This document shows positions 1 to 64,000 of a stretch of 64,000 nucleotides of DNA, one piece after another. The DNA is from Acidobacteriota bacterium (GTDB taxonomy: Bacteria > Acidobacteriota > Terriglobia > Terriglobales > SCQP01), in NCBI GenBank assembly GCA_027459505.1, contig DAIDIE010000020.1, positions 1 to 64,000 of the forward strand. The letters are read 5' to 3'. The number at the start of each line of letters is the position of its first letter. Within the stretch, counting starts at the first letter, position 1. The notes below the pieces were generated by a model. The model saw nothing but the letters and a program-made list of their open reading frames with translations. It ran no database searches and had not been told where the DNA came from. A program made the translations under genes and the position numbers.

Positions 1-96
1 TTCCGGCCTGTGGCTGCTGTATTCCCAGGTCAGCAGCTGGACGGTGATCCTTTTCGCCGGGACCAGGGTCTGCCAGGCCGAAATGAAATGGAGGCG

Positions 97-340
97 ATGA
101 CAGTGGGCGCAGTGGCATGGTACTACTTCGTCCGGTATCAGTGCAGATGCCGGGGAGGCATTAAGCGAGCTCCGCCAGCGGGAGTTTGAGGCGGGAAGGT
201 ACAACCCGGTTCAGAGGTTTCCATCATTTCCGGTGGCGGAGGGTTCGCCTACGCCGGGGCGCCGGCACGCCTCGAGCGCGTCCCGTCCGCGTCGGCGGCC
301 TCCAGTGCCTCACTGATCCCTGACCGAGGCGACGGGTCAT
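97..340 (+). pseudogene. Degraded small hypothetical gene
   Basis: A GGAGG-like site precedes an ATG at 97 that opens MTVGAVAWYYFVRYQ. Near 140 the similarity moves to another frame, which reads DAGEALSELRQREFEAGRYNPV and then FPVAEGSPTPG. The two parts together recall a family of small hypothetical proteins that start AWYY..YQ and carry REFxAGRYNPV. Reading them as one frame needs a frameshift near 140, and the match fades after about 290. I recognise the motif from memory only and know no function. The bases before 97 show no supported gene. Confidence 0.35.
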
Positions 341-390
341 CCGTGCGGCATCGAGCGATACCATCGGCTCCCAGTGACAGAGGCGCAATG

Positions 391-1689
391 CCAATGATGA
401 TCATATTGCTGTTCATGTTTGGCCATCAGGGGCCGCGCCACACAAGGCTCCCGTTGCCGAGTACCTCACCAGTCTGTACGTACCTGGCGCAGAGCTACAG
501 GTACGAGGAGCCGCCCTTTCAGACCGGCAAGCAGGCATCGCAGATCCAGTTGAGCACCGACATTCACTTGTACTGGGACCGGCTATGCGGTAGTGGCGCT
601 TCCGGTTCGGCCCTTAGCGAAGCCGCCAGAGGGAAGCGCGGGCCGCGGGCTCGCGGGATCGCAGCTTGGGTGAAACGGTCCCTCAGCAGTGGCAGGGCGA
701 GTTTGCAGTCGTGCGTGGGAGAGTGTGCGCAGCTTGTTCGACCAGACGTCAAGCTCCTCGCTCGTTTAGCATCGACGCTGCATGCCCATGCCTGGAATGA
801 GGGGAACGATCTGTTTGATGCGTCGCTCTATGTTTTGTGGTTGACAGCTCCGGACGAGGTAGATCGCGCATTTGCTTCCGATCCTGCCGCGCAGCGCTTG
901 CTCGCCCACACCGCACCCATCATCATCATGGCTGGGGCCGACAGCTCCGGGCCCTGGTTGGAGGACTTCATCCAGGTGGTGCGATCCTTGGCTTCCGGGC
1001 GGAGCGGAATGGTTGACCGCTGGATGGCTAGCCTTTCCGGTTACGGCGGACCGTGGGCGGAGGAGCTCCCAGCCCAAAGCCCCAAGGTTAGGGGAAAGCG
1101 ATCTTGCCTGAAAGGCCATACGTCGAATGCATTACATGTCAGGGTAACGGACCGGACCGGCGAAGCGCTGGGAGGGGTTATTGTCGTACTTAACGAACTA
1201 TCGCACTCGCAGGCGGCCGTAACCGACCGGATGGGCCAGGCAGTGCTGCAGCGGCCGGACCGTTCAATGTGCGTCATTACTGCCGTCGATCCTAAGCAGC
1301 TCTTCGGGCGGACTACCACCGAATTCTACCGGAGCGCCAGATGCGTCTCAATTATGATGCCGGTCAATCCTCTCAAGGAGGTCATTGCGCAGACTCGGCC
1401 GATCAGGGTTAGGGTAGTTAACACCAATGGACGTCCGCTGAGAGATACCGAAATCATGTTCAGGCTTCGAAGGTACCCCATTTCGTGGCTCGGAAAGGTG
1501 TTGCAAACGTACGCCCGTACCGACGAACACGGAAGCCTGGTCGTCCGCCTTTGGAAAGGCGAGTTTGTCGTCGCGGCGATCAAAAGTGGGAGCACACTGG
1601 AGGGCGACCTGAGTACTGCAGGGACCAAGCGTAGTTTTACGGTGCGATTGGCTCCCAGCATTGGCGGGGCGTGTGACGGGAACCGTTAG
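391..1689 (+). CDS. Hypothetical secreted protein with two Ig/CarboxypepD-like domains
   Basis: About 432 residues, family not recognised. The chosen ATG at 391 gives a short hydrophobic N-terminus (MPMMIILLFMFG) that may be an export or membrane signal; the frame is open back to 343. The middle is mixed alpha/beta with no motif I know. The last 190 residues hold two stretches of the type LHVRVTDRTGEALGGV and IRVRVVNTNGRPLRD, the opening-strand pattern of carboxypeptidase-regulatory-like or bacterial Ig-like domains, usually surface proteins. It lies upstream of a small ORF, a CPBP protease and a Sel1 protein on the same strand, in a region rich in RHS and toxin debris, so it may belong to a polymorphic-toxin locus. 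That role is inference. Confidence 0.5.
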   Translation, partial: PMMIILLFMFGHQGPRHTRLPLPSTSPVCTYLAQSYRYEEPPFQTGKQASQIQLSTDIHLYWDRLCGSGASGSALSEAARGKRGPRARGIAAWVKRSLSSGRASLQSCVGECAQLVRPDVKLLARLASTLHAHAWNEGNDLFDASLYVLWLTAPDEVDRAFASDPAAQRLLAHTAPIIIMAGADSSGPWLEDFIQVVRSLASGRSGMVDRWMASLSGYGGPWAEELPAQSPKVRGKRSCLKGHTSNALHVRVTDRTGEALGGVIVVLNELSHSQAAVTDRMGQAVLQRPDRSMCVITAVDPKQLFGRTTTEFYRSARCVSIMMPVNPLKEVIAQTRPIRVRVVNTNGRPLRDTEIMFRLRRYPISWLGKVLQTYARTDEHGSLVVRLWKGEFVVAAIKSGSTLEGDLSTAGTKRSFTVRLAPSIGGACDGNR

Positions 1690-1775
1690 TTGGTTAAGAC
1701 GGCCAGGGCGGCGGGACGCCTTCGGCGAGAGCCAAGAAGGCTCTCAATAGTCCGCCGGGTGCGCTGGCCAAGCTG

Positions 1776-1973
1776 GTGCTTGGCAAAGTGGCTTCCGCAA
1801 TGGCCACGCTTGGGTCATGGGGTTCGGAGCTTGCGGATGCCGAGGAGCGGTATGTGATGGACCAGAGCAAAGGCGCTATTGACGCCGCGATCCAAAAGCG
1901 CACAATTGCACCGAGAAATAAGTGCTCTGAGTCAAACAACGATCACTGCATGAACGACAACAAGCAGCCGTGA
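1776..1973 (+). CDS. Small hypothetical protein, possibly a gene remnant
   Basis: 65 codons from a GTG, ending TGATG so that its stop overlaps the ATG of the next gene by one base. That overlap is the main reason to think it is translated. The frame stays open upstream to about 1700 without a better start. The sequence is polar in its second half and carries no recognised domain. It could be the C-terminal remnant of a longer gene. Confidence 0.3.
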   Translation: MLGKVASAMATLGSWGSELADAEERYVMDQSKGAIDAAIQKRTIAPRNKCSESNNDHCMNDNKQP

Positions 1974-2614
1974 TGACCACGCTCAAAGCGCGCGACGTAG
2001 ATCCCCAGCCCAAACTGAGAAGAACACTCAGAGCCCATTCCCTATGGGGCGCGATCTGGATGTCGGCGGCGATCATTTCCGCCGTCGGGTTGGTCCAGGA
2101 TCTGCTCTTTTGGATTAGCGGGTGTTCTACCGACTGCCTCGGTGCACGCGGTGTTGCTGTTCTCGCATCTGGAACGCTGATTGATGCAACCATCGCTTTT
2201 GCTCTCTGGCCGGGACTCTTCAAGCGCTCGCGATGGGCACCGCCTCGAACCGTGGCGTGGTGGGGTGCGGCGGCAGTCGCATTGGCATTGCTTTTCGGGC
2301 GCGGCACAGAGATGACGGTCTCTACCGGTCAGCTGGCCCTTGTGGCGCCGCTGGTCGAAGAACTCATGCGGGCGGTGGTTTCGGATATACTCGAGCCATT
2401 TTTAAGTTCCGGATGGCTCATTGTTCTACCCGCAGCGGTGTTCGCGGTTTTGCACTTTGCCCACATTCCTCAAATTTTTGCGGCTGAGCTCGTGCTCCAG
2501 GGGTGCTATGTGCGGACGAAGGGGAACCTCGGAGCCTCCTGGATCTGCCACATGCTTTATAACGGCGTGCTTGTAATCATGCTGTACCACGCTGGCATGT
2601 TGGTGCCGGGATGA
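1973..2614 (+). CDS. CPBP family intramembrane metalloprotease
   Basis: About 213 residues with five or six hydrophobic segments. It shows the three CPBP/Abi motifs: EE...R in APLVEELMRAVV, F..H in FAVLHFAHI, and a late H...N in WICHMLYNG. In this family these residues bind zinc and cleave within membranes; members act in CAAX processing, bacteriocin self-immunity or unknown roles. GTG at 1970 is an alternative start. The stop overlaps the next ATG (ATGA), so it is probably co-translated with the Sel1 protein. In this toxin-rich setting an immunity-like role is possible but not shown. Confidence 0.75.
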   Translation: MTTLKARDVDPQPKLRRTLRAHSLWGAIWMSAAIISAVGLVQDLLFWISGCSTDCLGARGVAVLASGTLIDATIAFALWPGLFKRSRWAPPRTVAWWGAAAVALALLFGRGTEMTVSTGQLALVAPLVEELMRAVVSDILEPFLSSGWLIVLPAAVFAVLHFAHIPQIFAAELVLQGCYVRTKGNLGASWICHMLYNGVLVIMLYHAGMLVPG

Positions 2615-3387
2615 GGTGCCATCGAGGCCTAACGACCATTGCTGACCTTGAACAGTTGATTGCTGAAGAGGATATGGAAGCGCGTCAACCCAAAGAAGCA
2701 GCCGGGCCAGAGTCGAAATCATGTTCCCCGCGAGAGGCCTTTAGAAGGGCTGTAACGCTCTGGAATGCGGGTACCCCGAGGGGTTTCGATGAAGCCTTTC
2801 CATATTTGCTGCAGGCCGCGAGCGGGGGAATATTGGGAGCACACGAATGGCTCGGAGCGGCTTACGACTATGGCATCGGAACGGCCGTAGATCACCGAAA
2901 GTCATTTGAGCACTATTTGTGGGGCGCCCAGCGCGGCGACGCCAACTGTGAGTACCACGTGGGCATTTTTCTCGCGCAGGGCAAAGGAACACGCAAGGAC
3001 ACGGTACTGGGCGCCAAGTGGTTGAGTAAAGCGGCCAAGCATGGTGACCGGGAAGCGATTGACCTGCTGGGCAGGTGGTATCGGGACGGGCGCGGGGTGA
3101 GGCGTGATCCGCGAAAGGGTTTCAGGCTGCATCTTAAGGCGGCGCAAATGGGCTGCTTGGATGCACAGTTCTCCGTTGGCTACTGTTTAAGCAGAGGCAT
3201 AGGCACGCGGGCCGATCCGGTGGCTGCTTTCAAGTGGTACCTGAAGGCAGCAAAGCGCGGAGATAGCGACGCGGCCCACAACGTTGCCCACTTTTATCGC
3301 TTAGGGCGGGGTGTGCGGAGAAGCGAGGCAAGAGCGGAGTTCTGGATTCGACGAGCTCAAGAGCTGCAAGAGGTGGCGACCAAGTGA
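2611..3387 (+). CDS. Sel1-repeat (tetratricopeptide-like) protein
   Basis: 258 residues. From about residue 50 it carries five tandem Sel1-like repeats of about 36 residues, with the typical A..wl..AA..G...A...LG..Y..G.GV..D spacing (for example GRWYRDGRGVRRDPRKGFRLH). SLR proteins act as protein-binding scaffolds. No clear signal peptide, so probably cytoplasmic. The ATG overlaps the stop of the CPBP gene. Partial copies of this gene recur at 6176-6275 and 6738-6930, so this intact copy is the parent of a rearranged duplication. It converges with a RelE-like gene starting 10 nt beyond its stop. Confidence 0.8.
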   Translation: MRCHRGLTTIADLEQLIAEEDMEARQPKEAAGPESKSCSPREAFRRAVTLWNAGTPRGFDEAFPYLLQAASGGILGAHEWLGAAYDYGIGTAVDHRKSFEHYLWGAQRGDANCEYHVGIFLAQGKGTRKDTVLGAKWLSKAAKHGDREAIDLLGRWYRDGRGVRRDPRKGFRLHLKAAQMGCLDAQFSVGYCLSRGIGTRADPVAAFKWYLKAAKRGDSDAAHNVAHFYRLGRGVRRSEARAEFWIRRAQELQEVATK

Positions 3388-3396
3388 GCGTGGGCC

Positions 3397-3639
3397 TCAG
3401 CGGTAGACTTCGCGGCGGTGACGGACGCGCAGGATGCGGATGGTGTCGGCGGCCAGCTCGAAGCGCACGCGGTAGTCGCCGACGCGGAGGCGATACTCAG
3501 GCGGATCGATCCCTTGCAGCTTGCGGACGTTGCCAGCCCCAGTGGCGGCGAAGTGCTCGACGGCGAGCCGCACGCGCCGGGCGATGGTTTTATCCAACGC
3601 CGCCATCGAGGGGGCCTCGGTCCACTCGATCTCTTTCAT
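3397..3639 (-). CDS. RelE/ParE-family toxin
   Basis: 80 residues from ATG at 3639. The pattern KTIARRVRLAVEHFAATG, then VRKLQG, then YRLRVGDYRVRFEL and a C-terminal RHRREVYR is typical of RelE-type mRNA interferases: two helices, then a beta-sheet with basic residues. A TAA seven bases upstream ends what looks like the antitoxin frame, with an AGGGA site between them, the usual antitoxin-toxin order. The antitoxin itself is only a C-terminal fragment, so this toxin lacks a complete local partner. A nearly identical copy with a frameshift lies at 6941-7184. Confidence 0.75.
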   Translation of the reverse strand: MKEIEWTEAPSMAALDKTIARRVRLAVEHFAATGAGNVRKLQGIDPPEYRLRVGDYRVRFELAADTIRILRVRHRREVYR

Positions 3640-3646
3640 TCCCTGG

Positions 3647-3743
3647 TTAATCCAGTCCGAGACGGCGCATCGCCTCTTGATGCGGGATTCCCTTGCCGCC
3701 ACGTTGGGCGAGCCACTGCCGGGCATCAGCGACGGCCTGGCGG
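3647..3743 (-). pseudogene. Antitoxin C-terminal fragment (RelB-like)
   Basis: The minus-strand frame ends ADARQWLAQRGG, then EAMRRLGLD and stop, just upstream of the RelE-like toxin. This matches the end of small RelB-type antitoxins. The 5' part, with the DNA-binding domain, is missing: homology stops at the edge of the three-hairpin module at 3744. The same truncation is present at 7191-7287. Confidence 0.5.
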
Positions 3744-3876
3744 CTTGCTCGCATCGGGGCCTGCGCCCCGATGCGGGATTGTTGGGGCGCGGCGGACCGG
3801 GCATACAGCTCGCTGTGCTCGCTTATGCCCGGCTAGGGTTGCTGGCATCCCGCGAGGCGGGATGCCCCGGAGGCGG
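3744..3876. repeat. Three-hairpin repeat module, copy A
   Basis: Three consecutive near-perfect inverted repeats: 10-bp arms at 3751-3774 (GCATCGGGGC with a 4-nt loop), 9-bp arms CCGGGCATA/TATGCCCGG spanning 3797-3832, and 10-bp arms GGCATCCCGC/GCGGGATGCC spanning 3844-3866. The block recurs at 6276 and 7288 with only a few differences. Each copy sits where RHS-core sequence joins unrelated sequence. Confidence 0.75.
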
Positions 3877-3880
3877 GGCG

Positions 3881-5023
3881 AGCAGCGCCAGCTACGCCTA
3901 CGACGCGGCGGGACGGCGGGTACGCAAGACGGTCAGTGGGACGACGGTGTACTATCTCTACGATGTGGCGGGAAACCAGATCGCCGAGATCAATGCGGGA
4001 GGCGGGGTGAACCGCCAGGAGATCTACGCGGGAGGGCGTCACCTGGCCACCTACGCCAACGGCGGGTTGAGCTATCACTACAGTGACTGGCTGGGGACCG
4101 AGCGGGCCACGGTGGGGCCGAACGGCACGTCCAGTGTCTCGATTTGTACCAGCCTGCCCTTTGGGGAAATGCTGAACTGCACGTCCGGCGACCCCAGCCC
4201 GATGCATTTCACCGGCAAACAACGCGACGCGGAAACCGGCCTCGACTACTTCGGAGCTCGCTACAACGCAAGTTCGGCTGGGCGGTTCATGAGCCCGGAT
4301 CCGCTGGGCGGCAAAATGCTCAATCCTCAGAGCCTCAACAAGTACGTCTATGTGACTGACAACCCGCTGAACCTGACTGATCCCACGGGCATGTACATCT
4401 GCGCGGACGACCCCCAGGGCTGCAGGTCACAAAATGACCGGGAACTCGCGAAGACGCTTGCGCGGCTGCTCAAATCGAAAAACCCGGATGTGGTTCGGGC
4501 CGCCGAAGCTTTTGGCGGAGCGAATGACGACAACGGCGTGACTGTGGTATTTGGGGACCCCGGGAAGGGAAAGGACGGCAACACCGTTCACGGATTGCAG
4601 GGCGACCCGAAGCACTTGGGAAAACTTAAGGTCAAGGACACTGTAGTATTCCGGTTGGGTATTAAGGGAGCAAGGCTGGATGCCGCAGTGGGCCATGAGG
4701 GAAGTCACGCCGCAGATGGGCAGGCGGTTGTTGCCAGCTTCAACACCGGACACCCCAATCCGGCGCTGAATCTACGCAAATACGAAACCGAGGTCCGGGC
4801 ATACCTCAATACACAAGACATCCTTGACTCCAACGGCAGGACCGGCGCCATTCGATGTCTGACAGGTACATGCCAGCTCGGAGCTGGTGTAACGCCAGCA
4901 GAAGCACGGACTCACATCGACAGCATCCTAGCCGATCCGCAGAATGGGTACGGCGGAAAGGATAAGGGGGTAACGTCGTCCGATCCGGGACCCGTTCTGT
5001 ACTCCGTACTTCCTCATCTATGA
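3881..5023 (+). CDS. RHS-core protein fragment with putative zinc-peptidase C-terminal tip
   Basis: RHS homology begins at 3881 (SYAYDAAGRRVRKTVSG). It continues through YD-repeat sequence to the RHS-associated core, with HFTGKQRDAETGLDYFGARY, GRFMSPDP and the closing YVYVTDNPLNLTDPTGM near 4390. The last 210 residues are a variable tip of the kind that carries toxin activity in RHS proteins. It contains VGHEGSHAADG, an HExxH-type motif suggesting a zinc metallopeptidase. The frame is open upstream to 3521 but crosses the antisense RelE and hairpin sequence, and no RHS start is visible. Complete RHS proteins are much longer, so this is a 5'-truncated or displaced tip. Its stop overlaps the next ATG. 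Confidence 0.65.
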   Translation, partial: SSASYAYDAAGRRVRKTVSGTTVYYLYDVAGNQIAEINAGGGVNRQEIYAGGRHLATYANGGLSYHYSDWLGTERATVGPNGTSSVSICTSLPFGEMLNCTSGDPSPMHFTGKQRDAETGLDYFGARYNASSAGRFMSPDPLGGKMLNPQSLNKYVYVTDNPLNLTDPTGMYICADDPQGCRSQNDRELAKTLARLLKSKNPDVVRAAEAFGGANDDNGVTVVFGDPGKGKDGNTVHGLQGDPKHLGKLKVKDTVVFRLGIKGARLDAAVGHEGSHAADGQAVVASFNTGHPNPALNLRKYETEVRAYLNTQDILDSNGRTGAIRCLTGTCQLGAGVTPAEARTHIDSILADPQNGYGGKDKGVTSSDPGPVLYSVLPHL

Positions 5024-5526
5024 TCAAGCACACAAAGATGGTATCTGTACTGGGCCTTTGTGCCGCGCTTGCGTGCTCGATGGCAGCCCAGTCTGGCAGG
5101 GTGTGGTTGCCAATGATTCACGGGGAGGTGCCCTTGTACCCGCGCTGGGCCTGGCAGGCAAACATCTCTGGAGCCGTGACCCTCAGGCTGGTTATATCAA
5201 ACGGACGAGTGACGAGCGTGAAAGTGGTCTCGTCAGCCAATCCTATCCTGGAGCGTGCTGCAGTCGAAAACGTTCGAACATGGCGCTTTGATGTCCTGAA
5301 GCGACCGGTGATTACAAACACCGAGTTCGAGTACAGCATCAAAGGCAGGCCGGTTTGGCCACTCGGGCCCCCCAGGATTTACCTCCGGATTCCGTACAAG
5401 GTGGTCATTACAGTGCGGCCGCCGAAGCCGACCTGCAGCGACTGTGAGGACGTGCCGTTCACAATATCCCGGGCTCACGCGCTGCCGCCGCGCTCCTCCC
5501 CAGCGACGCCACGAGTGCCTAAATGA
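5020..5526 (+). CDS. Secreted TonB C-terminal domain protein coupled to the RHS tip
   Basis: 168 residues. The N-terminus is a signal peptide (VLGLCAALACSMAAQS). Residues 30-110 match the TonB C-terminal fold: PLYPRWAWQANISGAVTLRLVI, then RVTSVKVVSS, then LERAAVENVRTWRF. Free-standing TonB-C proteins of this kind are common in Acidobacteriota and are periplasmic. The start overlaps the RHS stop (ATGA), so the two are co-translated. A gene directly after a toxin tip is often its immunity gene; a periplasmic TonB-C protein in that place is unusual, and that role is a guess. A short proline-rich tail with a CSDC motif follows. Confidence 0.65.
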   Translation: MIKHTKMVSVLGLCAALACSMAAQSGRVWLPMIHGEVPLYPRWAWQANISGAVTLRLVISNGRVTSVKVVSSANPILERAAVENVRTWRFDVLKRPVITNTEFEYSIKGRPVWPLGPPRIYLRIPYKVVITVRPPKPTCSDCEDVPFTISRAHALPPRSSPATPRVPK

Positions 5527-5696
5527 GAGCTCTGAAAGCCAAGTCTCCAAGCGGTGTCACACCGCAATAACAAGCGCCCGGAAGTACTGAGCAAAAGCAC
5601 CAGACCGGAGCACCACGGAAAGCGAAAGATAGAGGAGGAGAGAAGGTAGACGCTAAACACAAATAGCAAAGGAGCGGTTGGAGTATGAGGCCTAGG
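5527..5696. other. Intergenic stretch without a recognised gene
   Basis: Purine-rich non-coding sequence between the TonB-C gene and the IS21 remnant. I see no promoter, terminator or short gene that I can support. Confidence 0.4.
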
Positions 5697-6051
5697 AAGT
5701 GATTCAGCCGCAACACCGTTCGCAAGATGCTCAAACCCGAATCGCCGCGGCCGTTTCAAGCCTCAGCGGAGCTCTTGCCTGGAGGAGTTCAAGCCTCTCC
5801 TGCGGCAGCGCTGGCAGGAGTGCGGCTTTTCCGCCGTGCGCCTGCTCGACGAGATCCGGCCCATGGGGTACGCCGGCTCGATCGCCACCGTGCGCCGCTT
5901 TCTGCAGGGGCTCAAACCCGAGCGCGAGCGCCTGAGCAAACTCACGGTACGCTTTGAAACGCCGCCCGGCAAACAGGCCCAGGCCGACTCGCTGAAGAGA
6001 ATGCGGCACGACCGCTTTTATTCCACTGCTTCGTCGTCCGGTCGAAGCTGA
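5697..6051 (+). pseudogene. istA: IS21-family IstA transposase fragment
   Basis: Pieces of the IstA N-terminal half in two frames: FSRNTVRKMLKPESPRP near 5702, then after a frameshift at about 5770 the run QRWQECGFSAVRLLDEIRP, YAGSIATVRRFL and VRFETPPGKQAQAD. This is the helix-turn-helix and early catalytic region of IS21 transposases, where the next residues normally read W and the first catalytic acid. Here the frame ends in unrelated sequence. No istB follows, so the element is dead. Confidence 0.7.
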
Positions 6052-6137
6052 CGGATGGTGGCCGCGCTTCACTAGTCAGCGGTGTGGGGCCTAAACGGCA
6101 ACCCCGGACTTCGCTACGACTTCGGCCTGAAATCTCG

Positions 6138-6168
6138 AACTCGAAAACAGTTCGGCTCGGCCCTGGCT
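6138..6168. repeat. 31-bp dispersed repeat, copy 1
   Basis: The sequence beginning AACTCGAAAACAGTTCG and ending CGGCCCTGGCT recurs, with two mismatches, at 9779-9809 upstream of mutS. It lies between the IS21 remnant and the Sel1 fragment. Confidence 0.5.
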
Positions 6169-6175
6169 CGCATAA

Positions 6176-6275
6176 AAGCGCGTCAACCCAAATAAGCAGC
6201 CAGGCCAGAGTCGAAATCGTGTTCCCCGCGAGAGGCCTTTAGAAGGGCTGTGACGCTCTGGAATGCGGGTGCCCC
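6176..6275 (+). pseudogene. Sel1 gene 5' fragment (copy B)
   Basis: About 100 bp nearly identical to 2678-2774 of the intact Sel1 gene. A G-to-T change turns its GAA codon into TAA, and the match stops where hairpin module B starts. The deleted middle of the gene (2776-3193 in the parent) is replaced by hairpin plus RHS sequence. Confidence 0.7.
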
Positions 6276-6407
6276 CTTGCTCGCATCGGGGCCTGCGCCC
6301 CGATGCGGGATTGTTGGGGCGCGGCGGACCGGGCATACAGCTCGCTTTGCTCGCTTATGCCCGGCTAGGGTTGCTGGCATCCCGCGGGGCGGGATGCCCC
6401 GGAGCGG
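6276..6407. repeat. Three-hairpin repeat module, copy B
   Basis: Same module as at 3744: inverted repeats at 6283-6306, 6329-6364 and 6376-6398. Here its left flank is Sel1 coding sequence rather than the antitoxin fragment, so the shared left edge (CTTGCTCGCATCGGGG) marks a true boundary. Confidence 0.75.
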
Positions 6408-6411
6408 GGCA

Positions 6412-6759
6412 AGCAGCGCCAGCTACGCCTACGACGCGGCAGGACGGCGCGTGCGCAAGACGGTGAGCGGGACGACGGTGTACTATCTCTACGATGTGGC
6501 GAGAAATCAGATCGCTGAGATCAACGCGGGAGGCGGGGTGAACCGCCAGGGGGTCTACGCGGGAGGGCGTCACCTGGCCACCTACGCCAACGGCGGGTTG
6601 AGCTATCACTACAGTGACTGGCTGGGGACCGAGCGGGCGACGGTGGGGCCCAACGGCACATCCAGTGTCTCGATTTGTACCAGCCTGCCCTTTGGGGAAA
6701 TGCTGAACTGCACGTCCGGCGACCCCAGCCCGATGCAGAGGCATAGGCACGCGGGCTGA
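6412..6759 (+). pseudogene. RHS-core fragment, copy B
   Basis: RHS core from SYAYDAAGRRVRKTV to GEMLNCTSGDPSPM, close to copy A, then an abrupt join at 6737 to the Sel1 3' fragment. The join shares the three bases GCA with both parents. There is no start and no C-terminal tip, so it cannot make a working RHS protein. Confidence 0.7.
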
Positions 6760-6930
6760 CCCGGAGGCTGCGTTCAAGTGGTACCTGAAGGCAGCAAAGC
6801 GCGGAGATCCCGACGCGGTCCACAACCTCGCCCACTTCTATCGCTAAGGGCGGGGCGTGCGGAGAAGCGAGGCAAGAGCAGAGTTCTGGAGTCGACGAGC
6901 TCAAGAGCTGCAAGAGTTGGCGACCAAGTG
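6738..6930 (+). pseudogene. Sel1 gene 3' fragment (copy B/C)
   Basis: Matches 3194-3387 of the intact Sel1 gene, including its last repeat and stop, with scattered changes. One change makes a premature TAA near 6845. It forms the left end of a block of about 940 bp that duplicates 3194-4131. Confidence 0.75.
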
Positions 6931-6940
6931 AGCGTGGGCC

Positions 6941-7184
6941 TCAGCGGTAGACTTCGCGGCGGTGGCGGACGCGCAGGATGCGGATGGTGTCGGCGGCCAG
7001 CTCAAAGCGCACGCGGTAGTCGCCGACGCGGAGACGATGCTCAGGCGGATCGATCCCTTGCAGCTTGCGGACGTTGCCAGCCCCAGTGGCGGCGAAGTGC
7101 TCGACGGCGAGCCGCACGCGCCGGGCGATGGTTTTATCCAACGCCGCCATCGAGGGCGGCCTCGGTCCACTCGATCTCTTTCAT
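6941..7184 (-). pseudogene. RelE-like toxin, frameshifted copy
   Basis: From MAALDKTIARR to the terminal HRREVYR it is almost identical to the gene at 3397-3639 (one visible change, PEHR for PEYR). One extra base in GAGGGCGGCC near 7156 puts the native start (ATG at 7184) out of frame. Initiation at the internal ATG at 7150 would give 69 residues without the first strand, probably inactive. Confidence 0.65.
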
Positions 7185-7190
7185 TCCTGG

Positions 7191-7287
7191 TCAATCCAGT
7201 CCGAGACGGCGCATCGCCTCTTGATGCGGGATTCCCTTGCCGCCACGTTGGGCGAGCCACTGCCGGGCATCAGCGACGGCCTGGCGG
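7191..7287 (-). pseudogene. Antitoxin C-terminal fragment, second copy
   Basis: Same truncated RelB-like end as at 3647-3743, here with TGA instead of TAA as the stop, again cut at the edge of the hairpin module. Confidence 0.45.
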
Positions 7288-7420
7288 CTTGCTCGCATCG
7301 GGGCCTGCGCCCCGATGCGGGATTGTTGGGGGGCGGCGGACCGGGCATACAGCTCGCGGTGCTCGCTTATGCCCGGCTAGGGTTGCTGGCATCCCGCGGG
7401 GCGGGATGCCCCGGAGGCGG
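7288..7420. repeat. Three-hairpin repeat module, copy C
   Basis: Inverted repeats at 7295-7318, 7341-7376 and 7388-7410. The second hairpin keeps its arms, but its loop differs at single bases from copies A and B. Confidence 0.75.
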
Positions 7421-7424
7421 GGCA

Positions 7425-7727
7425 AGCAGTGCCAGCTACGCCTACGGCGCGGCGGGACGGCGGGTGCGCAAGACGGTCAGCGGGACGACGGTGTACTATC
7501 TCTACGATGTGGCGGGAAACCAGATCGCGGAGATCAACGCGGGAGGCGGGGTGAACCGCCAAGAAATCTACGCGGGAGGGCGTCACCTGGCCACCTACGC
7601 CAACGGCGGGTTGAGCTATCACTACAGTGACTGGCTGGGGACCGAGCGGGCGACGGTGGGGCCGAACGGCACGTCGCTGTGCAGAAGTCTGCCGTTTGGG
7701 GACATGCTGCTGTCAACGCGGATTTAA
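7425..7727 (+). pseudogene. RHS-core fragment, copy C, cut by an IS end
   Basis: RHS core like copy A until about 7675, where the sequence turns into a different RHS variant (SLCRSLPFGDML). The frame then runs into the IS21-like end at 7711 and stops at 7727. The variant switch suggests recombination with another RHS gene elsewhere in the genome. Confidence 0.65.
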
Positions 7728-7764
7728 AATTGGCCCCCTTTCGCGCACTAAGAATTGCCCCCCC
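7711..7764. mobile_element. Putative IS21-family terminal sequence
   Basis: Starts TGTCAACGCGGATTTAAAATTGGCCCC and has a second related unit ending AGAATTGCCCCCCC. IS21-family ends start with TG and carry short repeated units of this type. It interrupts RHS copy C. No transposase gene follows, so it is a solo end. The next 300 bp to 8040 are G-rich, with no gene I can support. Confidence 0.45.
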
Positions 7765-8079
7765 CTCGGGGCAAAAAAAGTGAGGGTGAGGAGGGCGGGG
7801 TTGGGGGAGCAGCTCCTAGGAAACGGGGGCGGCCTTGGCGGTGGCCTTGCTGAGGTGGCCCGGCCAGAATCCGGTGGTCGCTTGCTGGGGAAAGCTTGCC
7901 GGGGAGGGGTAAACGGCATCCACTCGGGGGCACTTTGGCGCTCTCCCAGGCCGGGCGTGACAGGGCTGAAAAAATGTCTTGCGGCGGGTCCAAAAGGCCC
8001 TTGAATCAGCTTGGGCGCGGTGCTAGCTTTTCAGTATTGAATCTTGGTTAGGGGACGTTGGTCCCCGGAGGGTATCCCA

Positions 8080-8319
8080 TTGGACCAGAACAATGCCGCC
8101 ATTCGGCAGGAGCTGATGGCGGCGAATCCGACCTTCCGTCAGCTCTCGCAGCAGCACGCCGACCTCGATAGTCAACTCCACCAGCTTCAGGAACGCCGTT
8201 TCCTCTCCCCCCAAGAAGAAGCTGAAGAACTCCGGTTAAAAAAGTTGAAATTGCAACTGAAGGACGAAATGGAGTCCCTCGTGCGCGAGCGCCTACACGT
8301 GCCCTCGCTGGCCAGCTAA
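8080..8319 (+). CDS. YdcH/DUF465 family small protein
   Basis: 79 residues. The TTG at 8080 is chosen because GGAGG sits eight bases before it; the frame is open to 8044. NPTFRQLSQQHADLDSQLHQL, then FLSPQEEAEELRLKKLKLQLKDEM is the two-helix pattern of the DUF465 family, small basic cytoplasmic proteins of unknown function that form a helical hairpin. It is a single-gene unit followed by a terminator-like hairpin. Confidence 0.75.
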   Translation: MDQNNAAIRQELMAANPTFRQLSQQHADLDSQLHQLQERRFLSPQEEAEELRLKKLKLQLKDEMESLVRERLHVPSLAS

Positions 8320-8335
8320 CCATCTCAAGCCAGCA

Positions 8336-8383
8336 GCGGCGGGAGGCTCTTCCGGCGGGAAGAGCCCCCGCCGCTTTGTGTTG
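8336..8383 (+). terminator. Rho-independent-like terminator
   Basis: Long hairpin GCGGCGGG.GGCTCTTCC / GGAAGAGCC.CCGCCGC at 8336-8374, followed by TTTGTGTT. It ends the DUF465 gene and may also serve rimI on the other strand. Confidence 0.65.
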
Positions 8384-8402
8384 CTGAAACCGTTGCCAGT
8401 GC

Positions 8403-8900
8403 TTATGGGCCGCCCTCCCAACGCATCAGCAACGCGTCTTCCGCGGGCGTGTGATAGTAGTTGCGGCGCCGCCCGCAAAAGGTGAAGCCGTGGTTGCGGT
8501 AGAACTGCTGGGCCGCGGCGTTGCCCTCCCGCACTTCCAAAAAGACCTGTCGCACACGCAGTGCCCGCCACTGGGCGATCTCATGGCGCAGCAGCTCCCG
8601 TCCCACGCCCTGGCGCCGCATACCAGGGTGCACGGCGATGGCCTGAACCTCCACTTCGAGTCCATCACGGGCTTCTTCCTGAGGATGGGGTGCGCCGATC
8701 CAGAGGGTGGCAAGATAGCCGAGCATTGGCCCCGCGCCAAACGCCTGCGCAATCCAGAGATGTTGCTGCCCATCGTCGCGGAGGTGGAGTGCGAGCAGAT
8801 CGTTCCAGATCTGTGGCCCCCAACTGGCCTCCCCGAAACAGTCGCGGCTGAGTTGCATCAGCTCATCAAGGTCGGAGGATAGGGCGCGCCGCAGTTCCAT
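8403..8900 (-). CDS. rimI: Ribosomal-protein-alanine acetyltransferase RimI-like (GNAT)
   Basis: 165 residues with the GNAT fold: VEVQAIAVHPGMRRQGVGRELL is motif A, with the acetyl-CoA loop RRQGVG, and LEVREGNAAAQQFYRNHGF is motif B. RimI acetylates the N-terminal alanine of ribosomal protein S18. It starts 18 nt after tsaB on the same strand, a very common pairing, which favours RimI over a generic GNAT enzyme. The sequence before motif A is slightly longer than in E. coli RimI. Confidence 0.8.
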   Translation of the reverse strand: MELRRALSSDLDELMQLSRDCFGEASWGPQIWNDLLALHLRDDGQQHLWIAQAFGAGPMLGYLATLWIGAPHPQEEARDGLEVEVQAIAVHPGMRRQGVGRELLRHEIAQWRALRVRQVFLEVREGNAAAQQFYRNHGFTFCGRRRNYYHTPAEDALLMRWEGGP

Positions 8901-8918
8901 GGCGGGAAGCTCAAGAGG

Positions 8919-9692
8919 TCAGGATTGCACAGTGGGGGAGGGTGCCGGGGTGGCCGCCGGCGCCGAGGTGGCCGCGAGCTGTGCGGCGGTCACCAGCCTG
9001 GGTAGCGAAAAGATTTCCGCGTCGGAGCGGCGTATATAGTTCGCGTCCAGCTCTAAGGCGTTTGCGGAGGCGCCCTGACCGAGCCAGTAAGCGCCAATCC
9101 GTCCCACGGCGGGGGCCAGGCGCCGCTCGATTTCGACGACGTTTCGCGCCGGCAGAACGGTGCGGGCCAACTCCAAAACGTTGGGATGGGGAGAGAGCAG
9201 ACGGGTTGTGGGTGCACTGCGCAACTGCTCCAGCAGCGCTTCGGTGCTTTGCAGCAACTCGTTTTCAAATTGGGTGCGGTTTACGGCAAAGCGGTCTAAG
9301 CCGGGAGCGGAAGGGTAGGCGGCGGTGTAGACCTCTGCGCGCGAGGCATCCAGCGCGGCCAGGACCGGAGCGTCAGCTTCCAGATTGACGGCCGCCGCAA
9401 CTGCCGACAGGGTGGAGATGGCAACCGCGGGGCGCTTCCAAGCCTCCACCAGAGCTTTGATCACGGTCAGACCGATGCGGATGCCGGTAAAGGAGCCGGG
9501 GCCGTTGGCCACGGCAAAGGCGTCGATCTGGGAGGGTTGGAAGCCAGCTTCGGCCAGCGTTTCCAGCATGACGGGCAGCACCTGTACGGAGTAGCTGCCA
9601 GCGTCGAGGTCGCGGACGCTGAGCAGGCGATCGTCCCGCATCAGGGCCAGACTGCCGTGCGCCGAGGTGGTTTCCAGGGCCAAAATCAACAT
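8919..9692 (-). CDS. tsaB: tRNA threonylcarbamoyladenosine biosynthesis protein TsaB
   Basis: 257 residues. The start ATG at 9692 is chosen because LILALETTSAHGSLAL is the N-terminus of the family; the frame is open to 9746. It has FAVANGPGSFTGIRIGL, the ASKHA-fold signature of TsaB. TsaB joins TsaD and TsaE to make the t6A37 modification of ANN-decoding tRNAs. The C-terminal 30 residues are Ala/Pro-rich and look like a disordered tail. It is divergent from mutS and upstream of rimI. Confidence 0.88.
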   Translation of the reverse strand: MLILALETTSAHGSLALMRDDRLLSVRDLDAGSYSVQVLPVMLETLAEAGFQPSQIDAFAVANGPGSFTGIRIGLTVIKALVEAWKRPAVAISTLSAVAAAVNLEADAPVLAALDASRAEVYTAAYPSAPGLDRFAVNRTQFENELLQSTEALLEQLRSAPTTRLLSPHPNVLELARTVLPARNVVEIERRLAPAVGRIGAYWLGQGASANALELDANYIRRSDAEIFSLPRLVTAAQLAATSAPAATPAPSPTVQS

Positions 9693-9778
9693 ATAGACCA
9701 GTTTAAACGAGCGCCGCAGGTGCGGTGGCGCAGAGCGTTGAAGCACCGCCAGGAATCACCGCTACGAATCACCGCCAA

Positions 9779-9809
9779 AACTCGAAAGCAGTTCGCCTCG
9801 GCCCTGGCT
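9779..9809. repeat. 31-bp dispersed repeat, copy 2
   Basis: Matches 6138-6168 with two mismatches. It lies in the divergent tsaB/mutS intergenic region, upstream of the minisatellite. Confidence 0.5.
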
Positions 9810-9875
9810 GGTGGAGGTTTGACACCCGGCCTTGCGATCTGGAAAGATGGATTCCCGCCGCAGCTCACTATTGAT

Positions 9876-9964
9876 ACCAACGCAATCGAAACCAACGTAA
9901 TCGAAACGATCGCAATCAAAACCACCGCAATCGAAACCAGCGCAATCGAAACCACCACATGGAA
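9876..9964 (+). repeat. 15-bp minisatellite spanning the mutS start
   Basis: Five direct units of the form ACCAACGCAATCGAA (9876-9950), with one to three changes each, then a 14-bp partial unit ACCACCACATGGAA that contains the mutS ATG at 9959. No Shine-Dalgarno sequence is visible in the repeat, so copy number could change spacing or translation of mutS. Confidence 0.75.
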
Positions 9965-12670
9965 ACCACCGCAGTCTCGACGCCGCTGATGCGGCAGTAT
10001 TCGGAGATCAAGAAGGCGCATCCCGGCGCGCTGCTGTTTTTCCGGCTGGGTGATTTTTACGAACTGTTTTTCGAGGACGCGGTCACGGCGGCGCGCGAGC
10101 TGGAAATCACCCTCACCTCCCGCAACAAGGAGAAGGGAATTGCCGTACCGATGTGCGGCGTTCCCTATCACGCGGCGGAAAACTATATTGCCCGGCTGAT
10201 TGGCAAAGGCTACAAGGTGGCCATCTGCGATCAGATGGAAGACCCCAAGCAGGCGAAAAAGCTGGTGCGCCGTGAAGTTACGCGGGTGCTGACGCCGGGA
10301 ACGGCGAACTTCCAGACGGCGGGCGGGGAGAACAATTATTTGGCCGCGGTGCTGCGCCAGCATGCGCGGGTGGGTCTGGCGATTCTGGACCTCTCGACCG
10401 GGGAGTTCCGGGCCACCGAATTTGAAGGCGAACAGGCGCAGCAGCGTCTGCATGACGAGCTGGAGCAGTGGCAGCCTCGGGAAATCCTGTTTCCGCAGAC
10501 CGCGTCGCTGTTCGCCAAAGATGGGGAGACCGCGATTTTGCCGCAGGCCCTATCGCGTTTGGCCACGCGAACGCCGGTGGAAGAGTGGACGTTTGCTCCC
10601 GACTTCGCGCGGCGCATCCTGGAAAACCATTTTGGCGTGCTGTCGCTGGAGGGCTACGGGCTGGAGCAGCGCACGCTGGCGGCCTGTGCCGCCGGCGCCA
10701 TCGTGCATTACGCCAAAGAGACGCAGCGCAACCCGATCGCGCATGTGGACCGCATCGGCTATTACGAACGCCAGCACGGCCTGCTTATCGACGCGGTCAG
10801 CGCCCGCAACCTGGAATTGGTCGAGCCGCTGCTGGCCGGCTCGGGAGCGGTCACGCTGCGCGCGGTTCTGGACGGGGCGGTTACCCCGATGGGCAAGCGC
10901 CTGCTGCGCAGTTGGCTGCTGCGGCCCTCCGCCGATCTGGGGGAGATCAACGCGCGCCTGGAGTCGGTACAAACGTTTGTGGACAACTGGGAGCTGCGCG
11001 ACCGGCTGCGCCAGACGCTGGGCGGCGTTCTGGATCTGGAGCGGCTGCTCAGCCGCGTTTCGCTGGATACCGCCGGGCCACGCGACCTGCTCGCCCTCAA
11101 GCTATCGCTGGATCGTATTCCTGAAATCAAGGCGCTGCTGCATGGTTCGCCGCGGTCGGAACGTCTCGAAACGCTCGGCAGCTCGCTCGACGATCTGGCT
11201 GAGCTGCGCGGCAACATCGAGCGCAGCCTCGCCGATGAGCCTCCGGCCACCACCGCGGACGGCGGATTCATCCGGGCCGGGGTTTCTCCGGAGCTCGACG
11301 AACTGCGCCAGCTCAGCCATAACGCCAAGACCATCCTGGCGCAGATGGAGCAGCGTGAGCGCTCGCGCACCGGGATTGCCTCGCTGAAGATTCGCTTCAA
11401 CAACGTTTTCGGCTATTACATCGAGATCTCCAAGGCCAATCTGGCCTCCGCGCCCACGGATTACGAGCGCAAGCAGACGCTGGTGAACGCGGAACGCTTC
11501 ACCACGCCCGAGTTGAAAGAGCTCGAGGTGAAGATTCTCACCGCCGAAGAGAAAAGCCTGGAAATCGAGCAGCGGCTGTTTCAGGGTTTGCGGGCCACCG
11601 CCGCCTCGCATACCGCCGCGATCCGTCACAACGCGGTGGCGGTGGCGGAAATCGATCTGCTGGCCAACTTCGCTCACCAGGCGGCGGCGCACCATTACTG
11701 CCGTCCACAGTTGCAGGAGAGCGGGGACCTGGAGGTGCGGGCGGGCCGCCATCCGGTGGTGGAGCGGCTGTCGCTGGAGGGTGTGGCGGACCGTTTTGTC
11801 CCCAACGATGTCTATATCGATCCCAGCGGACAGCGTCTGCTGCTGATCACTGGCCCCAACATGGGAGGCAAGAGCACGTATCTGCGGCAGGTGGCGCTGC
11901 TGGCGGTGATGACGCAGATGGGCTCGTTTGTTCCCGCCGAGTACGCGCGTCTGCCCATCTTCGATCGCATCTTCACGCGCATCGGGGCCAGTGATAACCT
12001 GGCGCGCGGCCGCTCCACCTTCATGGTGGAGATGACGGAAACCGCAGCGATTTTAAACAGCGCCAGTCCGCGCAGCCTGATTATTCTCGACGAGATTGGC
12101 CGCGGCACCGCGACTTATGACGGACTTAGCCTGGCCTGGGCAGTGGTGGAGTACCTGCACGATCAGGTGGGGGCGGCGGCGCTGTTTGCCACCCATTACC
12201 ACGAGCTCACCGCGTTGGCCGAGCACCTGCCGGGCGTGCGCAACCTGCACGTCGCGGTGAAGGAGACGCCCGCCGGCATCGTCTTCCTGCGCCGCGTCGA
12301 GCCCGGCGAGGCCAGCCGCAGCTATGGCATTGAGGTGGCCAAGCTGGCGGGCTTGCCGCTGCAGGTGATTGAGCGCGCCCGCTCGGTGCTGCAGCAACAC
12401 GAACTGGCGGCGCAACGAACGACCGAGGTCCTGGAAAAAGTCAACGAGGTGGAGGGAGCGGCAGGGCAGGCGGCACCCACGGCCTCCGGCCGGCCCACGC
12501 CGCGGGAGCGCGTTGACGACGGCGGGCCGGCCATGCAGCTCACCATCTTTACGCCGCTTAGCCAGCAGATCGTCGACCGGCTGAGCGGCATCGATCTCAA
12601 CAAGCTCACACCCCTGGAAGCGATGAATCTGCTGGCGGAGATTCAGCGGCAGATCAAGGAACAAGGGTAG
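9959..12670 (+). CDS. mutS: DNA mismatch repair protein MutS
   Basis: 903 residues, usual length for MutS1. The mismatch-reading FYE motif is in [11 protein letters not shown] near residue 35. The Walker A motif GPNMGGKST is near residue 630, followed by the Walker B region ([16 protein letters not shown]) and the conserved ATHYHELT. MutS binds mismatches and small loops and recruits MutL. The C-terminus has the usual helical tail ([14 protein letters not shown]). The start is set by [12 protein letters not shown], which matches the family N-terminus; the ATG itself lies inside a 15-bp minisatellite with no clear ribosome binding site. Confidence 0.95.
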
Positions 12671-12702
12671 CGGCGGCGTGCAAATAGCCGGGCGGGCGCA
12701 GC

Positions 12703-12772
12703 GCTGCCAGGAGCTCGCTACCAGGAGCTCGCTGCCAGCAACTCGCTGCCAGGAGCCCGCTACCGGGAGCCC
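12703..12772. repeat. 14-bp minisatellite between mutS and the GH67 gene
   Basis: Five units of the form GCTGCCAGGAGCTC at 12703, 12717, 12731, 12745 and 12759, with a few substitutions. The last unit includes the stop codon of the convergent GH67 gene. No terminator hairpin is obvious. Confidence 0.75.
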
Positions 12773-15360
12773 GCGGCTTCGCGGTGCAGTGCGATATAGT
12801 CGAGCCCGGCCGGATTGCCGCCGGAAGGAACCGCGCGCACGGTCAGCGGCTCGCCTTTGCGCAGACGGATGTGCGGGAAGCTCAGCCGCACGGCGGTGTC
12901 GGCGTTGAGCGTCGAGCCGGGCAGGCCTTTCATGCTGGTCCAGTGCGCGATGGGGCGGCCGCCGGCCAGCAGCTCAAAGCGCGCAGTGCCCTGCGCGGGG
13001 GCATAGTAGAGCACGCTAAGGGTGTAGGTGCCGTTTGGTTGCCGGACGATTGTGCCGGCGCTGCACACGGCTTGGTGCGCCGGGCAGGCGACGGCCTTGC
13101 CTTGCGAGGCTGCCTCCGCCGGCGTCACTGCGACCACACGATAGCCGCGTAAGCGCATCGCCTCGGCTTCCACACGGTCGGGATGATGTCCCACGCGCCC
13201 GCGCTGATCGGGGATGCCGGAGAGTTCAAAAAAGTACTGGTTGATGAAATCGCGCCACACCACCGCGTAGCCCGCCTGATAACGCAGCTCATTGAGGGTC
13301 GCCTGATACACCTGCGGATCCAGGTGTCCACGTAGCGCCATCCACCATTGCGGGAACTGGGCGGCTTCGGACGCGCCGCGGTAATGGGCGTCGTAGATAT
13401 CCTGAATGACACTCTCGCCGTTGTGCAGCCGGTAGGTGTAGGGCAGGTGATGCATGAACAGAAGCAGGTGATCCGGGCAAGTGGCGAGTGACGTGTAACG
13501 CGCCTCGAGCCAGGAGGGGTACTGGCCCAGGAAGCCGGTGCCGCTGGCAGAGGTGCGATCCATGCCAATGCCGTGATGTCCGGCGCGAATCCATTGTCCC
13601 CAGCCATTGTGGTCGGCGGAGGCCGGTCCCGGGCCATAGTGCGGGCCCACGATGTTGGTCAAAGTCTGCAGGCCGAGCACGCCGGTATAGTGCTCGTAGG
13701 TGGGCCAGGAGCGCATCTGGATGGCGTTTACCGTGTGGTTCACCAGTGGATCGGGGCCAAAGCTGAGTTGCGTCCACTCGCGCAGAATGCGGCGGGCGGT
13801 TAGCTTCCGATCCCAGGCGAGGCGGCCGTAGCCGTAGAGATTGGCCTGGGCCATGTCCGAACCCAGCCAGTTGGGGTCCAGGCCAACGCCGGCAACGCCG
13901 GCAAAGCCGGCGGGCGGATGTTGCAGCCAACGCAGCGCCTGGCGCCACATCGGAACCAGGTAAACGACCTGCCGCTGCTGACCCAGGTATTCCTGGGTGA
14001 TTTCCAACTCCACCGCTTTGCGGGTATGGGGAAGATCGAGCAACAGTGGCGAAATCGGCTCGCGCACCTGGAAGTCAATCGGGCCGTTTTTGATCTGCAC
14101 AATCACGTTGGCATCGAACTTGCCATCCAGCGGATGAATGATGTCGTAAGCGGCGCGCGCCCGGTCGGCTTTCAAGTCGTGGTAGTCGAGGTGGTTGTTG
14201 TAGACGAAGGCGCGATAGAGGACCAGGCCGCCATGCGGCGCCACGGCGCGCGCCACCACGTTGGCGGCATCGGCATGGGTGCGGTGATAGACATCCGGGC
14301 CGGGCTGGCCCTCGGCGCCGGCCTTGACCAGGAAGCCGGCGAAATCGGGGATGAGGCGGTAGATCTGATCGGCCTTCATGCGCCACCACTGGGCGACATT
14401 GGGGTCGAGCGGGTCATAGGTTGCCAGCTTGCCCTCGCTCTGCGGGCTGCTCAGGTTGGCGGAGAGCGCCAGACGCACGCCCCAGGGGCGCAGCGCATTG
14501 GCGATGCGCGCAAGCTGAGGAAGGAAGCTCGCCGCCAGACTGCGCGGATCGGCGTTGACGTTGTTGACCACGCATCCGTTGATGCCCAGCGAGGCAAGCA
14601 GGCGGCCATATTGCGATACCCGGGTGAGATCGGCGCGCACCTGGCCCTGATCGAAAAAGATGGAGTTGCCGCCGTAGCCACGCTCAATGCGGCCGTTGAG
14701 GTTGTCCCATTCGTTGACCCAGCGCACGGGCACGGCGGGACTCTCCTGCAGCCGGATGTCTGGCACGGGCTCGGCCAGAGCCATGTGGCGCAGCAGGGCA
14801 AAACTGCCGTAAAGAACGCCGTTGGCGTCCGCGCCCGCGATCAGCAGCAGGGGCTGACCCTGGCGGCGGAGGCTGCGGACCACAAAACCGCCAGGCCGCA
14901 GCGCGGGAAAACGAAGGAAAGGGAGCGCGCGCCTGAGCTCCTGAGCCGTTCCCAGCAGGACGGCGCCACCGTGCGGGAGTTGGATGACCGGCGAAGATGC
15001 CGGCTTTGCGGGGTGCAAGCGCAGACCCACCATGGAGGCAAAGCCGCGGCGCAACTCGCGCGCGGCGCTCCTCACTTGCGGCGAGCTGTCAAGGAGGATG
15101 AGCTGGCGGGGCGTTTCCCGGTCCAGCGCGCGTACGGCGGGGGTGCGCAGCGGCAGGTACTGCAGCCAGGCGGAGGTGGGGTCAAAACGGGGAGGAAGCG
15201 ATCGCTTGACGGTCGCGGCTGGGCTGGTGGAAAGCAGAGCGCAGAAGATGCATACCAGCGCCGGGATGCTGGCTGCCAACCCCGGCCGTGCGTCCGCCGG
15301 TGACTGTGCGCGCGAACGCGCCAGCGCGCCGGATGTTGCGTTCCCCATCGAATCTGCCAT
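12760..15360 (-). CDS. aguA: Alpha-glucuronidase, GH67 family
   Basis: 866 residues. ATG at 15360 is chosen because GGAGG lies seven bases before it; the frame runs to 15381. Order: signal/anchor region, GH67 N-terminal domain, then the catalytic barrel. Conserved blocks are FLVKAGAEGQPGPD, FVYNNHLDYHDLKADRA, HPLDGKFDANVIVQIKNGP and DFQVREPISPL, which hold the acidic catalytic residues, followed by the GH67 C-terminal domain. These enzymes remove 4-O-methyl-glucuronic acid from xylo-oligosaccharides. The hydrophobic N-terminus suggests export, unlike the cytoplasmic enzymes of many bacteria. It converges with mutS. Confidence 0.92.
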   Translation of the reverse strand: MADSMGNATSGALARSRAQSPADARPGLAASIPALVCIFCALLSTSPAATVKRSLPPRFDPTSAWLQYLPLRTPAVRALDRETPRQLILLDSSPQVRSAARELRRGFASMVGLRLHPAKPASSPVIQLPHGGAVLLGTAQELRRALPFLRFPALRPGGFVVRSLRRQGQPLLLIAGADANGVLYGSFALLRHMALAEPVPDIRLQESPAVPVRWVNEWDNLNGRIERGYGGNSIFFDQGQVRADLTRVSQYGRLLASLGINGCVVNNVNADPRSLAASFLPQLARIANALRPWGVRLALSANLSSPQSEGKLATYDPLDPNVAQWWRMKADQIYRLIPDFAGFLVKAGAEGQPGPDVYHRTHADAANVVARAVAPHGGLVLYRAFVYNNHLDYHDLKADRARAAYDIIHPLDGKFDANVIVQIKNGPIDFQVREPISPLLLDLPHTRKAVELEITQEYLGQQRQVVYLVPMWRQALRWLQHPPAGFAGVAGVGLDPNWLGSDMAQANLYGYGRLAWDRKLTARRILREWTQLSFGPDPLVNHTVNAIQMRSWPTYEHYTGVLGLQTLTNIVGPHYGPGPASADHNGWGQWIRAGHHGIGMDRTSASGTGFLGQYPSWLEARYTSLATCPDHLLLFMHHLPYTYRLHNGESVIQDIYDAHYRGASEAAQFPQWWMALRGHLDPQVYQATLNELRYQAGYAVVWRDFINQYFFELSGIPDQRGRVGHHPDRVEAEAMRLRGYRVVAVTPAEAASQGKAVACPAHQAVCSAGTIVRQPNGTYTLSVLYYAPAQGTARFELLAGGRPIAHWTSMKGLPGSTLNADTAVRLSFPHIRLRKGEPLTVRAVPSGGNPAGLDYIALHREAAGSR

Positions 15361-15437
15361 TGGAAGGCCTCCGAAGCCCAACTATAGCAGCGCAGGCGGA
15401 GATGATTTTGCGGAGTGAAACGGAAACGGCTGTTGCT

Positions 15438-16223
15438 TCAGTCCAGATTATTGACGCCGGTGTTCTCCGGTTCGCGCGCCATGTGCATTTCAAACAGCTT
15501 GGCTTCTTTGACGTGCACGTAGAAGGCGGAGAGGGCGCAGACAATGACGCCGGGAATGCCGTCCCGAAAGCCCTGCTTCACCACATAATTGCGCAGAAAG
15601 GTGAAAGGGGGCGCGAGGTACAGCCGGTTCCAGGAGGGGCGCAGCCCTTGCCGGTAGCGCGCCTGGGCGGAAAGGGTGGTGTAGCGGTTCATGACCTCAA
15701 GGTGCTCCTTGAGGTTGCGGCGGGTGTAATGCAGAAGCTGACCCTGCAGGGTGCCGACGCGGCCCTGGATTTTAGGCGCCTCATGTGGCGGTTCACCGGC
15801 CCAATGGCCGCGATCGCGGCGGTAGAGACGGGGCTGGTAGTTGGGATACCAGCCGGAGTGGCGAATCCAGCGATCCATGTACCAGGTCAGGCGGGGCATG
15901 CGGAAGCCGTCCAGCTCCGTGCCGGCCTGTTTGATGGCCATGATTTCCGCCCGCAGTTCGGGGGTCACGCGCTCATCGGCATCGAGCACAAACACCCATT
16001 CATGGCTGCAGATGGAGTCGGCGTAATTGTGCTGATCGCCGTGGCTGGCGAAAGGCCGCTGAATGACCTGGCTGGTATAGCGGCGGGCGATCTCCACCGT
16101 GCGGTCGGTGGAGAAGGAGTCGACCACGAGCAGCTCGTCGGCGAACGAGAGCGACTCCAGCGCGGGGCCGATGTTGTCCTGCTCGTTATAGGTGTTGACG
16201 CGCGCGGAGATCTTCAGCGGCAT
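15438..16223 (-). CDS. Glycosyltransferase family 2 (WaaE/KdtX-like)
   Basis: 261 residues from ATG at 16223. The GT-A nucleotide-sugar pattern is clear: ISARVNTYNEQDNIGPALES, then DELLVVDSFSTDRTVEIARR, and WVFVLDADERVTPEL, where DAD is the metal-binding DxD. Then come RHSGWYPNYQPRLYRR and HEAP. This layout fits the WaaE/KdtX group, which adds a sugar to the lipopolysaccharide core or a similar lipid-linked glycan at the inner membrane. A weak amphipathic stretch near residue 225 may bind the membrane. The acceptor is not known. It lies downstream of nothing obvious and upstream of the GH67 gene. Confidence 0.8.
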   Translation of the reverse strand: MPLKISARVNTYNEQDNIGPALESLSFADELLVVDSFSTDRTVEIARRYTSQVIQRPFASHGDQHNYADSICSHEWVFVLDADERVTPELRAEIMAIKQAGTELDGFRMPRLTWYMDRWIRHSGWYPNYQPRLYRRDRGHWAGEPPHEAPKIQGRVGTLQGQLLHYTRRNLKEHLEVMNRYTTLSAQARYRQGLRPSWNRLYLAPPFTFLRNYVVKQGFRDGIPGVIVCALSAFYVHVKEAKLFEMHMAREPENTGVNNLD

Positions 16224-16333
16224 AGTTCCCGCCCAGTGTAGCAATCCGGGGCGGAAATCTCCTCCCGGCAGCTACATTCCGCGATAGTATGGCCGTTGAC
16301 TCATGCCGCCGGGGCGGCTGGGGGTTTTACCTT

Positions 16334-17821
16334 ATGTCAGTTCTGTTGCCGCTCTTGACAGTGTTTGCCGGGCTGCTGCTGATTTATCTGCTGCTGCGCT
16401 TCCAACTGGAGCGGCACAACCGCGCCCTGGTGGCCAGCCTGGAAAAGAACCAGCAGGAGGCGCGGCAGAACCTGCAACAGGTCATCGCTCCCGCGCTGCT
16501 CGACACCGAGCAACGTCTGCGGCAGGAGTTGGGAGAGGGCCTGCATCGTTCGCGTGGCGAGATGGCGGAGGCGTTCTCCCAACTGCGCACAGAAATCAAC
16601 CAGAGCCTGGCCGCGGCGGCGGGCAATACCACCAAGAGCGCCGCGGAACTTCACCAGTTGGTGAACGACCGTCTGGACCGGTTTCAGCGGCAGATTCTGG
16701 ACCTCTCCGAGGCGCTGGGGAAAACCGTACGCGTCTCGATGGGGGAGATGCGGGAAGCTATCGAGAAATCCAGCCAGGCAAGCGAAAACCGCCTCAACCT
16801 GTTGCGCACCACGGTGGAGCAGCGGCTGGAGCAGATGCAGAAGGACAACGCGGAAAAGCTGGAGCAGATGCGCGCCACGGTGGACGACAAGCTGCAAGGC
16901 ATGCTGGAGAAGCGTTTGGGGGAGTCGTTCAGCGCGGTCAGCGAGCGGCTGCAGAAGGTGCACGAGGGACTGGGCGAGATGCAGGCGTTGGCGCAGGGGG
17001 TGGGCGACCTGAAGCGGGTCATGACCAACGTGAAGACGCGTGGCACCTGGGGCGAAGTGCAGCTGGGAACGCTATTGGAAGAGATGCTCAGCCCAAGCCA
17101 GTTCCAGCGCGATGTGAAGATCGGGAAAGGACAGGTCGAGTTCGCCATCAAACTGCCAGGGCGCGGGGATGGCGCCGATGAGAGCGACGTTGTCTACTTG
17201 CCGATTGACTCGAAGTTTCCGATGGAGGACTACCAGCGTCTGATGGCGGCGCAGGAGGCGGCCGATCCCGAAGCCGCCGAGGCGGCGATGAAGGCGCTGG
17301 AGCAGCGGGTGAAGGGCTGCGCGCGCGATATCCGGGACAAATACCTGCAACCGCCACAGACCACCGACTTCGGGCTGATGTTTCTGCCCACCGAGGGTCT
17401 GTATGCGGAAGTCATCCGCCGCACCGGGCTGGCTGAAGGCCTGCAGCGCGAGTTCCGCGTGGTGGTTGCGGGTCCGACCACGCTGACGGCGCTGCTCAAC
17501 AGTTTGCAGATGGGTTTCCGCACGCTGGCTGTACAGAAGCGCTCCAGCGAAGTGTGGAAGATTCTCGGCGCCGCCAAGACCGAGTACGAGAAGTTCGGCG
17601 ACCTCCTGCAACAAGTGAAGAAGAAGCTGGACGAGGCCAGCAACAAGATCGACGACGCCACCCGCAAGGCCCGCACCATCGGCAGCAAACTGCGCCGCGT
17701 GGACGCGCTTCCCGAGGCCGAAGCGCGTACGCTGCTGACGGAAGCCAGCATTGACGACGAGGTGGAGGCCGATCTCAACAGCCTGCTGCCGCGCGCCCGG
17801 GTGGCGCGGGAAGGGGAGTGA
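16334..17821 (+). CDS. rmuC: DNA recombination protein RmuC
   Basis: About 495 residues from ATG at 16334 (an earlier ATG at 16289 is possible). An N-terminal membrane segment (LLPLLTVFAGLLLIYLLLRF) is followed by a long coiled coil of about 200 residues, and then the RmuC nuclease-like domain: NVKTRGTWGEVQLGTLLEEML, LPIDSKFPMEDYQRL, FGLMFLPTEGLYAEV and AGPTTLTALLNSLQMGF. RmuC limits inversions at short inverted repeats; its mechanism is not settled. That fits a genome with many palindromes, though the link is speculative. Confidence 0.9.
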   Translation: MSVLLPLLTVFAGLLLIYLLLRFQLERHNRALVASLEKNQQEARQNLQQVIAPALLDTEQRLRQELGEGLHRSRGEMAEAFSQLRTEINQSLAAAAGNTTKSAAELHQLVNDRLDRFQRQILDLSEALGKTVRVSMGEMREAIEKSSQASENRLNLLRTTVEQRLEQMQKDNAEKLEQMRATVDDKLQGMLEKRLGESFSAVSERLQKVHEGLGEMQALAQGVGDLKRVMTNVKTRGTWGEVQLGTLLEEMLSPSQFQRDVKIGKGQVEFAIKLPGRGDGADESDVVYLPIDSKFPMEDYQRLMAAQEAADPEAAEAAMKALEQRVKGCARDIRDKYLQPPQTTDFGLMFLPTEGLYAEVIRRTGLAEGLQREFRVVVAGPTTLTALLNSLQMGFRTLAVQKRSSEVWKILGAAKTEYEKFGDLLQQVKKKLDEASNKIDDATRKARTIGSKLRRVDALPEAEARTLLTEASIDDEVEADLNSLLPRARVAREGE

Positions 17822-17827
17822 GGCGGT

Positions 17828-17847
17828 GTAGCCAAATCGGCTACAAT
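17828..17847 (+). promoter_or_regulatory. Palindromic operator over a -10 element of the toxin-antitoxin operon
   Basis: GTAGCC-N5-GGCTAC at 17828-17844 overlaps TACAAT (17842-17847), a good -10 box placed about 18 bases before the antitoxin ATG. Type II antitoxins usually repress their own promoter through such palindromes, so this is the likely autoregulation site. Confidence 0.5.
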
Positions 17848-17864
17848 ACTCCTTGGGGGTGGTT

Positions 17865-18152
17865 ATGCGGATGGTTTCTCTGCGCGAATTTCGTGTACGG
17901 GGTGCGCAGGCGCTGAAAGACGTCCCACAGGGCGAAACCGTTGTGCTTTCCGGCCAGGCGGGCCCGGCTTTTTTTCTGGTTCCCGTCATTGGCGATCTTG
18001 CAGTACAAGATCAGGAACTCAAGGCGGCCCTGGCGCTGGCCAGCCTGCGACAGGGTTGGAACCGTGCCGCTGCAAGAGGACTGGACCAATTGCAAGAGCA
18101 CGACATCGAGCGGGAAATCAGGGCGGCGCGGAAACGCCCCCGCCGCAAGTAA
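17865..18152 (+). CDS. Phd/YefM-like antitoxin
   Basis: 95 residues from ATG at 17865, preceded by a GGGGGTGG run; TTG at 17853 is an alternative. The N-terminus MVSLREFRVRGAQALKDVPQGETVVLSGQAGPAFFLVPV has the Phd/YefM pattern: a short strand, a helix, then a beta hairpin that binds DNA. The C-terminal half is charged and helical, as needed to wrap a toxin. Its stop overlaps the start of the PIN toxin by one base. It probably neutralises that toxin and represses the operon. Confidence 0.75.
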   Translation: MRMVSLREFRVRGAQALKDVPQGETVVLSGQAGPAFFLVPVIGDLAVQDQELKAALALASLRQGWNRAAARGLDQLQEHDIEREIRAARKRPRRK

Positions 18153-18559
18153 TGAAGCTGATCGTCATCGACACGAATGTCGTCGTCTCCGCCGCCCTCA
18201 GCGGCAACGCTCCTCCCGCGAAGATTATCACCGCATGCGTGCTACGCAAGCTTCAGCCAGTCACCTGTCCATTGATAACCGCCGAGTACGTTGAAGTGCT
18301 GAGGCGCCCGCGGCTGAAGATTGGCGATACTCCGCCCTTGTGGCTGTCTGTCTTGATTGAGCAGAGTTTACGTCTGGCGAATCCCGGGCGCTGGCCTTTT
18401 GACCTTCCCGACGCCAGCGACGAGGTATTCTTAGCGCTCGCCGCTGAAACAGGCGCCTGGCTGGTGACCGGCAACATCAAGCACTATCCCCCAAACAAGC
18501 GCGCCGGTGTGGTGGTGATTTCGCCCGCCGAGTACGTTCAGCGAGTGGCCCTGGATTAA
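18152..18559 (+). CDS. PIN-domain toxin (VapC-like)
   Basis: 135 residues. PIN-domain acids are visible: LIVIDTNVVVSAAL (first Asp), EYVEVLRRP (Glu), LPDASDEVFLALAAE (two Asp), and a late residue near WLVTGNIKHY. The TGN..HYP block identifies the subgroup of putative PIN toxins (COG1569). PIN toxins are Mg-dependent RNases that cut tRNA or mRNA. Translated with the upstream antitoxin through TAATG. Confidence 0.85.
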   Translation: MKLIVIDTNVVVSAALSGNAPPAKIITACVLRKLQPVTCPLITAEYVEVLRRPRLKIGDTPPLWLSVLIEQSLRLANPGRWPFDLPDASDEVFLALAAETGAWLVTGNIKHYPPNKRAGVVVISPAEYVQRVALD

Positions 18560-18695
18560 ACTGGCCCACGGATGGAGGCAACGCTGCCAGGATTGGCGTT
18601 GAGAGGGTTGGCCTGGTGCGCCGATGGCTGGCCCTCATTGGCCCCCTGAGTGGCCCAAGCGAAGTTCCTCTCCACGGGGCGGTGACTTTTGTGCG

Positions 18696-19430
18696 CTACT
18701 CGGAATCCAGTGCGACTGGGTCTTGCTTCGCATCCACATGGGGCCGGATATCGGCAAACCATTCCTTCAGCCGCGCCGGTGCCACGCCGCAATAGTACGC
18801 GAACTGAAGGACAAAGACGCGCAGCACGGTGCGCCAGACGCCATGGCGCAGGAAGCGGCGCGCGTTCAGGGTGAGAGGCGAGCGGACGGCGGCAAAGCGT
18901 CCCTGTGCTTTGATGCGGTGAACGAGTTCGTAGTCCTCAAACAGAGGCCAGGCGGGAAAGCCCTGGACCTTGTGGAACAGCTCGCGGCGGACAAAAATCC
19001 CCTGGTCGCCAAAGCAGCGGCGCAATAAGACGAGGCGCGTGTTCATTCCCCACGCCAGGAAATGGAGAGAGCGTGGCCGCGCTTCCGCAAAGCGCACGAA
19101 GAAGGCGCCTCCGGCGCTGTGTGGGTCGCGCAAAGCGGCGGTGATTTGCGCTCCGGCGTCCGGCGGAAGTTCGCAATCGGCGTGAAGGAAGACCAGCACA
19201 CCGGCATCCCCGGCAAGCGCGGCGCCAGCGTTTTGTTGGGGACCTTTGCCACGGGCATGGGTTACGACGGCAATCCCCGGGTCACTGGCAAGCCATTCCA
19301 AGCTGCCGTCGGTGCTGCCGCCGTCCGCGGCGATGATGCGCGCTCCGGGAATAGAGCGCCGAATCGAGGCGATACAGGCGGGCAGATTCGGCCGTTCATT
19401 CAGAACGGGCACAATGACGGCAATGTTCAT
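18696..19430 (-). CDS. Glycosyltransferase, TIGR04283 type (arsenosugar-associated)
   Basis: 244 residues, GT2 fold: IAVIVPVLNERPNLPACIASI, IIAADGGSTDGSLEWLA, GKGPQQNAGAALA, and VLVFLHADCELPPDA with HAD as the metal site. FGDQGIFVRRELFHKVQGFP then LFEDYELVHRIK is the acceptor side typical of TIGR04283. This family is named for its link to arsenosugar synthesis next to ArsM and ArsS. It is the last gene of the operon, overlapping the previous gene by 4 nt. The donor sugar and acceptor are unknown; addition of a ribose aglycone or a sugar to an arsenic nucleoside is inferred from context. Confidence 0.82.
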   Translation of the reverse strand: MNIAVIVPVLNERPNLPACIASIRRSIPGARIIAADGGSTDGSLEWLASDPGIAVVTHARGKGPQQNAGAALAGDAGVLVFLHADCELPPDAGAQITAALRDPHSAGGAFFVRFAEARPRSLHFLAWGMNTRLVLLRRCFGDQGIFVRRELFHKVQGFPAWPLFEDYELVHRIKAQGRFAAVRSPLTLNARRFLRHGVWRTVLRVFVLQFAYYCGVAPARLKEWFADIRPHVDAKQDPVALDSE

Positions 19431-20095
19431 GGCCGCTCCCCGGCGGAAGGGAATAGTTGCTCCATGAGCGCGGCCAGATGGGGAGCGCAGGCGCGACCGC
19501 CGCCAAGCAGGAGACGGGCACGTTGCAAGTCTTCCGCCGTATCCACGTCGAACCAGGGCGCCAGGGCGGCGGTGTTCATTTTGTGGCGGCGCAGTGCCGC
19601 AAGCGTTTCATTGCAGGTTTCCGGATGACTCCAGGCGATTCCCTGGAGCAATCCGCGAGGGCACGAGCGCAGACCCAGGAGCCAAAAGCCCCCATCCGCT
19701 GCCGGTCCGATCACCGCATCGGCGCAGGCGAGCGCCGCTACGGCGCTCTCAATCCGTTCCGGAGAGAGGGCGAAGGTGTCGGCGCCAATGGCGAGCGCGA
19801 TGGGCGTGGTCCGCAGGGCATGTTGCAGGGTTGCCTCGATGCGTGTTCCAAGATCCCCTTGTGGCTGATGAAACTGGGCCAGCTCTGGCATCGCTTCCGA
19901 TGGAAACGGGCCGGAGGTGGAGAGCAGGACCCGGCAGTCGGGCGCCGCGCTGGCGGCGGCTACGGCGTCGGCGATCAGGGCGCGCGCGACCAAAGCGGCA
20001 TTTTTGTCCCCGAGATGGGGAATCAGACGCGTCTTGGCGGCGCCCGCGATGGGCGGTTTGGCGAAAATGCAGATGGTGGTGCGAGCGGTAGTCAT
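19427..20095 (-). CDS. Nucleotidyl/glycosyltransferase, TIGR04282 type (arsenosugar-associated)
   Basis: 222 residues from ATG at 20095; the longer open frame to 20518 is antisense to the flavoprotein gene. ICIFAKPPIAGAAKTRLIPHLG is the TIGR04282/CofC-like start. IALAIGADTFALSP and DAVIGPAADGGFWLLGLR follow, and WFDVDTAEDLQRA is at the end. Members are DUF2064 proteins with a GT-A fold, annotated as arsenosugar-associated transferases. In many genomes TIGR04282 and TIGR04283 are adjacent, as here, with a 4-nt overlap. The canonical position in GADTP is F here. The reaction has not been proven in any family member I can name. Confidence 0.82.
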   Translation of the reverse strand: MTTARTTICIFAKPPIAGAAKTRLIPHLGDKNAALVARALIADAVAAASAAPDCRVLLSTSGPFPSEAMPELAQFHQPQGDLGTRIEATLQHALRTTPIALAIGADTFALSPERIESAVAALACADAVIGPAADGGFWLLGLRSCPRGLLQGIAWSHPETCNETLAALRRHKMNTAALAPWFDVDTAEDLQRARLLLGGGRACAPHLAALMEQLFPSAGERP

Positions 20096-20115
20096 TGGCT
20101 GTTCACCTCCGCTTG

Positions 20116-21651
20116 CTATCCGCGCCGCCATGAGAAGTAGCGCCGCAGCAGCGGTTTCATCCACGGGCGCAAGCGCGATTGCAAATGCTGATCGGCGGCG
20201 CGCTTGAATGCTTCCGCCACCGTCGGGTATGGGTGAATGACGGCGCTCAGATCGCCGACTGTCAGGTCCTGTTGGATGGCCAGCACCATCTCCGCGATTG
20301 CTTCGCCGGCGCTGGTAGAGACAAAGCTTGCGCCAGCCACACGCCCGCCGCGGCGCTCGACGTGAATGCGGGCAAAGCCTTCGCTGTTTCCGTCCAGGAT
20401 GGCGCGGTCCGTGTCCTTCAGATCCTTGGTGTAGGTCAGGTAACGGCGGGGACTTGCCTGGACATCGCCGGCGGTAATTCCAGCGTGCGCGATCTCCGGA
20501 TCGGTGTAGGTACACCACGGGATCACCAGATTGCTGACGCGCCTGCGCGCGCCAAAGAGCGCGTTCTGCACGACCAAGCGGGCCATGGCCTCGGCCGCAT
20601 GGGTGAACTGGAAGCGGGAACAGACGTCTCCGGCGGCAAAGATGGAGTGATTATGCGTTCGCAGCCGGTCGTCGACGAGCACTCCGCGAGCATCGGCGCG
20701 CACTCCGGCGGCCGCTAAGTTCAGTGCGTCGAGATTTGGTTTGCGGCCCGCGGCAATCAGAATCCGGTCGCAGGCAAGCCGTTGCTCGCCGGCGCCGCTC
20801 TTGACCGTCAACAGCTTTCCGGCGGTATGCTCCCCTTGGTTGCCCAAAACGGCAATGGGAGTGGCGTTGAGGAGAACCTGGATTCCTTCTTCCTGGAAAC
20901 GGCGCAACAGGATTGCGGAGGCATCCGGGTCATCCCTGGGAAGCAGGCGCGCTCCACGCGTGACGATCGTGACCTCGCTGCCAAGGCGGCGGAACGCCTG
21001 ACCCAGTTCGCAACCAATGGGGCCGCCGCCAATCACGACCAGATGTCTGGGGAGGCGTTCCAGGGAGAAAACCGTCTCGTTGGTGAGGTAGCCGGTCTCC
21101 TGGAGATGGGCAATCTCCGGAATCGCGGGGCTGGTTCCGGTGGCGATGACGGCTTTGTGGAACTGCAGCTTCTGGTCGTTGATCCGCAGGCAGTTCCGGT
21201 TCTCAAAGCGCGCTTCTCCGAAGAAAACATCGGCGCCGAAGCCCTGGAAGCGTTTGGCGGAATCGTTGGCGGCGATCTGGGCGCGCAGGCGTTCCAGGCG
21301 ATCGACGACGCGGAGGTAGTCGGTGGCCGGGCTTGCCGAGGTAATGCCGTAGCGCGCGGCGTCGCGGACAGCGGCGGCGGCGCGTGCGGAGGCCAGCAAC
21401 GCTTTGGAGGGAACGCAGCCGTAGTTGGTGCAATCGCCACCCAGGAAATGCGATTCGATCAGTGCCACGCGCGCTCCCAGCATGCCGGCCGCCGCGGCGG
21501 TGACAAGGCCAGCCGTGCCTCCTCCAATCACGACCAGGTTGTATTTTCCTTTGGCAACGGGGTTGACCCAACCGTGCGGGTGCAGATGGTTTTCCCGGAT
21601 TTCCCGCCAGAGACTATCTCTTTCAGGGATTGCGGAGGTGGTGGAGCTCAT
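20116..21651 (-). CDS. MerA-like FAD/NAD(P)-dependent disulfide oxidoreductase
   Basis: 511 residues. FAD site GGGTAGLVTAAAAGML near residue 42, redox cysteines in GGDCTNYGCVPSKALL (CxxxxC), NAD(P) site VVIGGGPIGCELGQAF, second FAD motif IFAAGDVCSRF and a dimerisation domain with VIHPYPTVAEAFK. It lacks an N-terminal HMA domain and the C-terminal vicinal cysteines of true mercuric reductase, so Hg(II) is unlikely to be the substrate. Such proteins commonly sit beside TVP38 genes, as here (4-nt overlap). In this operon a role in redox of arsenic or thiols is plausible but inferred. The C-terminus ends in a basic amphipathic stretch. Confidence 0.8.
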   Translation of the reverse strand: MSSTTSAIPERDSLWREIRENHLHPHGWVNPVAKGKYNLVVIGGGTAGLVTAAAAGMLGARVALIESHFLGGDCTNYGCVPSKALLASARAAAAVRDAARYGITSASPATDYLRVVDRLERLRAQIAANDSAKRFQGFGADVFFGEARFENRNCLRINDQKLQFHKAVIATGTSPAIPEIAHLQETGYLTNETVFSLERLPRHLVVIGGGPIGCELGQAFRRLGSEVTIVTRGARLLPRDDPDASAILLRRFQEEGIQVLLNATPIAVLGNQGEHTAGKLLTVKSGAGEQRLACDRILIAAGRKPNLDALNLAAAGVRADARGVLVDDRLRTHNHSIFAAGDVCSRFQFTHAAEAMARLVVQNALFGARRRVSNLVIPWCTYTDPEIAHAGITAGDVQASPRRYLTYTKDLKDTDRAILDGNSEGFARIHVERRGGRVAGASFVSTSAGEAIAEMVLAIQQDLTVGDLSAVIHPYPTVAEAFKRAADQHLQSRLRPWMKPLLRRYFSWRRG

Positions 21652-22307
21652 GCGGGCCTCTCAGAGATGTTCAATCCTTGTTCCCGCAGGGCCTTGCGCG
21701 CACCGCGCCGCACGATCCAGAAAAGGGCGATCAACACCGCCGCACCGGGAACAAAAAGCCAGGGCCGCCAGGAAGCTCCCGGACCGGGAGTGGCTTTGCT
21801 CAACGCGCCAAGCCGAAGCAGGGAACCGAAGTACACGTACAAAATAGTTGCGGGCAGCATGCCGACCCACGAAGCAAAGAAATAGTCGCGGAAGCGAACC
21901 CCAGTTAACCCCAGTGCGTAGTTTAATGGCGCAAATGGCAAGAAAACCGGATCAAGGCGCATCAGCAAAATCACCCGGAAGCCGTCGCTCGCAATGGCGT
22001 GGTCCAAAACCCGCAGCTTCTCCCGGCGCAGAAGCCGGTGTTCCAGGCGCTCACGGCCCAGGCGGCGCGCCAGCCAGAATGCCAGTGACGCGCCGATGAG
22101 GCTGCCCGGCATAACGATGAATACGCCGTAGAGGGGACCATAAATACTTCCCGCGCCCAGCGACAGAATTGTTCCTGGCACCAGAAAGACCGTTGCAGCG
22201 GCGTAAACAAGCGCATAGGTAACTCCGCCCCATGGCCCCAGCGCGCGAACCGCGAAGAATACCCGCACCAGGTGCAGCCGCCAGGAGAGGAGGAGAAGGC
22301 CGGTCAT
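21648..22307 (-). CDS. TVP38/TMEM64 (VTT-domain) membrane protein
   Basis: 219 residues with about five membrane segments. The VTT core is visible: VFLVPGTILSLGAGSIYGPLYG, then GSLIGASLAFWLARRLGRE, and LRLDPVFLPFAPLNYALGLT followed by RFRDYFFASWVGMLPATILYVYFGS. VTT proteins include DedA, lipid scramblases and metal-tolerance factors. It overlaps the MerA-like gene (ATGA) and the PiT gene. TVP38 plus a MerA-like flavoprotein is a recurrent pair, sometimes fused, with unknown transport substrate. Confidence 0.85.
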   Translation of the reverse strand: MTGLLLLSWRLHLVRVFFAVRALGPWGGVTYALVYAAATVFLVPGTILSLGAGSIYGPLYGVFIVMPGSLIGASLAFWLARRLGRERLEHRLLRREKLRVLDHAIASDGFRVILLMRLDPVFLPFAPLNYALGLTGVRFRDYFFASWVGMLPATILYVYFGSLLRLGALSKATPGPGASWRPWLFVPGAAVLIALFWIVRRGARKALREQGLNISERPA

Positions 22308-23464
22308 ACCACCCCCGCAAACAGGGACGCAAGGTGGGGCGCGGCTAGGCGGAGGATCAGGTAGGACCCGATTCCAAGCAGAGCCGCCAATGGGAGGGTG
22401 ACAAGCCAGGCGAGCAGGATGTTGCTGATCGCTCGCCGGTCCACTTGTTTGCCCTGACCCAATGCCAGTCCCATGATGGCTCCCGAGGCGACATGCGTTG
22501 TCGACATCGGTAAGCCGAGGGCCGCTCCCGGTCCAACCAGTGCGGCGGTGACGAAATTAGCGGCAAAGCCCTCCTGATGCGTCATTGGCGTGATGCCGAG
22601 AGCCAAAAACCGCGTGACCCTTCGTCCCGCGATCCAACTGCCCAGAACGATTCCTCCCGCCACTGCCAGATCCAAGGGAATCTGCTCGACCCTGCCTTTC
22701 GCAATCACGGCGGCAGCCAAGAGAAGGGCGACCATCTTGGGGCTATCGTTAAGTCCTCGCGCGAAACTGGTGGCCGCGCTGGTAAGCCAGTGCAAGTGAT
22801 TGATCGAAAGCCGCAGCGTCGAATCCGGCGCCACGGCGCCGGGTTCACAGCTTTCCAGATGCAATACCGGTGCTAGTGTACGCTCCGCGGTGGCCGCCAA
22901 AGCCGCCCCTGCGGCGATCGCACTAGCCCCGGCCAGGTATTCGTTTTCAACCCGCACACAAAGGCAATTGGAGTTGGCGGCCGGAAATTTGCTGAGAAGC
23001 TTTACAAAGACGGCCGTCAGGCAAAGGGCCGCCACCGGGCTCAACAAGAGGGGCAACAAAAGCGATCGCGCCATCACTACCCAGCGCACGCCCGCAAAGC
23101 CATAGGCCAGAATTCCGACTCCGGAAATGGCCCCAATAATCGCATGGGTGGTCGAAACCGGCCAGCTTTTCCAGGTGGACAGCGCCACCCAAAGCATGGC
23201 GCCGGCGATGGTTGCGGCGGCCGCGGTCAGGGCCGGGTGCACCCCTGCCGCGAACAGACCGCTTCCAAACGCCTTCAGCATGGCCTTGGCTACGATTGCG
23301 GAGGCGAGGCTTCCCAGACCAGTCCAGAGCACGCCCCATTGCACCGCCCGGGAAAGATTGCAGACCCCGCTGCCGGCAAGCGTGGCGACCCCTTTTGAGA
23401 CGTCGTTAGAACCATTGGCGAAGGCGATGGCCACGCCGAGAAGAAGGATTGCGGCTAGCGTCAC
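22304..23464 (-). CDS. PiT-family inorganic phosphate (arsenate?) transporter
   Basis: 386 residues from GTG at 23464, which overlaps the arsS stop (GTGA) with GGAGG nine bases upstream. It has ten or so membrane segments and the two inverted PiT signatures: AFANGSNDVSKGVATLAGSG near the start and the late LNDSPKMVALLLAAAV, plus two copies of the STTH block (WPVSTTHAIIGAISG and LPMSTTHVASGAIMG). PiT permeases import metal-phosphate with H+ and also carry arsenate. In an arsenosugar operon its likely role is arsenate or phosphate import, or phosphate supply that limits arsenic toxicity. This is inference. Confidence 0.88.
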   Translation of the reverse strand: MTLAAILLLGVAIAFANGSNDVSKGVATLAGSGVCNLSRAVQWGVLWTGLGSLASAIVAKAMLKAFGSGLFAAGVHPALTAAAATIAGAMLWVALSTWKSWPVSTTHAIIGAISGVGILAYGFAGVRWVVMARSLLLPLLLSPVAALCLTAVFVKLLSKFPAANSNCLCVRVENEYLAGASAIAAGAALAATAERTLAPVLHLESCEPGAVAPDSTLRLSINHLHWLTSAATSFARGLNDSPKMVALLLAAAVIAKGRVEQIPLDLAVAGGIVLGSWIAGRRVTRFLALGITPMTHQEGFAANFVTAALVGPGAALGLPMSTTHVASGAIMGLALGQGKQVDRRAISNILLAWLVTLPLAALLGIGSYLILRLAAPHLASLFAGVV

Positions 23465-24480
23465 AGCAGGCTTCCTCCGCAACTGGATCCCGCTCCCGCG
23501 GTGCAGCCGAAGCAGTGCGCCCCGGTGGCGATGTGGCGGTGGGCAAGCTCTTCAAAGGAGTCGATGTTCCAGAGGTTGAGGGGTTCGCCGCCGTCTCCCG
23601 CGGACTCCGTTGCCTGGCCCATGGCGGCGCGGAGCTCCATGCCCAGCATCTGGTTGAAGTCGCAGTCGTACAGGCGCCCATCCCATCCGACACTCACCAG
23701 CGAACGGCACATCAGTTGTGGAACCGTTGCGGAATTGAAGCTGCGCGCCAGCAGCAATTGGTATTCCTCAGTTCGCCCGCTTTGCGCCAGCGCCGCCGCG
23801 AAACGGCTGATGGGCATGTTGGTCAAGGTGAAGAGGTGGTTGAACTCGATACCGAATTCGGCGGCCAGGTGACGTTTGTAGTCGCTCTCCAGCGCCGTTT
23901 GCGGGGGCGGCAGCGTGGGTCCGAGCGGGTTGTAAACCAGGTGAAGCAGGAGAGCGCTGCCGGGCCGGCCAAATCCGGCGGCGTTGAGCTCATGCAGGGC
24001 CTGGATGCTCTTCTCAAAAACGCCGCGTCCGCGTTGCTGGTCAACGTTCCCGGCGGTGTAGCAGGGAAGACTGGCGATGATTTCAACGGCGTTTGCCGCG
24101 AGAAAATCCACCAGGTCTTCCTGTCCGGGTTCCAGCAGTACGGTGAGGTTACAGCGGTCCACCACATGCCGTCCCCAGCGCCGTGCCTGGAGCACCAGGC
24201 GGCGGAAGTTGGGGTTCAATTCGGGCGCCCCGCCGGTGATATCCACGCTAGCAATGGTGGGGCTGCACCGCAATAGCTCCAACACGCGCTCGGCAACGTG
24301 CGCCTGCATGCGCTCGGTACGTTTCGGTCCGGCTTCCACGTGACAATGCTGACAGGCCTGATTGCAAAGCTTCCCCACATTTACTTGCAGCGTGGTGACG
24401 GCGTCACGGCAGAGCGGTCTGAGCCTATGGCTCTGTAATGCGCTATCGAAGTCCAGCAGAACGGGGAGGGAGGTGGTCAT
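23461..24480 (-). CDS. arsS: Arsenosugar biosynthesis radical SAM protein ArsS
   Basis: 339 residues. The 4Fe-4S cluster motif CNQACQHCHVEAGPKRTE (CxxxCxxC) is near residue 35. DITGGAPELNPNF is the SAM-binding GGE-like region, RCNLTVLLEPGQEDL and SLPCYTAGNVDQQRG follow. The C-terminal domain is Cys-rich: MCRSLVSVGWDGRLYDCDFNQML and HCFGCTAGAGSSCGG, as in TIGR04167. In Synechocystis ArsS works after ArsM to attach the 5'-deoxyadenosyl group to dimethylarsenite. It shares a TGATG junction with arsM, so the two are translationally coupled. Confidence 0.92.
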   Translation of the reverse strand: MTTSLPVLLDFDSALQSHRLRPLCRDAVTTLQVNVGKLCNQACQHCHVEAGPKRTERMQAHVAERVLELLRCSPTIASVDITGGAPELNPNFRRLVLQARRWGRHVVDRCNLTVLLEPGQEDLVDFLAANAVEIIASLPCYTAGNVDQQRGRGVFEKSIQALHELNAAGFGRPGSALLLHLVYNPLGPTLPPPQTALESDYKRHLAAEFGIEFNHLFTLTNMPISRFAAALAQSGRTEEYQLLLARSFNSATVPQLMCRSLVSVGWDGRLYDCDFNQMLGMELRAAMGQATESAGDGGEPLNLWNIDSFEELAHRHIATGAHCFGCTAGAGSSCGGSLL

Positions 24481-25673
24481 CAGCAGCAGCCTCCGGGCCC
24501 GTTTGTGCCGCAAGCGCCCGCGGTGGGGGAGGAACTTTCACGGTAATCGCTGCCCTTGGTCTGACGCGCATCGCGCACCCGCATGCCGCCGGAACAAGGA
24601 AATGGCTCCGCCGCTTGGGGCGGAACCGGGATACGTGGTTCTATGGCATCAAAATGAGACTGATAGGGGTCTTTGCTGTACAGTTCGAAGGTCTTGGCGC
24701 AAACGGCGACAGGGATGCCGCGGCGCAGGAGGTGTCCATCGTCATCTTCAACCTGGCGAAACGGGCCGCGGTAAATAACCGCCTGCTTGCGTTCGAGACA
24801 GGGCCCCTGCTTGCCTTTCCAGGCCGCGACGGTGAGGCTGCGGAACTCAATGCCCTCCACCGTTTGCCAGGGCTGCCGCTGACGGTCGAGGACGGTGATG
24901 CCGTAAAAACCGGCCTCCTCGAAGGCGGCCAAAAACCGGTCTTGGCGCAGCGCCCCGGAAATGCACCCGCTCCAAAGCTCCGCGTCAGCCTGGAGGTGGG
25001 AAGGGATGTCTTCATCGCTGACGACGTCGGAGATGATGGCGCGGCCGCCACGGCGCAGGACGCGATAAATCTCGGCAAACAGCGCCGGCTTGTCCTGTGG
25101 GCGAACCAGGTTTAACACACAGTTGGAGACCACCACGTCAACACAGTCGCTGGCCACCAGCGGTTGCTCCCGCGCGCGCCGTTCCCGCTCCTGGTTGAAC
25201 GCCTGCAGGTCATGCGCGTTGCGAACCGGATGCGACGCTAAGTAGGCGTCCAGCCACTCCAGGTCGGTGCGCAGGTCCTGGATGCGGCCTTTGCGGAACT
25301 CCACATTCGCAAAGCCAACGTTACGGGCGACGGCAGGAGCGCTGCGCCGGGCCAGGGAAAGCATCTCGTCGTTCATATCGACGCCAATCACGCGGCCGGA
25401 TGGTCCCACGATCTGCGCGGCCAGGAAACAGGCCTTGCCGGCGCCCGACCCCAGGTCAAGAACGGTTTCGCCGGGAAGCAGATGCTTTGCCGGATTTCCA
25501 CAGCCATAGTCGCGCTCGATGACCTCACTGGGCAACGCTTCCAACAGCCGCTGGTCATATTCCACTGGGCAGCAAAGCGCGGGAGTGGTTTCCAAGGCGG
25601 CCGCCGCGTAACGTTCGCGGACTTCAGATTCATGATCGGGGAGAGGCGGGGTGGTCATAGAATGTGTGCTCAT
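24480..25673 (-). CDS. arsM: Arsenite methyltransferase ArsM
   Basis: 397 residues. SAM-binding motif VLDLGSGAGKACFLAAQIVG then VIGVDMNDEMLSLARR. Arsenic-binding cysteines are likely among those in TTPALCCPVEYD, in VVVSNCVLNLV and in LWSGCISGALRQ. The C-terminal 100 residues match the extension seen in arsenosugar-type ArsM (AVCAKTFELYSKDPY, FPCSGGMRVRDARQTKG) and end in a CGTNGPGGCC tail that may hold metal. It methylates As(III) stepwise, giving ArsS its substrate. The ATG overlaps the stop of the upstream membrane protein. Confidence 0.92.
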   Translation of the reverse strand: MSTHSMTTPPLPDHESEVRERYAAAALETTPALCCPVEYDQRLLEALPSEVIERDYGCGNPAKHLLPGETVLDLGSGAGKACFLAAQIVGPSGRVIGVDMNDEMLSLARRSAPAVARNVGFANVEFRKGRIQDLRTDLEWLDAYLASHPVRNAHDLQAFNQERERRAREQPLVASDCVDVVVSNCVLNLVRPQDKPALFAEIYRVLRRGGRAIISDVVSDEDIPSHLQADAELWSGCISGALRQDRFLAAFEEAGFYGITVLDRQRQPWQTVEGIEFRSLTVAAWKGKQGPCLERKQAVIYRGPFRQVEDDDGHLLRRGIPVAVCAKTFELYSKDPYQSHFDAIEPRIPVPPQAAEPFPCSGGMRVRDARQTKGSDYRESSSPTAGACGTNGPGGCC

Positions 25674-26368
25674 GATTGTTGCGGGTTAGAAGCCATTTCA
25701 GCCCGGACCTGGCTTGTAAAGCAGGTGCGCGCGGCGCTCAGGGCGACGCTCGGTTGGGCGCCAGTCCAGCGCCGGGCCAACCACGCGAGGCTAATGCCAT
25801 AAGCCGCGTGGGCGGTCAAAACCGTGACTGGAAAGCCCGCGGAAAACTGCAGTCCGAAGAAGCCGACGCCCAGTGAGCTGACGACCGGGCTCAGCATAAA
25901 TCCCACCCCGAGCGCTATCCCATAAACGGCGCCGGCCCATATCCGCCGGGCGCCAATTAACAGCGCATAAATGATGCCGAAGCTGACGCCGTTCCAAAAA
26001 TGATAAAGCCATCCGGCGATATCGGAGGCACGGTCGGGACCGTTGGCAAAACGGTTGAGCAGCAGCACGCCCATTAAACGGGGCAGGTTGCCCGGCATCC
26101 AGCCCAAGTGGTAGCCGGTCAGGCGAACGGCTTCCAGCGCAAGTGTCGCCACCGCTCCCGCCGATCCACCCCAAACGACAGCCCGCCAGATGACCGGCTG
26201 GCGTATCCGCAGAAACAAGGCGAGCGCCACCATTGCCAGTACCGCCGGCACAAGTAGATGCGTTGCGAGGCGAGAAAGGTCGCTATAGCCCGCCATGGCC
26301 GCTGGAAATATGTTGGGACCAATGGCCGCGAGCAACGTGAAAAGCGCAATCAGGATCATGGTCCGCAT
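25670..26368 (-). CDS. Multi-spanning membrane protein heading the arsenosugar operon
   Basis: 232 residues, about seven hydrophobic segments. ATG at 26368 has a strong GGAGG site (GGAGGTGCACCC then ATG); the longer open frame is a shadow. No domain name comes to mind. Conserved-looking stretches are GGSAGAVATLALEAVRLTGYHLGWMPGN, DIAGWLYHFWNGVSFGIIYALL and GFMLSPVVSSLGVGFFG. It overlaps arsM by 4 nt, so it is part of the operon. A transport or membrane-sensing function for arsenic compounds is possible but not shown. Confidence 0.7.
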   Translation of the reverse strand: MRTMILIALFTLLAAIGPNIFPAAMAGYSDLSRLATHLLVPAVLAMVALALFLRIRQPVIWRAVVWGGSAGAVATLALEAVRLTGYHLGWMPGNLPRLMGVLLLNRFANGPDRASDIAGWLYHFWNGVSFGIIYALLIGARRIWAGAVYGIALGVGFMLSPVVSSLGVGFFGLQFSAGFPVTVLTAHAAYGISLAWLARRWTGAQPSVALSAARTCFTSQVRAEMASNPQQS

Positions 26369-26423
26369 GGGTGCACCTCCAATGGGAGGCGGGGAGGAGT
26401 GCGCATCCTCCCCGCTGGAACCG

Positions 26424-26894
26424 CTACTGTGCCGCCATTTGCGCCAGCATCTGGAGCTTCTGGTCGAGCATCCGCGACGTCTTGGTGATCGCGTCGTTAT
26501 GGAATTGGCCGAGCAACGTTGAAGGTGTGTCAAAGCTGACGTAGGTCTTGCCGTTGCGGGCTTGGTACACGAAGATGCGGAGGGGAACGTAGAGGCCCAC
26601 CGCATGACTTTGCTGGAACAACATCTTTCCCACCGTTGGATTGCCGACCAGAAACAGGGTTGCCTTGAGCGGCAGCCCGGTCATCGACAACATGTTGCCC
26701 TGATCGACCGTGGCCATGATCATCATGCCGCCGTGGCTTACGCCAGCTTTCAGCGCGTTGACGGTCTGGTCGAAAGATTTGTGACTTTGCAGCGCGACGC
26801 GGCCGGTTTGCGCGGAGGCGGAGGCCAGCGGTGCAAGCGCCAGAAGAGTAAGCGCCAGTAGACGCCGTGCTGGAAGTAGATGGAGAAATCTCAT
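26424..26894 (-). CDS. Secreted DUF302 protein
   Basis: 156 residues. Signal peptide (LLALTLLALAPLASASAQ), then the DUF302 fold: SFDQTVNALKAGVSHGGMMIMATVDQG, LFLVGNPTVGKMLFQQSHAVGLYVPLRIFVYQ and KTYVSFDTPSTLL. DUF302 proteins are small alpha/beta proteins found near redox and metal genes. It lies 55 bp upstream of the operon's first gene on the same strand, so it may be its first cistron. The gap between them holds a GGAGG-containing leader but no clear terminator. Confidence 0.8.
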   Translation of the reverse strand: MRFLHLLPARRLLALTLLALAPLASASAQTGRVALQSHKSFDQTVNALKAGVSHGGMMIMATVDQGNMLSMTGLPLKATLFLVGNPTVGKMLFQQSHAVGLYVPLRIFVYQARNGKTYVSFDTPSTLLGQFHNDAITKTSRMLDQKLQMLAQMAAQ

Positions 26895-27081
26895 TGCAAA
26901 TCCCTTTCCTGAAAAGCATTCGGCGGACGTTCCGTTCCGTGGTTTCCGGATTGCGCGCCTACCCGCTTGATCCCGCAGAGTCGTCCTCGTTTCGCGAAAA
27001 AGTTTTCGCCGGAAATGAGAAACGAAATGCTTGCTGCGGCATCATGCTAGCCGTGCCCCTTCTTTTGGGGGTGCGCTTTTC
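26895..27081. promoter_or_regulatory. Divergent intergenic region between DUF302 and the ECF sigma gene
   Basis: 187 bp shared by the leftward arsenosugar block and the rightward sigma gene. It contains an A/T-rich patch (TTTCGCGAAAAAGTTTTCGC near 26990) with partial dyad symmetry. I cannot point to exact -35 and -10 boxes. This is the obvious place for control by the sigma factor. Confidence 0.4.
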
Positions 27082-27732
27082 ATGACCACTGATCCTCAAC
27101 CTGTGGCTGCCAGCGGCGCCAGTCCGGAAACGGAGCGACTGCTGGCGCGAATCCGCGCCGGCGAGAAGGGTTGTTTTCTCGAATTGATTCAGCCCTACGC
27201 GCGCAGCATCTACCTTGTCGCCAACTCGATCCTGAAAAACCGGGAGGATGCCGAGGAGGTTGCCCAGGAGACGGTCTTCAGAGCGTTTCAGCGACTCGAT
27301 CAATTGCGCGACATTGGCAGTCTGAAAAGTTGGCTGCTCCAGATTGCGGTCAATGAAGCCCGTCAGCGCCTCCGGCATCGCCAGCGCCATCCCTGTGTTT
27401 CCCTTGACGAGGAATTCGGCGACGAGGCTCAAGTAATGCCGCGGCAGTTGGCCGACTGGCGCGAAATCCCTTCTGTGACGTTGGAGAGGAAGGAAACCAG
27501 GGAGCACCTGCGGCGCGCGTTGGAGCGCCTGCCGCCCCATTACCGGCAGGTCTTCCTGTTGCGGGATGTGCAGCATTTGGCGGAGAAGGAGGCGGCGCAA
27601 GTGCTTGGCGTTTCGGCTAGCACGGTCAAGATGCGGCTGCACCGCGCCCGCCTGCAATTGCGCGAGGATCTCGCCCCGGTGTTCAGGAAACGGTGGAAGG
27701 ACCGGCTTTCCGCGCTTTGGAGTAAATCATGA
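27082..27732 (+). CDS. ECF-type RNA polymerase sigma factor
   Basis: 216 residues from ATG at 27082. Region 2: IQPYARSIYLVANSILKNREDAEEVAQETVFRAFQRL, then KSWLLQIAVNEARQRLRH. Region 4: LERLPPHYRQVFLLRDVQHLAEKEAAQVLGVSASTVKMRLHRAR, which contains the helix-turn-helix that reads the -35 element. The stop overlaps the ATG of a zinc-finger anti-sigma factor. Divergent to the DUF302/arsenosugar block, so a role in its induction is likely but unproven. Confidence 0.9.
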   Translation: MTTDPQPVAASGASPETERLLARIRAGEKGCFLELIQPYARSIYLVANSILKNREDAEEVAQETVFRAFQRLDQLRDIGSLKSWLLQIAVNEARQRLRHRQRHPCVSLDEEFGDEAQVMPRQLADWREIPSVTLERKETREHLRRALERLPPHYRQVFLLRDVQHLAEKEAAQVLGVSASTVKMRLHRARLQLREDLAPVFRKRWKDRLSALWSKS

Positions 27733-27962
27733 TCAGTTGCGAGCACGTGATCCACGAATTGTCTTCGTATATTGACGGCGACAGCGATCCCGAATTGCGC
27801 CAGGCGATCGAACGGCACCTGCGTGGATGCCGGCGCTGTTCAGTCGTACTCGACTCCACCCGCAAGCTTCTCCTGATTTATGGTGACGAAGATGTGCTGG
27901 AGGTGCCAGCCGGCTATTTCGAACGGTTGCGAACGTCGTTTTTGGCCCGCGTAAGTCGCTAG
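27729..27962 (+). CDS. Zinc-finger anti-sigma factor (short)
   Basis: 77 residues, ATGA overlap with the sigma gene. CEHVIHELSSYIDGDSD, then IERHLRGCRRCSVVLDS gives the H-x3-C-x2-C zinc-binding anti-sigma domain. Unlike membrane anti-sigma factors it has no transmembrane segment, so it may sense redox or metal state in the cytoplasm, as ZAS proteins do. The thiol-zinc site could react with arsenite; this is inference. Confidence 0.85.
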   Translation: MISCEHVIHELSSYIDGDSDPELRQAIERHLRGCRRCSVVLDSTRKLLLIYGDEDVLEVPAGYFERLRTSFLARVSR

Positions 27963-28360
27963 GGATCGCGCAAGCGGCTGCCTGGAGCCATGCCTCCACA
28001 CCCAATACCCTCCCAAACAAAGAAGGGCGCGCACGGCGTTTCCTGAACGGGCGCCGGCGTGGCAGCTACGCCGCACCGATCCGCATCCAAGCCTGCGGAA
28101 GATGCGGCGGCAACATGTCCTGGTACTTCTATTGGTTCATGCTTCCCGTCTGCGTTGTTGTAGCGGCGACCGCAACCTTTAGTCGCGATCCACTTTGAAA
28201 GCCTTGCCGGCGTAGTGGCCTTCGCTCTTCCAGCGCCGCCAATACCCCCAAGAGTCCGGGGCTGAACATGATTCGTAGCGCGCTTTTCACAATTGCCGCC
28301 TAGAACTTCTCGATGCACGGCTCCCCTTTGGGGTCCGTTCGATGCTGCGGCGATCCAAGG
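27963..28360. other. Intergenic region, no firm gene
   Basis: About 400 bp between the anti-sigma gene and the truncated merA. A short frame at 28115-28198 encodes a 27-residue hydrophobic peptide (MSWYFYWFMLPVCVVVAATA...), perhaps a small membrane protein, but it has no good ribosome binding site. Nothing else supported. Confidence 0.3.
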
Positions 28361-29521
28361 TCAGCCCGAGCAGCAGGAAAGCTTACTAACATCTCTGGTG
28401 AACGATTGGGCGGTGAGTTTGAGACCCTCAACCATGGTGAGATAGGGGAAGAGTCGATCCGCCAGAACCTTGACTTGCATACCGATTGAGATCGCAAGGG
28501 CCGCTGTCTGAATCAGTTCGCCCGCTTCCGCCGCCACCGCCTGAGCGCCCAGAAGGACACCTGAATCCTCATCGACGACAACCTTAATGAAGCCGCGGGT
28601 GTCGAAGTGGACCAAGGCGCGCGGCACCTGATCGAGGGCAAGGACGCGAGTTGCGACCTTTTGCCCGGCGGCGCGCGCTTGCGCTTCGGATTGCCCGGCG
28701 GTGGCAATCTGCGGGTCGGTGAAGATCACCGCCGGCATGGCTGATAGGTCCAGGGTTGCCACGCCGCCGGTCATGTTGATCGCCGCCCTGTTTCCTCCCG
28801 CAGCCGCGATGTAGACGTGCTGCGGGAGCGCCGTACAGTCACCGGCCGCATAAATTGCAAGGTTGGTCGTCGCCATGTGGTCATCGACGACAATGGCGCC
28901 GTTCCCGTTCACCCTCACTCCGGCGCTGTCCAGGCGCAGTTCCGCGGTATTCGGGGTACGGCCGGTGGCCACCAGCAGTTTGTCGCAAAACACGGGTCCA
29001 GCACCAGCGGCGACGGTGAACTGATTGCGGGAGAATGCAATCGAATGCACGGCAGCATGCTCGCGGATTTGAATGCCTTCGGCGGCGAATACCTCCGCCA
29101 TGGCGCGCCCAATCATCGGATCCTCGTGGGAAAGTAAACGGCTTCTGGCCAGGATCGTGACCTGGCTGCCAAGCCGCGAAAAGGCCTGCGCGAGTTCGAC
29201 GGCGACGGTGGATGCACCGAGAATCGCCAGGCGTGGCGGAATATCCGGTGTCATGAGCGCATCCGTCGAAGTCCAATAAGGTGTTCCGCTGAGTCCGGGG
29301 ATGTCCGGAATCGCCGGGCGGGCGCCTGTGGCGATCAAGGCACGGTCAAAACCGATCAAGTCGCGGCCGCCTTCGGAAACACATTCGATGTGGCTGCCAT
29401 CGACAAACCGCGCTCTGCCCCGCAGGACTCGAACATTCGGAAAAGAAGCCAGGAGCTCCTCGTACTTGGCGGACCGCAGGCGGTCAACAAGCGCTTGCTG
29501 CTGGCTTCGTGTTGTGCCCAA
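28361..29521 (-). pseudogene. merA: Mercuric reductase, 5'-truncated
   Basis: 386 residues from a TTG; an in-frame TGA lies nine codons further upstream. It matches MerA from QQQALVDRLRSAKYEELL through ALIATGARPAIPDIPGL, LAILGASTVAVELAQAFSRLGS, YAAGDCTALPQHVYIAA and the C-terminal KLSCCSG with the vicinal cysteines that hand Hg(II) to the active site. The first 85 or so core residues are gone: the FAD Rossmann motif and the redox CxxxxC. It cannot reduce mercury as it stands. It ends 90 bp before the start of the beta-lactamase-like gene, so the break is near 29545. Confidence 0.8.
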
Positions 29522-29610
29522 ATTCGCCTTGACAAGAGTGGCTGGTCACGCCGTCGAGTGCTGCGCTTGATCCCGCGCCCCCTCCGGGGCACAATGCCAG
29601 CGAGACAAGC

Positions 29611-30546
29611 ATGAAGACCCGCACGAACCTTCTGTCCGTTATGGTTGCGCTTGGCTGCTTTACGCCGCTGGCGGGCGCCTCCGCCCCGGCCGCTGCCAAG
29701 CCGGCTGCCACCGCGCTTTCCGGGCAAATCCGGGCTGACGCGGCGGCGTTTGGCGGTCACGTGGCCTTTGCCGCGGTGGACCTGAAGACTGGAAAGCGCG
29801 TCAGCCTGCATGCGGAGCGCCGCGTACCCAGCGCTTCGGTGATCAAGCTGCCGGTAATGGTGGAAGCCTTCTACCTGATGCAGCAGGGCAAGCTGCGCTG
29901 GTCGCAGCCGGTGCGCGAGACCGCTTTTGATCGCGTTCCCGGCTCCGGGATTCTCCGATTTCTCTCCCCCAACCTGCACCTCACTCTGGGCGACGCCATC
30001 ACGCTGATGATCGAGTTGAGCGACAACACCGCTGCCAACATCGTGATCCGCCATACCGGCATCGCGCCGGTCAACGACCGGATGCGCGCCCTGGGACTGA
30101 AGAACACGCAGTTGCTGGCCTTTGTTTTTCACTCGCCGCACCAGCGCACCGCCGATCAGAAGCAGTTTGGGTTGGGATTCACCACGGCGAGCGACATGGT
30201 TCGGCTGCTCACCATGATTGAGCGGCACCGGATTCTGACTCCCGCCGCCTGCGAGCAGATGCTGGGCATTTTGCGCGCGCAGCAGGATAACGAAGCCTTT
30301 CCCCGGGAGACGGCCGATTTCCCGGGCGTCACCTGGGCTCATAAAACCGGCGCCCTGGACGCCGTCCGCAACGATGTGGGCATTGCGGAGGGCCCGGATG
30401 GAGCGGTGGTGATGGCGGGTTTTGCCTACGACTCGCCCAGTCAGGAATGGACGGCGGAAAATCCCGCGCTGCTGGTTTTGGCGCATTTGGCGCGCACGGC
30501 TTTGACCGGATTTTACGGCGTGCCCGCGGTGGCGGCAGCGCATTAG
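29611..30546 (+). CDS. Class A beta-lactamase-like serine hydrolase
   Basis: 311 residues with a signal peptide (VMVALGCFTPLAGASA). Active-site motifs: SVIK (SxxK) near residue 76, SDN in MIELSDNTAANIV, and KTG in TWAHKTGALD. The omega-loop glutamate that deacylates penicillins in class A enzymes has no clear counterpart in GLKNTQLLAFVFHSPHQRT. So it may be a slow or non-lactamase esterase/peptidase of the beta-lactamase2 family. It is periplasmic, and transcribed away from the merA remnant. Confidence 0.8.
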   Translation: MKTRTNLLSVMVALGCFTPLAGASAPAAAKPAATALSGQIRADAAAFGGHVAFAAVDLKTGKRVSLHAERRVPSASVIKLPVMVEAFYLMQQGKLRWSQPVRETAFDRVPGSGILRFLSPNLHLTLGDAITLMIELSDNTAANIVIRHTGIAPVNDRMRALGLKNTQLLAFVFHSPHQRTADQKQFGLGFTTASDMVRLLTMIERHRILTPAACEQMLGILRAQQDNEAFPRETADFPGVTWAHKTGALDAVRNDVGIAEGPDGAVVMAGFAYDSPSQEWTAENPALLVLAHLARTALTGFYGVPAVAAAH

Positions 30547-30609
30547 AAGCCGGCGCATACGCTCTTGCCGTAACGTCGCTCCCGACCGGGGAAGGAGGTT
30601 TTTGCGCTC

Positions 30610-30638
30610 TTCAGCTTCGCTGCCGGTTCTGCTAAAAT
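30610..30638 (+). promoter_or_regulatory. Candidate sigma70 promoter for carAB
   Basis: TTCAGC at 30610 and TAAAAT at 30633 with a 17-bp spacer and a TG extension (TGCTAAAAT). A GTCTGA/TCAGAC inverted repeat (30649-30673) lies in the leader, and AGGAG at 30689-30693 is the ribosome binding site for carA. Confidence 0.45.
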
Positions 30639-30697
30639 GAACTGATCCGTCTGAGAAACCAGGCCGATCAGACCCTTCACCCAGTTGCAGGAGTGTA

Positions 30698-31864
30698 ATG
30701 GAGGCCATCCTCGCCCTCGAAGACGGAAGAATCTTCCACGGAATTGGTTTTGGTGCTTTAAGCGGCGGTGCTTCTCCCCGAAGCGCGGCCGGCGAGGTGG
30801 TTTTCAATACCTCATTAACCGGATACCAGGAGATTTTCACCGACCCCTCCTACGCCGGACAGATCGTCTGCCTCACCAACCCGGAAATCGGCAACTACGG
30901 CACCAACCTCTCCGACGAGGAGGCGGCGCGCCCCTACATTGAAGGCCTTGTGGTGCGTGAGTTCTCCCCGGTGGCCAGCAACTGGCGCAGCGAGGAGCTT
31001 TGCCAAGGCTACCTTGAACGGCAGGGCATCGCAGTCATTTCCGAACTCGATACGCGCGCACTGGTGCGCCACCTGCGCCAGCACGGCGTCAAGCGCGGCG
31101 TGATTGGACTGGCCAGCGATGGTGCGGAGGCGCTGATTGCGCGCGCCCGCGCCATCCCCCGCATGGACGGTTTGGACCTGGCCTGCAAAGTCACCACCGC
31201 GAAGTCCTACGATTGGGCGCAGGGACTGCATCCGCTGGATCAGAGTTTTGGCGAAGATGCGCCCGCAAAAGCGGAATCGCGCTTTCACGTGATTGCTTAC
31301 GACTTCGGCATCAAGCGCAACATACTGCGGCAACTCACGGATAAAGGTTGCCGCGTGACGGTGGTACCGGCCAAAACCTCCGCCGAGGACGTGCTGGCGC
31401 TCAGGCCGGATGGGGTGTTTCTCTCCAACGGCCCCGGCGATCCCGAGCCCTGTACGTACGCGCACGACAATCTGCGGCGGCTAGCCGGGCGCACCCCGCT
31501 GTTTGGCATTTGCCTGGGCCACCAGCTTCTCGGGCTTGCCCTGGGAGGCAAGACCTACAAGCTCAAGTTTGGCCACCACGGGGGCAACCACCCGGTGCGC
31601 AACGAGAGTAACGGAAAGATCGAAATCACCGCGCACAACCACAACTTCGCCGTCGACCCCGATTCGCTGAAGAACGCGGAAGTGGATTTGACGCATTGGG
31701 ATCTGAACGATCAGACGCTGGAAGGCATGCGCCACCGCACCCTGCCGCTGTTCAGCGTGCAGTACCATCCGGAGGCCGCGCCGGGACCGCACGATTCGCA
31801 TTACCTGTTTGACGATTTCGTGCGGATGATGGGCGACTGGAAGAAGAACGCGAAGAAAAACTGA
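30698..31864 (+). CDS. carA: Carbamoyl-phosphate synthase small subunit
   Basis: 388 residues, normal size. N-terminal domain with VVFNTSLTGYQEIFTDPSY and TNPEIGNYG. C-terminal class I glutaminase: GVFLSNGPGDPEP, FGICLGHQLLGLALGG with the nucleophilic Cys near residue 269, and VQYHPEAAPGPHD with the catalytic His and Glu. It supplies ammonia from glutamine to CarB for carbamoyl phosphate used in arginine and pyrimidine synthesis. carB follows after 108 bp. Confidence 0.97.
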   Translation: MEAILALEDGRIFHGIGFGALSGGASPRSAAGEVVFNTSLTGYQEIFTDPSYAGQIVCLTNPEIGNYGTNLSDEEAARPYIEGLVVREFSPVASNWRSEELCQGYLERQGIAVISELDTRALVRHLRQHGVKRGVIGLASDGAEALIARARAIPRMDGLDLACKVTTAKSYDWAQGLHPLDQSFGEDAPAKAESRFHVIAYDFGIKRNILRQLTDKGCRVTVVPAKTSAEDVLALRPDGVFLSNGPGDPEPCTYAHDNLRRLAGRTPLFGICLGHQLLGLALGGKTYKLKFGHHGGNHPVRNESNGKIEITAHNHNFAVDPDSLKNAEVDLTHWDLNDQTLEGMRHRTLPLFSVQYHPEAAPGPHDSHYLFDDFVRMMGDWKKNAKKN

Positions 31865-31972
31865 TTCGCGCGGAAGAACGGAACGCAGCCCCGGAAGGGT
31901 AGTGACAACCGCGGCGTTGCGCGCAGGCCCGGCTGCCGGCGCGCGCCGCCCGCTAGATAGAGGAACTGGAAC

Positions 31973-35326
<3,354 letters not shown>

Positions 35327-35431
35327 ACCGGGTAAATATCCGTTGAACGGCGCGGCGAGAAACCCGTTAAGCTCCCGTCGCGCCGGAAAATCTGTGTCCT
35401 CCAGCTTGCCGCCGGCAGTACCATAGTCGTT

Positions 35432-35944
35432 GTGCCGTGCCCCTTCTTTCAACCCTTGCAGGTGGCCTCGGGAGAGTTCTTCTTCCCTGGACGGGCGCCG
35501 TTGGGGCGCATCTATACGGGGCGCTGCCAGAGCGGGGCCTCGCCCTCTGGCGAACCACGCGGCAATGGCAATTGCGGTGAGGAGTTTTCCCTCAACAGCC
35601 GCGAACAATTGGAGTACTGCAATTTCGGCTGCGCGCACCAGTGCCCCGGTTTTCCAAGTAATGCGGTAGCCGACCGCGTCAGCCTGGTGGTTTCGCGGGA
35701 GCTGCCGGATCGCAGCCGTGTCCAGGTGACATTTGCGCTGGAGCTGCGGCATGAGCCGGTCGCGGTGGGCACGTTGCTGTGGAACGCGGAGACCTGCGAA
35801 TGGCTGCGGCCCGCGGCGCGGGTCAGCGCCGCCCTGCTGCGCCAGGCGGAGTGCCTGCTGCAGTCCCATGGCTACCAGGTGCGCACGGGTATGATGAAAG
35901 ACGAGGAGTGCCCGGCGGCGGTACCGGGCGATGTTGCCCTATGA
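35432..35944 (+). CDS. Cys-rich hypothetical protein
   Basis: 170 residues from GTG at 35432. The N-terminal half has well-spaced cysteines: VPCPFFQP, then GRIYTGRCQSG, GNCGEEF, and YCNFGCAHQCPGF, enough for a zinc or Fe-S site. The C-terminal half is alpha/beta without a motif I recognise. No signal peptide. The stop overlaps the thioesterase start (ATGA), so both are co-translated with msrB downstream. Function unknown. Confidence 0.65.
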   Translation: MPCPFFQPLQVASGEFFFPGRAPLGRIYTGRCQSGASPSGEPRGNGNCGEEFSLNSREQLEYCNFGCAHQCPGFPSNAVADRVSLVVSRELPDRSRVQVTFALELRHEPVAVGTLLWNAETCEWLRPAARVSAALLRQAECLLQSHGYQVRTGMMKDEECPAAVPGDVAL

Positions 35945-36468
35945 ATGTGATCGGAAATGGACCCTCGGCAAAACCGGTGCGCGCCTCGCAGGCGGAGATG
36001 ACCGAAGTCGTTTTGCCCAACGACGCCAACCCGCTGGGCAATATTCTGGGCGGCAAGGTGATGCATCTGGTGGACGTCTGTGGTGCGATTGCCGCGCATC
36101 GCCACTCCGCCAGCTACGTGGTGACCGCCTCGGTTGACCACATGGATTTCGTCAATCCGGTGCGGGTTGGCGACCTGATTATCCTGAAGGCCAGCGTGAA
36201 CCGCGTCTTCCGCACCTCGCTGGAAGTCGGTGTGAAGGTGTTTTCCGAAAACGTCCTCACCGGCCAGCGGCAGCACACCAGCTCGGCTTACCTGACCTTT
36301 GTGGCGCTGGACGAGTACGGCCGGCGCAAGGAGATCCCCCCGGTGCTTCCCGAATCGGAGGAAGAGAAGCGCCGTTATGAAGAGGCGGGCACGCGCCGCG
36401 AGTATCGCTTATTCGAGCGGCAGCGCAAGAAATCCAACGCGCAAAAATCCGCGTCTCAACAGGGTTGA
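35941..36468 (+). CDS. Acyl-CoA thioesterase (hotdog fold)
   Basis: 175 residues. [30 protein letters not shown] is the hotdog helix with the Asp used in catalysis; [36 protein letters not shown] completes the YciA/BACH-type pattern. These enzymes hydrolyse acyl-CoA in the cytoplasm. The last 35 residues are charged and variable. Between the Cys-rich gene (4-nt overlap) and msrB (8-nt gap). Confidence 0.88.
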
Positions 36469-36476
36469 GGGAAATC

Positions 36477-36884
36477 ATGCCGGAAAAGATCGTCAAATCG
36501 GAAGAGGAATGGCGCAAGCAGCTCTCTCCACAGGAGTTTGACGTGGCGCGCCAGCACGGCACCGAACCCGCCTTCACCGGCCGTTATTGGAATGAACACC
36601 GCGAAGGCGTTTACAAATGCGTCTGCTGTGGCGCGGAGCTGTTCAGTTCAGAAACCAAATATGAGTCGGGGACCGGGTGGCCCAGCTTTTATGAGCCGCT
36701 GCGGCAGGAGAACATCGCCACCCGGAGTGACCGGGGCTTTGGGATGTCGCGAACCGAGGCGCTTTGCAGCCGCTGTGATGCGCACCTGGGACATGTCTTT
36801 GAAGACGGTCCGGCTCCTACCGGTTTGCGCTACTGCATGAACTCCGCCTCGCTGCGTTTCGAGCCGCGGCCCGAGAGCAAGTAA
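36477..36884 (+). CDS. msrB: Peptide-methionine (R)-S-oxide reductase
   Basis: 135 residues from ATG at 36477, an eight-base gap after the thioesterase. Two zinc CxxC pairs ([11 protein letters not shown] and [13 protein letters not shown]), the substrate region SGTGWPSFY, and the catalytic Cys in [12 protein letters not shown]. It reduces methionine-R-sulfoxide in proteins with thioredoxin. No signal peptide, so cytoplasmic. Confidence 0.95.
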
Positions 36885-36935
36885 ACTCGCCGGGCATGGC
36901 GAAGGCGGGTTCCGGAAACGCGGCGCCCCAGCCCT

Positions 36936-37277
36936 TCATCCCGGAGGCCAGGCCAGGTGGCGGCCGCCCAGCAAATGCAGGTGGATGTGGAAGACGCTCT
37001 GCCCGGCATCCGGGCCCACGTTGAGCACGGTGCGGTAGCCGTTCGCGAGGCCCAGCTCTTTGGCGAGGCGCGCGGCCTCCAGTTGCAGTTCACCCAGCAG
37101 GGCGGCGTCGGCTGCGGTGGCGTTGTCCAGGCCGGCAATGTGGCGCTTGGGAACCAGCAGCACATGAGTGGGGGCGCCGGGTTGAATGTCGTGGAAGGCG
37201 AAGATCCGCTCGTTTTCAAAAGCGCGTTTGGAGGGGATTTCGCCGGCGATGATGCGGCAGAAGAGGCAATCGGCCAT
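36936..37277 (-). CDS. HIT-family nucleotide hydrolase (HinT-like)
   Basis: 113 residues. CLFCRIIAGEIPS with the zinc-type CxxC, IFAFHDIQPGAPTHVLLVPKRHI, and the histidine triad HIHLHLLGG. HinT proteins hydrolyse AMP-lysine or aminoacyl-AMP type phosphoramidates. Convergent with msrB. Confidence 0.92.
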   Translation of the reverse strand: MADCLFCRIIAGEIPSKRAFENERIFAFHDIQPGAPTHVLLVPKRHIAGLDNATAADAALLGELQLEAARLAKELGLANGYRTVLNVGPDAGQSVFHIHLHLLGGRHLAWPPG

Positions 37278-37445
37278 AGTCTAGTGTCCGCCGAGGAGCG
37301 AGCGGGTTGCAAGCCGTTCCGGTCTTTTGCCTGATTGTGCCTTGTTGTGGCGGCCAGCGTTGCGGAACTGAGATGATTGTGATACAACGATGGACTTAGC
37401 GCCGCCGTGCTTTGGCGGCCCTGATTGGGTATCCAAGGAGAATCT

Positions 37446-38090
37446 ATGCGGCGAAGTCTATGTTGCCAGTTCCTGTTGGTTGGCGTGTGCTGCGCCCTTT
37501 TGGGCTCCGTCCTCTCTGCCCAGCAGAACAGTATCCTCGGGCCGAACGATTATTCGGCCACCATGGTGATGCACACTTCCAACGGGAAGACCATGACCAT
37601 GAAGGTCGCCAAGCTGGGCAACAGGTATCGCTCGGTCATGACGATGCCCGGGCGTCCTCAGACCGTTACGCATATCATGCAACTCGACACCAAAAAGATG
37701 TTCATGATCATGTCCAACAATATGTGCATGGAAATGCCGTTGCGGCAGATGCCGACGCTGGAGCAGATGCAACAGGAGAGCAATGCACACTCGAAAGTGA
37801 TCGACCTCGGTCCGGCCACCATCACGGTCGACGGCAGGAGCTACGCCACCGAGCACCGCCGCATGACTTACACCGCCGACAATGGCAAAAGCTACACTTC
37901 CGACGTGTGGACGGCCAACAGCCTGCATAACTTTCCGGTGCAGATCGTCTCCCAGGACGGAAAGATGCGCATCACCTATCACGACATCAGTTTGAATCCG
38001 CCGCCCGCCGCATTGTTTGTGCCGCCAGCGAACTGCCGCAGCATGGGAGGCATGTTTGGGCATGGCATGATGCACCCACACATGCCGTAG
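37446..38090 (+). CDS. Secreted Met/His-rich hypothetical protein
   Basis: 214 residues from ATG at 37446, with AAGGAG eight bases before it. Signal peptide (LLVGVCCALLGSVLSAQ). The mature part resembles periplasmic DUF4412-like beta proteins: ATMVMHTSNGKTMTMKVAKLGNRYR, QLDTKKMFMIMSNNMCMEM, and a final HDISLNPPPAALFVPP. It ends with MGGMFGHGMMHPHMP, a possible copper or other metal site. Methionines are unusually dense throughout. Function unknown. Confidence 0.65.
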   Translation: MRRSLCCQFLLVGVCCALLGSVLSAQQNSILGPNDYSATMVMHTSNGKTMTMKVAKLGNRYRSVMTMPGRPQTVTHIMQLDTKKMFMIMSNNMCMEMPLRQMPTLEQMQQESNAHSKVIDLGPATITVDGRSYATEHRRMTYTADNGKSYTSDVWTANSLHNFPVQIVSQDGKMRITYHDISLNPPPAALFVPPANCRSMGGMFGHGMMHPHMP

Positions 38091-38129
38091 GGACCGGATG
38101 GAAGGGCAGTGTGAAGTCGAGGGCCGTCG

Positions 38130-39632
38130 CTACATGCGGACAATCCGTAGCGCAATTCCATCCTGAAACGCCGGCGAGGAAAGCCGCACCTTGCCGCCGC
38201 CAAGCAGTGTGGTGGTGTGCAGGTTGGCGCCGCTGATGGGGTCGATCCATTGCGCGCGGTAATGACCAGGGGGCAGCGCCAAGTCGATCTTTGAGGGGCC
38301 CGCTCCGTCCAGATACAGTGCGTATTGCCGGCCCGGATTGGAGAGGAGGTGGGGAACGGCCCCGGTGGCGGTAAGCACCGTGGTCGAATCCGGCGTCAGT
38401 GAGGCGAGTTGAAACGACTGCAGAAAGCGGCGCAGAACAGCGAGTTGCCGGCGTAGCGCCGGGCTGCCTCCGCCGGGCCCGTTCGGTTGCAGGTCATTTC
38501 CGTCTTCGTTTCCCGGTGAGAAGGAGTAGTCGAGGCTATCGAATGCGGCGCCACCGGCCAGCATGAAATTCCAGGCCTCACGCCGGTAGGGAGCGTCGGC
38601 ACGCCCCATGAATCCAGTCTCGTCACAGGCAATCGGTACGTCCCATCCGTAATTCCAGGTAGCGGCCCGCGGGCTGGCGTAATGAAAGTTCACCACGCCC
38701 GCGCCCGCCACCAGGGCGCGCACCGGATAGCGGAAGTTGGAATAGGTCTGCGCAATGAGATGGTGGAGCGGCAATGCCGCTTCTTCCGCGCCGATCCATC
38801 CGGCCACGCGCGCCTGCCAAGCCAGCGAGGCCTGATCGGCAATGTCGGCCACGTTGGGAAACCGCAGCCGCGCCGCTCCCTGCAGGTAGGGGTTCATGAC
38901 CGCTACTGGAAGTGGTTGGGCCGGCTGATCCGACCAGGGTTCGTTTTGGATTTCAAACAGGACGTTGCCGAAGGGCTGCGCCGCGCGGACGATCGCCCGT
39001 ACGTAGCGCTCCTGAAAAGCCAGAATGTTGCCGTTGTGCAACGTGTTGACGTTCTTCCAATCGATGGGCGTGGTGTGGTTGACGTTGTTGGCGGGGTTGA
39101 ACGGGCTGAGCGCCCACTGCGCCTCTCCGTACTGGGAAGAGAAGAGGGAAATCTCTACAACAATGCCGCGTGCCGCGGCCAGCCGCAGGTAGCGGCGGAG
39201 CCGTTGGAAAAACCGCGGATTCCACCGCGTCAGGTCAAACCTGGCGCCTCCACCGGCGTAACACGGTGTGGCGCTCCGCGCCCAGGGCGCGAGGAACTGT
39301 TCCGGCGCCGGGGCGAGATCGTTGCGGCGAATGCCAAACGACGTTCCGGGGACCTCAACGTAGCTGCCAGTGAAGATGCGCGTGTAGTTGAGCCCATCGC
39401 TCCGCAAGGTGTCCAGATAACGCCGCTGGTGAAATGCCGGGTTGATCACCGCGCCGTAATGTTCGCCGCTGGTGATGAGGACCACCGTCTTGCCCTGATA
39501 ACGGAAATAGTGCGGATTAGCCGGATCGCGGCGCAGCAGGGAAGCGTGGGGTGGAGCGGCGGCCAGGTTCAGGGCTAACATTCCGGCCAACAGACCGTAG
39601 AGGAAAAGCGGACGGTGAAAGATCTTGGACAT
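38130..39632 (-). CDS. Putative secreted glycoside hydrolase (GH5-like barrel)
   Basis: 500 residues with a signal peptide (FLYGLLAGMLALNLAAA). A TIM-barrel glycosidase pattern: HYFRYQGKTVVLITSGEHYGAVIN, YLDTLRSDGLNYTRIFTGSY, and the likely acid/base Glu in VLFEIQNEPWSD. CDETGFMG may hold the nucleophile Glu. A C-terminal beta domain follows (LYLDGAGPSKIDLALPPGHYRAQWIDPISG). Family assignment is only approximate; substrates are probably plant polysaccharides. Divergent from the GH35-like gene over 93 bp. Confidence 0.7.
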   Translation of the reverse strand: MSKIFHRPLFLYGLLAGMLALNLAAAPPHASLLRRDPANPHYFRYQGKTVVLITSGEHYGAVINPAFHQRRYLDTLRSDGLNYTRIFTGSYVEVPGTSFGIRRNDLAPAPEQFLAPWARSATPCYAGGGARFDLTRWNPRFFQRLRRYLRLAAARGIVVEISLFSSQYGEAQWALSPFNPANNVNHTTPIDWKNVNTLHNGNILAFQERYVRAIVRAAQPFGNVLFEIQNEPWSDQPAQPLPVAVMNPYLQGAARLRFPNVADIADQASLAWQARVAGWIGAEEAALPLHHLIAQTYSNFRYPVRALVAGAGVVNFHYASPRAATWNYGWDVPIACDETGFMGRADAPYRREAWNFMLAGGAAFDSLDYSFSPGNEDGNDLQPNGPGGGSPALRRQLAVLRRFLQSFQLASLTPDSTTVLTATGAVPHLLSNPGRQYALYLDGAGPSKIDLALPPGHYRAQWIDPISGANLHTTTLLGGGKVRLSSPAFQDGIALRIVRM

Positions 39633-39725
39633 GCAATCGAGTCCTCACAAAGATCATCGCAGAAAGGGCCCGGCAGGGCGGGGATAGCTCATCATTCAGC
39701 CCGCGCAGCGGTGTATTCTGCTGGA

Positions 39726-41417
39726 ATGCTGCTCAATCGTTTGCGCCGTCTTGGAGCGGGATTTGCCCTCGCATTTGTGCTGCTGGCCGGCGCCTCGTTC
39801 GCGGCGCCGGCACCCGTGCTGGTGCGCCCGCCGCATTTGGAGCAGCGGCACGGTGCGGTACAACTGATCGTTCATGGCCGGCCGTTTCTCATCCTTGGCG
39901 GAGAGCTGGAGAACTCCTCGGCTTCCAGCTCTGCGTTCCTGCAAACGGTGTGGCCGAAGCTGGCCGCCATGCATTTCAATACCGTCCTGAGCCCGGTTTA
40001 CTGGCAACTTATTGAACCGCGCGAAGGGCAGTTTGACTTCCGTTCCGTGGATGAATTGATTGCGGGCGCGCGCGCCCATCATCTCAAGCTGGTCCTGCTC
40101 TGGTTCGGGAGCTGGAAAAACAGCATGTCGTGCTACGTACCGGACTGGATCAAGGAGAATTCCCGCCGCTTCCCGCGCGTGGAAAACAGCAACGGGCGCC
40201 CCGAGGAGATCCTCTCCGCCCTCAGTTCCAACAACTTGCGGGCCGATGCCGCCGCGTTTGCCGCACTGATGCGCCATCTGCGCGCCGTTGATGGCGCGCG
40301 GCAGACGGTGCTGATGGTGCAGGTGGAAAACGAGGTGGGAATGATTCCCGAGGCGCGTGACCACAGCCCAGCGGCGAACGCCGCCTTTGCCGCGCGGGTA
40401 CCCCGCGTCTTGACCGATTACCTGACCGCCCATCGCCGGCAGTTGGCGCCCGCTTTGCGCGAGGTATGGGAGCGCAATGGCGCCCGCACCGGGGCCAGTT
40501 GGAGCGAGACATTTGGGCCCGGCATGCTCACCGATGAACTCTTCAACGCCTGGAGCGAAGCGCGCTACACCGGCAAGGTGGCGGCGGCCGGCAAAGCGGT
40601 TTACCCGCTGCCGATGTACGTGAATGCGGCGCTGATCGCGCCTGGCCGGCGCCCCGGGCAATATCCCAGCGGCGGCCCTTTGCCGCACCTCTATGACATC
40701 TGGCGGGCTGCGGCGCCCCGTATTGACATGGTCTCGCCGGATATTTATTTCCCGAACTTCGTCTGCTGGGCCCGGAAGTATGTCCGTCAGGACAATCCGC
40801 TGTTCATACCGGAGTCGGGGCGGGCCGATGCGGCGCACCTGGCGGCGGACGCCTTCTACGCCTTTGGACAGCTCGATGCGATTGGATTTTCCGTGTACGC
40901 GCCCGAATTCTTTAGTTCACAACAACGTGAGGCGCTGGGGCAGGCCTATTCCGTACTTGACCAGCTCACGCCTCTGCTACTCGCCAACCAGGGAACCAAA
41001 CGCATCATTGCGTTCACCGCGCCCGTTGATTTCAAGGGCCAGCCCGACCTCACGCCTCGACTGCAGTCGCTGGAAGGCTACGGCTTTCACGCCAGTTTCA
41101 CCAGAGCGTGGCCACCGCCGTCCGCCGGTCATCCGGCGCCGGAGATTGCCGGCGGACACGCGGCGGTGATTGTGCGGAGCGCTCCCAACGAGTTTTGGGT
41201 AGCGGGCACGGGAACGATCCTCACGTTTTCCGTGCAAGGCGAGGCGCGCAAAAACGCGGGTATCGCCTCCATTTGGGAAGGGCGTTTTGTCAATGGCCGC
41301 TGGGTCGCGGGCCGTAATTTGAATGGCGATGACGACAACCAGGGCCGCTATCTGAGCCGGGCGGCAGATTCGCGATTCGCAAGCTGCGGCTGTATATATA
41401 TTAGTTGGTTCTCCTGA
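39726..41417 (+). CDS. GH35-type beta-galactosidase with DUF5597, C-terminus frameshifted
   Basis: 563 residues from ATG at 39726. Signal peptide, then a barrel with LILGGELENSSASSSAFLQTVWP, LVLLWFGSWKNSMSCYVPDWI, acid/base Glu in LMVQVENEVG, and nucleophile Glu in PLFIPESGR. This layout matches the secreted GH35/DUF5597 galactosidases of Xanthomonas. The final residues are odd: after NQGRYLS the expected family ending AIRKLRLYIY appears in the next frame, ending at TAG 41404. A one-base loss near 41356 therefore replaces the last dozen residues, perhaps harmlessly. Confidence 0.82.
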   Translation: MLLNRLRRLGAGFALAFVLLAGASFAAPAPVLVRPPHLEQRHGAVQLIVHGRPFLILGGELENSSASSSAFLQTVWPKLAAMHFNTVLSPVYWQLIEPREGQFDFRSVDELIAGARAHHLKLVLLWFGSWKNSMSCYVPDWIKENSRRFPRVENSNGRPEEILSALSSNNLRADAAAFAALMRHLRAVDGARQTVLMVQVENEVGMIPEARDHSPAANAAFAARVPRVLTDYLTAHRRQLAPALREVWERNGARTGASWSETFGPGMLTDELFNAWSEARYTGKVAAAGKAVYPLPMYVNAALIAPGRRPGQYPSGGPLPHLYDIWRAAAPRIDMVSPDIYFPNFVCWARKYVRQDNPLFIPESGRADAAHLAADAFYAFGQLDAIGFSVYAPEFFSSQQREALGQAYSVLDQLTPLLLANQGTKRIIAFTAPVDFKGQPDLTPRLQSLEGYGFHASFTRAWPPPSAGHPAPEIAGGHAAVIVRSAPNEFWVAGTGTILTFSVQGEARKNAGIASIWEGRFVNGRWVAGRNLNGDDDNQGRYLSRAADSRFASCGCIYISWFS

Positions 41418-41426
41418 GGCACCGCT

Positions 41427-41819
41427 TTGCCTGCTCTATTTATCGTTCTCGACTGCGAAATTTCAGGCTTGGACCTGAATATGGACGGAACCACACTCTT
41501 ACGTGAAAGTGAGAGGCTAAATGCGTTTGCCGAACAGGCGGGAGTTCCGCCGCTGATGGACTTCTTTAGCGCCTCGCGCGAGGAACTTATTGCCTTCGCC
41601 GCTGATCATGACGTTGAAGTTGAAGCGGCAGCCGTTCCTGCTGAGGTCTGGCATTCCGCTGAGTGCGGGCTTGTAACCGTTCGTGCTCTCCTTGAGGCAT
41701 GTCTTCGCGAGGGTACTGGAGTGCCTTCCAGGCTCGCGGATGACTTGCGGGAACTTGAGCGCATACTTCGCGCAGCCCAGCAAAACGGTGTGAGCTGGCA
41801 TCTGTCCGTGGACTTCTAG
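41427..41819 (+). CDS. Hypothetical protein
   Basis: 130 residues from TTG at 41427, ten bases after the galactosidase stop. Acidic, probably cytoplasmic: LRESERLNAFAEQAGVPPLMDFFSAS and LLEACLREGTGVPSRLADDLRELERILRAAQQNG. No named domain that I recognise. No link with its neighbours beyond position. Confidence 0.5.
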   Translation: MPALFIVLDCEISGLDLNMDGTTLLRESERLNAFAEQAGVPPLMDFFSASREELIAFAADHDVEVEAAAVPAEVWHSAECGLVTVRALLEACLREGTGVPSRLADDLRELERILRAAQQNGVSWHLSVDF

Positions 41820-42004
41820 AGAAGGAACTACAAACTTCAAGCCAGGTGGGCGCCCAAGAGCAGTTCAACCAGTTCCGCTTTGGTCGCTTGCGCAGCCGCT
41901 ACCCTCGTGATCACGTTACGGATGTTGGCAACCGCGGTACACGTGCGCTATTGTTTGCCGCTATCCAAGGCGGAGAAACTGAAAGCCGTACGAGGTGAAC
42001 GCGT

Positions 42005-43417
42005 ATGGCAACTCAAATCCAGCGGATCGCGCATTTTGCAACGCATGCCCAATTTGAGAGTTTGAGCCCGCAGGTCCGTACCCAGCTCAAGATTCGCATT
42101 CTCGACGCGCTTGGATGCGCCATTGGCGCGCTGGATTCGGATCTGGCCACGCAGGTGCGCAAGTTCGGCAGCGAGCTCGGCGGCGCCGGCAAAAGCCGGC
42201 TGATTGGCGGTGGGTCGCTGCGCAGCGATTTGGCGGCATTCTACAATGCGGCGCTGGTTCGCTATCTGGACTTCAATGACAGCTATTTGGCTCCTGGGGA
42301 GACCTGCCATCCCAGCGACAACCTGGGGGCGGTGTTGGCGGCGGGAGAGCTGGCGGGGATTTCCGGGCGCACGCTGATGACGGCGCTCGCCGTCGCGTAC
42401 CAGGTGCAATGCCGGCGCAGTGATGTCGCGCCCGTGCGCGACCATGGTTTTGACCACACCGTGCAAGGCGCTTACGCGGCCACCGCCGGGATCGGCCGGG
42501 CTTTGAATGTGGATGACAGCGTGCTGGCCAACGCCATTGCGATCAGTGCGACGGCATTGAACGCATTGCGCGTAACCCGCACGGGCACCCTTTCCAACTG
42601 GAAAGGGCTGGCCTACCCCCATATGGCGGCCGACTGCGTGCGCAACGTGCTTCTGGCGCGCCACGGGATTACCGGCCCCATCGAGGCGATGGAAGGGAAT
42701 AAAGGCTTCATGCAAGTGGTCAGTGGCCCGTTCAATATTGACTGGGAAAAGGTAGATTTCGAACGGGTTACGCGGACGGTCATCAAGTGTCACAATGCCG
42801 AGATTCATTCCCAGAGCACCCTGGAGGCGGTCCTGCGGCTGCGAAGCCGGCATCAACTCCGGGTCGAGGATATTGCGGCTATCCGGGTGGAGATCTTCGA
42901 TGTGGGCTACCGGATCATCGGCGGCGGCGAGGAAGGCAATAAGCACTTCGTGCAAAGCAAGGAGCAGGCGGACCACAGCCTCCCGTATCTGGTCGCGGTC
43001 GCGTTGTTGGACGGACAGGTAACGCCGGAACAGTACGCACCCCAGCGCATTCTGCGCCGGGACGTGCAGCAACTGATGCGCACTGTCTCGGTTGCCGCCA
43101 ATGAGGGCTATTCGCGGCGATTTCCAGCCTCGATGCCAGCGCGTGTCACGGTCATTCTGCGCAATGGGCGCGTGCTGGAGGAAGAGGCCGACACCTGGCC
43201 CGGTGGGGTGGGGACTCCCATGGACTGGCCGGGCGTGGTGCACAAATTCGAACAACTTGCCGCTCCTTACACCACGGTGATGCAGCGGGGCCGTATTGCG
43301 GCGATTGTCGCTGAGTTGGAGCTGCATAGCCTCGCGGAAGTCATGGATGAACTGGCGGCCATCAACCCCCGCCATGTTGGCGAGGGCGCCGTTTTGGAAA
43401 TGCGGAGGGCCCAATGA
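42005..43417 (+). CDS. MmgE/PrpD family protein
   Basis: 470 residues. Family blocks: LKIRILDALGCAIGAL, NAALVRYLDFNDSYLAPGETCHPSDNLGAVLA, ATALNALRVTRTGTLSNWKGLAYPHMAADCV and RTVIKCHNAEIHSQSTLEAV. MmgE/PrpD proteins include 2-methylcitrate and aconitate-type dehydratases; the substrate here is not known. Overlaps by 4 nt (ATGA) a phosphosulfolactate-synthase-like gene, which may mean an organosulfonate or related acid is used. Upstream 185 bp show no gene I can name. Confidence 0.88.
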   Translation: MATQIQRIAHFATHAQFESLSPQVRTQLKIRILDALGCAIGALDSDLATQVRKFGSELGGAGKSRLIGGGSLRSDLAAFYNAALVRYLDFNDSYLAPGETCHPSDNLGAVLAAGELAGISGRTLMTALAVAYQVQCRRSDVAPVRDHGFDHTVQGAYAATAGIGRALNVDDSVLANAIAISATALNALRVTRTGTLSNWKGLAYPHMAADCVRNVLLARHGITGPIEAMEGNKGFMQVVSGPFNIDWEKVDFERVTRTVIKCHNAEIHSQSTLEAVLRLRSRHQLRVEDIAAIRVEIFDVGYRIIGGGEEGNKHFVQSKEQADHSLPYLVAVALLDGQVTPEQYAPQRILRRDVQQLMRTVSVAANEGYSRRFPASMPARVTVILRNGRVLEEEADTWPGGVGTPMDWPGVVHKFEQLAAPYTTVMQRGRIAAIVAELELHSLAEVMDELAAINPRHVGEGAVLEMRRAQ

Positions 43418-43945
43418 ATAAGCCAAGCGTTTTGGAAGCGGAACGTGCGTTCGGGTTCTTGCCCATGAATGCACGCTCCAGTAAGCCGCGCGATCGCGGC
43501 ATCACCGAGATCCGGGGACCTTACTACACACCTGTAGGTCAGAACTATCTGGATGATGTGCTGAACACGATGGGAGATTGGATCGATTCCTTCAAGTTTG
43601 CGGGCGGCTCGTTCACCCTGTTGCCGCGGCGCGAGCTGAGCGCTCTTATTGAAAACTGCCACGCCCATCATGTCCTTGTGTCGACTGGAGGTTTTGTCGA
43701 GTACGTGCTGTCGCGGGGCGCCGCGGCGGTCGAGCGCTATATTTCCGAATGTCGCGACCTGGGGTTCGACATTATCGAGGTGTCCTGCGGCTTTATTACT
43801 CTGCCTCCCGATGATTGGCTGCGCCTGATTGAGCACGTGCAGCGGGCCGGAATGAAGGCCAAGCCGGAGGTCGGCATTCAGTTTGGCGCTGGGGGCGCCA
43901 GCCGCGCAGAGGTTTTACAGCAGGCGGGAGTTCGCGATCCGGCCG
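43414..43945 (+). pseudogene. Phosphosulfolactate synthase-like (ComA) gene, 3'-truncated
   Basis: About 177 residues match ComA: KPRDRGITEIRGPYY, GDWIDSFKFAGGSFTLLPR, LVSTGGFVEYVLSRG, DIIEVSCGFITLP and GMKAKPEVGIQFGAGGASRAEVLQQAG. The family continues for about 90 residues with RDPG and a C-terminal catalytic part. Here the match ends at RDPA near 43945, and the same frame runs on as Arg-rich nonsense to 44208. The missing part makes activity unlikely. Coupled by ATGA to the MmgE/PrpD gene, so the loss of the partner is recent. Confidence 0.7.
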
Positions 43946-43975
43946 TTGCTGTTGTTCGGATCGGTACGAGGTCCA

Positions 43976-44323
43976 ATGGGCGCCGTATTGGCCGCTACGC
44001 TGATTGGCACTCTCGGCCTGCTGGCCGCGGGGGCGGTCGCACTCGGCATTGGGGAATTCAGGATTGCAATAGTATTCCTGAGCATCGTCGTTGGCGCGCA
44101 TTTGTGCTATGGAGCCACAGTGTTCACGGAAGAATCCGGTTGGCTGCGCCGCTCAGTACTGATGATTCCGGCATTGCTGATGGTTCTCATGATCTGGGTG
44201 AGTTCTGAGCGCGCCTTTGCTGGGCATGGTTCGCTCGCATGGAAAGGCCGTAGCCTGCCACTAGCCCGCAGCACTGTTGAAGGTCATGGGCATCCGGTGA
44301 CCATCGCAGGTGGCGCCGCGTAG
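43976..44323 (+). CDS. Small membrane protein of unknown family
   Basis: 115 residues from ATG at 43976, in another frame from the ComA remnant. About three transmembrane helices: GAVLAATLIGTLGLLAAGAVAL, IAIVFLSIVVGAHLCYGATVF and VLMIPALLMVLMIWVS. The last 40 residues look polar. Sits exactly where the ComA homology ends, so it came in with the junction. Its reality is uncertain. Confidence 0.4.
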   Translation: MGAVLAATLIGTLGLLAAGAVALGIGEFRIAIVFLSIVVGAHLCYGATVFTEESGWLRRSVLMIPALLMVLMIWVSSERAFAGHGSLAWKGRSLPLARSTVEGHGHPVTIAGGAA

Positions 44324-44386
44324 TCGCAATGGCGTGGCAGCCGAGGCCGCGGCCCCGGCGCATCTCAAGCAAAAGGAGACAACCAG

Positions 44387-44728
44387 ATGGACAATCCGCT
44401 TTATCCCGCTGCAACCGCTGAAATTGCCAAGAAGCGCGAACAGCTTACCCCAGAGACGCTCAACGCGTGGCGCGCCTTTAGCCGCCAGGTGTTTAGCGAC
44501 GGCGCTTTGCCGGCCAAGACCAAGGACCTGATCGCGGTCGCCGTGGCGCACGTGACCCAGTGTCCCTACTGCATCCACGCGCATACCAGGAGCGCGCTGG
44601 CCAAGGGCGCGACTGAAAAAGAAATCATGGAAGCGATCTGGGTGGCCGCGGAAATGCGTGCTGGGGGCGCCGTCGCCCACTCCGCTCTCGCCATCGACCT
44701 GATGAACCATCAGCACCGCCCGGAGTAG
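44387..44728 (+). CDS. AhpD-like carboxymuconolactone decarboxylase family protein
   Basis: 113 residues. TPETLNAWRAFSRQVFSDGALPAKTKDLIAVAVAHVTQCPYCIHAHTRSALAKGATEKEIMEAIWVA: the CxxC...H triad is the peroxidase/disulfide site of AhpD proteins. An AAGGAG site precedes the ATG. AhpD proteins reduce peroxiredoxin partners or act as antioxidant hydroperoxidases. No peroxiredoxin gene lies nearby. Confidence 0.9.
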   Translation: MDNPLYPAATAEIAKKREQLTPETLNAWRAFSRQVFSDGALPAKTKDLIAVAVAHVTQCPYCIHAHTRSALAKGATEKEIMEAIWVAAEMRAGGAVAHSALAIDLMNHQHRPE

Positions 44729-44991
44729 CTGACCGGAAGCAGGCGGATCGGCGTGATGCGCAACAACTGCGGCGCTGGGGAGTGCGACAGGACACCATTG
44801 GCCTTCACCAGTGCCCGTCAGGCGTGCTTCCGTTATTTCGGTTCAACTTCGGGCGACCGCGACGGAATTGGCCTGCCGTGCCCGTTTTGGGCGTCAGCGT
44901 GGGTGGACGAGAATCACGGCTAAGCCGTGGAGAAGGCCGAAGGTGTCGTTCGGCCCGCAGCGCCAGCGCCTCGCTTCAGAAGCCGAAAGTT
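44729..44991. other. Intergenic region with a perfect palindrome
   Basis: Between convergent genes. It carries CACGGCT-A-AGCCGTG at 44915-44929, which could end transcription from either side, although no T-run follows. Otherwise I see no gene. Confidence 0.35.
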
Positions 44992-45423
44992 TCACGATCC
45001 ATGGAGGGTGGTATAGACAAACAGGAAGATGGCGCCATAGACAACGACGCCGTAGACCAGCTTGAACTTGGTGCTGGGCCCGATGATCGGGACGCGGTGG
45101 TCGGGCGGAAGCATCGCGTAAGCCGACGTCTCGGACGGGTCAGGCAGCTTTTGCGACTTCATGAACTGCCAGACGTTGGAAATCACATCAAATGGTGTCA
45201 CGAATAACGAAATATAGCCCCACCAGCCCAGCAGCAACGTACTCAGTGTGAAATTGCTGAAGTATGCCCGGCTGCAGCGGCGGCAAAGGTGACCGGACAT
45301 GGTAGCCGTCTTTCGCATCACGACCATTCCAATGTTCTGGCGGAAACGCAGCACCGCCGTTGGAACCTGGAGCTTGCAGACAGCGCAGGGTTGAACCGCG
45401 ATTGCTTCCGGGCTTGCGTACAT
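44992..45423 (-). CDS. Membrane protein with an N-terminal zinc-ribbon
   Basis: 143 residues. CAVCKLQVPT near residue 13 and GHLCRRCSRAY near 46 form a CxxC...CxxC zinc ribbon. Two transmembrane helices follow: TLSTLLLGWWGYISLFVTPFDV and LVYGVVVYGAIFLFVYTTL. Function unknown; such small proteins are common in Acidobacteriota. Confidence 0.7.
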   Translation of the reverse strand: MYASPEAIAVQPCAVCKLQVPTAVLRFRQNIGMVVMRKTATMSGHLCRRCSRAYFSNFTLSTLLLGWWGYISLFVTPFDVISNVWQFMKSQKLPDPSETSAYAMLPPDHRVPIIGPSTKFKLVYGVVVYGAIFLFVYTTLHGS

Positions 45424-45665
45424 GATGTCGCCTCCTGTCGATACGGTTCGCGCTCGATGAAAGAGTGTGAGTACCGCGAGCAGAGTCTACGCCAGGCAAT
45501 GTGCATTGGCAAGGTGTCACGATTAGGTATGTCACGATTAGGTATGGCTGGGCGGATCTGCCTTTGCCCTGCTTTTCGGATATACTGAGCTGTCTTCGCT
45601 GGGGGGCTGGGGCCTGAGCCGGCGGCGGTTTAAAGGCGCATCCTTGCCGCTTCGGGTTTTTTGCC
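45424..45665. other. Intergenic region with a 15-bp tandem repeat and a candidate promoter
   Basis: GTCACGATTAGGTAT occurs twice in tandem near 45516-45545. A TATACT box at 45581 with a weak CTGCCT 17 bp upstream could drive the FecR gene at 45666. The leader is G-rich and pyrimidine-rich, without a clear hairpin. Confidence 0.35.
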
Positions 45666-46595
45666 ATGCGGAACTCTTCGATCTTGCTGGCAGGCATTGT
45701 TGTTTCGCTGTCGTTAAACGTGGCGTTCGTCGGTCACGGTTCGGCGCCGAGGCCGAAGTCTCCGGTGGTCCACAACCTGTTAGTGCAACGGGAAGAAATC
45801 CTGAGCGCGATTCAGGACAATGACGCGCATCTTCGCTCGCTGCTGCAATTAGCCGAACAATCCAAGCTTTTGGCGGTGCAGGCCCGTCAGGCAGGCAACG
45901 GCGCCGAGGCAGCGACCGCCGCTCAGGCGCTGGAAAATGCCGAGCAGGGAATTATTCTAGTGCAGCAAAAGCTGACGCGAGAGCGGGCCAGCCTGCGGCA
46001 GGTCAATTCGGCCCTGGACCAGGCGAGGGAATGGCCTCCCGCCCTGGTAGCTGTTCATCCCGCGGCTATACCCATGAGGATGACCGGCACGGTAAAAATC
46101 ACCGATGCCCAAGGCCATGCGGTCGCCTTGCAGAGTCAAGGATTCAAGCTGCAGCCGGGCATGAGCATCGACCTGCCTGGACGCCACAGCTCTATGCGCC
46201 TGCAGTTGCCTTCAGGCGCCCGCATTGATCTTGGACCGCATACACGCCTGAGGTATGAGGCCGGGAAGAGCGGCAGTGTCTACGACCTTCTGCAAGGCGA
46301 ACTGCACCTGAACGAACGCGCCAAGGCTTATATATACAAGAAATTCGGCGCTCGATTCAGAGTGCGCACGCCGCAGGTTGCTGTTGCCGTTCGTGGCACG
46401 GAGTTCATTATTGACACGAACTCCCGCCGTTCCACCTTCACCGTGCTTTCGGGAGAGATAGCGCTGCGCGTCAAGGGCCGAAAGGCTGCCATTATCTTGC
46501 GAAGTATGCAACGGCTACGGATTCCGGCGCATGGGACGATTCCATTGCCCGCGGCGATTTCGGGAAGCCACGTTCAGGTCTGGTGGCAGCAATGA
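45666..46595 (+). CDS. FecR-domain secreted or membrane-anchored protein
   Basis: 309 residues. An N-terminal hydrophobic anchor (LLAGIVVSLSLNVAFVG), a coiled coil to about residue 125, then the FecR core: GTVKITDAQGHAV, LQPGMSIDLPG, RIDLGPHTRLRY, YDLLQGELHL, and RTPQVAVAVRGTEFIID. FecR domains sense or transmit signals across the periplasm. No sigma factor is adjacent. It overlaps the next gene (ATGA), so it is translated with a coiled-coil protein. Confidence 0.8.
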   Translation: MRNSSILLAGIVVSLSLNVAFVGHGSAPRPKSPVVHNLLVQREEILSAIQDNDAHLRSLLQLAEQSKLLAVQARQAGNGAEAATAAQALENAEQGIILVQQKLTRERASLRQVNSALDQAREWPPALVAVHPAAIPMRMTGTVKITDAQGHAVALQSQGFKLQPGMSIDLPGRHSSMRLQLPSGARIDLGPHTRLRYEAGKSGSVYDLLQGELHLNERAKAYIYKKFGARFRVRTPQVAVAVRGTEFIIDTNSRRSTFTVLSGEIALRVKGRKAAIILRSMQRLRIPAHGTIPLPAAISGSHVQVWWQQ

Positions 46596-47719
46596 AGGCC
46601 AGACACTTGCAGAGCGCAAGGTTCGTGTTGGGGACCGTCGCGATCGGCCTGCTCGCCGCCTGCCCCGCAACCGCGCAGGCAGCGGGCTGGTTCTGGCAGA
46701 TGCGACAGCGCTGCATTGCTTCCCGGGGAAGTTGGGTTCCAACCGGAAATGGCGGCTACCGCTGCGTTTACGCTTCAGTTCCCGCACCCCCACCACCACA
46801 ATCGCCGCGGGCCCCGTATCAAGCAAATCAGGAACGGGCGCGCCAGCAGGAGCAGCGGCGGCAAGCAGATGCGCAGGAGCGGGTGCGGGCGGAAGCGCAG
46901 GCGCGGGCAGACGAGCAGCGCCGCAAGGCGGAGAAGCACGCCCAATTTCTGCGATCCAGAGATGAAGCTTACCGCCGCCTGAAGCGAGTGGGCTTGCAGC
47001 CGACTGGTCTGAAAGGCGAACACGGCAATACGGCCACCTTCGGCTTAAAAGGGATCTCTTCCGCGCAGGCATCGACCCTGATTGCCACCTCACCGCCGGA
47101 CCGCCAGGCCCGGCAGGCGGCGACCGCATGGCAGCAACTGCATTGCGCGGCCGGCATTCTCGGCGATGCCGCGCGCGCCGCGTCCGGCGAACTCACCGGG
47201 CCCGCACTCGACCGGATGGCTGATAATGTTCGCTACCTCGCCCAGCAGGCCGCAGCCGCGCTCGACGGGCGTCAAGTTGGGGTGGCCTGCGACTCCGGCG
47301 GCTCCATGCCCGCCATCGACGATCCTGCGCAGGCAGCGGAAAAGGTGCGCTCACTATCCGCGCACTTGCTCGACAATTTGGCCCGCGTACAGCGGCTCGA
47401 TGGCCGTGAACGGAAAATCCTGCAAACCTCAACCTCACCGGTTGCAGCCAGAAAGTCCGCCACGCCGCGCGCCGCCGCTGCCCTCTCAGCAGCTCAGGCC
47501 CCAGCCGCCTCAAATATTGTTCAGCAGCATCGGGCGCTGGCGCTCAAGGCCTACTCAGTTCAAAGGAATAACGCAAACCAGCAAGATGCCGCGCTGGCTT
47601 TGCTGCTAGCAACGCAGCGCGAGCTCAATTCCATTCGGGCCGAAAAGGAACAAAGCCGGGAACAGATTCAGCGAATCGCTGCGCAACTGCAGGCGTTGAA
47701 TTCGTCGCTGCGTCCATAA
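46592..47719 (+). CDS. Secreted coiled-coil protein of unknown function
   Basis: 375 residues. Signal peptide (TVAIGLLAACPATAQAAG). A Cys pair (RQRCIASRG, YRCVY), a Pro-rich linker, then a long Glu/Arg/Ala coiled coil (residues 75-130). GLKGISSAQASTL is followed by helical segments to the end. No named domain. Between the FecR gene (4-nt overlap) and the TPR-like gene 28 bp further on, so part of one operon. Confidence 0.7.
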   Translation: MKARHLQSARFVLGTVAIGLLAACPATAQAAGWFWQMRQRCIASRGSWVPTGNGGYRCVYASVPAPPPPQSPRAPYQANQERARQQEQRRQADAQERVRAEAQARADEQRRKAEKHAQFLRSRDEAYRRLKRVGLQPTGLKGEHGNTATFGLKGISSAQASTLIATSPPDRQARQAATAWQQLHCAAGILGDAARAASGELTGPALDRMADNVRYLAQQAAAALDGRQVGVACDSGGSMPAIDDPAQAAEKVRSLSAHLLDNLARVQRLDGRERKILQTSTSPVAARKSATPRAAAALSAAQAPAASNIVQQHRALALKAYSVQRNNANQQDAALALLLATQRELNSIRAEKEQSREQIQRIAAQLQALNSSLRP

Positions 47720-47747
47720 GCGGGGTGCCGGGGCAGGAGGAAAAACG

Positions 47748-48641
47748 GTGTCACAACGGAGAGCAGTTCAACCTTGCGGGCTGGCAGTGGCAGTCGGCAT
47801 TATTCTAATCGGAGTGGTATGGCGCGCGGGGGCGCAAGCGCCCACGCCGGGTTCGGATTATGCCCGGCTACAGCAGCTTACCTCCCAACTACAAGCCTCC
47901 CCGGCCAACGTTGCCCTGCGCCAGCAGATCATCGCCCTGGCGCTGACCCTGCCGGCGCCGCCGGCCGAGACCGGCGATGCGTTGAAGGCCGAGGGCGCCG
48001 GCGAATATGCGTTCAAACATGCGCAGACGCCTGCGGATTTCTCCAGCGCGGCAGAGGCGTTCGAGCAGGCGGCGCTCATCGAGCCCTGGGTGGCGGCCAA
48101 TTACTACAACGCGGGTCAAGCCTACGCCAAGGCAGGTCGATTTAACCGCGCGATCGCGGCCTTGAATTGGTATCTGACGGCTGCTCCCAATGCCAACGAC
48201 AGGGACGCCGTCCTGAAACGCGTCGGCGCCCTGGAATACGTTCGGAGTCATCCACCGCATCCTCAGTCCGCTTCGAATGTCCCACCACCGGCGCCGCCTG
48301 TCCGGAGCCGGGTTGGCTTGAAGGGATATTGGCACTTCATTTCGGGGAAGTGGGTCGATGGGCCTTTTGTAGGACAAAGGTTTACTGCATTTGGCACTGG
48401 ATCGGCCACATTTAAAGGTCTCTCCATAACCGGAACGCGCGACGGCTGGAGGGTATGCCTCGATTTAACCGGTGGGTGCATTCCCACTATCACTGACGAA
48501 TCCGATGTGAGTCACGTGAAGTTCCACATGATTGACAGTAGTTGGACGTGCTCCAGGACGGAAGCCAACGGCATGGAATGCCTACATGGGCCGCCGCCCG
48601 GAGTTTACGGCGCCATGATGCGCCTACAGTATGCACGTTGA
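47748..48641 (+). CDS. Secreted TPR-like protein
   Basis: 297 residues. N-terminal signal (LAVAVGIILIGVVWRAGAQA). APTPGSDYARLQQLTSQLQ, then one TPR-like pair: ADFSSAAEAFEQAALIEPWVAANYYNAGQAYAKAGRFNRAIAALNWYL. The C-terminal 100 residues form a beta domain with four Cys (VCLDLTGGC, TCSRTEANGMEC). A partial paralogue follows at 48678. Confidence 0.75.
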   Translation: MSQRRAVQPCGLAVAVGIILIGVVWRAGAQAPTPGSDYARLQQLTSQLQASPANVALRQQIIALALTLPAPPAETGDALKAEGAGEYAFKHAQTPADFSSAAEAFEQAALIEPWVAANYYNAGQAYAKAGRFNRAIAALNWYLTAAPNANDRDAVLKRVGALEYVRSHPPHPQSASNVPPPAPPVRSRVGLKGYWHFISGKWVDGPFVGQRFTAFGTGSATFKGLSITGTRDGWRVCLDLTGGCIPTITDESDVSHVKFHMIDSSWTCSRTEANGMECLHGPPPGVYGAMMRLQYAR

Positions 48642-48677
48642 TTGCTAGAGCAAACCGTTCCCGACGGGGACACCTGC

Positions 48678-48939
48678 ATGCCAAATCAGACGTTCGCGAA
48701 AGCCCGGCGTAAACTCGCTTTGCCTTTTGCTGCTCGCGTGCCTGGCAGTGAGTGCCGCCACCGGGTGCGCGGCGGCGCGTGCCCCAACCCCGGGCTCGGA
48801 CTACGCCCGGCTGCAGCAGCTTACCTCGCAGATGCAAGCCGCCTCCCCGGCCAACGGCAGATCATTGGCGCCGCCGGCTGAGCCGGAGACGGCGATTGAG
48901 GCTCGCGGCGCTGGAGCCTACGCGTTTGACCCGCCAATT
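48678..48939 (+). pseudogene. Truncated paralogue of the TPR-like gene
   Basis: Repeats the N-terminal region of the preceding gene in two frames: ATG at 48678 starts the first, then LACLAVSAATGC and ARAPTPGSDYARLQQLTSQM appear in another frame, so a frameshift lies near 48715. A deletion removes part of LRQQIIALALTLPA, and the match ends at GAYAF near 48930. The HigA-like gene starts its 3' end right there. Confidence 0.75.
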
Positions 48940-49272
48940 CTAGCTGGCTGCGCGAGGAGAGCCGCTGACTTCACTGAATTGAGTGATGCGCACGGCGCCA
49001 TCCGGCATGATTGCTCGAATCTCCAATTCACCGCCCATCGCCTCGATGAACTTGCGGAGTGTGCTGATCATCATGTCGGTCCGGTGCTCGACCTTGGAGA
49101 TGGCCGCCTGATTGACGTGTAGCCGTTCGGCGAGCGCTTCCTGGGTAAGCCGCATCGCTTCGCGCAGCTCGTCGAGCGCCAGGTCGCGTTCCATCTGTTC
49201 GGCCTTGGCTTGGGAGCGGGCTCGGGTCTGGGGCGACATGCGCGCCTGAAGTTCTCTGTAGTCTCTAGCCAT
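48940..49272 (-). CDS. XRE-family antitoxin (HigA-like)
   Basis: 110 residues from ATG at 49272. A helical N-terminus (MSPQTRARSQAKAEQM), then the helix-turn-helix: MRLTQEALAERLHVNQAAISKVEHRTDMMISTLRKFIEAMG. It binds DNA and neutralises the toxin. The toxin gene precedes it and overlaps by eight bases, the toxin-first order of higBA systems. Confidence 0.88.
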   Translation of the reverse strand: MARDYRELQARMSPQTRARSQAKAEQMERDLALDELREAMRLTQEALAERLHVNQAAISKVEHRTDMMISTLRKFIEAMGGELEIRAIMPDGAVRITQFSEVSGSPRAAS

Positions 49273-49630
49273 TGGGTTTCTCCTCCTTTGGGAGCGCGGC
49301 CAGATGCTCGGCAAAGAGCCGATCCGCAACCGGGACGAACTTCTCGTACCAGCGGCCGTCTCCTGTCTTGTCGCCGCCGATTAACAAAATGGCGGCACGC
49401 CGAGGGTCGAAGGCATACAAGACGCGGTAGGGCCGCCCGGCGTGCTGAATGACCAATTCCTTCATATTGGGATGGCGCGAGAAGTGGATACTGCCCGAGT
49501 GCGGCCGTCGCAGAGCTGGTCCGTGCCGCTGGAGCAGTCGAACTTTTGCATCGACATCCTCCTGCTCTGCTTCTGAAAGGCCGGTCCACCATCTCTCAAA
49601 ATCGTCGGTGAACTCAACCTCCCATTCCAT
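49265..49630 (-). CDS. RelE/HigB-type toxin
   Basis: 121 residues from ATG at 49630; the frame runs to 49711. WEVEFTDDFERWWTGLSEAEQEDVDAKVRLLQRHGPALRRPHSGSI, then MKELVIQHAGRPYRVLYAFDPRRAAILLIGGDKTGDGRWYEKFVPVAD. This is the Gp49/HigB pattern of ribosome-dependent mRNA interferases. Precedes and overlaps the HigA-like gene. Confidence 0.88.
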   Translation of the reverse strand: MEWEVEFTDDFERWWTGLSEAEQEDVDAKVRLLQRHGPALRRPHSGSIHFSRHPNMKELVIQHAGRPYRVLYAFDPRRAAILLIGGDKTGDGRWYEKFVPVADRLFAEHLAALPKEEKPNG

Positions 49631-50037
49631 ACCAGGACTATAACCTGCAAGGAATGTTTCGTCAAGCCGCTCGGGAGGCGGCGGCAGTTGAACGGCACTC
49701 CGCGAGAGCACGATGGAGACTGGGGAGAGCCTGCGTTACTCTTCGGGCTGTGTTTTCTACAAGGCGGGCAATTGCAAAGGTTTGCACAGTTTAATCAGGA
49801 TGCTTGATCCACATGCTTGAAAATTAAGGCGTCGCTACCGACGTTTGCGGCATTCCGCACCGGCCCGCACAAACACGCAACCAGGGAATCCAAGGCGCGT
49901 CCTGGCGCGGCAGCAGGCGCCGCGGAGGTGCTGACGCCATGGAAGAGCAGGCAAGGCCGGAGAGCTACTCGAAATTCTGAAAGGATCAATGCGCGGATGT
50001 GCGTGTGCTTACGCACGGTGCCGCACTGGAGGCCATC
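49631..50037. other. Intergenic region upstream of the integrase segment
   Basis: About 400 bp with no gene I can support. It holds the promoter region for the HigBA-like pair (leftward) and several short repeats of GCGC type. Confidence 0.35.
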
Positions 50038-50163
50038 ATGTCAATGCCTGATACGCTGAACGATGAACCCGTCATCCGCGTAATCCAACCAGTATTTGTC
50101 ACCAAGCCAGAAGCGGCAAAGCTTCTCCGTGTGAGCGTCCGGACGATGTTCACGGTGAGATGA
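50038..50163 (+). CDS. Truncated excisionase-like helix-turn-helix ORF
   Basis: 41 residues: PVFVTKPEAAKLLRVSVRT is the start of a MerR-like excisionase helix-turn-helix. The family continues with a W or Y and a wing. Here it ends early, with MFTVR and a stop, so the DNA-binding wing is missing. It lies 90 bp upstream of the integrase. Too short to be functional in a usual way. Confidence 0.55.
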   Translation: MSMPDTLNDEPVIRVIQPVFVTKPEAAKLLRVSVRTMFTVR

Positions 50164-50172
50164 ATCATCTGA

Positions 50173-50198
50173 CGCGCGCCAAGGGGGCGCGCCCTTGG
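50173..50198. repeat. Palindrome between the excisionase fragment and integrase
   Basis: CCAAGGG-GGCGCG-CCCTTGG at 50179-50198, with GCGCGCC on the left extending partial symmetry. It could be a terminator, an integrase arm site or an operator. Confidence 0.4.
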
Positions 50199-50252
50199 CC
50201 AAACAGCGCCACGTGCTCCGCCCTTCACATCTTGGTTTAGGCTTGAATCAGA

Positions 50253-51368
50253 ATGGCAAACCATCCGCGAGGCATCTTCGAGCGGCCCAAGGGGTCGGGC
50301 ATGTGGTGGATTCGCTATGCGGACTCCGCCGGGGCGGAACGGCGCGAAAAAGCCGGCACCAAGAGCGCCGCACTGGCGCTCTACCGGAAACGGAAAACGG
50401 AAGCGCTGCAGGGACGTAAACTGCCGGAGTCGATCCGGTCGCGGTCAGTAACCTTTGATCGGTTGGCGGACGCGGCGTTGGCGTATTCGCGCGCGCGCAA
50501 GCGCTCCTACGGCGATGACGTAATCCGCATGGCGAAGCTCCGCCAGTGGTTTGGATCGCGGCCAGCGGCGGAGATTACCCCGCAGGAGATCGAGCGCCGA
50601 TTGACGGAAGCCTCCGAGGCCCACCGCTGGAAACCTGCGACCACGAACCGGTACAAAGCCCTGATCTCATTGGTATACCGGTTGGGCGTTGAAGGCGGCC
50701 ATGTCCCATCGAACCCGGCGCGGATTGTACGGCACAGACAAGAAAATAACGCCCGCATTCGCTACCTCCTGCCGGAAGAGGAGGCGGCGCTCCGCAAGGT
50801 GCTGGCCGCCGACTTCCCGGCCAATATCCCGGAGCTCGATCTGGCGCTGCACACTGGGATGCGGCTAAGCGAGCAATACAATTTGACCTGGGATTGTGTA
50901 AACATGAAAGTGCGGATTTTGACAATTCCGCGTAGCAAGCACGGCGAAACGCGTCACATCAGCCTGAACCGGCCGGCTATCCAGGCGCTGGTGGCGCTCC
51001 GAGAGCAAGGTTCGGGTTCGGGAAGAGTGATTCTCAACGAACGTGGCGCGCCGCGGGTTTCGCCGCGGAACTGGTTTGAGCCGGCGGTGAAGAAGGCCGG
51101 GTTGAAGGATTTTACTTGGCATTGCCTGCGGCACACTTTCGCCTCGCGGCTGGTGATGGCGGGCGTTGATCTCCGCACTGTGCAGGAGCTGATGGGACAC
51201 AAGACGATCCAGATGACGACACGGTACGCGCACTTGGCGCCGGCGCACACGCTGGCGGCGGTGGAGAAGCTGGAATCAGTTTCCACCGGCAGCATAACCG
51301 GCACCGGCATTTTTGACCGTTTCGCCAAAACATCAAAAGTAGTAATAGGTCCTTTAAAATCTGTATGA
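50253..51368 (+). CDS. Tyrosine recombinase/integrase
   Basis: 371 residues. N-terminal Arm-type domain: GIFERPKGSGMWWIRYADSAG; then a core-binding domain; then the catalytic domain with Arg in ALHTGMRLSEQYNL, HCLRHTFASRLVMAG with the His-x2-Arg, HKTIQMTTRYAHL with the Tyr nucleophile. It catalyses integration and excision. Its stop lies 12 bp before the tRNA gene, so it probably integrated near this tRNA. The excisionase partner is only a fragment. Confidence 0.93.
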   Translation: MANHPRGIFERPKGSGMWWIRYADSAGAERREKAGTKSAALALYRKRKTEALQGRKLPESIRSRSVTFDRLADAALAYSRARKRSYGDDVIRMAKLRQWFGSRPAAEITPQEIERRLTEASEAHRWKPATTNRYKALISLVYRLGVEGGHVPSNPARIVRHRQENNARIRYLLPEEEAALRKVLAADFPANIPELDLALHTGMRLSEQYNLTWDCVNMKVRILTIPRSKHGETRHISLNRPAIQALVALREQGSGSGRVILNERGAPRVSPRNWFEPAVKKAGLKDFTWHCLRHTFASRLVMAGVDLRTVQELMGHKTIQMTTRYAHLAPAHTLAAVEKLESVSTGSITGTGIFDRFAKTSKVVIGPLKSV

Positions 51369-51379
51369 TATGGAGATGC

Positions 51380-51455
<76 letters not shown>

Positions 51456-51698
51456 ACAGAACGCGACCCAAACGTCTGCCGCAACGATCTGCAAAACCGT
51501 CTGCTGCAACGAACCGCTACGACGATCTGCCGCGTCCACCCGCCGCAACCATCGCAGACCGCCGGGCGCGGCTATCCGCGCCGACTCCGCGGCAACCATA
51601 TTCTGGGCCCTCCCGCACCTTCCACTGGCCAGTTGCGGCATCGGTTCTGCATTCTCCGCAAGCGGCCCAGTCAGCGCCTGGTGAAAGCGCCGAACCGG
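51456..51698. other. Intergenic region downstream of the tRNA
   Basis: 243 bp without a supported gene, with Cys/Arg/Pro-type repeats of CTGC and CGATCTGC near 51485-51540. No second copy of the tRNA 3' end is visible here. Confidence 0.4.
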
Positions 51699-53159
51699 CT
51701 ACTTGCAGGCGCACCTGGTAAACGCTTTGCCGCTTAATGCGGTAATGCCGCAGGCGTAAGGCGCCCAGGCTTTGCGCGTCAGGTTGGAGTTTCCGCTGCT
51801 AACGGTGTAATCCGTCTGGTAGCGCGCGCGCGCCGCGCCGGGCTGCCGCAGTTCTGCGTTCAACCGCACGAAGTCCGCCGCAGTGAGCCCGCGCAGACCG
51901 TAGGCGTTGTCGAAATCGTATTCCATACTCCAGCGCGCGCCTTTTGCAAGACCGGGAAGGGAGTAGACGCGGGCCTCGTTCACCGCTCCCTGGCTCAGCC
52001 GAATCACGGTGAAAGCCGGGTTGTTGCCAAAAATCGGGGTGATGGACGGGACGATTTTGAGCGGTACGGCCTGTTCCGAGCTCGCAGTTGCCTCCAGCCC
52101 ATTGGTCGGCGGGCCGGCGGTGACCAGCCGGAACTCATCCTGATGGGTGTGTCCGAAGACGGCCAATTGCACGGTGTTGCTGTACTGCCGCAAGAGCGTG
52201 ATGAACTGGCGATTGAAGGCGGGCGCGAGGAATGTGACCGGAGGGGCGCCGCACAACTTCGCTCCGCGGTGCAGGCTGGAGAAAACGTCGGCGCCTGGCG
52301 GGATGTGGGCGAGAATCCAAACCCGCTCCCCGCGCTCCGCCGCCTGGAACAACGTCGCCCGCAGCCAATCCATTTCCGCCTGGGGTGCGCGCGCGCCTTC
52401 CTGCCGGCCACAGCGGTTGGCGTAATTGGGTGACCAGAAAACGTCATTGAGCGCAATCAGCCGTAGCGGGGCCCCGCTTACGGGCAGGCGAAGGCTGTAA
52501 AAGCCTCCAGCGGCGAACTGCGCGGCGGCATGCCGCATTTTCGTGAGCGGCAGAAAGCTTTCCCGCCATGCGCTCGCGGTGATACTCATGAACGGCTGTC
52601 CCGGGCGTGACTCATAGTCGCCGCAGTCGGAGTCGTTGTTGCCAATCACCGGAGCAATCAGCACTCCCGGAAAACTCTGCCTCAAGCGCAGCGCAATGAA
52701 GGCAAAGGTTTTGTGAACGAATGCGGAGTAGTCCGCTTGTGACCGTTCCCGGGTGGCGAGCAGGAACTGGCGATGATAATGGTGGGCCAGCAGGTCCCCG
52801 CCGAGCAGGATGAAGGCGGGGTGGGGAACGGTGTGGCGCATGGCCGCGAAGGCCGAATCCAGCAGCAGGATATTGCTGTCTTTGCCATAGCGTCCGTAGA
52901 AGTGTGCCGGGTTCTGCCGCGCGGTCTTTAGTTGCGCGGCGCGCAGGATGGCGTCCCATCGCCCCACCGGAGCCTTCTGCAGACGGGGCACCAGCCCGGG
53001 TACAGCAAAGGGGTTCAGGTGGAGATCGCTGATGAGCAGCGCCTGTTGGGAAACGCTGCGGGCCGAGGCGGCATGAGGGCGGGCCGTGACGGTGGCAGCC
53101 GAGGCGAAGATAGGAAGCGCAAACAGGCAAAACAGGGCAGGCAAGCGGAAGTGGCGCAT
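51699..53159 (-). CDS. Secreted metallophosphoesterase (sphingomyelinase-like)
   Basis: 486 residues with a signal peptide (ALFCLFALPIFASAATV). Calcineurin-type motifs: LLISDLHLNPF, ILLGGDLLAHHYH, PVIGNNDSDCG, ILAHIPPGADVF, FGHTHQDEFRL. The order D-x-H...GD...GNND...H...GHTH fits acid-sphingomyelinase-like phosphodiesterases. Substrate not known. Transcribed away from the TPR-like gene over a 112-bp gap. Confidence 0.88.
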   Translation of the reverse strand: MRHFRLPALFCLFALPIFASAATVTARPHAASARSVSQQALLISDLHLNPFAVPGLVPRLQKAPVGRWDAILRAAQLKTARQNPAHFYGRYGKDSNILLLDSAFAAMRHTVPHPAFILLGGDLLAHHYHRQFLLATRERSQADYSAFVHKTFAFIALRLRQSFPGVLIAPVIGNNDSDCGDYESRPGQPFMSITASAWRESFLPLTKMRHAAAQFAAGGFYSLRLPVSGAPLRLIALNDVFWSPNYANRCGRQEGARAPQAEMDWLRATLFQAAERGERVWILAHIPPGADVFSSLHRGAKLCGAPPVTFLAPAFNRQFITLLRQYSNTVQLAVFGHTHQDEFRLVTAGPPTNGLEATASSEQAVPLKIVPSITPIFGNNPAFTVIRLSQGAVNEARVYSLPGLAKGARWSMEYDFDNAYGLRGLTAADFVRLNAELRQPGAARARYQTDYTVSSGNSNLTRKAWAPYACGITALSGKAFTRCACK

Positions 53160-53271
53160 AGGTAATGATATCGGCAGCAGCGGATGGATATTTCAGGTGC
53201 AGGGTTCACCGTTTTCGTTGCTGTGTATTCAATTTGCCAAGCCCACTTCAGTTGGTCCAAAATCCACGCGT

Positions 53272-55542
53272 ATGTCACTAATCGGCCTTCTGGTGAAATG
53301 GCGGGCCAGGGTTTCGGCCCTGCCAGCGATGATCGGTTGTGGTTTTTTGTGCATTAGCGTGATTTATCCTGCCTCAGCACAAACCAAAGTAGACGAAACC
53401 CCGCTGATCGCGTACTGCAAAAAGATCTACCAGCAGGGGGTAGCGCAAGAGCAGCAGGGGCATCTGCAGCAGGCTTACGTGCTTTACGTGCAGGCTCAGG
53501 AGTTTGCCGACCTTCCCATTGCGGAGCGGGCCACCACGCGTTTGGAAAAGCAATGGCACAAGCAGGCAGCATCAGCAGTGGCGCGGGCGCGAACGGCGGC
53601 TCAACACGGGCACTGGAAGAGGGCGCTGGGGTTGCTGCAGACCGCCGTAAACGAACAGCCCGGCAACCCCATTTGGCGCCGCGATCTGGCGGCCGCTTTG
53701 GATCAGATGGGTCATGTGAATCAGGCGGCTGCGGAATTACGGCTGGAGCAGAACCTGCTCAGCGGTCCGGCGCAACAAGTGGTGGCGGAGCGACGCGAGG
53801 CATTCCTAAGCGCAACCAGGACCCATCTCCATGGAGAGCTTGCCTATTGTGCCGCCAGCCTGAACCGGCAGGCTCCGCGCTTGGCCGCCGCCATTCCCGA
53901 GCCGGAGGCAGCGCCTAAGAAGAAGGTCAGCGGCGGGGTCGACGCCTTCAACGAAGATGATCCGTACGCCAACGAGCAGCCCCAGTTGCAGTGCGCCGGG
54001 CCGGACAAGACGAACCCCCGTTTTGGCCACCAAGTCAAACTGCGCAACGGCGGCGGTAAAGCTCAGTTGCCTGCCACCCCTCTGGCCATGGGCGAGGCTG
54101 CGTTGCGCAGGTACTGCCGGCGTCTGCGCCGTTTTCGAACGGCTCTGTTGGCGTCAGCCCCGCATTCCTCCACGGTGCTGCCGTTGGAGCTGAATCTGGC
54201 GCGTTGCCAAAGCGACGAAGGCGACGTCACTGGCGCCGTAACGATACTAGCCGACATCCAAAAACGCGCCGCCCCCTTGTTTCTCGCCAATAGTCCTGTT
54301 GCCCTCCGTCTGCAGCATCTCCGCTGGTTGGTGAACCAGCACTCCTCCGGGAATAGGCCCCAGGCCAATGGGCCGGCAAATTCATCCTTGACCACCGCGG
54401 TAACCGCCGCTCAGCGGGATGAGGACCTCGGAAGCTTTCAGGCGGCGCTGCGGCAATGGAGTGCGGCGGTTTCGGAAGCGCAGCCGGGAGCTCCTTTACG
54501 GCACTGGCTTCAGCAAAGGGTCAGGCAAATGCGGCTTGATCTGGCAGTCACCCCGCGCGACACGGCGCTGCAGGTTGCCTACGAGAAGGAAGTGAATGCC
54601 GCCCGTGCGAACCTGCTGCCTCTTTTCGCGCTGTCACTGGAGGTGCCGGGAGTGCTTCCGCCGGCGGTGGCGAACCATCCCGAATTGCCTCCTTTGCAGT
54701 GTCTCAAGTTCGATCAAATCACAAAACTCACCGCCTCCTTCGTCAATTACCAGCTTGCGTTGGCGCGCACGCATCTGCGGCGCGCAGCCCAGATCGATCC
54801 TCTTGGCGGCCGGCTGAATCAACTGATGCTCATGATCGACTTCCAGACTGGCGATTCCAGTCGCACACTGGCCGATGCCAATGTCGTGCGCGCCCGCCAT
54901 CTGCCGGTCGTCCTCTACGGGTTCGCGCGGCAGTACGGCCACCAGCAAGTAAAGCCCTACAAAATGGCCATTGAACCCGGCGAGGTGGTGTTGACGCCGC
55001 TGATTGCTTCCTGTTCTTCAGGAGTGCCCCAGGCATTGCCCGCCCCGCCGGGCTCCGATCATCTGGATGGTATGGTTGGGCCGGTGCGACCCAGTGTGTC
55101 AGACGTTCACATTGGTCCTATTCTCAGCGCTCGCGTCAGCCATGGTCTTGTCCGGATTCGCACCAGACAGGAGCAGTGGTCGTTCTGGCCCGACTACCTG
55201 CAGCGCAGTTCCATCCTCACCAGCACCCAGCTCCGCTCTTCCTTGAATCAGCTGGTGGAGGTGCTGGTGCGCAACTGTGGGGTATCGAGCTTTCAGTTGG
55301 GTGATGAAAAGCTCACCACAATGGAAGGTCTCAATATCGGGGTAGCAGCGGTAGGGGCTGCCGCCATACCGGGTGCCTGGAACCTCGTCGCGTTGGTACC
55401 GCAGATCGCCGTGTCGGCTCACGACCTAATGTTGCAGAACGCAACCAGCCGGGCGGAACAGCGTCTGCAAGAGCCCCAATTGGATCAGCAACCGTTTGTT
55501 CCTATCCCGCTACATCCGGTAAGGTGGCACTTCCCTGGATAG
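53272..55542 (+). CDS. Large secreted TPR-like protein of unknown function
   Basis: About 756 residues from ATG at 53272 (the frame is open to 53086, antisense to the phosphoesterase). Signal segment CGFLCISVIYPASA. Repeated TPR-like stretches: IYQQGVAQEQQGHLQQAYVLYVQAQEF, ARTAAQHGHWKRALGLLQTAVN, DLAAALDQMGHVNQAAAELRL. The C-terminal third (residues 600-756) is a separate domain of unknown type. Hypothetical family, common in Acidobacteriota. Confidence 0.7.
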   Translation: MSLIGLLVKWRARVSALPAMIGCGFLCISVIYPASAQTKVDETPLIAYCKKIYQQGVAQEQQGHLQQAYVLYVQAQEFADLPIAERATTRLEKQWHKQAASAVARARTAAQHGHWKRALGLLQTAVNEQPGNPIWRRDLAAALDQMGHVNQAAAELRLEQNLLSGPAQQVVAERREAFLSATRTHLHGELAYCAASLNRQAPRLAAAIPEPEAAPKKKVSGGVDAFNEDDPYANEQPQLQCAGPDKTNPRFGHQVKLRNGGGKAQLPATPLAMGEAALRRYCRRLRRFRTALLASAPHSSTVLPLELNLARCQSDEGDVTGAVTILADIQKRAAPLFLANSPVALRLQHLRWLVNQHSSGNRPQANGPANSSLTTAVTAAQRDEDLGSFQAALRQWSAAVSEAQPGAPLRHWLQQRVRQMRLDLAVTPRDTALQVAYEKEVNAARANLLPLFALSLEVPGVLPPAVANHPELPPLQCLKFDQITKLTASFVNYQLALARTHLRRAAQIDPLGGRLNQLMLMIDFQTGDSSRTLADANVVRARHLPVVLYGFARQYGHQQVKPYKMAIEPGEVVLTPLIASCSSGVPQALPAPPGSDHLDGMVGPVRPSVSDVHIGPILSARVSHGLVRIRTRQEQWSFWPDYLQRSSILTSTQLRSSLNQLVEVLVRNCGVSSFQLGDEKLTTMEGLNIGVAAVGAAAIPGAWNLVALVPQIAVSAHDLMLQNATSRAEQRLQEPQLDQQPFVPIPLHPVRWHFPG

Positions 55543-55719
55543 CATTTCGAGAGAGTGTTACTGCCGCAGAGAGTTCCGTCGCTTCGCAAGTTGGCCTCCC
55601 ACGGGAACAAACCCGCCGTCCCCGGTGTCTATTCCTGTGAGTGGGTCCTGTGGGTCGTAGGGGGCAAAACGCCCGAGTCGGCCAGTGGAGCTTTGGCAGG
55701 TGTGGTTCAGGAGCGTGCG

Positions 55720-56412
55720 ATGGAGTACATTAAGAGTACAGCCATGGCAGATCGTCACGCCATCACCGGCTATTCCACTCCCGCTGCTCTGGAGCACAGC
55801 GGTGAACGGGAACTCGTGTCCGCGTTGCAGGCGGGTTCCGTGGAGGCGTTCAATTACCTCATTACGCTTTACCACCAGCCGCTTTACAACCTGATTTATC
55901 GCATGCTGGGCGATCCCGCGGATGCCTCCGACACCTTGCAGGAGGTCTTTCTCAAGGTCTATCGGGGCGCCGGTTCCTTTGCCGGCAAGAGCAGCCTCAA
56001 GACCTGGATGTACCGCATTGCCATGCACGAAGCCTCCAACCACCGCCGTTGGTGGAAGCGGCACAAGTTTCAGGAGACTTCGCTGGACGTGGAGGACGAG
56101 GCCGGCTTCAGTCTGGCCGACCGGCTTGAGGACCAGGGCGAATCGCCCCTGCAACAGGCCATGCGCCACCAGGCGCAGTCGCGTGTTTCGGCGGCTTTGG
56201 AGTCGGTTTCCGAACCCTTCCGCAGCGCGTTGTTGCTGCGGGAAGTCGAGGGGTTCTCCTACGAGGAGATTGCCGAGATCATGCAGGTGCGCGTGGGCAC
56301 CGTGAAGTCGCGTCTGATCCGGGGGCGTGAAATGCTGCGCCAGCGGCTGGAATGCGACGCCGCTCTTTGCCGCGAGCTCGGCTTACGGCAGAGCGCTTCG
56401 GAGGTCTTATGA
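55720..56412 (+). CDS. RNA polymerase sigma factor, sigma-70 family (ECF)
   Basis: 230 residues from ATG at 55720 with AGGAG seven bases upstream; ATG at 55744 is an alternative. Region 2: LITLYHQPLYNLIYRMLGDPADASDTLQEVFLKVYRGAGSF then KTWMYRIAMHEASNHRRWWK. Region 4: LLLREVEGFSYEEIAEIMQVRVGTVKSRLIRGREMLRQRL. Its stop overlaps the anti-sigma start (ATGA), so the two act as a pair. Confidence 0.93.
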   Translation: MEYIKSTAMADRHAITGYSTPAALEHSGERELVSALQAGSVEAFNYLITLYHQPLYNLIYRMLGDPADASDTLQEVFLKVYRGAGSFAGKSSLKTWMYRIAMHEASNHRRWWKRHKFQETSLDVEDEAGFSLADRLEDQGESPLQQAMRHQAQSRVSAALESVSEPFRSALLLREVEGFSYEEIAEIMQVRVGTVKSRLIRGREMLRQRLECDAALCRELGLRQSASEVL

Positions 56413-57053
56413 GCTGCGGGTTTGATCGCACACAGCTATCGCCTTATCTGGATGGGGAGTTGGGGGTCAACGAGAGCTGCCAGGTCTTGCGGCACGTGGA
56501 AAGCTGCGCCGATTGCCGCCGGTATCTGGAGCAACTCCGTTGCCTGGGCGAGGGGCTGCGCGCGTTGCCGGCAGCGCCCATGCCGGTCAATCTCGCCTTG
56601 CGTTTGCGGGTTGCCGCCTCGCACTCGGCCGCCGATATGCGCCCGTCAGGTTATTGGAGCATGCGGCTGCGGGAAGCGTTTCGCGCCATGGCGGTGCCTG
56701 CCGTGGCCGGCATGATGGGCGCCTGCTGCCTGTTTGGCCTGATCTTTGGCTCGGTGGACGTCAATCACACCTTGTTTACTCGCGGCGACGTGCCGCTGTC
56801 GGTGAACACCCCTCCGGAGGTGCTCCGCATGGACGGAGCCAACATCGGCGGCGCCGTGACCGTGGAAGCCACCGTCGATCCGAGTGGGCGCGTGGAAGAC
56901 TACCGCATTCTCTCGGGCTCCCACGACCCGCGCGTGATTTCACGGCTGAACAACGCGCTGCTATTTAGCGTCTTCAAGCCGGCCATGCAGTCGGGAACCC
57001 CAACTACCGGGCAGGTGTTGCTCTCCTACGACAGTATTCGCGTGCGCGGCTGA
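56409..57053 (+). CDS. Anti-sigma factor fused to a TonB C-terminal domain
   Basis: 214 residues. N-terminal zinc-finger anti-sigma domain: SPYLDGELGVNESCQVLRHVESCADCRRYLEQL, with H-x3-C-x2-C near residue 32. One transmembrane helix near residue 110 (AVPAVAGMMGACCLFGLIFGSV). The periplasmic part is TonB-C-like: GGAVTVEATVDPSGRVEDYRILSGSHDPRVISRLNNALLFSVFKPA. Such a fusion could link envelope or TonB status to sigma release. Confidence 0.85.
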   Translation: MSCGFDRTQLSPYLDGELGVNESCQVLRHVESCADCRRYLEQLRCLGEGLRALPAAPMPVNLALRLRVAASHSAADMRPSGYWSMRLREAFRAMAVPAVAGMMGACCLFGLIFGSVDVNHTLFTRGDVPLSVNTPPEVLRMDGANIGGAVTVEATVDPSGRVEDYRILSGSHDPRVISRLNNALLFSVFKPAMQSGTPTTGQVLLSYDSIRVRG

Positions 57054-57083
57054 AGCGCCCTGGCGCCAGTCTCGGACAAAAAG

Positions 57084-57123
57084 AATGCGGCCTTTCCCCG
57101 TGGGAAAGCCGCATTGTTTTTTT
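57084..57123 (+). terminator. Strong rho-independent terminator
   Basis: AATGCGGC.TTTCCC-cgt-GGGAAAGCCGCATT with a T7 run at 57117-57123. It ends the sigma/anti-sigma operon, and its reverse complement may serve prfB from the other side. Confidence 0.9.
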
Positions 57124-57152
57124 GCCGCGCTGAAGTCCGCTGATGCGCCTTC

Positions 57153-58275
57153 TTAGCCCGTCTTCTTCCACACCAGAAAGGCGTGGATCAACTCGTCCAG
57201 GTCACCATCCAGAACGCGATTGACGTCGCCGATTTCCGTTTTGGTGCGCACGTCTTTCACCATTTGATAGGGCTGCAGCACGTAAGAGCGGATCTGGCTG
57301 CCGAAGTCGATGTCCAGCTTGGATTCTTCGATCTTGCGGGTCTCCTCGCGCTTTTTCGCCATTTCGTGCTCGTAGAGGCGGGAGCGGAGAATCTTCATGG
57401 CCATGTCGCGGTTTTTGTGCTGCGAGCGTTCATTTTGGCACTGCACAACGATGTTGGTCGGCAAGTGCACGATGCGGACCGCCGAGTCGGTCATATTGAC
57501 GTGCTGTCCGCCCTTGCCACCGGCGCGGAAGGTGTCGATGCGCAGGTCGTCTTCGCGGATGTTGATCTCGATGCGATCGTCGATTTCCGGGCTGACAAAG
57601 ACGCTGGCGAATGAGGTGTGGCGGCGCTTGGCCTGATCAAAGGGCGAGATGCGCACCAGGCGGTGAACGCCGGTTTCCGATTGCAGCAGGCCGTAGCCGC
57701 TTTCTCCCTCGATGGTCAGCGTGGCCGATTTGATTCCCGCCTCTTCACCATCCTGGCGGTCATTGACCACGACCTTGAAGCCCTTGCGCTCGGCCCAGCG
57801 TATGTACATACGCATCAGCATTTCCGCCCAGTCCTGGCTTTCGGTGCCGCCGGCCCCGGGGTGAATAGTGACGATGGCGTTGAGGGCGTCGTTTTCGCCG
57901 TTCAGCAGCGTGCGGGTTTCAATGTCGTTGACGTCGTTACTCAGTTCATCGAGTCCGCGGCGCAGGTCCTCAATGACATCTTCTCCCTCCCGCGCCAGCT
58001 CGAAAAACGTCTCCAGGTCCTCCAGGCGGCGGCTGAGGCGTTGGTCATCTTCGAGCGCGCGCTCCACTCGCCGGCGCTCCCGGCTGACGGTCAGCGATTG
58101 CTGGGGATCGTTCCAGAAATTAGGTTCGGAGATGCGGCGGTCCAGCTCCGTGAGCTGCTCGCGCAGGTGGGAGACGTCAAAGATACACCCGCACGTCGTG
58201 CACCTTCGCCTTCAAACCCTGGAACTCGCGTTCCAGCTCTTCGAGAAAAACCTTTGCGGGACGTTCAACACTCAT
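57153..58275 (-). CDS. prfB: Peptide chain release factor 2, programmed +1 frameshift
   Basis: About 373 residues made from two frames. The first runs from ATG at 58275 for 32 codons (MSVERPAKVFLEELEREF...) to an in-frame TGA at 58177-58179. The second continues after a +1 shift (DVSHLREQLTEL...). It has SPFDQAKRRHTSF with the SPF tripeptide for UGA/UAA reading, and RAGGKGGQHVNMT with the GGQ motif. RF2 releases peptides at UGA and UAA. Gene callers that miss the shift start at about 58067. Confidence 0.95.
58176..58190 (-). promoter_or_regulatory. RF2 recoding site (CTT TGA C)
   Basis: On the minus strand the sequence reads TATCTTTGAC, the classical slippery CTT followed by TGA and C. The G-rich GCGGGTG just upstream corresponds to the internal Shine-Dalgarno that promotes slippage in E. 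coli. High RF2 ends translation here; low RF2 favours the +1 shift. Confidence 0.9.
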
Positions 58276-58337
58276 GGGAAATACTCGCGGGTCGCGGACG
58301 CGCAGGGCAGCGGCGGATGGTTCTGCCGGCGTGCGCT

Positions 58338-59972
58338 TCAGGCCAGCGCTTCAGGTTGTGTGTTCTCCTGGCGCGCGGCCCTCGCCTGGCTCTTGAAGTA
58401 GCAGGAGAGCAGCGCGAAGACACTCATTATGGCACACAGGTAAGCCGGCCAATCCCCCAGCAGGGTGTAGAGCGTACGCGTTCCGTTCATATTGAAGCGG
58501 GCGTGCAGCACTCCGTTAACACCCACCGGCAACTGTTGCCGCACCCGCCCGTAGGGATCAATGACCGCGGTGACGCCGTCATTGGTGTCGCGCAAAATCC
58601 AGCGGCGGTTCTCCATCGCGCGGACACGGGTCATAGCCAGGCTTTGCCAGCGCGCCGAGGAGTTGCCGTACCAGCCATCATCGGAGATGTTGACCAGAAA
58701 GTTGGATCCATCCATAACCGCCGAACGCGCCAGGGAAGGGAACACCGACTCGTAACAGATCAGCACTCCGAAGGAATGGCCGTTCAACGGAAACACACCG
58801 CTTCCACTGCCCGGATAAAACGCGCCCACCCCTTGCACCAGCTTGCCAATGTCCGCCAGTTGCTGCAGCCAGAGCGGCAGTGGAACATACTCGCCGAAGG
58901 GCACCAGGTGCTGCTTGTCGTAGCGGCCGCCGATCATGCCCGAGGGACGGATGTACATGGCGGAGTTGCGTGCCGCCAACTCTCCATTGGTTTCCGGTGG
59001 CCCAAAGCTGGTCTCGCCAAACAAGAGGCCAACATGCTCGTTGCCGGCGATCTCTTCCGTTTCCAGCGCGAGCTGCGGCTGCTGGTCGAATTCCAGAGGC
59101 GCGGGGGCCTCCGGCCAGATAACCAGAGCATGCCCCCCCTGGCTAGTTTGACCTTGGCTGTTATTGCCGGATACGGACGACAGGGCGCGGAGGTTATCCA
59201 GCAGAGCCTGGAAATGACCCGCGGTCCAGTGCTCGTTGAGCTTGACGTTGGGCTGCACCAGGACAGCCTCATAAGGCCGAACGCTTGCCGACGGTGGATG
59301 ATAGGGGAAGGTGGCGAAGCCAAGAATGGTGAACAGCAAGACTCCTTGCGTTATCAGCGTCCGCCGCGGCCGGATGCGCGGCACCAGATCAAGAGCCTGA
59401 AGCAGCAGATCGGCAAGGATGCTGTTGACCAGCGCGATCACAAAGCTCAGCAGGTAGACACCGCCGATGGGGGCCAGGAGCATGAAGCCGGCATGGTTCA
59501 CCTCGGCGTAGCCCAAAAGGTTCCAGGGAAAGCCCCCCATGGGAAGGTACGTGCGCAACAGCTCAACTGCCGTCCACCAGGCCGCCAGTGTCAACCAGGG
59601 CGCCGGACCTCGCCGCTGCAGCCAATAGCCCAGCCAGGCAAAAACGCCCTGCGAAAGGCCCATCAGCATAGCAAACAGGAAGAGCACAAAGCCGGCCAGC
59701 GCGGGGCTGAGCCCGCCATAACGCTGTATGGTGCTGTAGATCCAGGGACAGCTCCCTGCGAAAAACGCCATGCCGGCCAATTGCCCCGCCCAGAACGCCT
59801 CGCTTGCCCGGCGAGAGCGCGCCATGGCATAGAGCAGGGGAATGAGCGCAATCCAGCACAGCCAGCTCCAGGAAAGCTTTGGGAACAACGTGACCTGCAG
59901 CAGGCCAGAGAGCGCGCCCAACCAAAGGGTCGAGCGTCGCAGAAACGTGAATTGGGGTACGCGGAAGGGCAA
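58338..59972 (-). CDS. lnt: Apolipoprotein N-acyltransferase
   Basis: 544 residues with six to eight membrane segments in the first 220, then a nitrilase-like periplasmic domain. Catalytic triad: Glu in VIWPEAPAPLEF (about residue 286), Lys in YDKQHLVPFGEYVPLP (about 351), Cys in VLICYESVFPSLARS (about 405). Lnt adds the third acyl chain to lipoproteins, a Gram-negative trait. It lies upstream of prfB on the same strand, 62 bp apart. Confidence 0.95.
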   Translation of the reverse strand: MPFRVPQFTFLRRSTLWLGALSGLLQVTLFPKLSWSWLCWIALIPLLYAMARSRRASEAFWAGQLAGMAFFAGSCPWIYSTIQRYGGLSPALAGFVLFLFAMLMGLSQGVFAWLGYWLQRRGPAPWLTLAAWWTAVELLRTYLPMGGFPWNLLGYAEVNHAGFMLLAPIGGVYLLSFVIALVNSILADLLLQALDLVPRIRPRRTLITQGVLLFTILGFATFPYHPPSASVRPYEAVLVQPNVKLNEHWTAGHFQALLDNLRALSSVSGNNSQGQTSQGGHALVIWPEAPAPLEFDQQPQLALETEEIAGNEHVGLLFGETSFGPPETNGELAARNSAMYIRPSGMIGGRYDKQHLVPFGEYVPLPLWLQQLADIGKLVQGVGAFYPGSGSGVFPLNGHSFGVLICYESVFPSLARSAVMDGSNFLVNISDDGWYGNSSARWQSLAMTRVRAMENRRWILRDTNDGVTAVIDPYGRVRQQLPVGVNGVLHARFNMNGTRTLYTLLGDWPAYLCAIMSVFALLSCYFKSQARAARQENTQPEALA

Positions 59973-60049
59973 AGTTCAGCTTACCAAAAGGAGAGAGATT
60001 CCAGCTTGCGGCGGAGTCTCCCCCTGAAATAATCCTCTCACCCCAGCGG

Positions 60050-61210
60050 CTACACGGCCTGCCCGGCGGCAAATCCCGACGCCCACGCCCACTGGAAATT
60101 GAAGCCGCCCAAGTGCCCTGTGACGTCTACCACCTCGCCCACGAAAAACAGGCCGGGCACCTTGCGCGCTTCCATGGTCTTGGCGTTGAGCTCGTTGGTG
60201 TCGACGCCGCCTGCCGTGACTTCCGCCTTGTCGTAACCTTCCGTGTCCTCGGGAAACAGCTCCCATCGGTGCACTTGCTGCTCCCACTCCTTCAAGTCGT
60301 GATTGCTCCACCCGGAGGGAGGGAAATGCTTGACCCATCGGTCCGCAAGACGATGCGACAAGCTCTGACGCAGGAGCGCTCGCAGGAGCTGGAGATCACG
60401 TCCCCCCGCGTTTTGCAGCAGGGGAGTGGTGATTTCCCGGCCGGGAGCTAAATCGATTTGAATGGCTTCACCCCTCGACCAGAACGAAGAGACCTGGAGA
60501 ATTGAGGGCCCGCTCAGTCCACGATGGGTGATCAGCAGCTTTTCGCGGAAACGAGTGCTTCCGCATTGCGCGACAACCTCCGCGGAGATCCCCGCCAGTG
60601 TGCACCAGCGGCTGCGATCCTCTTCGCGAAGAGTGAGCGGAACCAGCGCTGGGCGGGTGGGCTGAACCCTGACTCCGAATTGGCGGGCAATCTCATAGCC
60701 AAGGCCGGAGGCCCCCATCCTTGGGATGGAGAGTCCCCCAGTGGCGACCACCAGCACCGGCGCGCGGTAGGTCTCACGTCCTTCCACTTGGAATCCGTCG
60801 TTGTGAGCTACGCTGCGAATCGGCTCGCCAAGGCGTATATCCACCTTTCCACGCAGGCACTCCTGGCGCAGCATTTCTACAATCTGGGCAGCGCTCTCGT
60901 CACAAAACAGTTGGCCCAGCGTTTTTTCGTGGTAGCGGATGCGATGCGCTTCCACTAGGGCGATAAAGTCGGCCGGGGTATAGCGTGCCAGCGCCGATTT
61001 GCAGAAATGGGGATTACCCGAAAGGTAGTTGGCGGGCTGGCAATGCAAGTTGGTGAAGTTGCAGCGACCGCCGCCGGAGATCAGGATTTTCTTCCCAAGC
61101 CGGTCAGCCTTCTCCAGCAGAAGGACACGGCGTCCACGCTGCCCGGCTTGCAAGGCGCACATCAGGCCCGCGGCGCCGCCACCGAGAATCATCACATCAA
61201 AGTTGTTCAT
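60050..61210 (-). CDS. FAD-dependent oxidoreductase, HI0933/YhiN (BaiN-like) family
   Basis: 386 residues. FAD site MILGGGAAGLMCALQAGQRG, then KKILISGGGRCNFTNLH, the HI0933 signature, and VVATGGLSIPRMGASGLGYEIA. The C-terminal part reads VTAGGVDTNELNAKTMEARKVPGLFFVGEVVDVTGHLGGFNFQWAWASG. Function in bacteria is uncertain; some members have roles in bile-acid or cysteine metabolism. Nothing in the neighbourhood supports a specific substrate. Confidence 0.88.
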   Translation of the reverse strand: MNNFDVMILGGGAAGLMCALQAGQRGRRVLLLEKADRLGKKILISGGGRCNFTNLHCQPANYLSGNPHFCKSALARYTPADFIALVEAHRIRYHEKTLGQLFCDESAAQIVEMLRQECLRGKVDIRLGEPIRSVAHNDGFQVEGRETYRAPVLVVATGGLSIPRMGASGLGYEIARQFGVRVQPTRPALVPLTLREEDRSRWCTLAGISAEVVAQCGSTRFREKLLITHRGLSGPSILQVSSFWSRGEAIQIDLAPGREITTPLLQNAGGRDLQLLRALLRQSLSHRLADRWVKHFPPSGWSNHDLKEWEQQVHRWELFPEDTEGYDKAEVTAGGVDTNELNAKTMEARKVPGLFFVGEVVDVTGHLGGFNFQWAWASGFAAGQAV

Positions 61211-61435
61211 GCGGGCCCAAGAGCGCCGGCGAGCTGGGGTTGGCTAAGCCCTTGCTGGGGCGGGACTTTTTTTCTCGTTTCTAGTACCACTTCCTGGTCC
61301 AGGCTCATCCAATGATACAGGGTGATAGAGACCACATCTGCAGCAGGTGAGGCCTCCCCCAGTACGCGGTGTGGCGGGAATGGGTGGACCTGCTAGGAGA
61401 ACGGCAAGGCAGCCGCCGCAGCGTGGAGGAGTATT

Positions 61436-61738
61436 ATGCGGTCCCTCATGAGTACAGTTTTGGCCTGCGCGTTTTCGTTCTCCGGGGTTGTTCTGTTTGC
61501 CCAGCAGCCGCATACCTCCACTGCCAGCGCCCATCCAGGGGCGAAGGCTCATGCCGCCGTGGACCCGGAAGCGTCCCCTTTGCTTCCCGCCGCAATGAGC
61601 GCGCGGCAGCAGCGGATGGCCCGCAACTGGCGTCGCCACGAAGAGGCGCGGGATTGGCGCGCCGCGCGCAACAGTTGCCGCTCGCAGGCTACCTCCACAG
61701 CCGCTCGCCGCCACACCGGCCGCTCGCGTTCGCTGTAG
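61436..61738 (+). CDS. Small secreted basic protein
   Basis: 100 residues from ATG at 61436 preceded by GGAGGAG. Signal peptide (STVLACAFSFSGVVLFAQ) and a mature region rich in Arg, Ala and His (ARQQRMARNWRRHEEARDWRAARN). No known family. Between a flavoprotein and a transglutaminase-like gene, with 225 bp of non-coding sequence before it. Confidence 0.55.
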   Translation: MRSLMSTVLACAFSFSGVVLFAQQPHTSTASAHPGAKAHAAVDPEASPLLPAAMSARQQRMARNWRRHEEARDWRAARNSCRSQATSTAARRHTGRSRSL

Positions 61739-61896
61739 AGTGCTGGGCCAGAGTGCTGGGCACGAGTTCCAGGCTCGTTTGCTGTTTGCTTCAGAGCCGA
61801 TCAGCGGCTGACCCGAGGCCAAACCAGCCGCCGTATGGTCCCAATTGCTGAGGCAAAGCGCTGCCCAGTTAATGCCGCGCTTGCTTCTCTCGCAAC

Positions 61897-63027
61897 ATGG
61901 CTTTCGTTCCCCGTTTCAACCCTCGCCAGGATCGCTATAGCCGCCTGTTGGCGGCCTGCAGCCTTGCCAGCCTGTTCTTGTCATTGGTGCTGGTTCTGGG
62001 CGCCTCCGTGTACGTCCGCAACATGGAGTTGTTTCCCTCTTCACTTCCGGTCATCGCGGCCTCCCCTATGCCGCCGGTATCCCCTCTTCTGTTGCACTAT
62101 CAATTGCAACTGCCCGGGCAGGGCGAGGTCTTTCCCGCGCTGGTCAGTGAGGGGCATGCCGACTACTGGCCGCTAGCCGTTCTCACAATCACCAACAATG
62201 CCTCCTCGCCAGCGGTGGAGATCATTACCGCTTCCATCCCCGGTTGGAGCAACGTCGACCAGCGGACGGTGGTCATCAACGCAGGGCAGAGCTATCGCGT
62301 CTCGCTCAGCCCCCAGTTGCTGCCGCGCGCATTTCAGAATCAGGAATTACGGCAGGCTATCTTATCCGTGCTGGTTCACAGTCCTGACGACGTGGTTGGA
62401 TTCCACGACACCCGCAACGTTTATCTTCATGGCGCCTCCGATCTCTACTGGGGCAAACGGTTCGCCAACGCTCAATTCGTGGCCCGTTGGGTCACTCCCC
62501 ACGACCCGAGCGTACTGAACCTGATCGCCTCCGCGCGGCGCTATATCCGTAACGGCCGTCTTCCGGGCTACGAGGAGAATGTCAACCCGCGCGTGCAGGC
62601 TCGCGAGGTGGAAAGCGAAGTGCGCGCCGTTTTCGAAGCGATGCGCCACTCCGGCTTGAGCTACGTCAACAGCATGTTTACGTTTGGGAATTTCGCCGGT
62701 GATGCGGAACGCATCCGCCTGCCGCGGGAGACCCTCACCGAATATTCGGCCAACTGCATCGATGTTTCCGTTGCGTTTGCCTCGGCCATGGAGAACCTGG
62801 GCATCGATCCGGTAATCATGATCGTCCCGGGACACGCCTTCACCGGGGTACGCCTGGGGGAGAACTCCAATGAGATTCGCTACGTGGATCTGACCGTGCT
62901 TCCAGAGGGAACCCTGGCCAGCGCCGAAGAGCGCGCCCGATATTGGCTGCAAAAGACTCCCGTGAATGAGCGGTTGATGGTGGACATCGGCTCGGCGCGC
63001 GAGTTGGGCATTTACCCAATGGAATAG
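61897..63027 (+). CDS. Membrane-anchored transglutaminase-like protein
   Basis: 376 residues. One N-terminal transmembrane helix (LAACSLASLFLSLVLVLGASVYV), a beta-rich domain (residues 60-170), then a papain-like transglutaminase fold. Cys in YSANCIDVSVAFASAMENLG, His in IVPGHAFTGVRL, Asp in EIRYVDLTVLPEGTL form the triad. Bacterial members include peptidases and cross-linking enzymes; substrate unknown. Probably anchored in the inner membrane facing the periplasm. Confidence 0.75.
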   Translation: MAFVPRFNPRQDRYSRLLAACSLASLFLSLVLVLGASVYVRNMELFPSSLPVIAASPMPPVSPLLLHYQLQLPGQGEVFPALVSEGHADYWPLAVLTITNNASSPAVEIITASIPGWSNVDQRTVVINAGQSYRVSLSPQLLPRAFQNQELRQAILSVLVHSPDDVVGFHDTRNVYLHGASDLYWGKRFANAQFVARWVTPHDPSVLNLIASARRYIRNGRLPGYEENVNPRVQAREVESEVRAVFEAMRHSGLSYVNSMFTFGNFAGDAERIRLPRETLTEYSANCIDVSVAFASAMENLGIDPVIMIVPGHAFTGVRLGENSNEIRYVDLTVLPEGTLASAEERARYWLQKTPVNERLMVDIGSARELGIYPME

Positions 63028-63220
63028 CCGTCTGAAACAACTCTGAAGTGCGCCGGGGAGCGGAAACGAGACCGTTTCGCCCGCGCGCGGTGCCACACGA
63101 TGTCACCCACCATCCGGCGGTGACGCAAAGTGTCACCCTGGGGTCCGGTTTGCAGTGGCGGCTCTCTCAAGTGCAGGCAAATTCACACCTTTTTGCTCGC
63201 GCCAGCACAGTTCCCGGGTT

Positions 63221-63236
63221 TGGCCCGCGACATGCC
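63221..63236 (+). promoter_or_regulatory. Candidate sigma-54 promoter
   Basis: TGGC-N8-TGCC at 63221-63236, the -24/-12 spacing of RpoN promoters, about 50 bp before the response regulator start. The -12 element is not perfect (TGCC instead of TGCA/T), and no activator site is visible. Two TGTCACCC repeats and GGTGACG lie 90 to 130 bp upstream (63100-63137). Confidence 0.3.
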
Positions 63237-63288
63237 TGTAATGGGGTGTGGCGCCTGGTGTAGAACCGGGTTGCACGCACTAACCGCG

Positions 63289-63975
63289 ATGAAACCTCGA
63301 CTACTGGCAGTTGATGACGAAGTTGCCGTGCTGGAAATGCTCGGCACGATGTTGCGCGCTGAAGGCGCGCAGGTGACCGAATGCAGGTCACCGCAGGAAG
63401 GCCTGGAGCGGCTCAAGGGGCATTGTTTTGATGGCGCCTTTGTGGATTTCAATATGCCCTCGATGAACGGACTGGAGTTTGTTCGCCGCGCCCGCGAATC
63501 GGATTTGAACCGCCGTATCCCGCTGGTGCTTACCACGGCGCTGCACCATTCCGAGCTCATGCGAGAAGGACTGCGCGCCGGCGCCAATTTCTTTTTGGCC
63601 AAGCCCATTGTCGAGGAGAGACTGCAGAATCTGGTGCAGGTCATTCAGGGAACCATGCAGCGTGAGAAGGTCCGCTACCTGCGCGTTCCGTTCCGCAGTA
63701 TTGTGCACGGCGAATCCACGGATGGAGAGAAGCTACGGCTGATCAGCGTGAATCTGGCGGAGACGGGCATTCTGGTGCAGACGATTCGCCGTTTGGAACT
63801 TGGGCAGCGCTTGCATCTGGAGCTCAACCTGCCGGGGAATCTCGAACCGATCCATTTGCCCGCCCATGTGGTCCGTCAGCAGGGCAACGATCAGGTGGCT
63901 CTGCACTTTGACGATGCGCGCGAGGGCGACATCGAACTCATCCGGCGCTTCATGATCGGGAGTTGGCGCGTTTGA
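63289..63975 (+). CDS. Response regulator with C-terminal PilZ domain
   Basis: 228 residues from ATG at 63289; an earlier open frame to 63130 is not supported. Receiver: LLAVDDEVAVLEMLGTML with the acidic pair, AFVDFNMPSMNG with the phosphorylated Asp, and FFLAKPIVEERL with the conserved Lys. Then a PilZ-like domain (RYLRVPFRSIVHG, LRLISVNLAETGILVQT, ARE...). PilZ can bind cyclic di-GMP, but the RxxxR motif is weak here (RVPFR). Such proteins often control motility or type IV pili. The window ends 25 bp later. Confidence 0.85.
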   Translation: MKPRLLAVDDEVAVLEMLGTMLRAEGAQVTECRSPQEGLERLKGHCFDGAFVDFNMPSMNGLEFVRRARESDLNRRIPLVLTTALHHSELMREGLRAGANFFLAKPIVEERLQNLVQVIQGTMQREKVRYLRVPFRSIVHGESTDGEKLRLISVNLAETGILVQTIRRLELGQRLHLELNLPGNLEPIHLPAHVVRQQGNDQVALHFDDAREGDIELIRRFMIGSWRV

Positions 63976-64000
63976 ACGAGACGCCCCCGCGCGGTGATTC

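Follow-up and report, generated by a model that had tools for sequence, protein, structure and literature searches.

A 64,000-nucleotide stretch of DNA from an Acidobacteriota bacterium (the window) carries, in three places, a trio of consecutive hairpins followed directly by a fragment of an RHS gene. The locus raises the question of what this hairpin module is: a part of the RHS genes, a structured sequence spread passively by recombination, or a palindromic unit that was itself moved or copied. An initial annotation of the window had reported three strong, unlike hairpins together at 3744, 6276 and 7288, and all three copies proved real.

A three-hairpin module between truncated genes

The three copies form a repeat of about 130-134 nucleotides, in which B and C match copy A at 97-98% identity and pairwise identity among all three is 96-98%. 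Each copy contains H1 (11-bp stem, 4-nt loop), H2 (9-bp outer stem, 18-nt loop) and H3 (10-bp stem, 3-nt loop). Copy A folds better than dinucleotide shuffles both as single-stranded RNA (z = -3.0, with 3 of 200 shuffles equally good) and as single-stranded DNA (z = -3.75, 2 of 200). We also counted places where three perfect stems of 8 bp or more fall within 160 nt. There are nine such trios in 517,289 bases of the same genome, a sample of 27 loci of which several were picked for holding the module and two (L016 and L080) have 4 kb in common; four first-order Markov controls gave no trio in any of them. Module copies account for eight of the nine trios, and a cluster of a different palindrome family on contig C43 for the remaining one. 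The strict filter omits two copies on contig C29 (C29_4 and C29_5), though both align as full modules.

Table 1. Features around the three module copies, in window coordinates.
Feature	Position	Strand	Remarks
Sel1-repeat gene, intact copy	2611-3387	+	position 2777 is the equivalent of the left junction of module B
ParE-type toxin gene	3397-3651	-	PF05016
31-residue remnant upstream of ParE	3649-3741	-	cut at left edge of module A
Module copy A	3744-3876	+	H1 3750-3775, H2 3797-3832, H3 3844-3866
RHS core fragment A	3877-4393	+	5' truncated at module right edge; RHS-associated core domain TIGR03696
Separate ~170-bp dispersed repeat, one copy	6003-6175	+	its right end marks where the Sel1 fragment ahead of module B begins
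Sel1 copy of 2678-2777 (95%)	6176-6275	+	ends at left edge of module B
Module copy B	6276-6407	+	H1 6282-6307, H2 6329-6364, H3 6376-6398
RHS fragment B	6408-6734	+	right end joined to Sel1 sequence with 3-base overlap (GCA)
Copy of 3191-3743 (Sel1 3' part, ParE, remnant)	6735-7287	+	leads into module C
Module copy C	7288-7420	+	H1 7294-7319, H2 7341-7376, H3 7388-7410
RHS fragment C	7421-7718	+	right part of duplication of A; divergent from about 7675 onward

Copies A and C belong to one segmental duplication of about 975 bp (3191-4165 = 6735-7709), and the window therefore has two independent left flanks rather than three. The earlier remark that the left edge stays the same while the flanks differ thus stands for A and C against B, but not for A and C as separate cases. 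Copy B sits in a chimera of 100 bp of Sel1 (2678-2777), the module and 327 bp of RHS, after which Sel1 resumes at the equivalent of 3191. On the left the junction coincides with the module's own edge, and on the right it has a 3-base overlap; there is no clean empty site for module B, the right junction lying 413 bp further along Sel1, and those 413 bp are missing from the chimera.

To the left of A and C lies what the initial annotation had called an antitoxin fragment. Its position upstream of ParE makes that plausible, but the 31-residue remnant matches no model in Pfam or NCBIfam. To the right, an RHS homologue on contig C24 of the same genome continues N-terminally where the module abuts the window RHS sequence. 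Together with the cut remnant on the left, this places the module between truncated genes, and within the window it supports the proposal that the module marks a recombination border.

The same homologue bears on whether the module could be an integral part of RHS genes, as its position beside RHS in all three window copies would allow. Across the genome, 10 of the 13 module matches lie away from RHS, and homologues of RHS fragment A occur in 11 places, only three of which, all in the window, have the module, leaving eight without it. No RHS match coincides with any of the 10 module matches found outside the window, and the C24 homologue has its own N-terminal sequence instead of the module. 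The possibility foreseen by the initial annotation, that the module is always part of longer RHS genes, is thus refuted, and we regard an RHS origin as barely credible.

Several other features of the window deserve mention. RHS fragment C leaves A and B near 7675 and has an alternative RHS-like end (7675-7727), which by its sequence looks as if it came from another RHS gene. The C-terminal extension of RHS fragment A (4388-5023) matches no Pfam family above cut-off and holds HEGSH, which we take to be a zinc-protease-like motif of the HExxH type; a gene with a TonB_C domain follows at 5020-5526. The ~170-bp repeat before the chimera has sharp ends (GCGGCACGGCCGCTTTTATTCCA ... CTCGGCCCTGGCTCG) and about 40 copies in the genome, at 79-89% identity and on both strands (40 of 200 first-look candidates scored, ten copies aligned). 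It does not fold better than shuffles and has no Rfam match. At 9865-9969, 15-bp tandem repeats (ACGCAATCGAAACCA-like) adjoin the start, at 9959, of a gene that we read as mutS-like.

Copies and flanks across the genome

A DNA search of the whole genome (G000; 4.06 Mb, 45 contigs) returned 13 matches to the module, 10 essentially full and three partial: three on the window contig C37, two on C43, six on C29 (five full copies and about half of another), and single matches on C21 and C1. All three partial copies end with a break inside H2: C21 retains H1 and part of H2, C1 retains H1, and the third stands at the start of the C29 array. When the ten full copies were used to build a covariance model, it recovered 12 of the 13 matches and nothing else, missing the C1 remnant. 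Within the sampled sequence, H1 and H3 were seen only inside the module or its remnants. The same holds genome-wide for H1 (11 sites) and for the joint between H2 and H3 (12 sites, 10 of them listed).

The C29 copies form a tandem array directly downstream of a gene that we read as RND-pump-like. The array repeats every 405 bp (5.2 copies, 93% matches), and each unit joins the module to some 275 bp of other sequence. Contig C43 begins with the base of H1, which fits an assembly break within a repeat. Outside the window, the copies examined lie between or downstream of genes. As in REP and BIME sequences, the module thus presents repeated short palindromes situated mainly between genes, here with 13 matches on five contigs.

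Beyond the module edges (TTGCT...CGGAG), the flanks in the window and on C43, C29, C21 and C1 are unrelated, and the left edge is common to the matches on all five within 1-2 bases. These observations bear on the main rival to a mobile unit, in which segmental duplication and homologous recombination alone account for the spread and the module is a passive structured repeat. Such a history would account for A and C as one duplication of about 975 bp, for the C29 copies as a tandem array that includes flanking DNA, and for the 3-base overlap at the right junction of B, which is typical of end joining or template switching. It sits poorly with five contigs that share no flank beyond the module and with a left edge kept to within 1-2 bases in all matches, and we consider it unlikely, if still to be taken seriously.

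The module was not found by DNA search in 59 other relatives, nor by the covariance model in 13 relatives of the family, in each of which the model scored 150 out of several thousand first-look candidates; in this set of 14 family genomes, ours alone represents its genus. Among 396 other genomes of the order, 14 have the H2-H3 joint when up to 3 mismatches are allowed, always with 2-3 mismatches. A reversed control pattern gave 17 matches by our own count, so the 14 are background. Exact H1 and the exact joint are absent from the genome_contigs collection and exact H1 from viral_contigs, where no RHS-like protein was confirmed either, and plasmids and phages gave no distant DNA match to the module. 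The initial annotation had proposed a search for the module alone, without RHS; this search found it in its own genome (10 of 13 matches), but not in relatives. On these sequence comparisons, the module is best read as lineage-specific. In those parts of the literature on REP, BIME, RAYT, Acidobacteria, RHS and palindromes that were available to us, searches not tailored to the module sequence gave no account of such a hairpin trio.

Anatomy of the block and comparison with known elements

Although the flanks are unrelated, the conserved block always extends from (T)TGCT ahead of H1 to CGGAG behind H3, in the order TTGCT-H1, a variable linker of ~22 nt, H2-CTAGGGTTGCT-H3 and CGGAG; the C1 remnant keeps TGCT only. 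H1 (CGCATCGGGGC-n4-GCCCCGATGCG) is near-invariant, and the H2-H3 joint is identical in all ten full copies. Within H2 the outer stem is conserved and the inner stem variable, pairing well on C43 and C29 and broken in the window copies. On the same strand, H1 and H3 are both preceded by TTGCT and open with a similar arm (NSCATC). H2 has a conserved foot, CTAG, on the opposite strand, and its likeness to H1 and H3, judged by eye, is only loose; the layout is possibly direct-inverted-direct.

In the module alignment, 97.2% of 359 pair cells pair. Whole pairs are swapped at columns 58/90 and 105/126, one pair in H2 and one in H3, and these swaps separate the C29 group from the window and C43 group, which amounts to few independent events. 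The number of pairs changed on both sides is not higher than in shuffles (3 versus 2.8); only the number of such cells is. The paired changes in the alignment support selection on the hairpins, but they amount to few events. Compensatory changes of the kind used to recognize REP and BIME sequences are therefore present in H2 and H3, again as few independent events.

A stable fold, paired changes and, as far as examined, positions between or downstream of genes outside the window would also suit a structured RNA or a regulatory or terminator cluster kept by selection. Rfam gave no match above threshold, the only hit being a microRNA model that scored 19.6 bits where the gathering score is 100. 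Copy A has no promoter-like or terminator-like site, the neighbours differ from locus to locus, and the module occurs in tandem arrays, all of which makes this explanation improbable. An integron attC or similar site-specific recombination site would likewise be hairpin-rich, arrayed and located at borders. The core motifs RYYYAAC and GTTRRRY are absent from all ten copies on either strand, on which ground we reject attC, and the C29 units are near-identical rather than different cassettes; we give a site of this general kind almost no weight.

The REP literature describes GTAG/GTGG (or CGTC) at the foot of REPs, frequent association of GTAG-type REPs with a cognate RAYT gene that they flank, and large clusters that often hold units reiterated with flanking DNA (PMC2817692, PMC3733652, PMC6006769). 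One of these sources also gives the basic BIME module as two direct REPs around one inverted REP and the usual copy number of REPs as more than 100 per genome (PMC2817692). Another reports atypical hairpins with a CnGA foot beside class 3 TnpA genes, in Acidobacteria and Planctomycetes among others (PMC6006769).

The module shares with REPs and REPINs of the GTAG or CGTC type its perfect short stems, conserved foot bases, restriction to a lineage and the presence of Y1 transposases in the genome, but its foot is TTGCT (H1, H3) or, on the other strand, CTAG (H2). Neither GTAG nor GTGG occurs in any of the ten copies on either strand; CGTC occurs in four of ten, in the H3 loop region only and not at a foot. 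Like a BIME, it has several hairpins per unit, lies outside genes, possibly has a direct-inverted-direct order, is amplified in tandem with flanking DNA and is mixed with other palindrome families. It differs in having three different hairpins in a fixed order, none of them seen as a free singleton, no GTAG/GTGG foot, no adjoining cognate transposase and a copy number of 13, well below that usual for REPs. The class 3 TnpA-linked hairpins are similar in their non-GTAG feet and several different hairpins, but the module has no adjoining Y1 gene and its feet do not fit CnGA (PMC6006769).

MITE-like palindromic insertion elements, such as the Rickettsia palindromic elements, offer a further comparison. 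The module resembles them in size (~100-150 bp) and in lying beside broken genes; unlike them, it has no terminal inverted repeats and shows neither a target duplication nor an in-frame insertion into an intact gene. By analogy, the module functionally resembles a BIME-type element. We do not file it as a REP, since no copy has a GTAG/GTGG foot, no transposase is adjacent and its copy number is low, nor do we file it as a BIME.

Transposases and a proposed origin

The genome encodes two Y1_Tnp genes (PF01797, IS200-like), on C42 (L019) and C40 (L018). The C42 gene is RAYT-like, scoring close to the cut-off with 76.7 bits against the NCBI model for REP-associated tyrosine transposases (REP_Tyr_transpos, cut-off 80), appears from its sequence to be frameshifted at its start, and is flanked by CCCACTCAAC-n7-GTTGAGTGGG palindromes. 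That palindrome has 36 sites in the genome and none in the 13 family relatives; it also occurs inside the C29 repeat unit. On its 5' side the C40 gene runs into the contig end; it is followed by two hairpins, CCAGGGA-n5-TCCCTGG and GCGTGGC-n3-GCCACGC, a pair with five sites in the genome (including C1/L017 and L015) and none in the 13 relatives. This two-hairpin element (CCAG..CTGGCTACT..CAGGCGTGGCtccGCCACG) carries a canonical GTAG foot on the other strand. In two relatives of another genus (G007 and G002), Y1 loci L057 and L061 share two hairpins with 12-bp stems, CGGCTGGCGGCA and GCGGCGGGCAGC.

Besides the module, the genome thus has at least two palindrome families, and members of both Y1-linked ones lie between or near module copies on C29, C43 and C1. 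The sequenced flanks of both Y1 genes contain no module hairpin, the 5' flank of the C40 gene lying beyond the contig end. The search for a REP-type transposase that the initial annotation had suggested thus turned up two PF01797 genes, but neither is flanked by module hairpins. Its description of a palindromic unit holds as a repeat unit, but mobility through this genome's own Y1 enzymes gains no support.

We favour, at a probability of about 0.58, a lineage-specific, non-autonomous composite palindromic repeat of ~130 bp, similar to REP and BIME sequences and moved or copied as one block. A single ordered block with common edges and unrelated flanks on five contigs argues for this reading, as do tandem amplification with flanking DNA on C29, the paired changes in H2 and H3 and the position between truncated genes in the window; the block was probably mobile or copied as a unit in the past. 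The most likely route is a single-strand transposase, with the mobilizing enzyme a candidate only. In this scenario a Y1/HUH-type transposase, working in trans or since lost, would have moved or copied the block in the form of single-stranded DNA. Once near-identical copies were in place, homologous recombination or copying errors could have duplicated their neighbourhood, which would yield C from A as well as the Sel1-module-RHS chimera B.

A bolder proposal, which we hold to be a long shot, makes the module a new kind of non-autonomous single-strand element: a fixed trio of dissimilar hairpins with a TTGCT guide, mobilized in trans by a Y1 transposase, that can carry adjacent DNA and thereby shuffle RHS fragments. 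The module and 327 bp of RHS would then have entered the Sel1 gene together, with the module's left edge leading.

If the composite repeat spread by recombination only, it would be one more lineage-specific repeat of local interest. If instead the block moves as a unit, it would widen the known hairpin elements beyond GTAG- and CGTC-tagged REPs, and would add a concrete example of a palindromic repeat sitting where duplicated RHS and toxin-antitoxin fragments join and, with it, a way in which RHS and toxin-antitoxin loci may be rearranged.

Follow-up and report, generated by a model that had tools for sequence, protein, structure and literature searches.

Comparison with hundreds of genomes shows that an eight-gene operon in an Acidobacteriota genome was assembled from separable modules. 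The operon lies in the window (the whole 64,000-nucleotide stretch of DNA that was analysed) and combines ArsM and ArsS with a PiT-family permease, TVP38, a MerA-like oxidoreductase (called MerL) and the TIGR04282 and TIGR04283 proteins. The arrangement suggests a new version of the known ArsM-ArsS system, in which the middle steps of the pathway and the CxC-type PiT are the new testable ideas.

Layout of the operon

The eight genes run on the minus strand from 26368 to 18696 in the order (5' to 3') DUF6789-like membrane gene (MEM), ArsM, ArsS, PiT, TVP38, MerL, TIGR04282 and TIGR04283, and all open reading frames are intact with no internal stops (Table 1). The junctions, when measured, agreed with the first-pass annotation, which had described near-contiguous genes overlapping by 1-4 nt with one gap before TIGR04282. 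Overlaps of 4 nt were found at MEM/ArsM, ArsS/PiT (GTGA, with a GTG start), PiT/TVP38, TVP38/MerL and TIGR04282/TIGR04283, and of 1 nt at ArsM/ArsS (TGATG), and the 20 nt between MerL and TIGR04282 are the sole gap among the eight genes. Family matches likewise upheld the presence of ArsM and ArsS along with TIGR04282 and TIGR04283.

Table 1. Features of the operon and its upstream flank, with profile cut-offs in brackets.
Feature	Length (aa)	Position	Strand	Basis
TIGR04283 family-2 glycosyltransferase	244	18696..19430	-	TIGR04283 199 bits (curated, 182); PF00535 62 bits
TIGR04282/DUF2064 protein, predicted nucleotidyltransferase	222	19427..20095	-	TIGR04282 151 bits (curated, 134)
MerL, MerA-like FAD/NAD(P) disulfide oxidoreductase	511	20116..21651	-	NF004991 636 bits (620)
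TVP38/DedA-type VTT-domain membrane protein	219	21648..22307	-	PF09335 101.6 bits (33.9)
PiT-family permease, distinct subfamily, CxC in central loop, GTG start	386	22304..23464	-	PF01384 202.6 bits (gathering, 33.7)
ArsS, radical SAM, predicted to adenosylate dimethylated As(III)	339	23461..24480	-	TIGR04167 427 bits (300)
ArsM		24480..25673	-	Homology to solved ArsM; four cysteines
DUF6789-like membrane protein (MEM)	232	25670..26368	-	PF20587 33.6 bits (above gathering score)
DUF302 protein, N-terminal signal-like segment	156	26424..26894	-	PF03625 45 bits
Divergent ECF sigma factor		27031-27732	+	Candidate regulator only
Short CxxC protein, anti-sigma-like, sigma-factor partner		27729-27962	+	Candidate regulator only

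The membrane gene begins with ATG, preceded by GGAGGTG, and the AlphaFold model of its product was all helical, with a pLDDT of 51 that was too poor for a structure search. A DUF302 gene on the same strand, 55 nt upstream, may be a ninth gene and the first of the operon, since in the relative L049 a DUF302 gene and the membrane gene (50% identical at the protein level) are adjacent, near TVP38-MerL-ArsS. A promoter scan of positions 18300-27300 detected no sigma-70-like site. Sigma factors similar to the divergent one occur within 5 kb of ArsS at about 18 other loci in mixed orientations, and a Burkholderia glumae cluster contains a sigma factor/zf-HC2 pair; since such genes are common in genomes, this proximity does not in itself point to a link with ArsS.

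The ArsM-ArsS core and the CxC-type PiT

Homology makes the identity of ArsM and ArsS, the core of the operon, secure. The radical SAM motif CX3CX2C of ArsS (C39/C43/C46) is invariant in alignment A1, cysteines C35, C58, C185 and C237 of ArsM are invariant across 10 sequences (alignment A2), and solved ArsM structures match the protein (E 3e-33). The window ArsM reached none of the curated NCBIfam ArsM cut-offs (NF040538, 331 against 500 bits; NF008823, 205 against 263), a point against the pathway proposed below. With the arsenosugar-type profile NF038099 it reached 134 bits against a cut-off of 400, and the ArsM of the relative L037 scored 535. In-frame stops seen in about 20 ArsM profile matches proved to be ordinary terminal stop codons at the end of the profile.

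To our knowledge, no genes that convert the product of ArsS to arsenosugars have been identified so far. The ArsM-ArsS arsenosugar pathway of Synechocystis (Xue 2019; Cheng 2021), as it is cited in PMC8552651 and PMC12159101, shares ArsM and the radical SAM enzyme ArsS with the window, and by locus numbers the Synechocystis TVP38 gene slr0305 (PMC3836016) is two tags from arsM slr0303 (PMC4010505). In contrast to Synechocystis, the window ArsM comes from another subfamily, and PiT, MerL, TIGR04282 and TIGR04283 lie in one operon. A literature search with partial coverage found no genetic assignment for the later Synechocystis arsenosugar steps.

The permease shares its fold family and the two ND and two STTH repeats with the PiT phosphate transporters and matches the TmPiT structure (6l85). 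Unlike canonical PiTs, however, its second repeat reads GxNDxPK rather than GANDVAN, and its central loop carries CxC and one further cysteine. Profile scores split its subfamily from the canonical PiTs, and CxC was present in 20 of 21 subfamily members and in none of nine canonical proteins. CxC-PiTs adjoin ArsM even in the absence of ArsS, and in other lineages PstB-type or PhnD-type ABC systems replace PiT beside ArsS. The window PiT falls in a subfamily of its own, marked by the CxC loop and associated with ArsM/ArsS, and a conserved loop of this kind linked to arsenic methylation would, if true, add a transporter to the list of arsenic genes.

Modules shared with genomes that lack ArsS

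We surveyed 127 ArsS loci, finding families by profile searches of all open reading frames. PiT, TVP38 and MerA-like genes, whose absence from related clusters would have told against the first-pass annotation, were found at 12, 23 and about 34 of these loci, respectively, and related loci outside the phylum share these genes. L051 and L064, from other families of the same phylum, preserve the order ArsM-ArsS-PiT-TVP38-MerL-TIGR04283. As a control for clustering, we took 62 further ArsS loci flanked on each side by 8.9 kb or more of sequence. Within 4.5 kb of ArsS, ArsM was found 16 times, PiT twice, TVP38 12 times and MerL 17 times, and at 4.5-9 kb none of the four was found, indicating that the arrangement is not due to chance.

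MerL shares with mercuric reductase the C-x4-C active site and a tyrosine in the C-terminal PYxT motif (HPYPT in MerL; alignment A3). It nevertheless falls below the MerA cut-off (TIGR02053, 379 against 454 bits), has no NmerA domain and ends in FSWRRG with no vicinal CC. TVP38 is recurrently paired with, or fused to, a MerA-like protein, and such fusions were seen beside ArsS. At MerL loci away from ArsS, TVP38 was nearby in 25 of 40, and in most of these 25 the pair stood alone. COG0398 DedA proteins have been put forward as phospholipid flippases, and reports exist of fusions that join them to this oxidoreductase fold (PMC10127716); the window has the same pair, but as separate genes in an arsenic operon.

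Co-occurrence was counted in a sample of genomes from the source phylum, with a check at genus level. TIGR04283 was present in 62 of the 67 genomes with MerL (OR 86), and among genomes lacking ArsS in 35 of 38 (OR 113; genus level OR 58, p 6e-11). ArsS was absent from 38 of the 67 MerL genomes and from 55 of the 91 with TIGR04283; ArsS genomes carried TIGR04282 in 42 of 46 cases and TIGR04283 in 36 of 46. MerL and TIGR04283 are therefore much more strongly associated with one another than either is with ArsS, and the association holds where ArsS is absent. This makes 'arsenosugar glycosyltransferase' doubtful as a general name, and since the two are found mostly without ArsS, their product need not contain arsenic. 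The earlier reading of TVP38, MerL and the TIGR pair as steps of an arsenic pathway finds no support in that form, since these genes accompany one another more strongly than they accompany ArsS, and do so without ArsS too. If TIGR04282 and TIGR04283 work chiefly outside arsenic metabolism, annotations in many genomes have been over-read, as have papers that infer arsenosugar synthesis from these families (for example, PMC13077682).

A possible route beyond ArsS and its alternatives

The first-pass annotation had treated TIGR04282 and TIGR04283 as a pair of glycosyltransferases. The model of TIGR04282 (pLDDT 92), however, has a nucleotidyltransferase fold: the nearest structure was 3cgx, followed by 2i5e (CofC-like) and by 7p97 and 6bwh (FbiD), at Z 20.4-27.4, and the closest solved enzymes are of the CofC, FbiD and 3-phosphoglycerate-guanylyltransferase types. 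Across the families compared, all top matches were nucleotidyltransferases (Z 14-27), a shared fold that is not proof of activity. TIGR04282 retains the KTRL nucleotide motif and the Asp residues of DxDxxxDL found in the CofC/FbiD guanylyltransferases, although identity to them is about 20%, and by fold and alignment we predict a nucleotidyltransferase of this type. Its nearest relatives use phospho-acids and not sugar phosphates, which counts against the pathway below. TIGR04282 and TIGR04283 are fused in L074 and L076; in the literature covered by our partial search, TIGR04283 is discussed nowhere beyond annotation.

The same annotation had called the route complete. The operon, however, contains no adenine-removal step. 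An MTA phosphorylase (TIGR01694, cut-off 274.85 bits) is encoded outside it in the same genome (314 bits), and in relatives the gene lies within the clusters: it is added at the end of the L064 operon (290 bits), and in L086, L094 (285), L095 (334), L101, L153 (314) and on Burkholderia glumae plasmids its neighbour is ArsS or the TIGR pair, although it is near only about 8 of the 127 ArsS loci. In L153, the cultured strain Microbulbifer rhizosphaerae CECT 8799, the phosphorylase gene lies together with ArsS, TVP38, MerL, TIGR04283 and TIGR04282. MTA is a 5'-deoxy-5'-substituted adenosine, so that the chemistry of this enzyme would fit an arseno-nucleoside. Together with the fold of TIGR04282, its position beside ArsS in several phyla suggests an order of phosphorolysis, nucleotide activation and transfer by TIGR04283, which can be assayed as phosphorolysis, nucleotidyl transfer and glycosyl transfer. 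Methionine salvage alone would retain the phosphorylase in most genomes, which, like the small number of ArsS loci with the gene nearby, weighs against the pathway. In our literature search, of partial coverage, MTA phosphorylase was nowhere connected with arsenosugars.

Whether the operon produces and processes an organoarsenical of the arsenosugar type by the following pathway is, in our judgement, evenly balanced. ArsM would dimethylate As(III) and ArsS would attach 5'-deoxyadenosyl to dimethyl-As(III), steps that are secure by homology. An MTA-phosphorylase-type enzyme may then remove adenine with phosphate to give 5-deoxy-5-dimethylarsinoyl-ribose 1-phosphate, which TIGR04282, as a CofC/FbiD-like nucleotidyltransferase, would activate, and TIGR04283 would move the activated product to an acceptor that might be glycerol or a lipid. 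CxC-PiT would be an oxyanion permease linked to arsenic, with a cysteine loop that may bind or detect the trivalent form, and TVP38 and MerL would be a membrane/thiol-redox pair that, with both TIGR enzymes, is used without ArsS too and was presumably recruited here. We infer the steps after ArsS and the passage of arsenic through the TVP38/MerL/glycosyltransferase module. A broader proposal is more tentative and falls somewhat short of probable: TVP38, MerL, TIGR04282 and TIGR04283 may constitute one conserved pathway, arsenic-free in most hosts, joined here to ArsM-ArsS via the MTA phosphorylase step, such that arseno-ribose enters an existing nucleotide-activated glycosylation, and CxC-PiT may represent a new class of arsenic-responsive oxyanion permease.

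Alternatively, and with a comparable, rather modest probability, two systems may simply have been joined. ArsM-ArsS, with CxC-PiT, would make a simple arseno-nucleoside or riboside, and TVP38-MerL-TIGR04282-TIGR04283 would form an independent module, for an envelope glycoconjugate or a glycolipid, and would process no arsenic, the two sharing an operon because both respond to thiol or metalloid stress. The association of MerL with TIGR04283, overall and without ArsS, is consistent with this, as are the mostly solitary TVP38-MerL pairs and the proposed flippase role of the DedA proteins fused to this fold. Genomes with MerL and TIGR04283 and without ArsS are also depleted in ArsM (11/35 against 132/216, p 0.0015), although the profile used misses the window's own ArsM. 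The strong co-occurrence of ArsS with TIGR04282 and TIGR04283, the tight overlaps and the repeated linkage in several phyla favour instead a shared pathway.

A PiT-family permease, Pit, is an established arsenate entry route in E. coli. The full route of the first-pass annotation, in which arsenate enters through PiT, is brought to As(III) by MerL or some other reductase, is modified by ArsM and ArsS and converted by the TIGR pair into a new glycosylated product, which TVP38 or the membrane gene exports, draws on such transport, on the gene content and on the recurrence of phosphate-type transporters of three unrelated kinds beside ArsS. TIGR04282, however, does not resemble a glycosyltransferase, MerL-TVP38 is widespread without ArsS, and deliberate arsenate import is hypothetical in a genome that also has a Pst system and ACR3 efflux; we regard this route as very unlikely. 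A defensive role, in which high phosphate uptake by CxC-PiT would outcompete arsenate, and MerL would maintain the reduced thiols that let ArsM and ArsS use trivalent substrates, appears unlikely, if slightly less so. ArsM does act on trivalent substrates (PMC8552651), and MerL has a disulfide-oxidoreductase active site; yet its catalytic dyad position (HPYPT) holds Tyr and not His, a feature closer to MerA than to disulfide reductases, and plain phosphate uptake would leave the CxC loop unexplained.

The arsinothricin cluster arsQML (PMC8552651) also combines ArsM with a permease and with a radical SAM enzyme that makes a C-As bond. Its ArsL, however, transfers 3-amino-3-carboxypropyl and not adenosyl, its ArsQ is a GntP-type exporter, and it is without TIGR04282/4283, TVP38 and MerL.

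Operon layout and recurrence around ArsS

Translation of the region and measurement of its junctions bore out the gene map of the first-pass annotation, with the eight genes in the order DUF6789 membrane gene, ArsM, ArsS, PiT, TVP38, MerL (a MerA-like FAD/NAD(P) disulfide oxidoreductase), TIGR04282 and TIGR04283. From the first junction on, neighbouring genes overlap by 4, 1, 4, 4 and 4 nt; then come a gap of 20 nt just before TIGR04282 and a last overlap of 4 nt. The operon is preceded, 55 nt away, by a DUF302 gene in the same orientation. Profile scores of ArsS, TIGR04282 and TIGR04283 exceeded the curated cut-offs, and MerL scored as a member of NF004991 and failed the MerA model. The operon ArsM scored outside all curated ArsM subfamilies; judged from its cysteines and homology, its identity is clear.

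Coordinates of the operon and nearby features
Feature	Position	Strand	Remark
Operon	26368 to 18696	-	eight genes
ArsS start	24480	-	ATG, within TGATG
PiT start	23464	-	GTG
merA remnant	28361-29521	-	PRK13748; ends SCCSG; 2.5 kb from operon
Gene beside merA remnant	29611-30546	+	by eye like class A beta-lactamase
Overlapping gene pair	17853-18559	+	by eye like antitoxin and PIN-domain toxin; convergent with operon end

Of 297 genomes from the phylum, 46 have ArsS; among the listed genomes of the same order it was present in none but that of the window, and the operon is thus patchily distributed. We examined the surroundings of the phylum's ArsS genes and, outside the phylum, of 80 named loci (L numbers denote loci or genomes with related genes). 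When every ORF lying up to 7 kb from any of 127 ArsS genes was clustered without a preset gene list, the operon's own families ranked highest: ArsM (about 38 loci), TIGR04283 (37), MerA-like (about 34), TIGR04282 (28), TVP38 (23) and PiT (12, all on the strand of ArsS and nearly all adjoining it), with a nucleoside phosphorylase in 8. At 62 other ArsS loci with at least 8.9 kb on either side, counts within 4.5 kb versus 4.5-9 kb were 16:0 for ArsM, 12:0 for TVP38, 17:0 for MerL and 22:1 for TIGR04283. A search of other genomes for the same arrangement, as the first-pass annotation had proposed, found ArsM-ArsS-PiT-TVP38-MerL-TIGR04283 in two other families of the phylum (L051, L064); PiT, TVP38 and MerA-like genes, which recur around ArsS, are thus not absent from related clusters.

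A TIGR04169 peroxidase-like gene (carboxymuconolactone decarboxylase family) precedes ArsS in 20 loci (L038, L043, L047 and 17 others), mostly where PiT, TVP38, MerL and the TIGR pair are missing from the surroundings. These seem to form a second kind of ArsS locus.

Transporters beside ArsS

A profile built on ArsS-linked PiTs, run on the phylum's PiTs, separated 21 full-length members above 370 bits from the others, which, partial fragments excepted, scored below about 190. The second repeat of these members has GxNDxPK in common; CxC occurs in the central loop of 20 of the 21 examined, versus none of nine canonical PiTs. ArsS occurs in 10 of 20 genomes with this subfamily (p 2e-4), and where ArsS does not adjoin, ArsM lies within about 2 kb in L244, L246, L248, L249 and L250. 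The window's genome has a Pst system and ACR3 efflux, and the operon PiT is its sole PiT. Judged from sequence, these putative transporters likely serve arsenic-linked oxyanion transport; that CxC is a trivalent-arsenic site is our conjecture.

In other lineages the place of PiT beside ArsS is taken by a PstB-type (L113, L117, L142, L154) or PhnD-type transporter (L089, L120, L141, L156). The PstB-type loci, of Nitrospira-type and delta-proteobacterial origin, run ArsM(-ArsR)-ArsS, then a Pst-like phosphate ABC transporter. A conserved protein of ~340 aa with no Pfam match lies near ArsS in Burkholderiales and Rhodocyclales (L120, L141, L156, L129, L139, L150, L160), accompanied by PhnD and PhnE-like genes in the first three.

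Possible steps after ArsS

In Synechocystis, ArsS has been shown to produce an adenosylated arsenical (cited in PMC8552651 and PMC12159101). For a sugar conjugate to arise from it, adenine would first have to be removed. An MTA phosphorylase (MTAP) gene is the final operon gene in L064 (TIGR01694, 290 bits) and has either ArsS or the TIGR pair as its neighbour in L086, L094, L095, L101, L153 and L089, scoring just under the TIGR01694 cut-off in L101 and L089; Burkholderia glumae plasmids carry TIGR04282-TIGR04283-MTAP in the ArsS region, and the window's own genome encodes MTAP outside the operon (L163, 314 bits). The usual MTAP substrate is a 5'-deoxy-5'-substituted adenosine, and we infer that MTAP may act on the ArsS product. 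A fatty-acid-hydroxylase-like family (PF04116 match, tested in L086) adjoins TIGR04283 or MTAP in L085, L086, L123, L144 and L064, which may point to a lipid as the acceptor or the product.

TIGR04282 had been read as a glycosyltransferase. Its AlphaFold model (six sequences, pLDDT 92) instead matched 3cgx best (Z 27.4), then the CofC-like 2i5e, 3-phosphoglycerate guanylyltransferase 7p97 and FbiD 6bwh (Z 20.4-22.8), and further IspD, TarI and GlmU. In a profile search its KTRL motif and DVDTxxDL Asp residues aligned with FbiD and 7p97, so that TIGR04282, with fold and residues predicted to be common to CofC/FbiD guanylyltransferases, is most likely a nucleotidyltransferase. Activation by TIGR04282 would fall after phosphorolysis and before transfer; alternatively it may activate the aglycone, since its nearest relatives use phospho-acids. 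TIGR04282-TIGR04283 fusions occur in L074 and L076.

The TVP38-MerL-TIGR04282-TIGR04283 module with and without ArsS

TVP38 and MerL are fused in L089, L097, L098, L129, L137 and L158; such fusions are already known for COG0398 DedA proteins, a group proposed to act as phospholipid flippases (PMC10127716). At MerL loci away from ArsS, a TVP38 gene is nearby in 25 of 40, usually directly upstream, and TIGR04283 lies within 10 kb in 8 of 51. Sequence shows the operon, its gene families, their recurrence, the CxC-bearing PiT subfamily and the co-occurrence statistics, along with a predicted fold for TIGR04282; the roles of PiT, TVP38 and MerL, like all chemistry after ArsS, are inferred.

That ArsM-ArsS and this module form one joined pathway is, in our judgement, an even call, and whether the module handles arsenic is the main uncertainty. 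Its genes cluster around ArsS, and ArsS and TIGR04283 co-occur in 36 of the 297 genomes (OR 13). The module may instead be a separate system adjacent to arsenic handling, a possible if somewhat less than even prospect. MerL (67 genomes) and TIGR04283 (91; TIGR04282, 103) occur together in 62 (OR 86, p 4e-35), more strongly than ArsS and TIGR04283, in draft genomes of one phylum with shared ancestry controlled only in part. In ArsS-free genomes TIGR04283 accompanies MerL in 35 of 38 (OR 113), and the association persists at genus (17/19, p 6e-11) and family level (81 labelled families in the sample). The name 'arsenosugar biosynthesis glycosyltransferase' is therefore not safe outside ArsS clusters. 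Scored with a model that fails to detect the ArsM of this operon, ArsM was rarer in ArsS-free genomes with MerL and TIGR04283 (11/35) than in other ArsS-free genomes (132/216, p 0.0015).

MerL keeps the C-x4-C site and has Tyr in an HPYPT motif; unlike MerA, it has neither the NmerA domain nor the terminal CC. Outside the redox pair, C214 and C380 (numbered as in the operon's MerL; GPIGCE and PWCTYT) are invariant in nine of nine MerA-like proteins aligned. The nearby remnant is of a true merA and is probably a pseudogene, with no NmerA domain and a core that has lost its N-terminal FAD/active-site portion.
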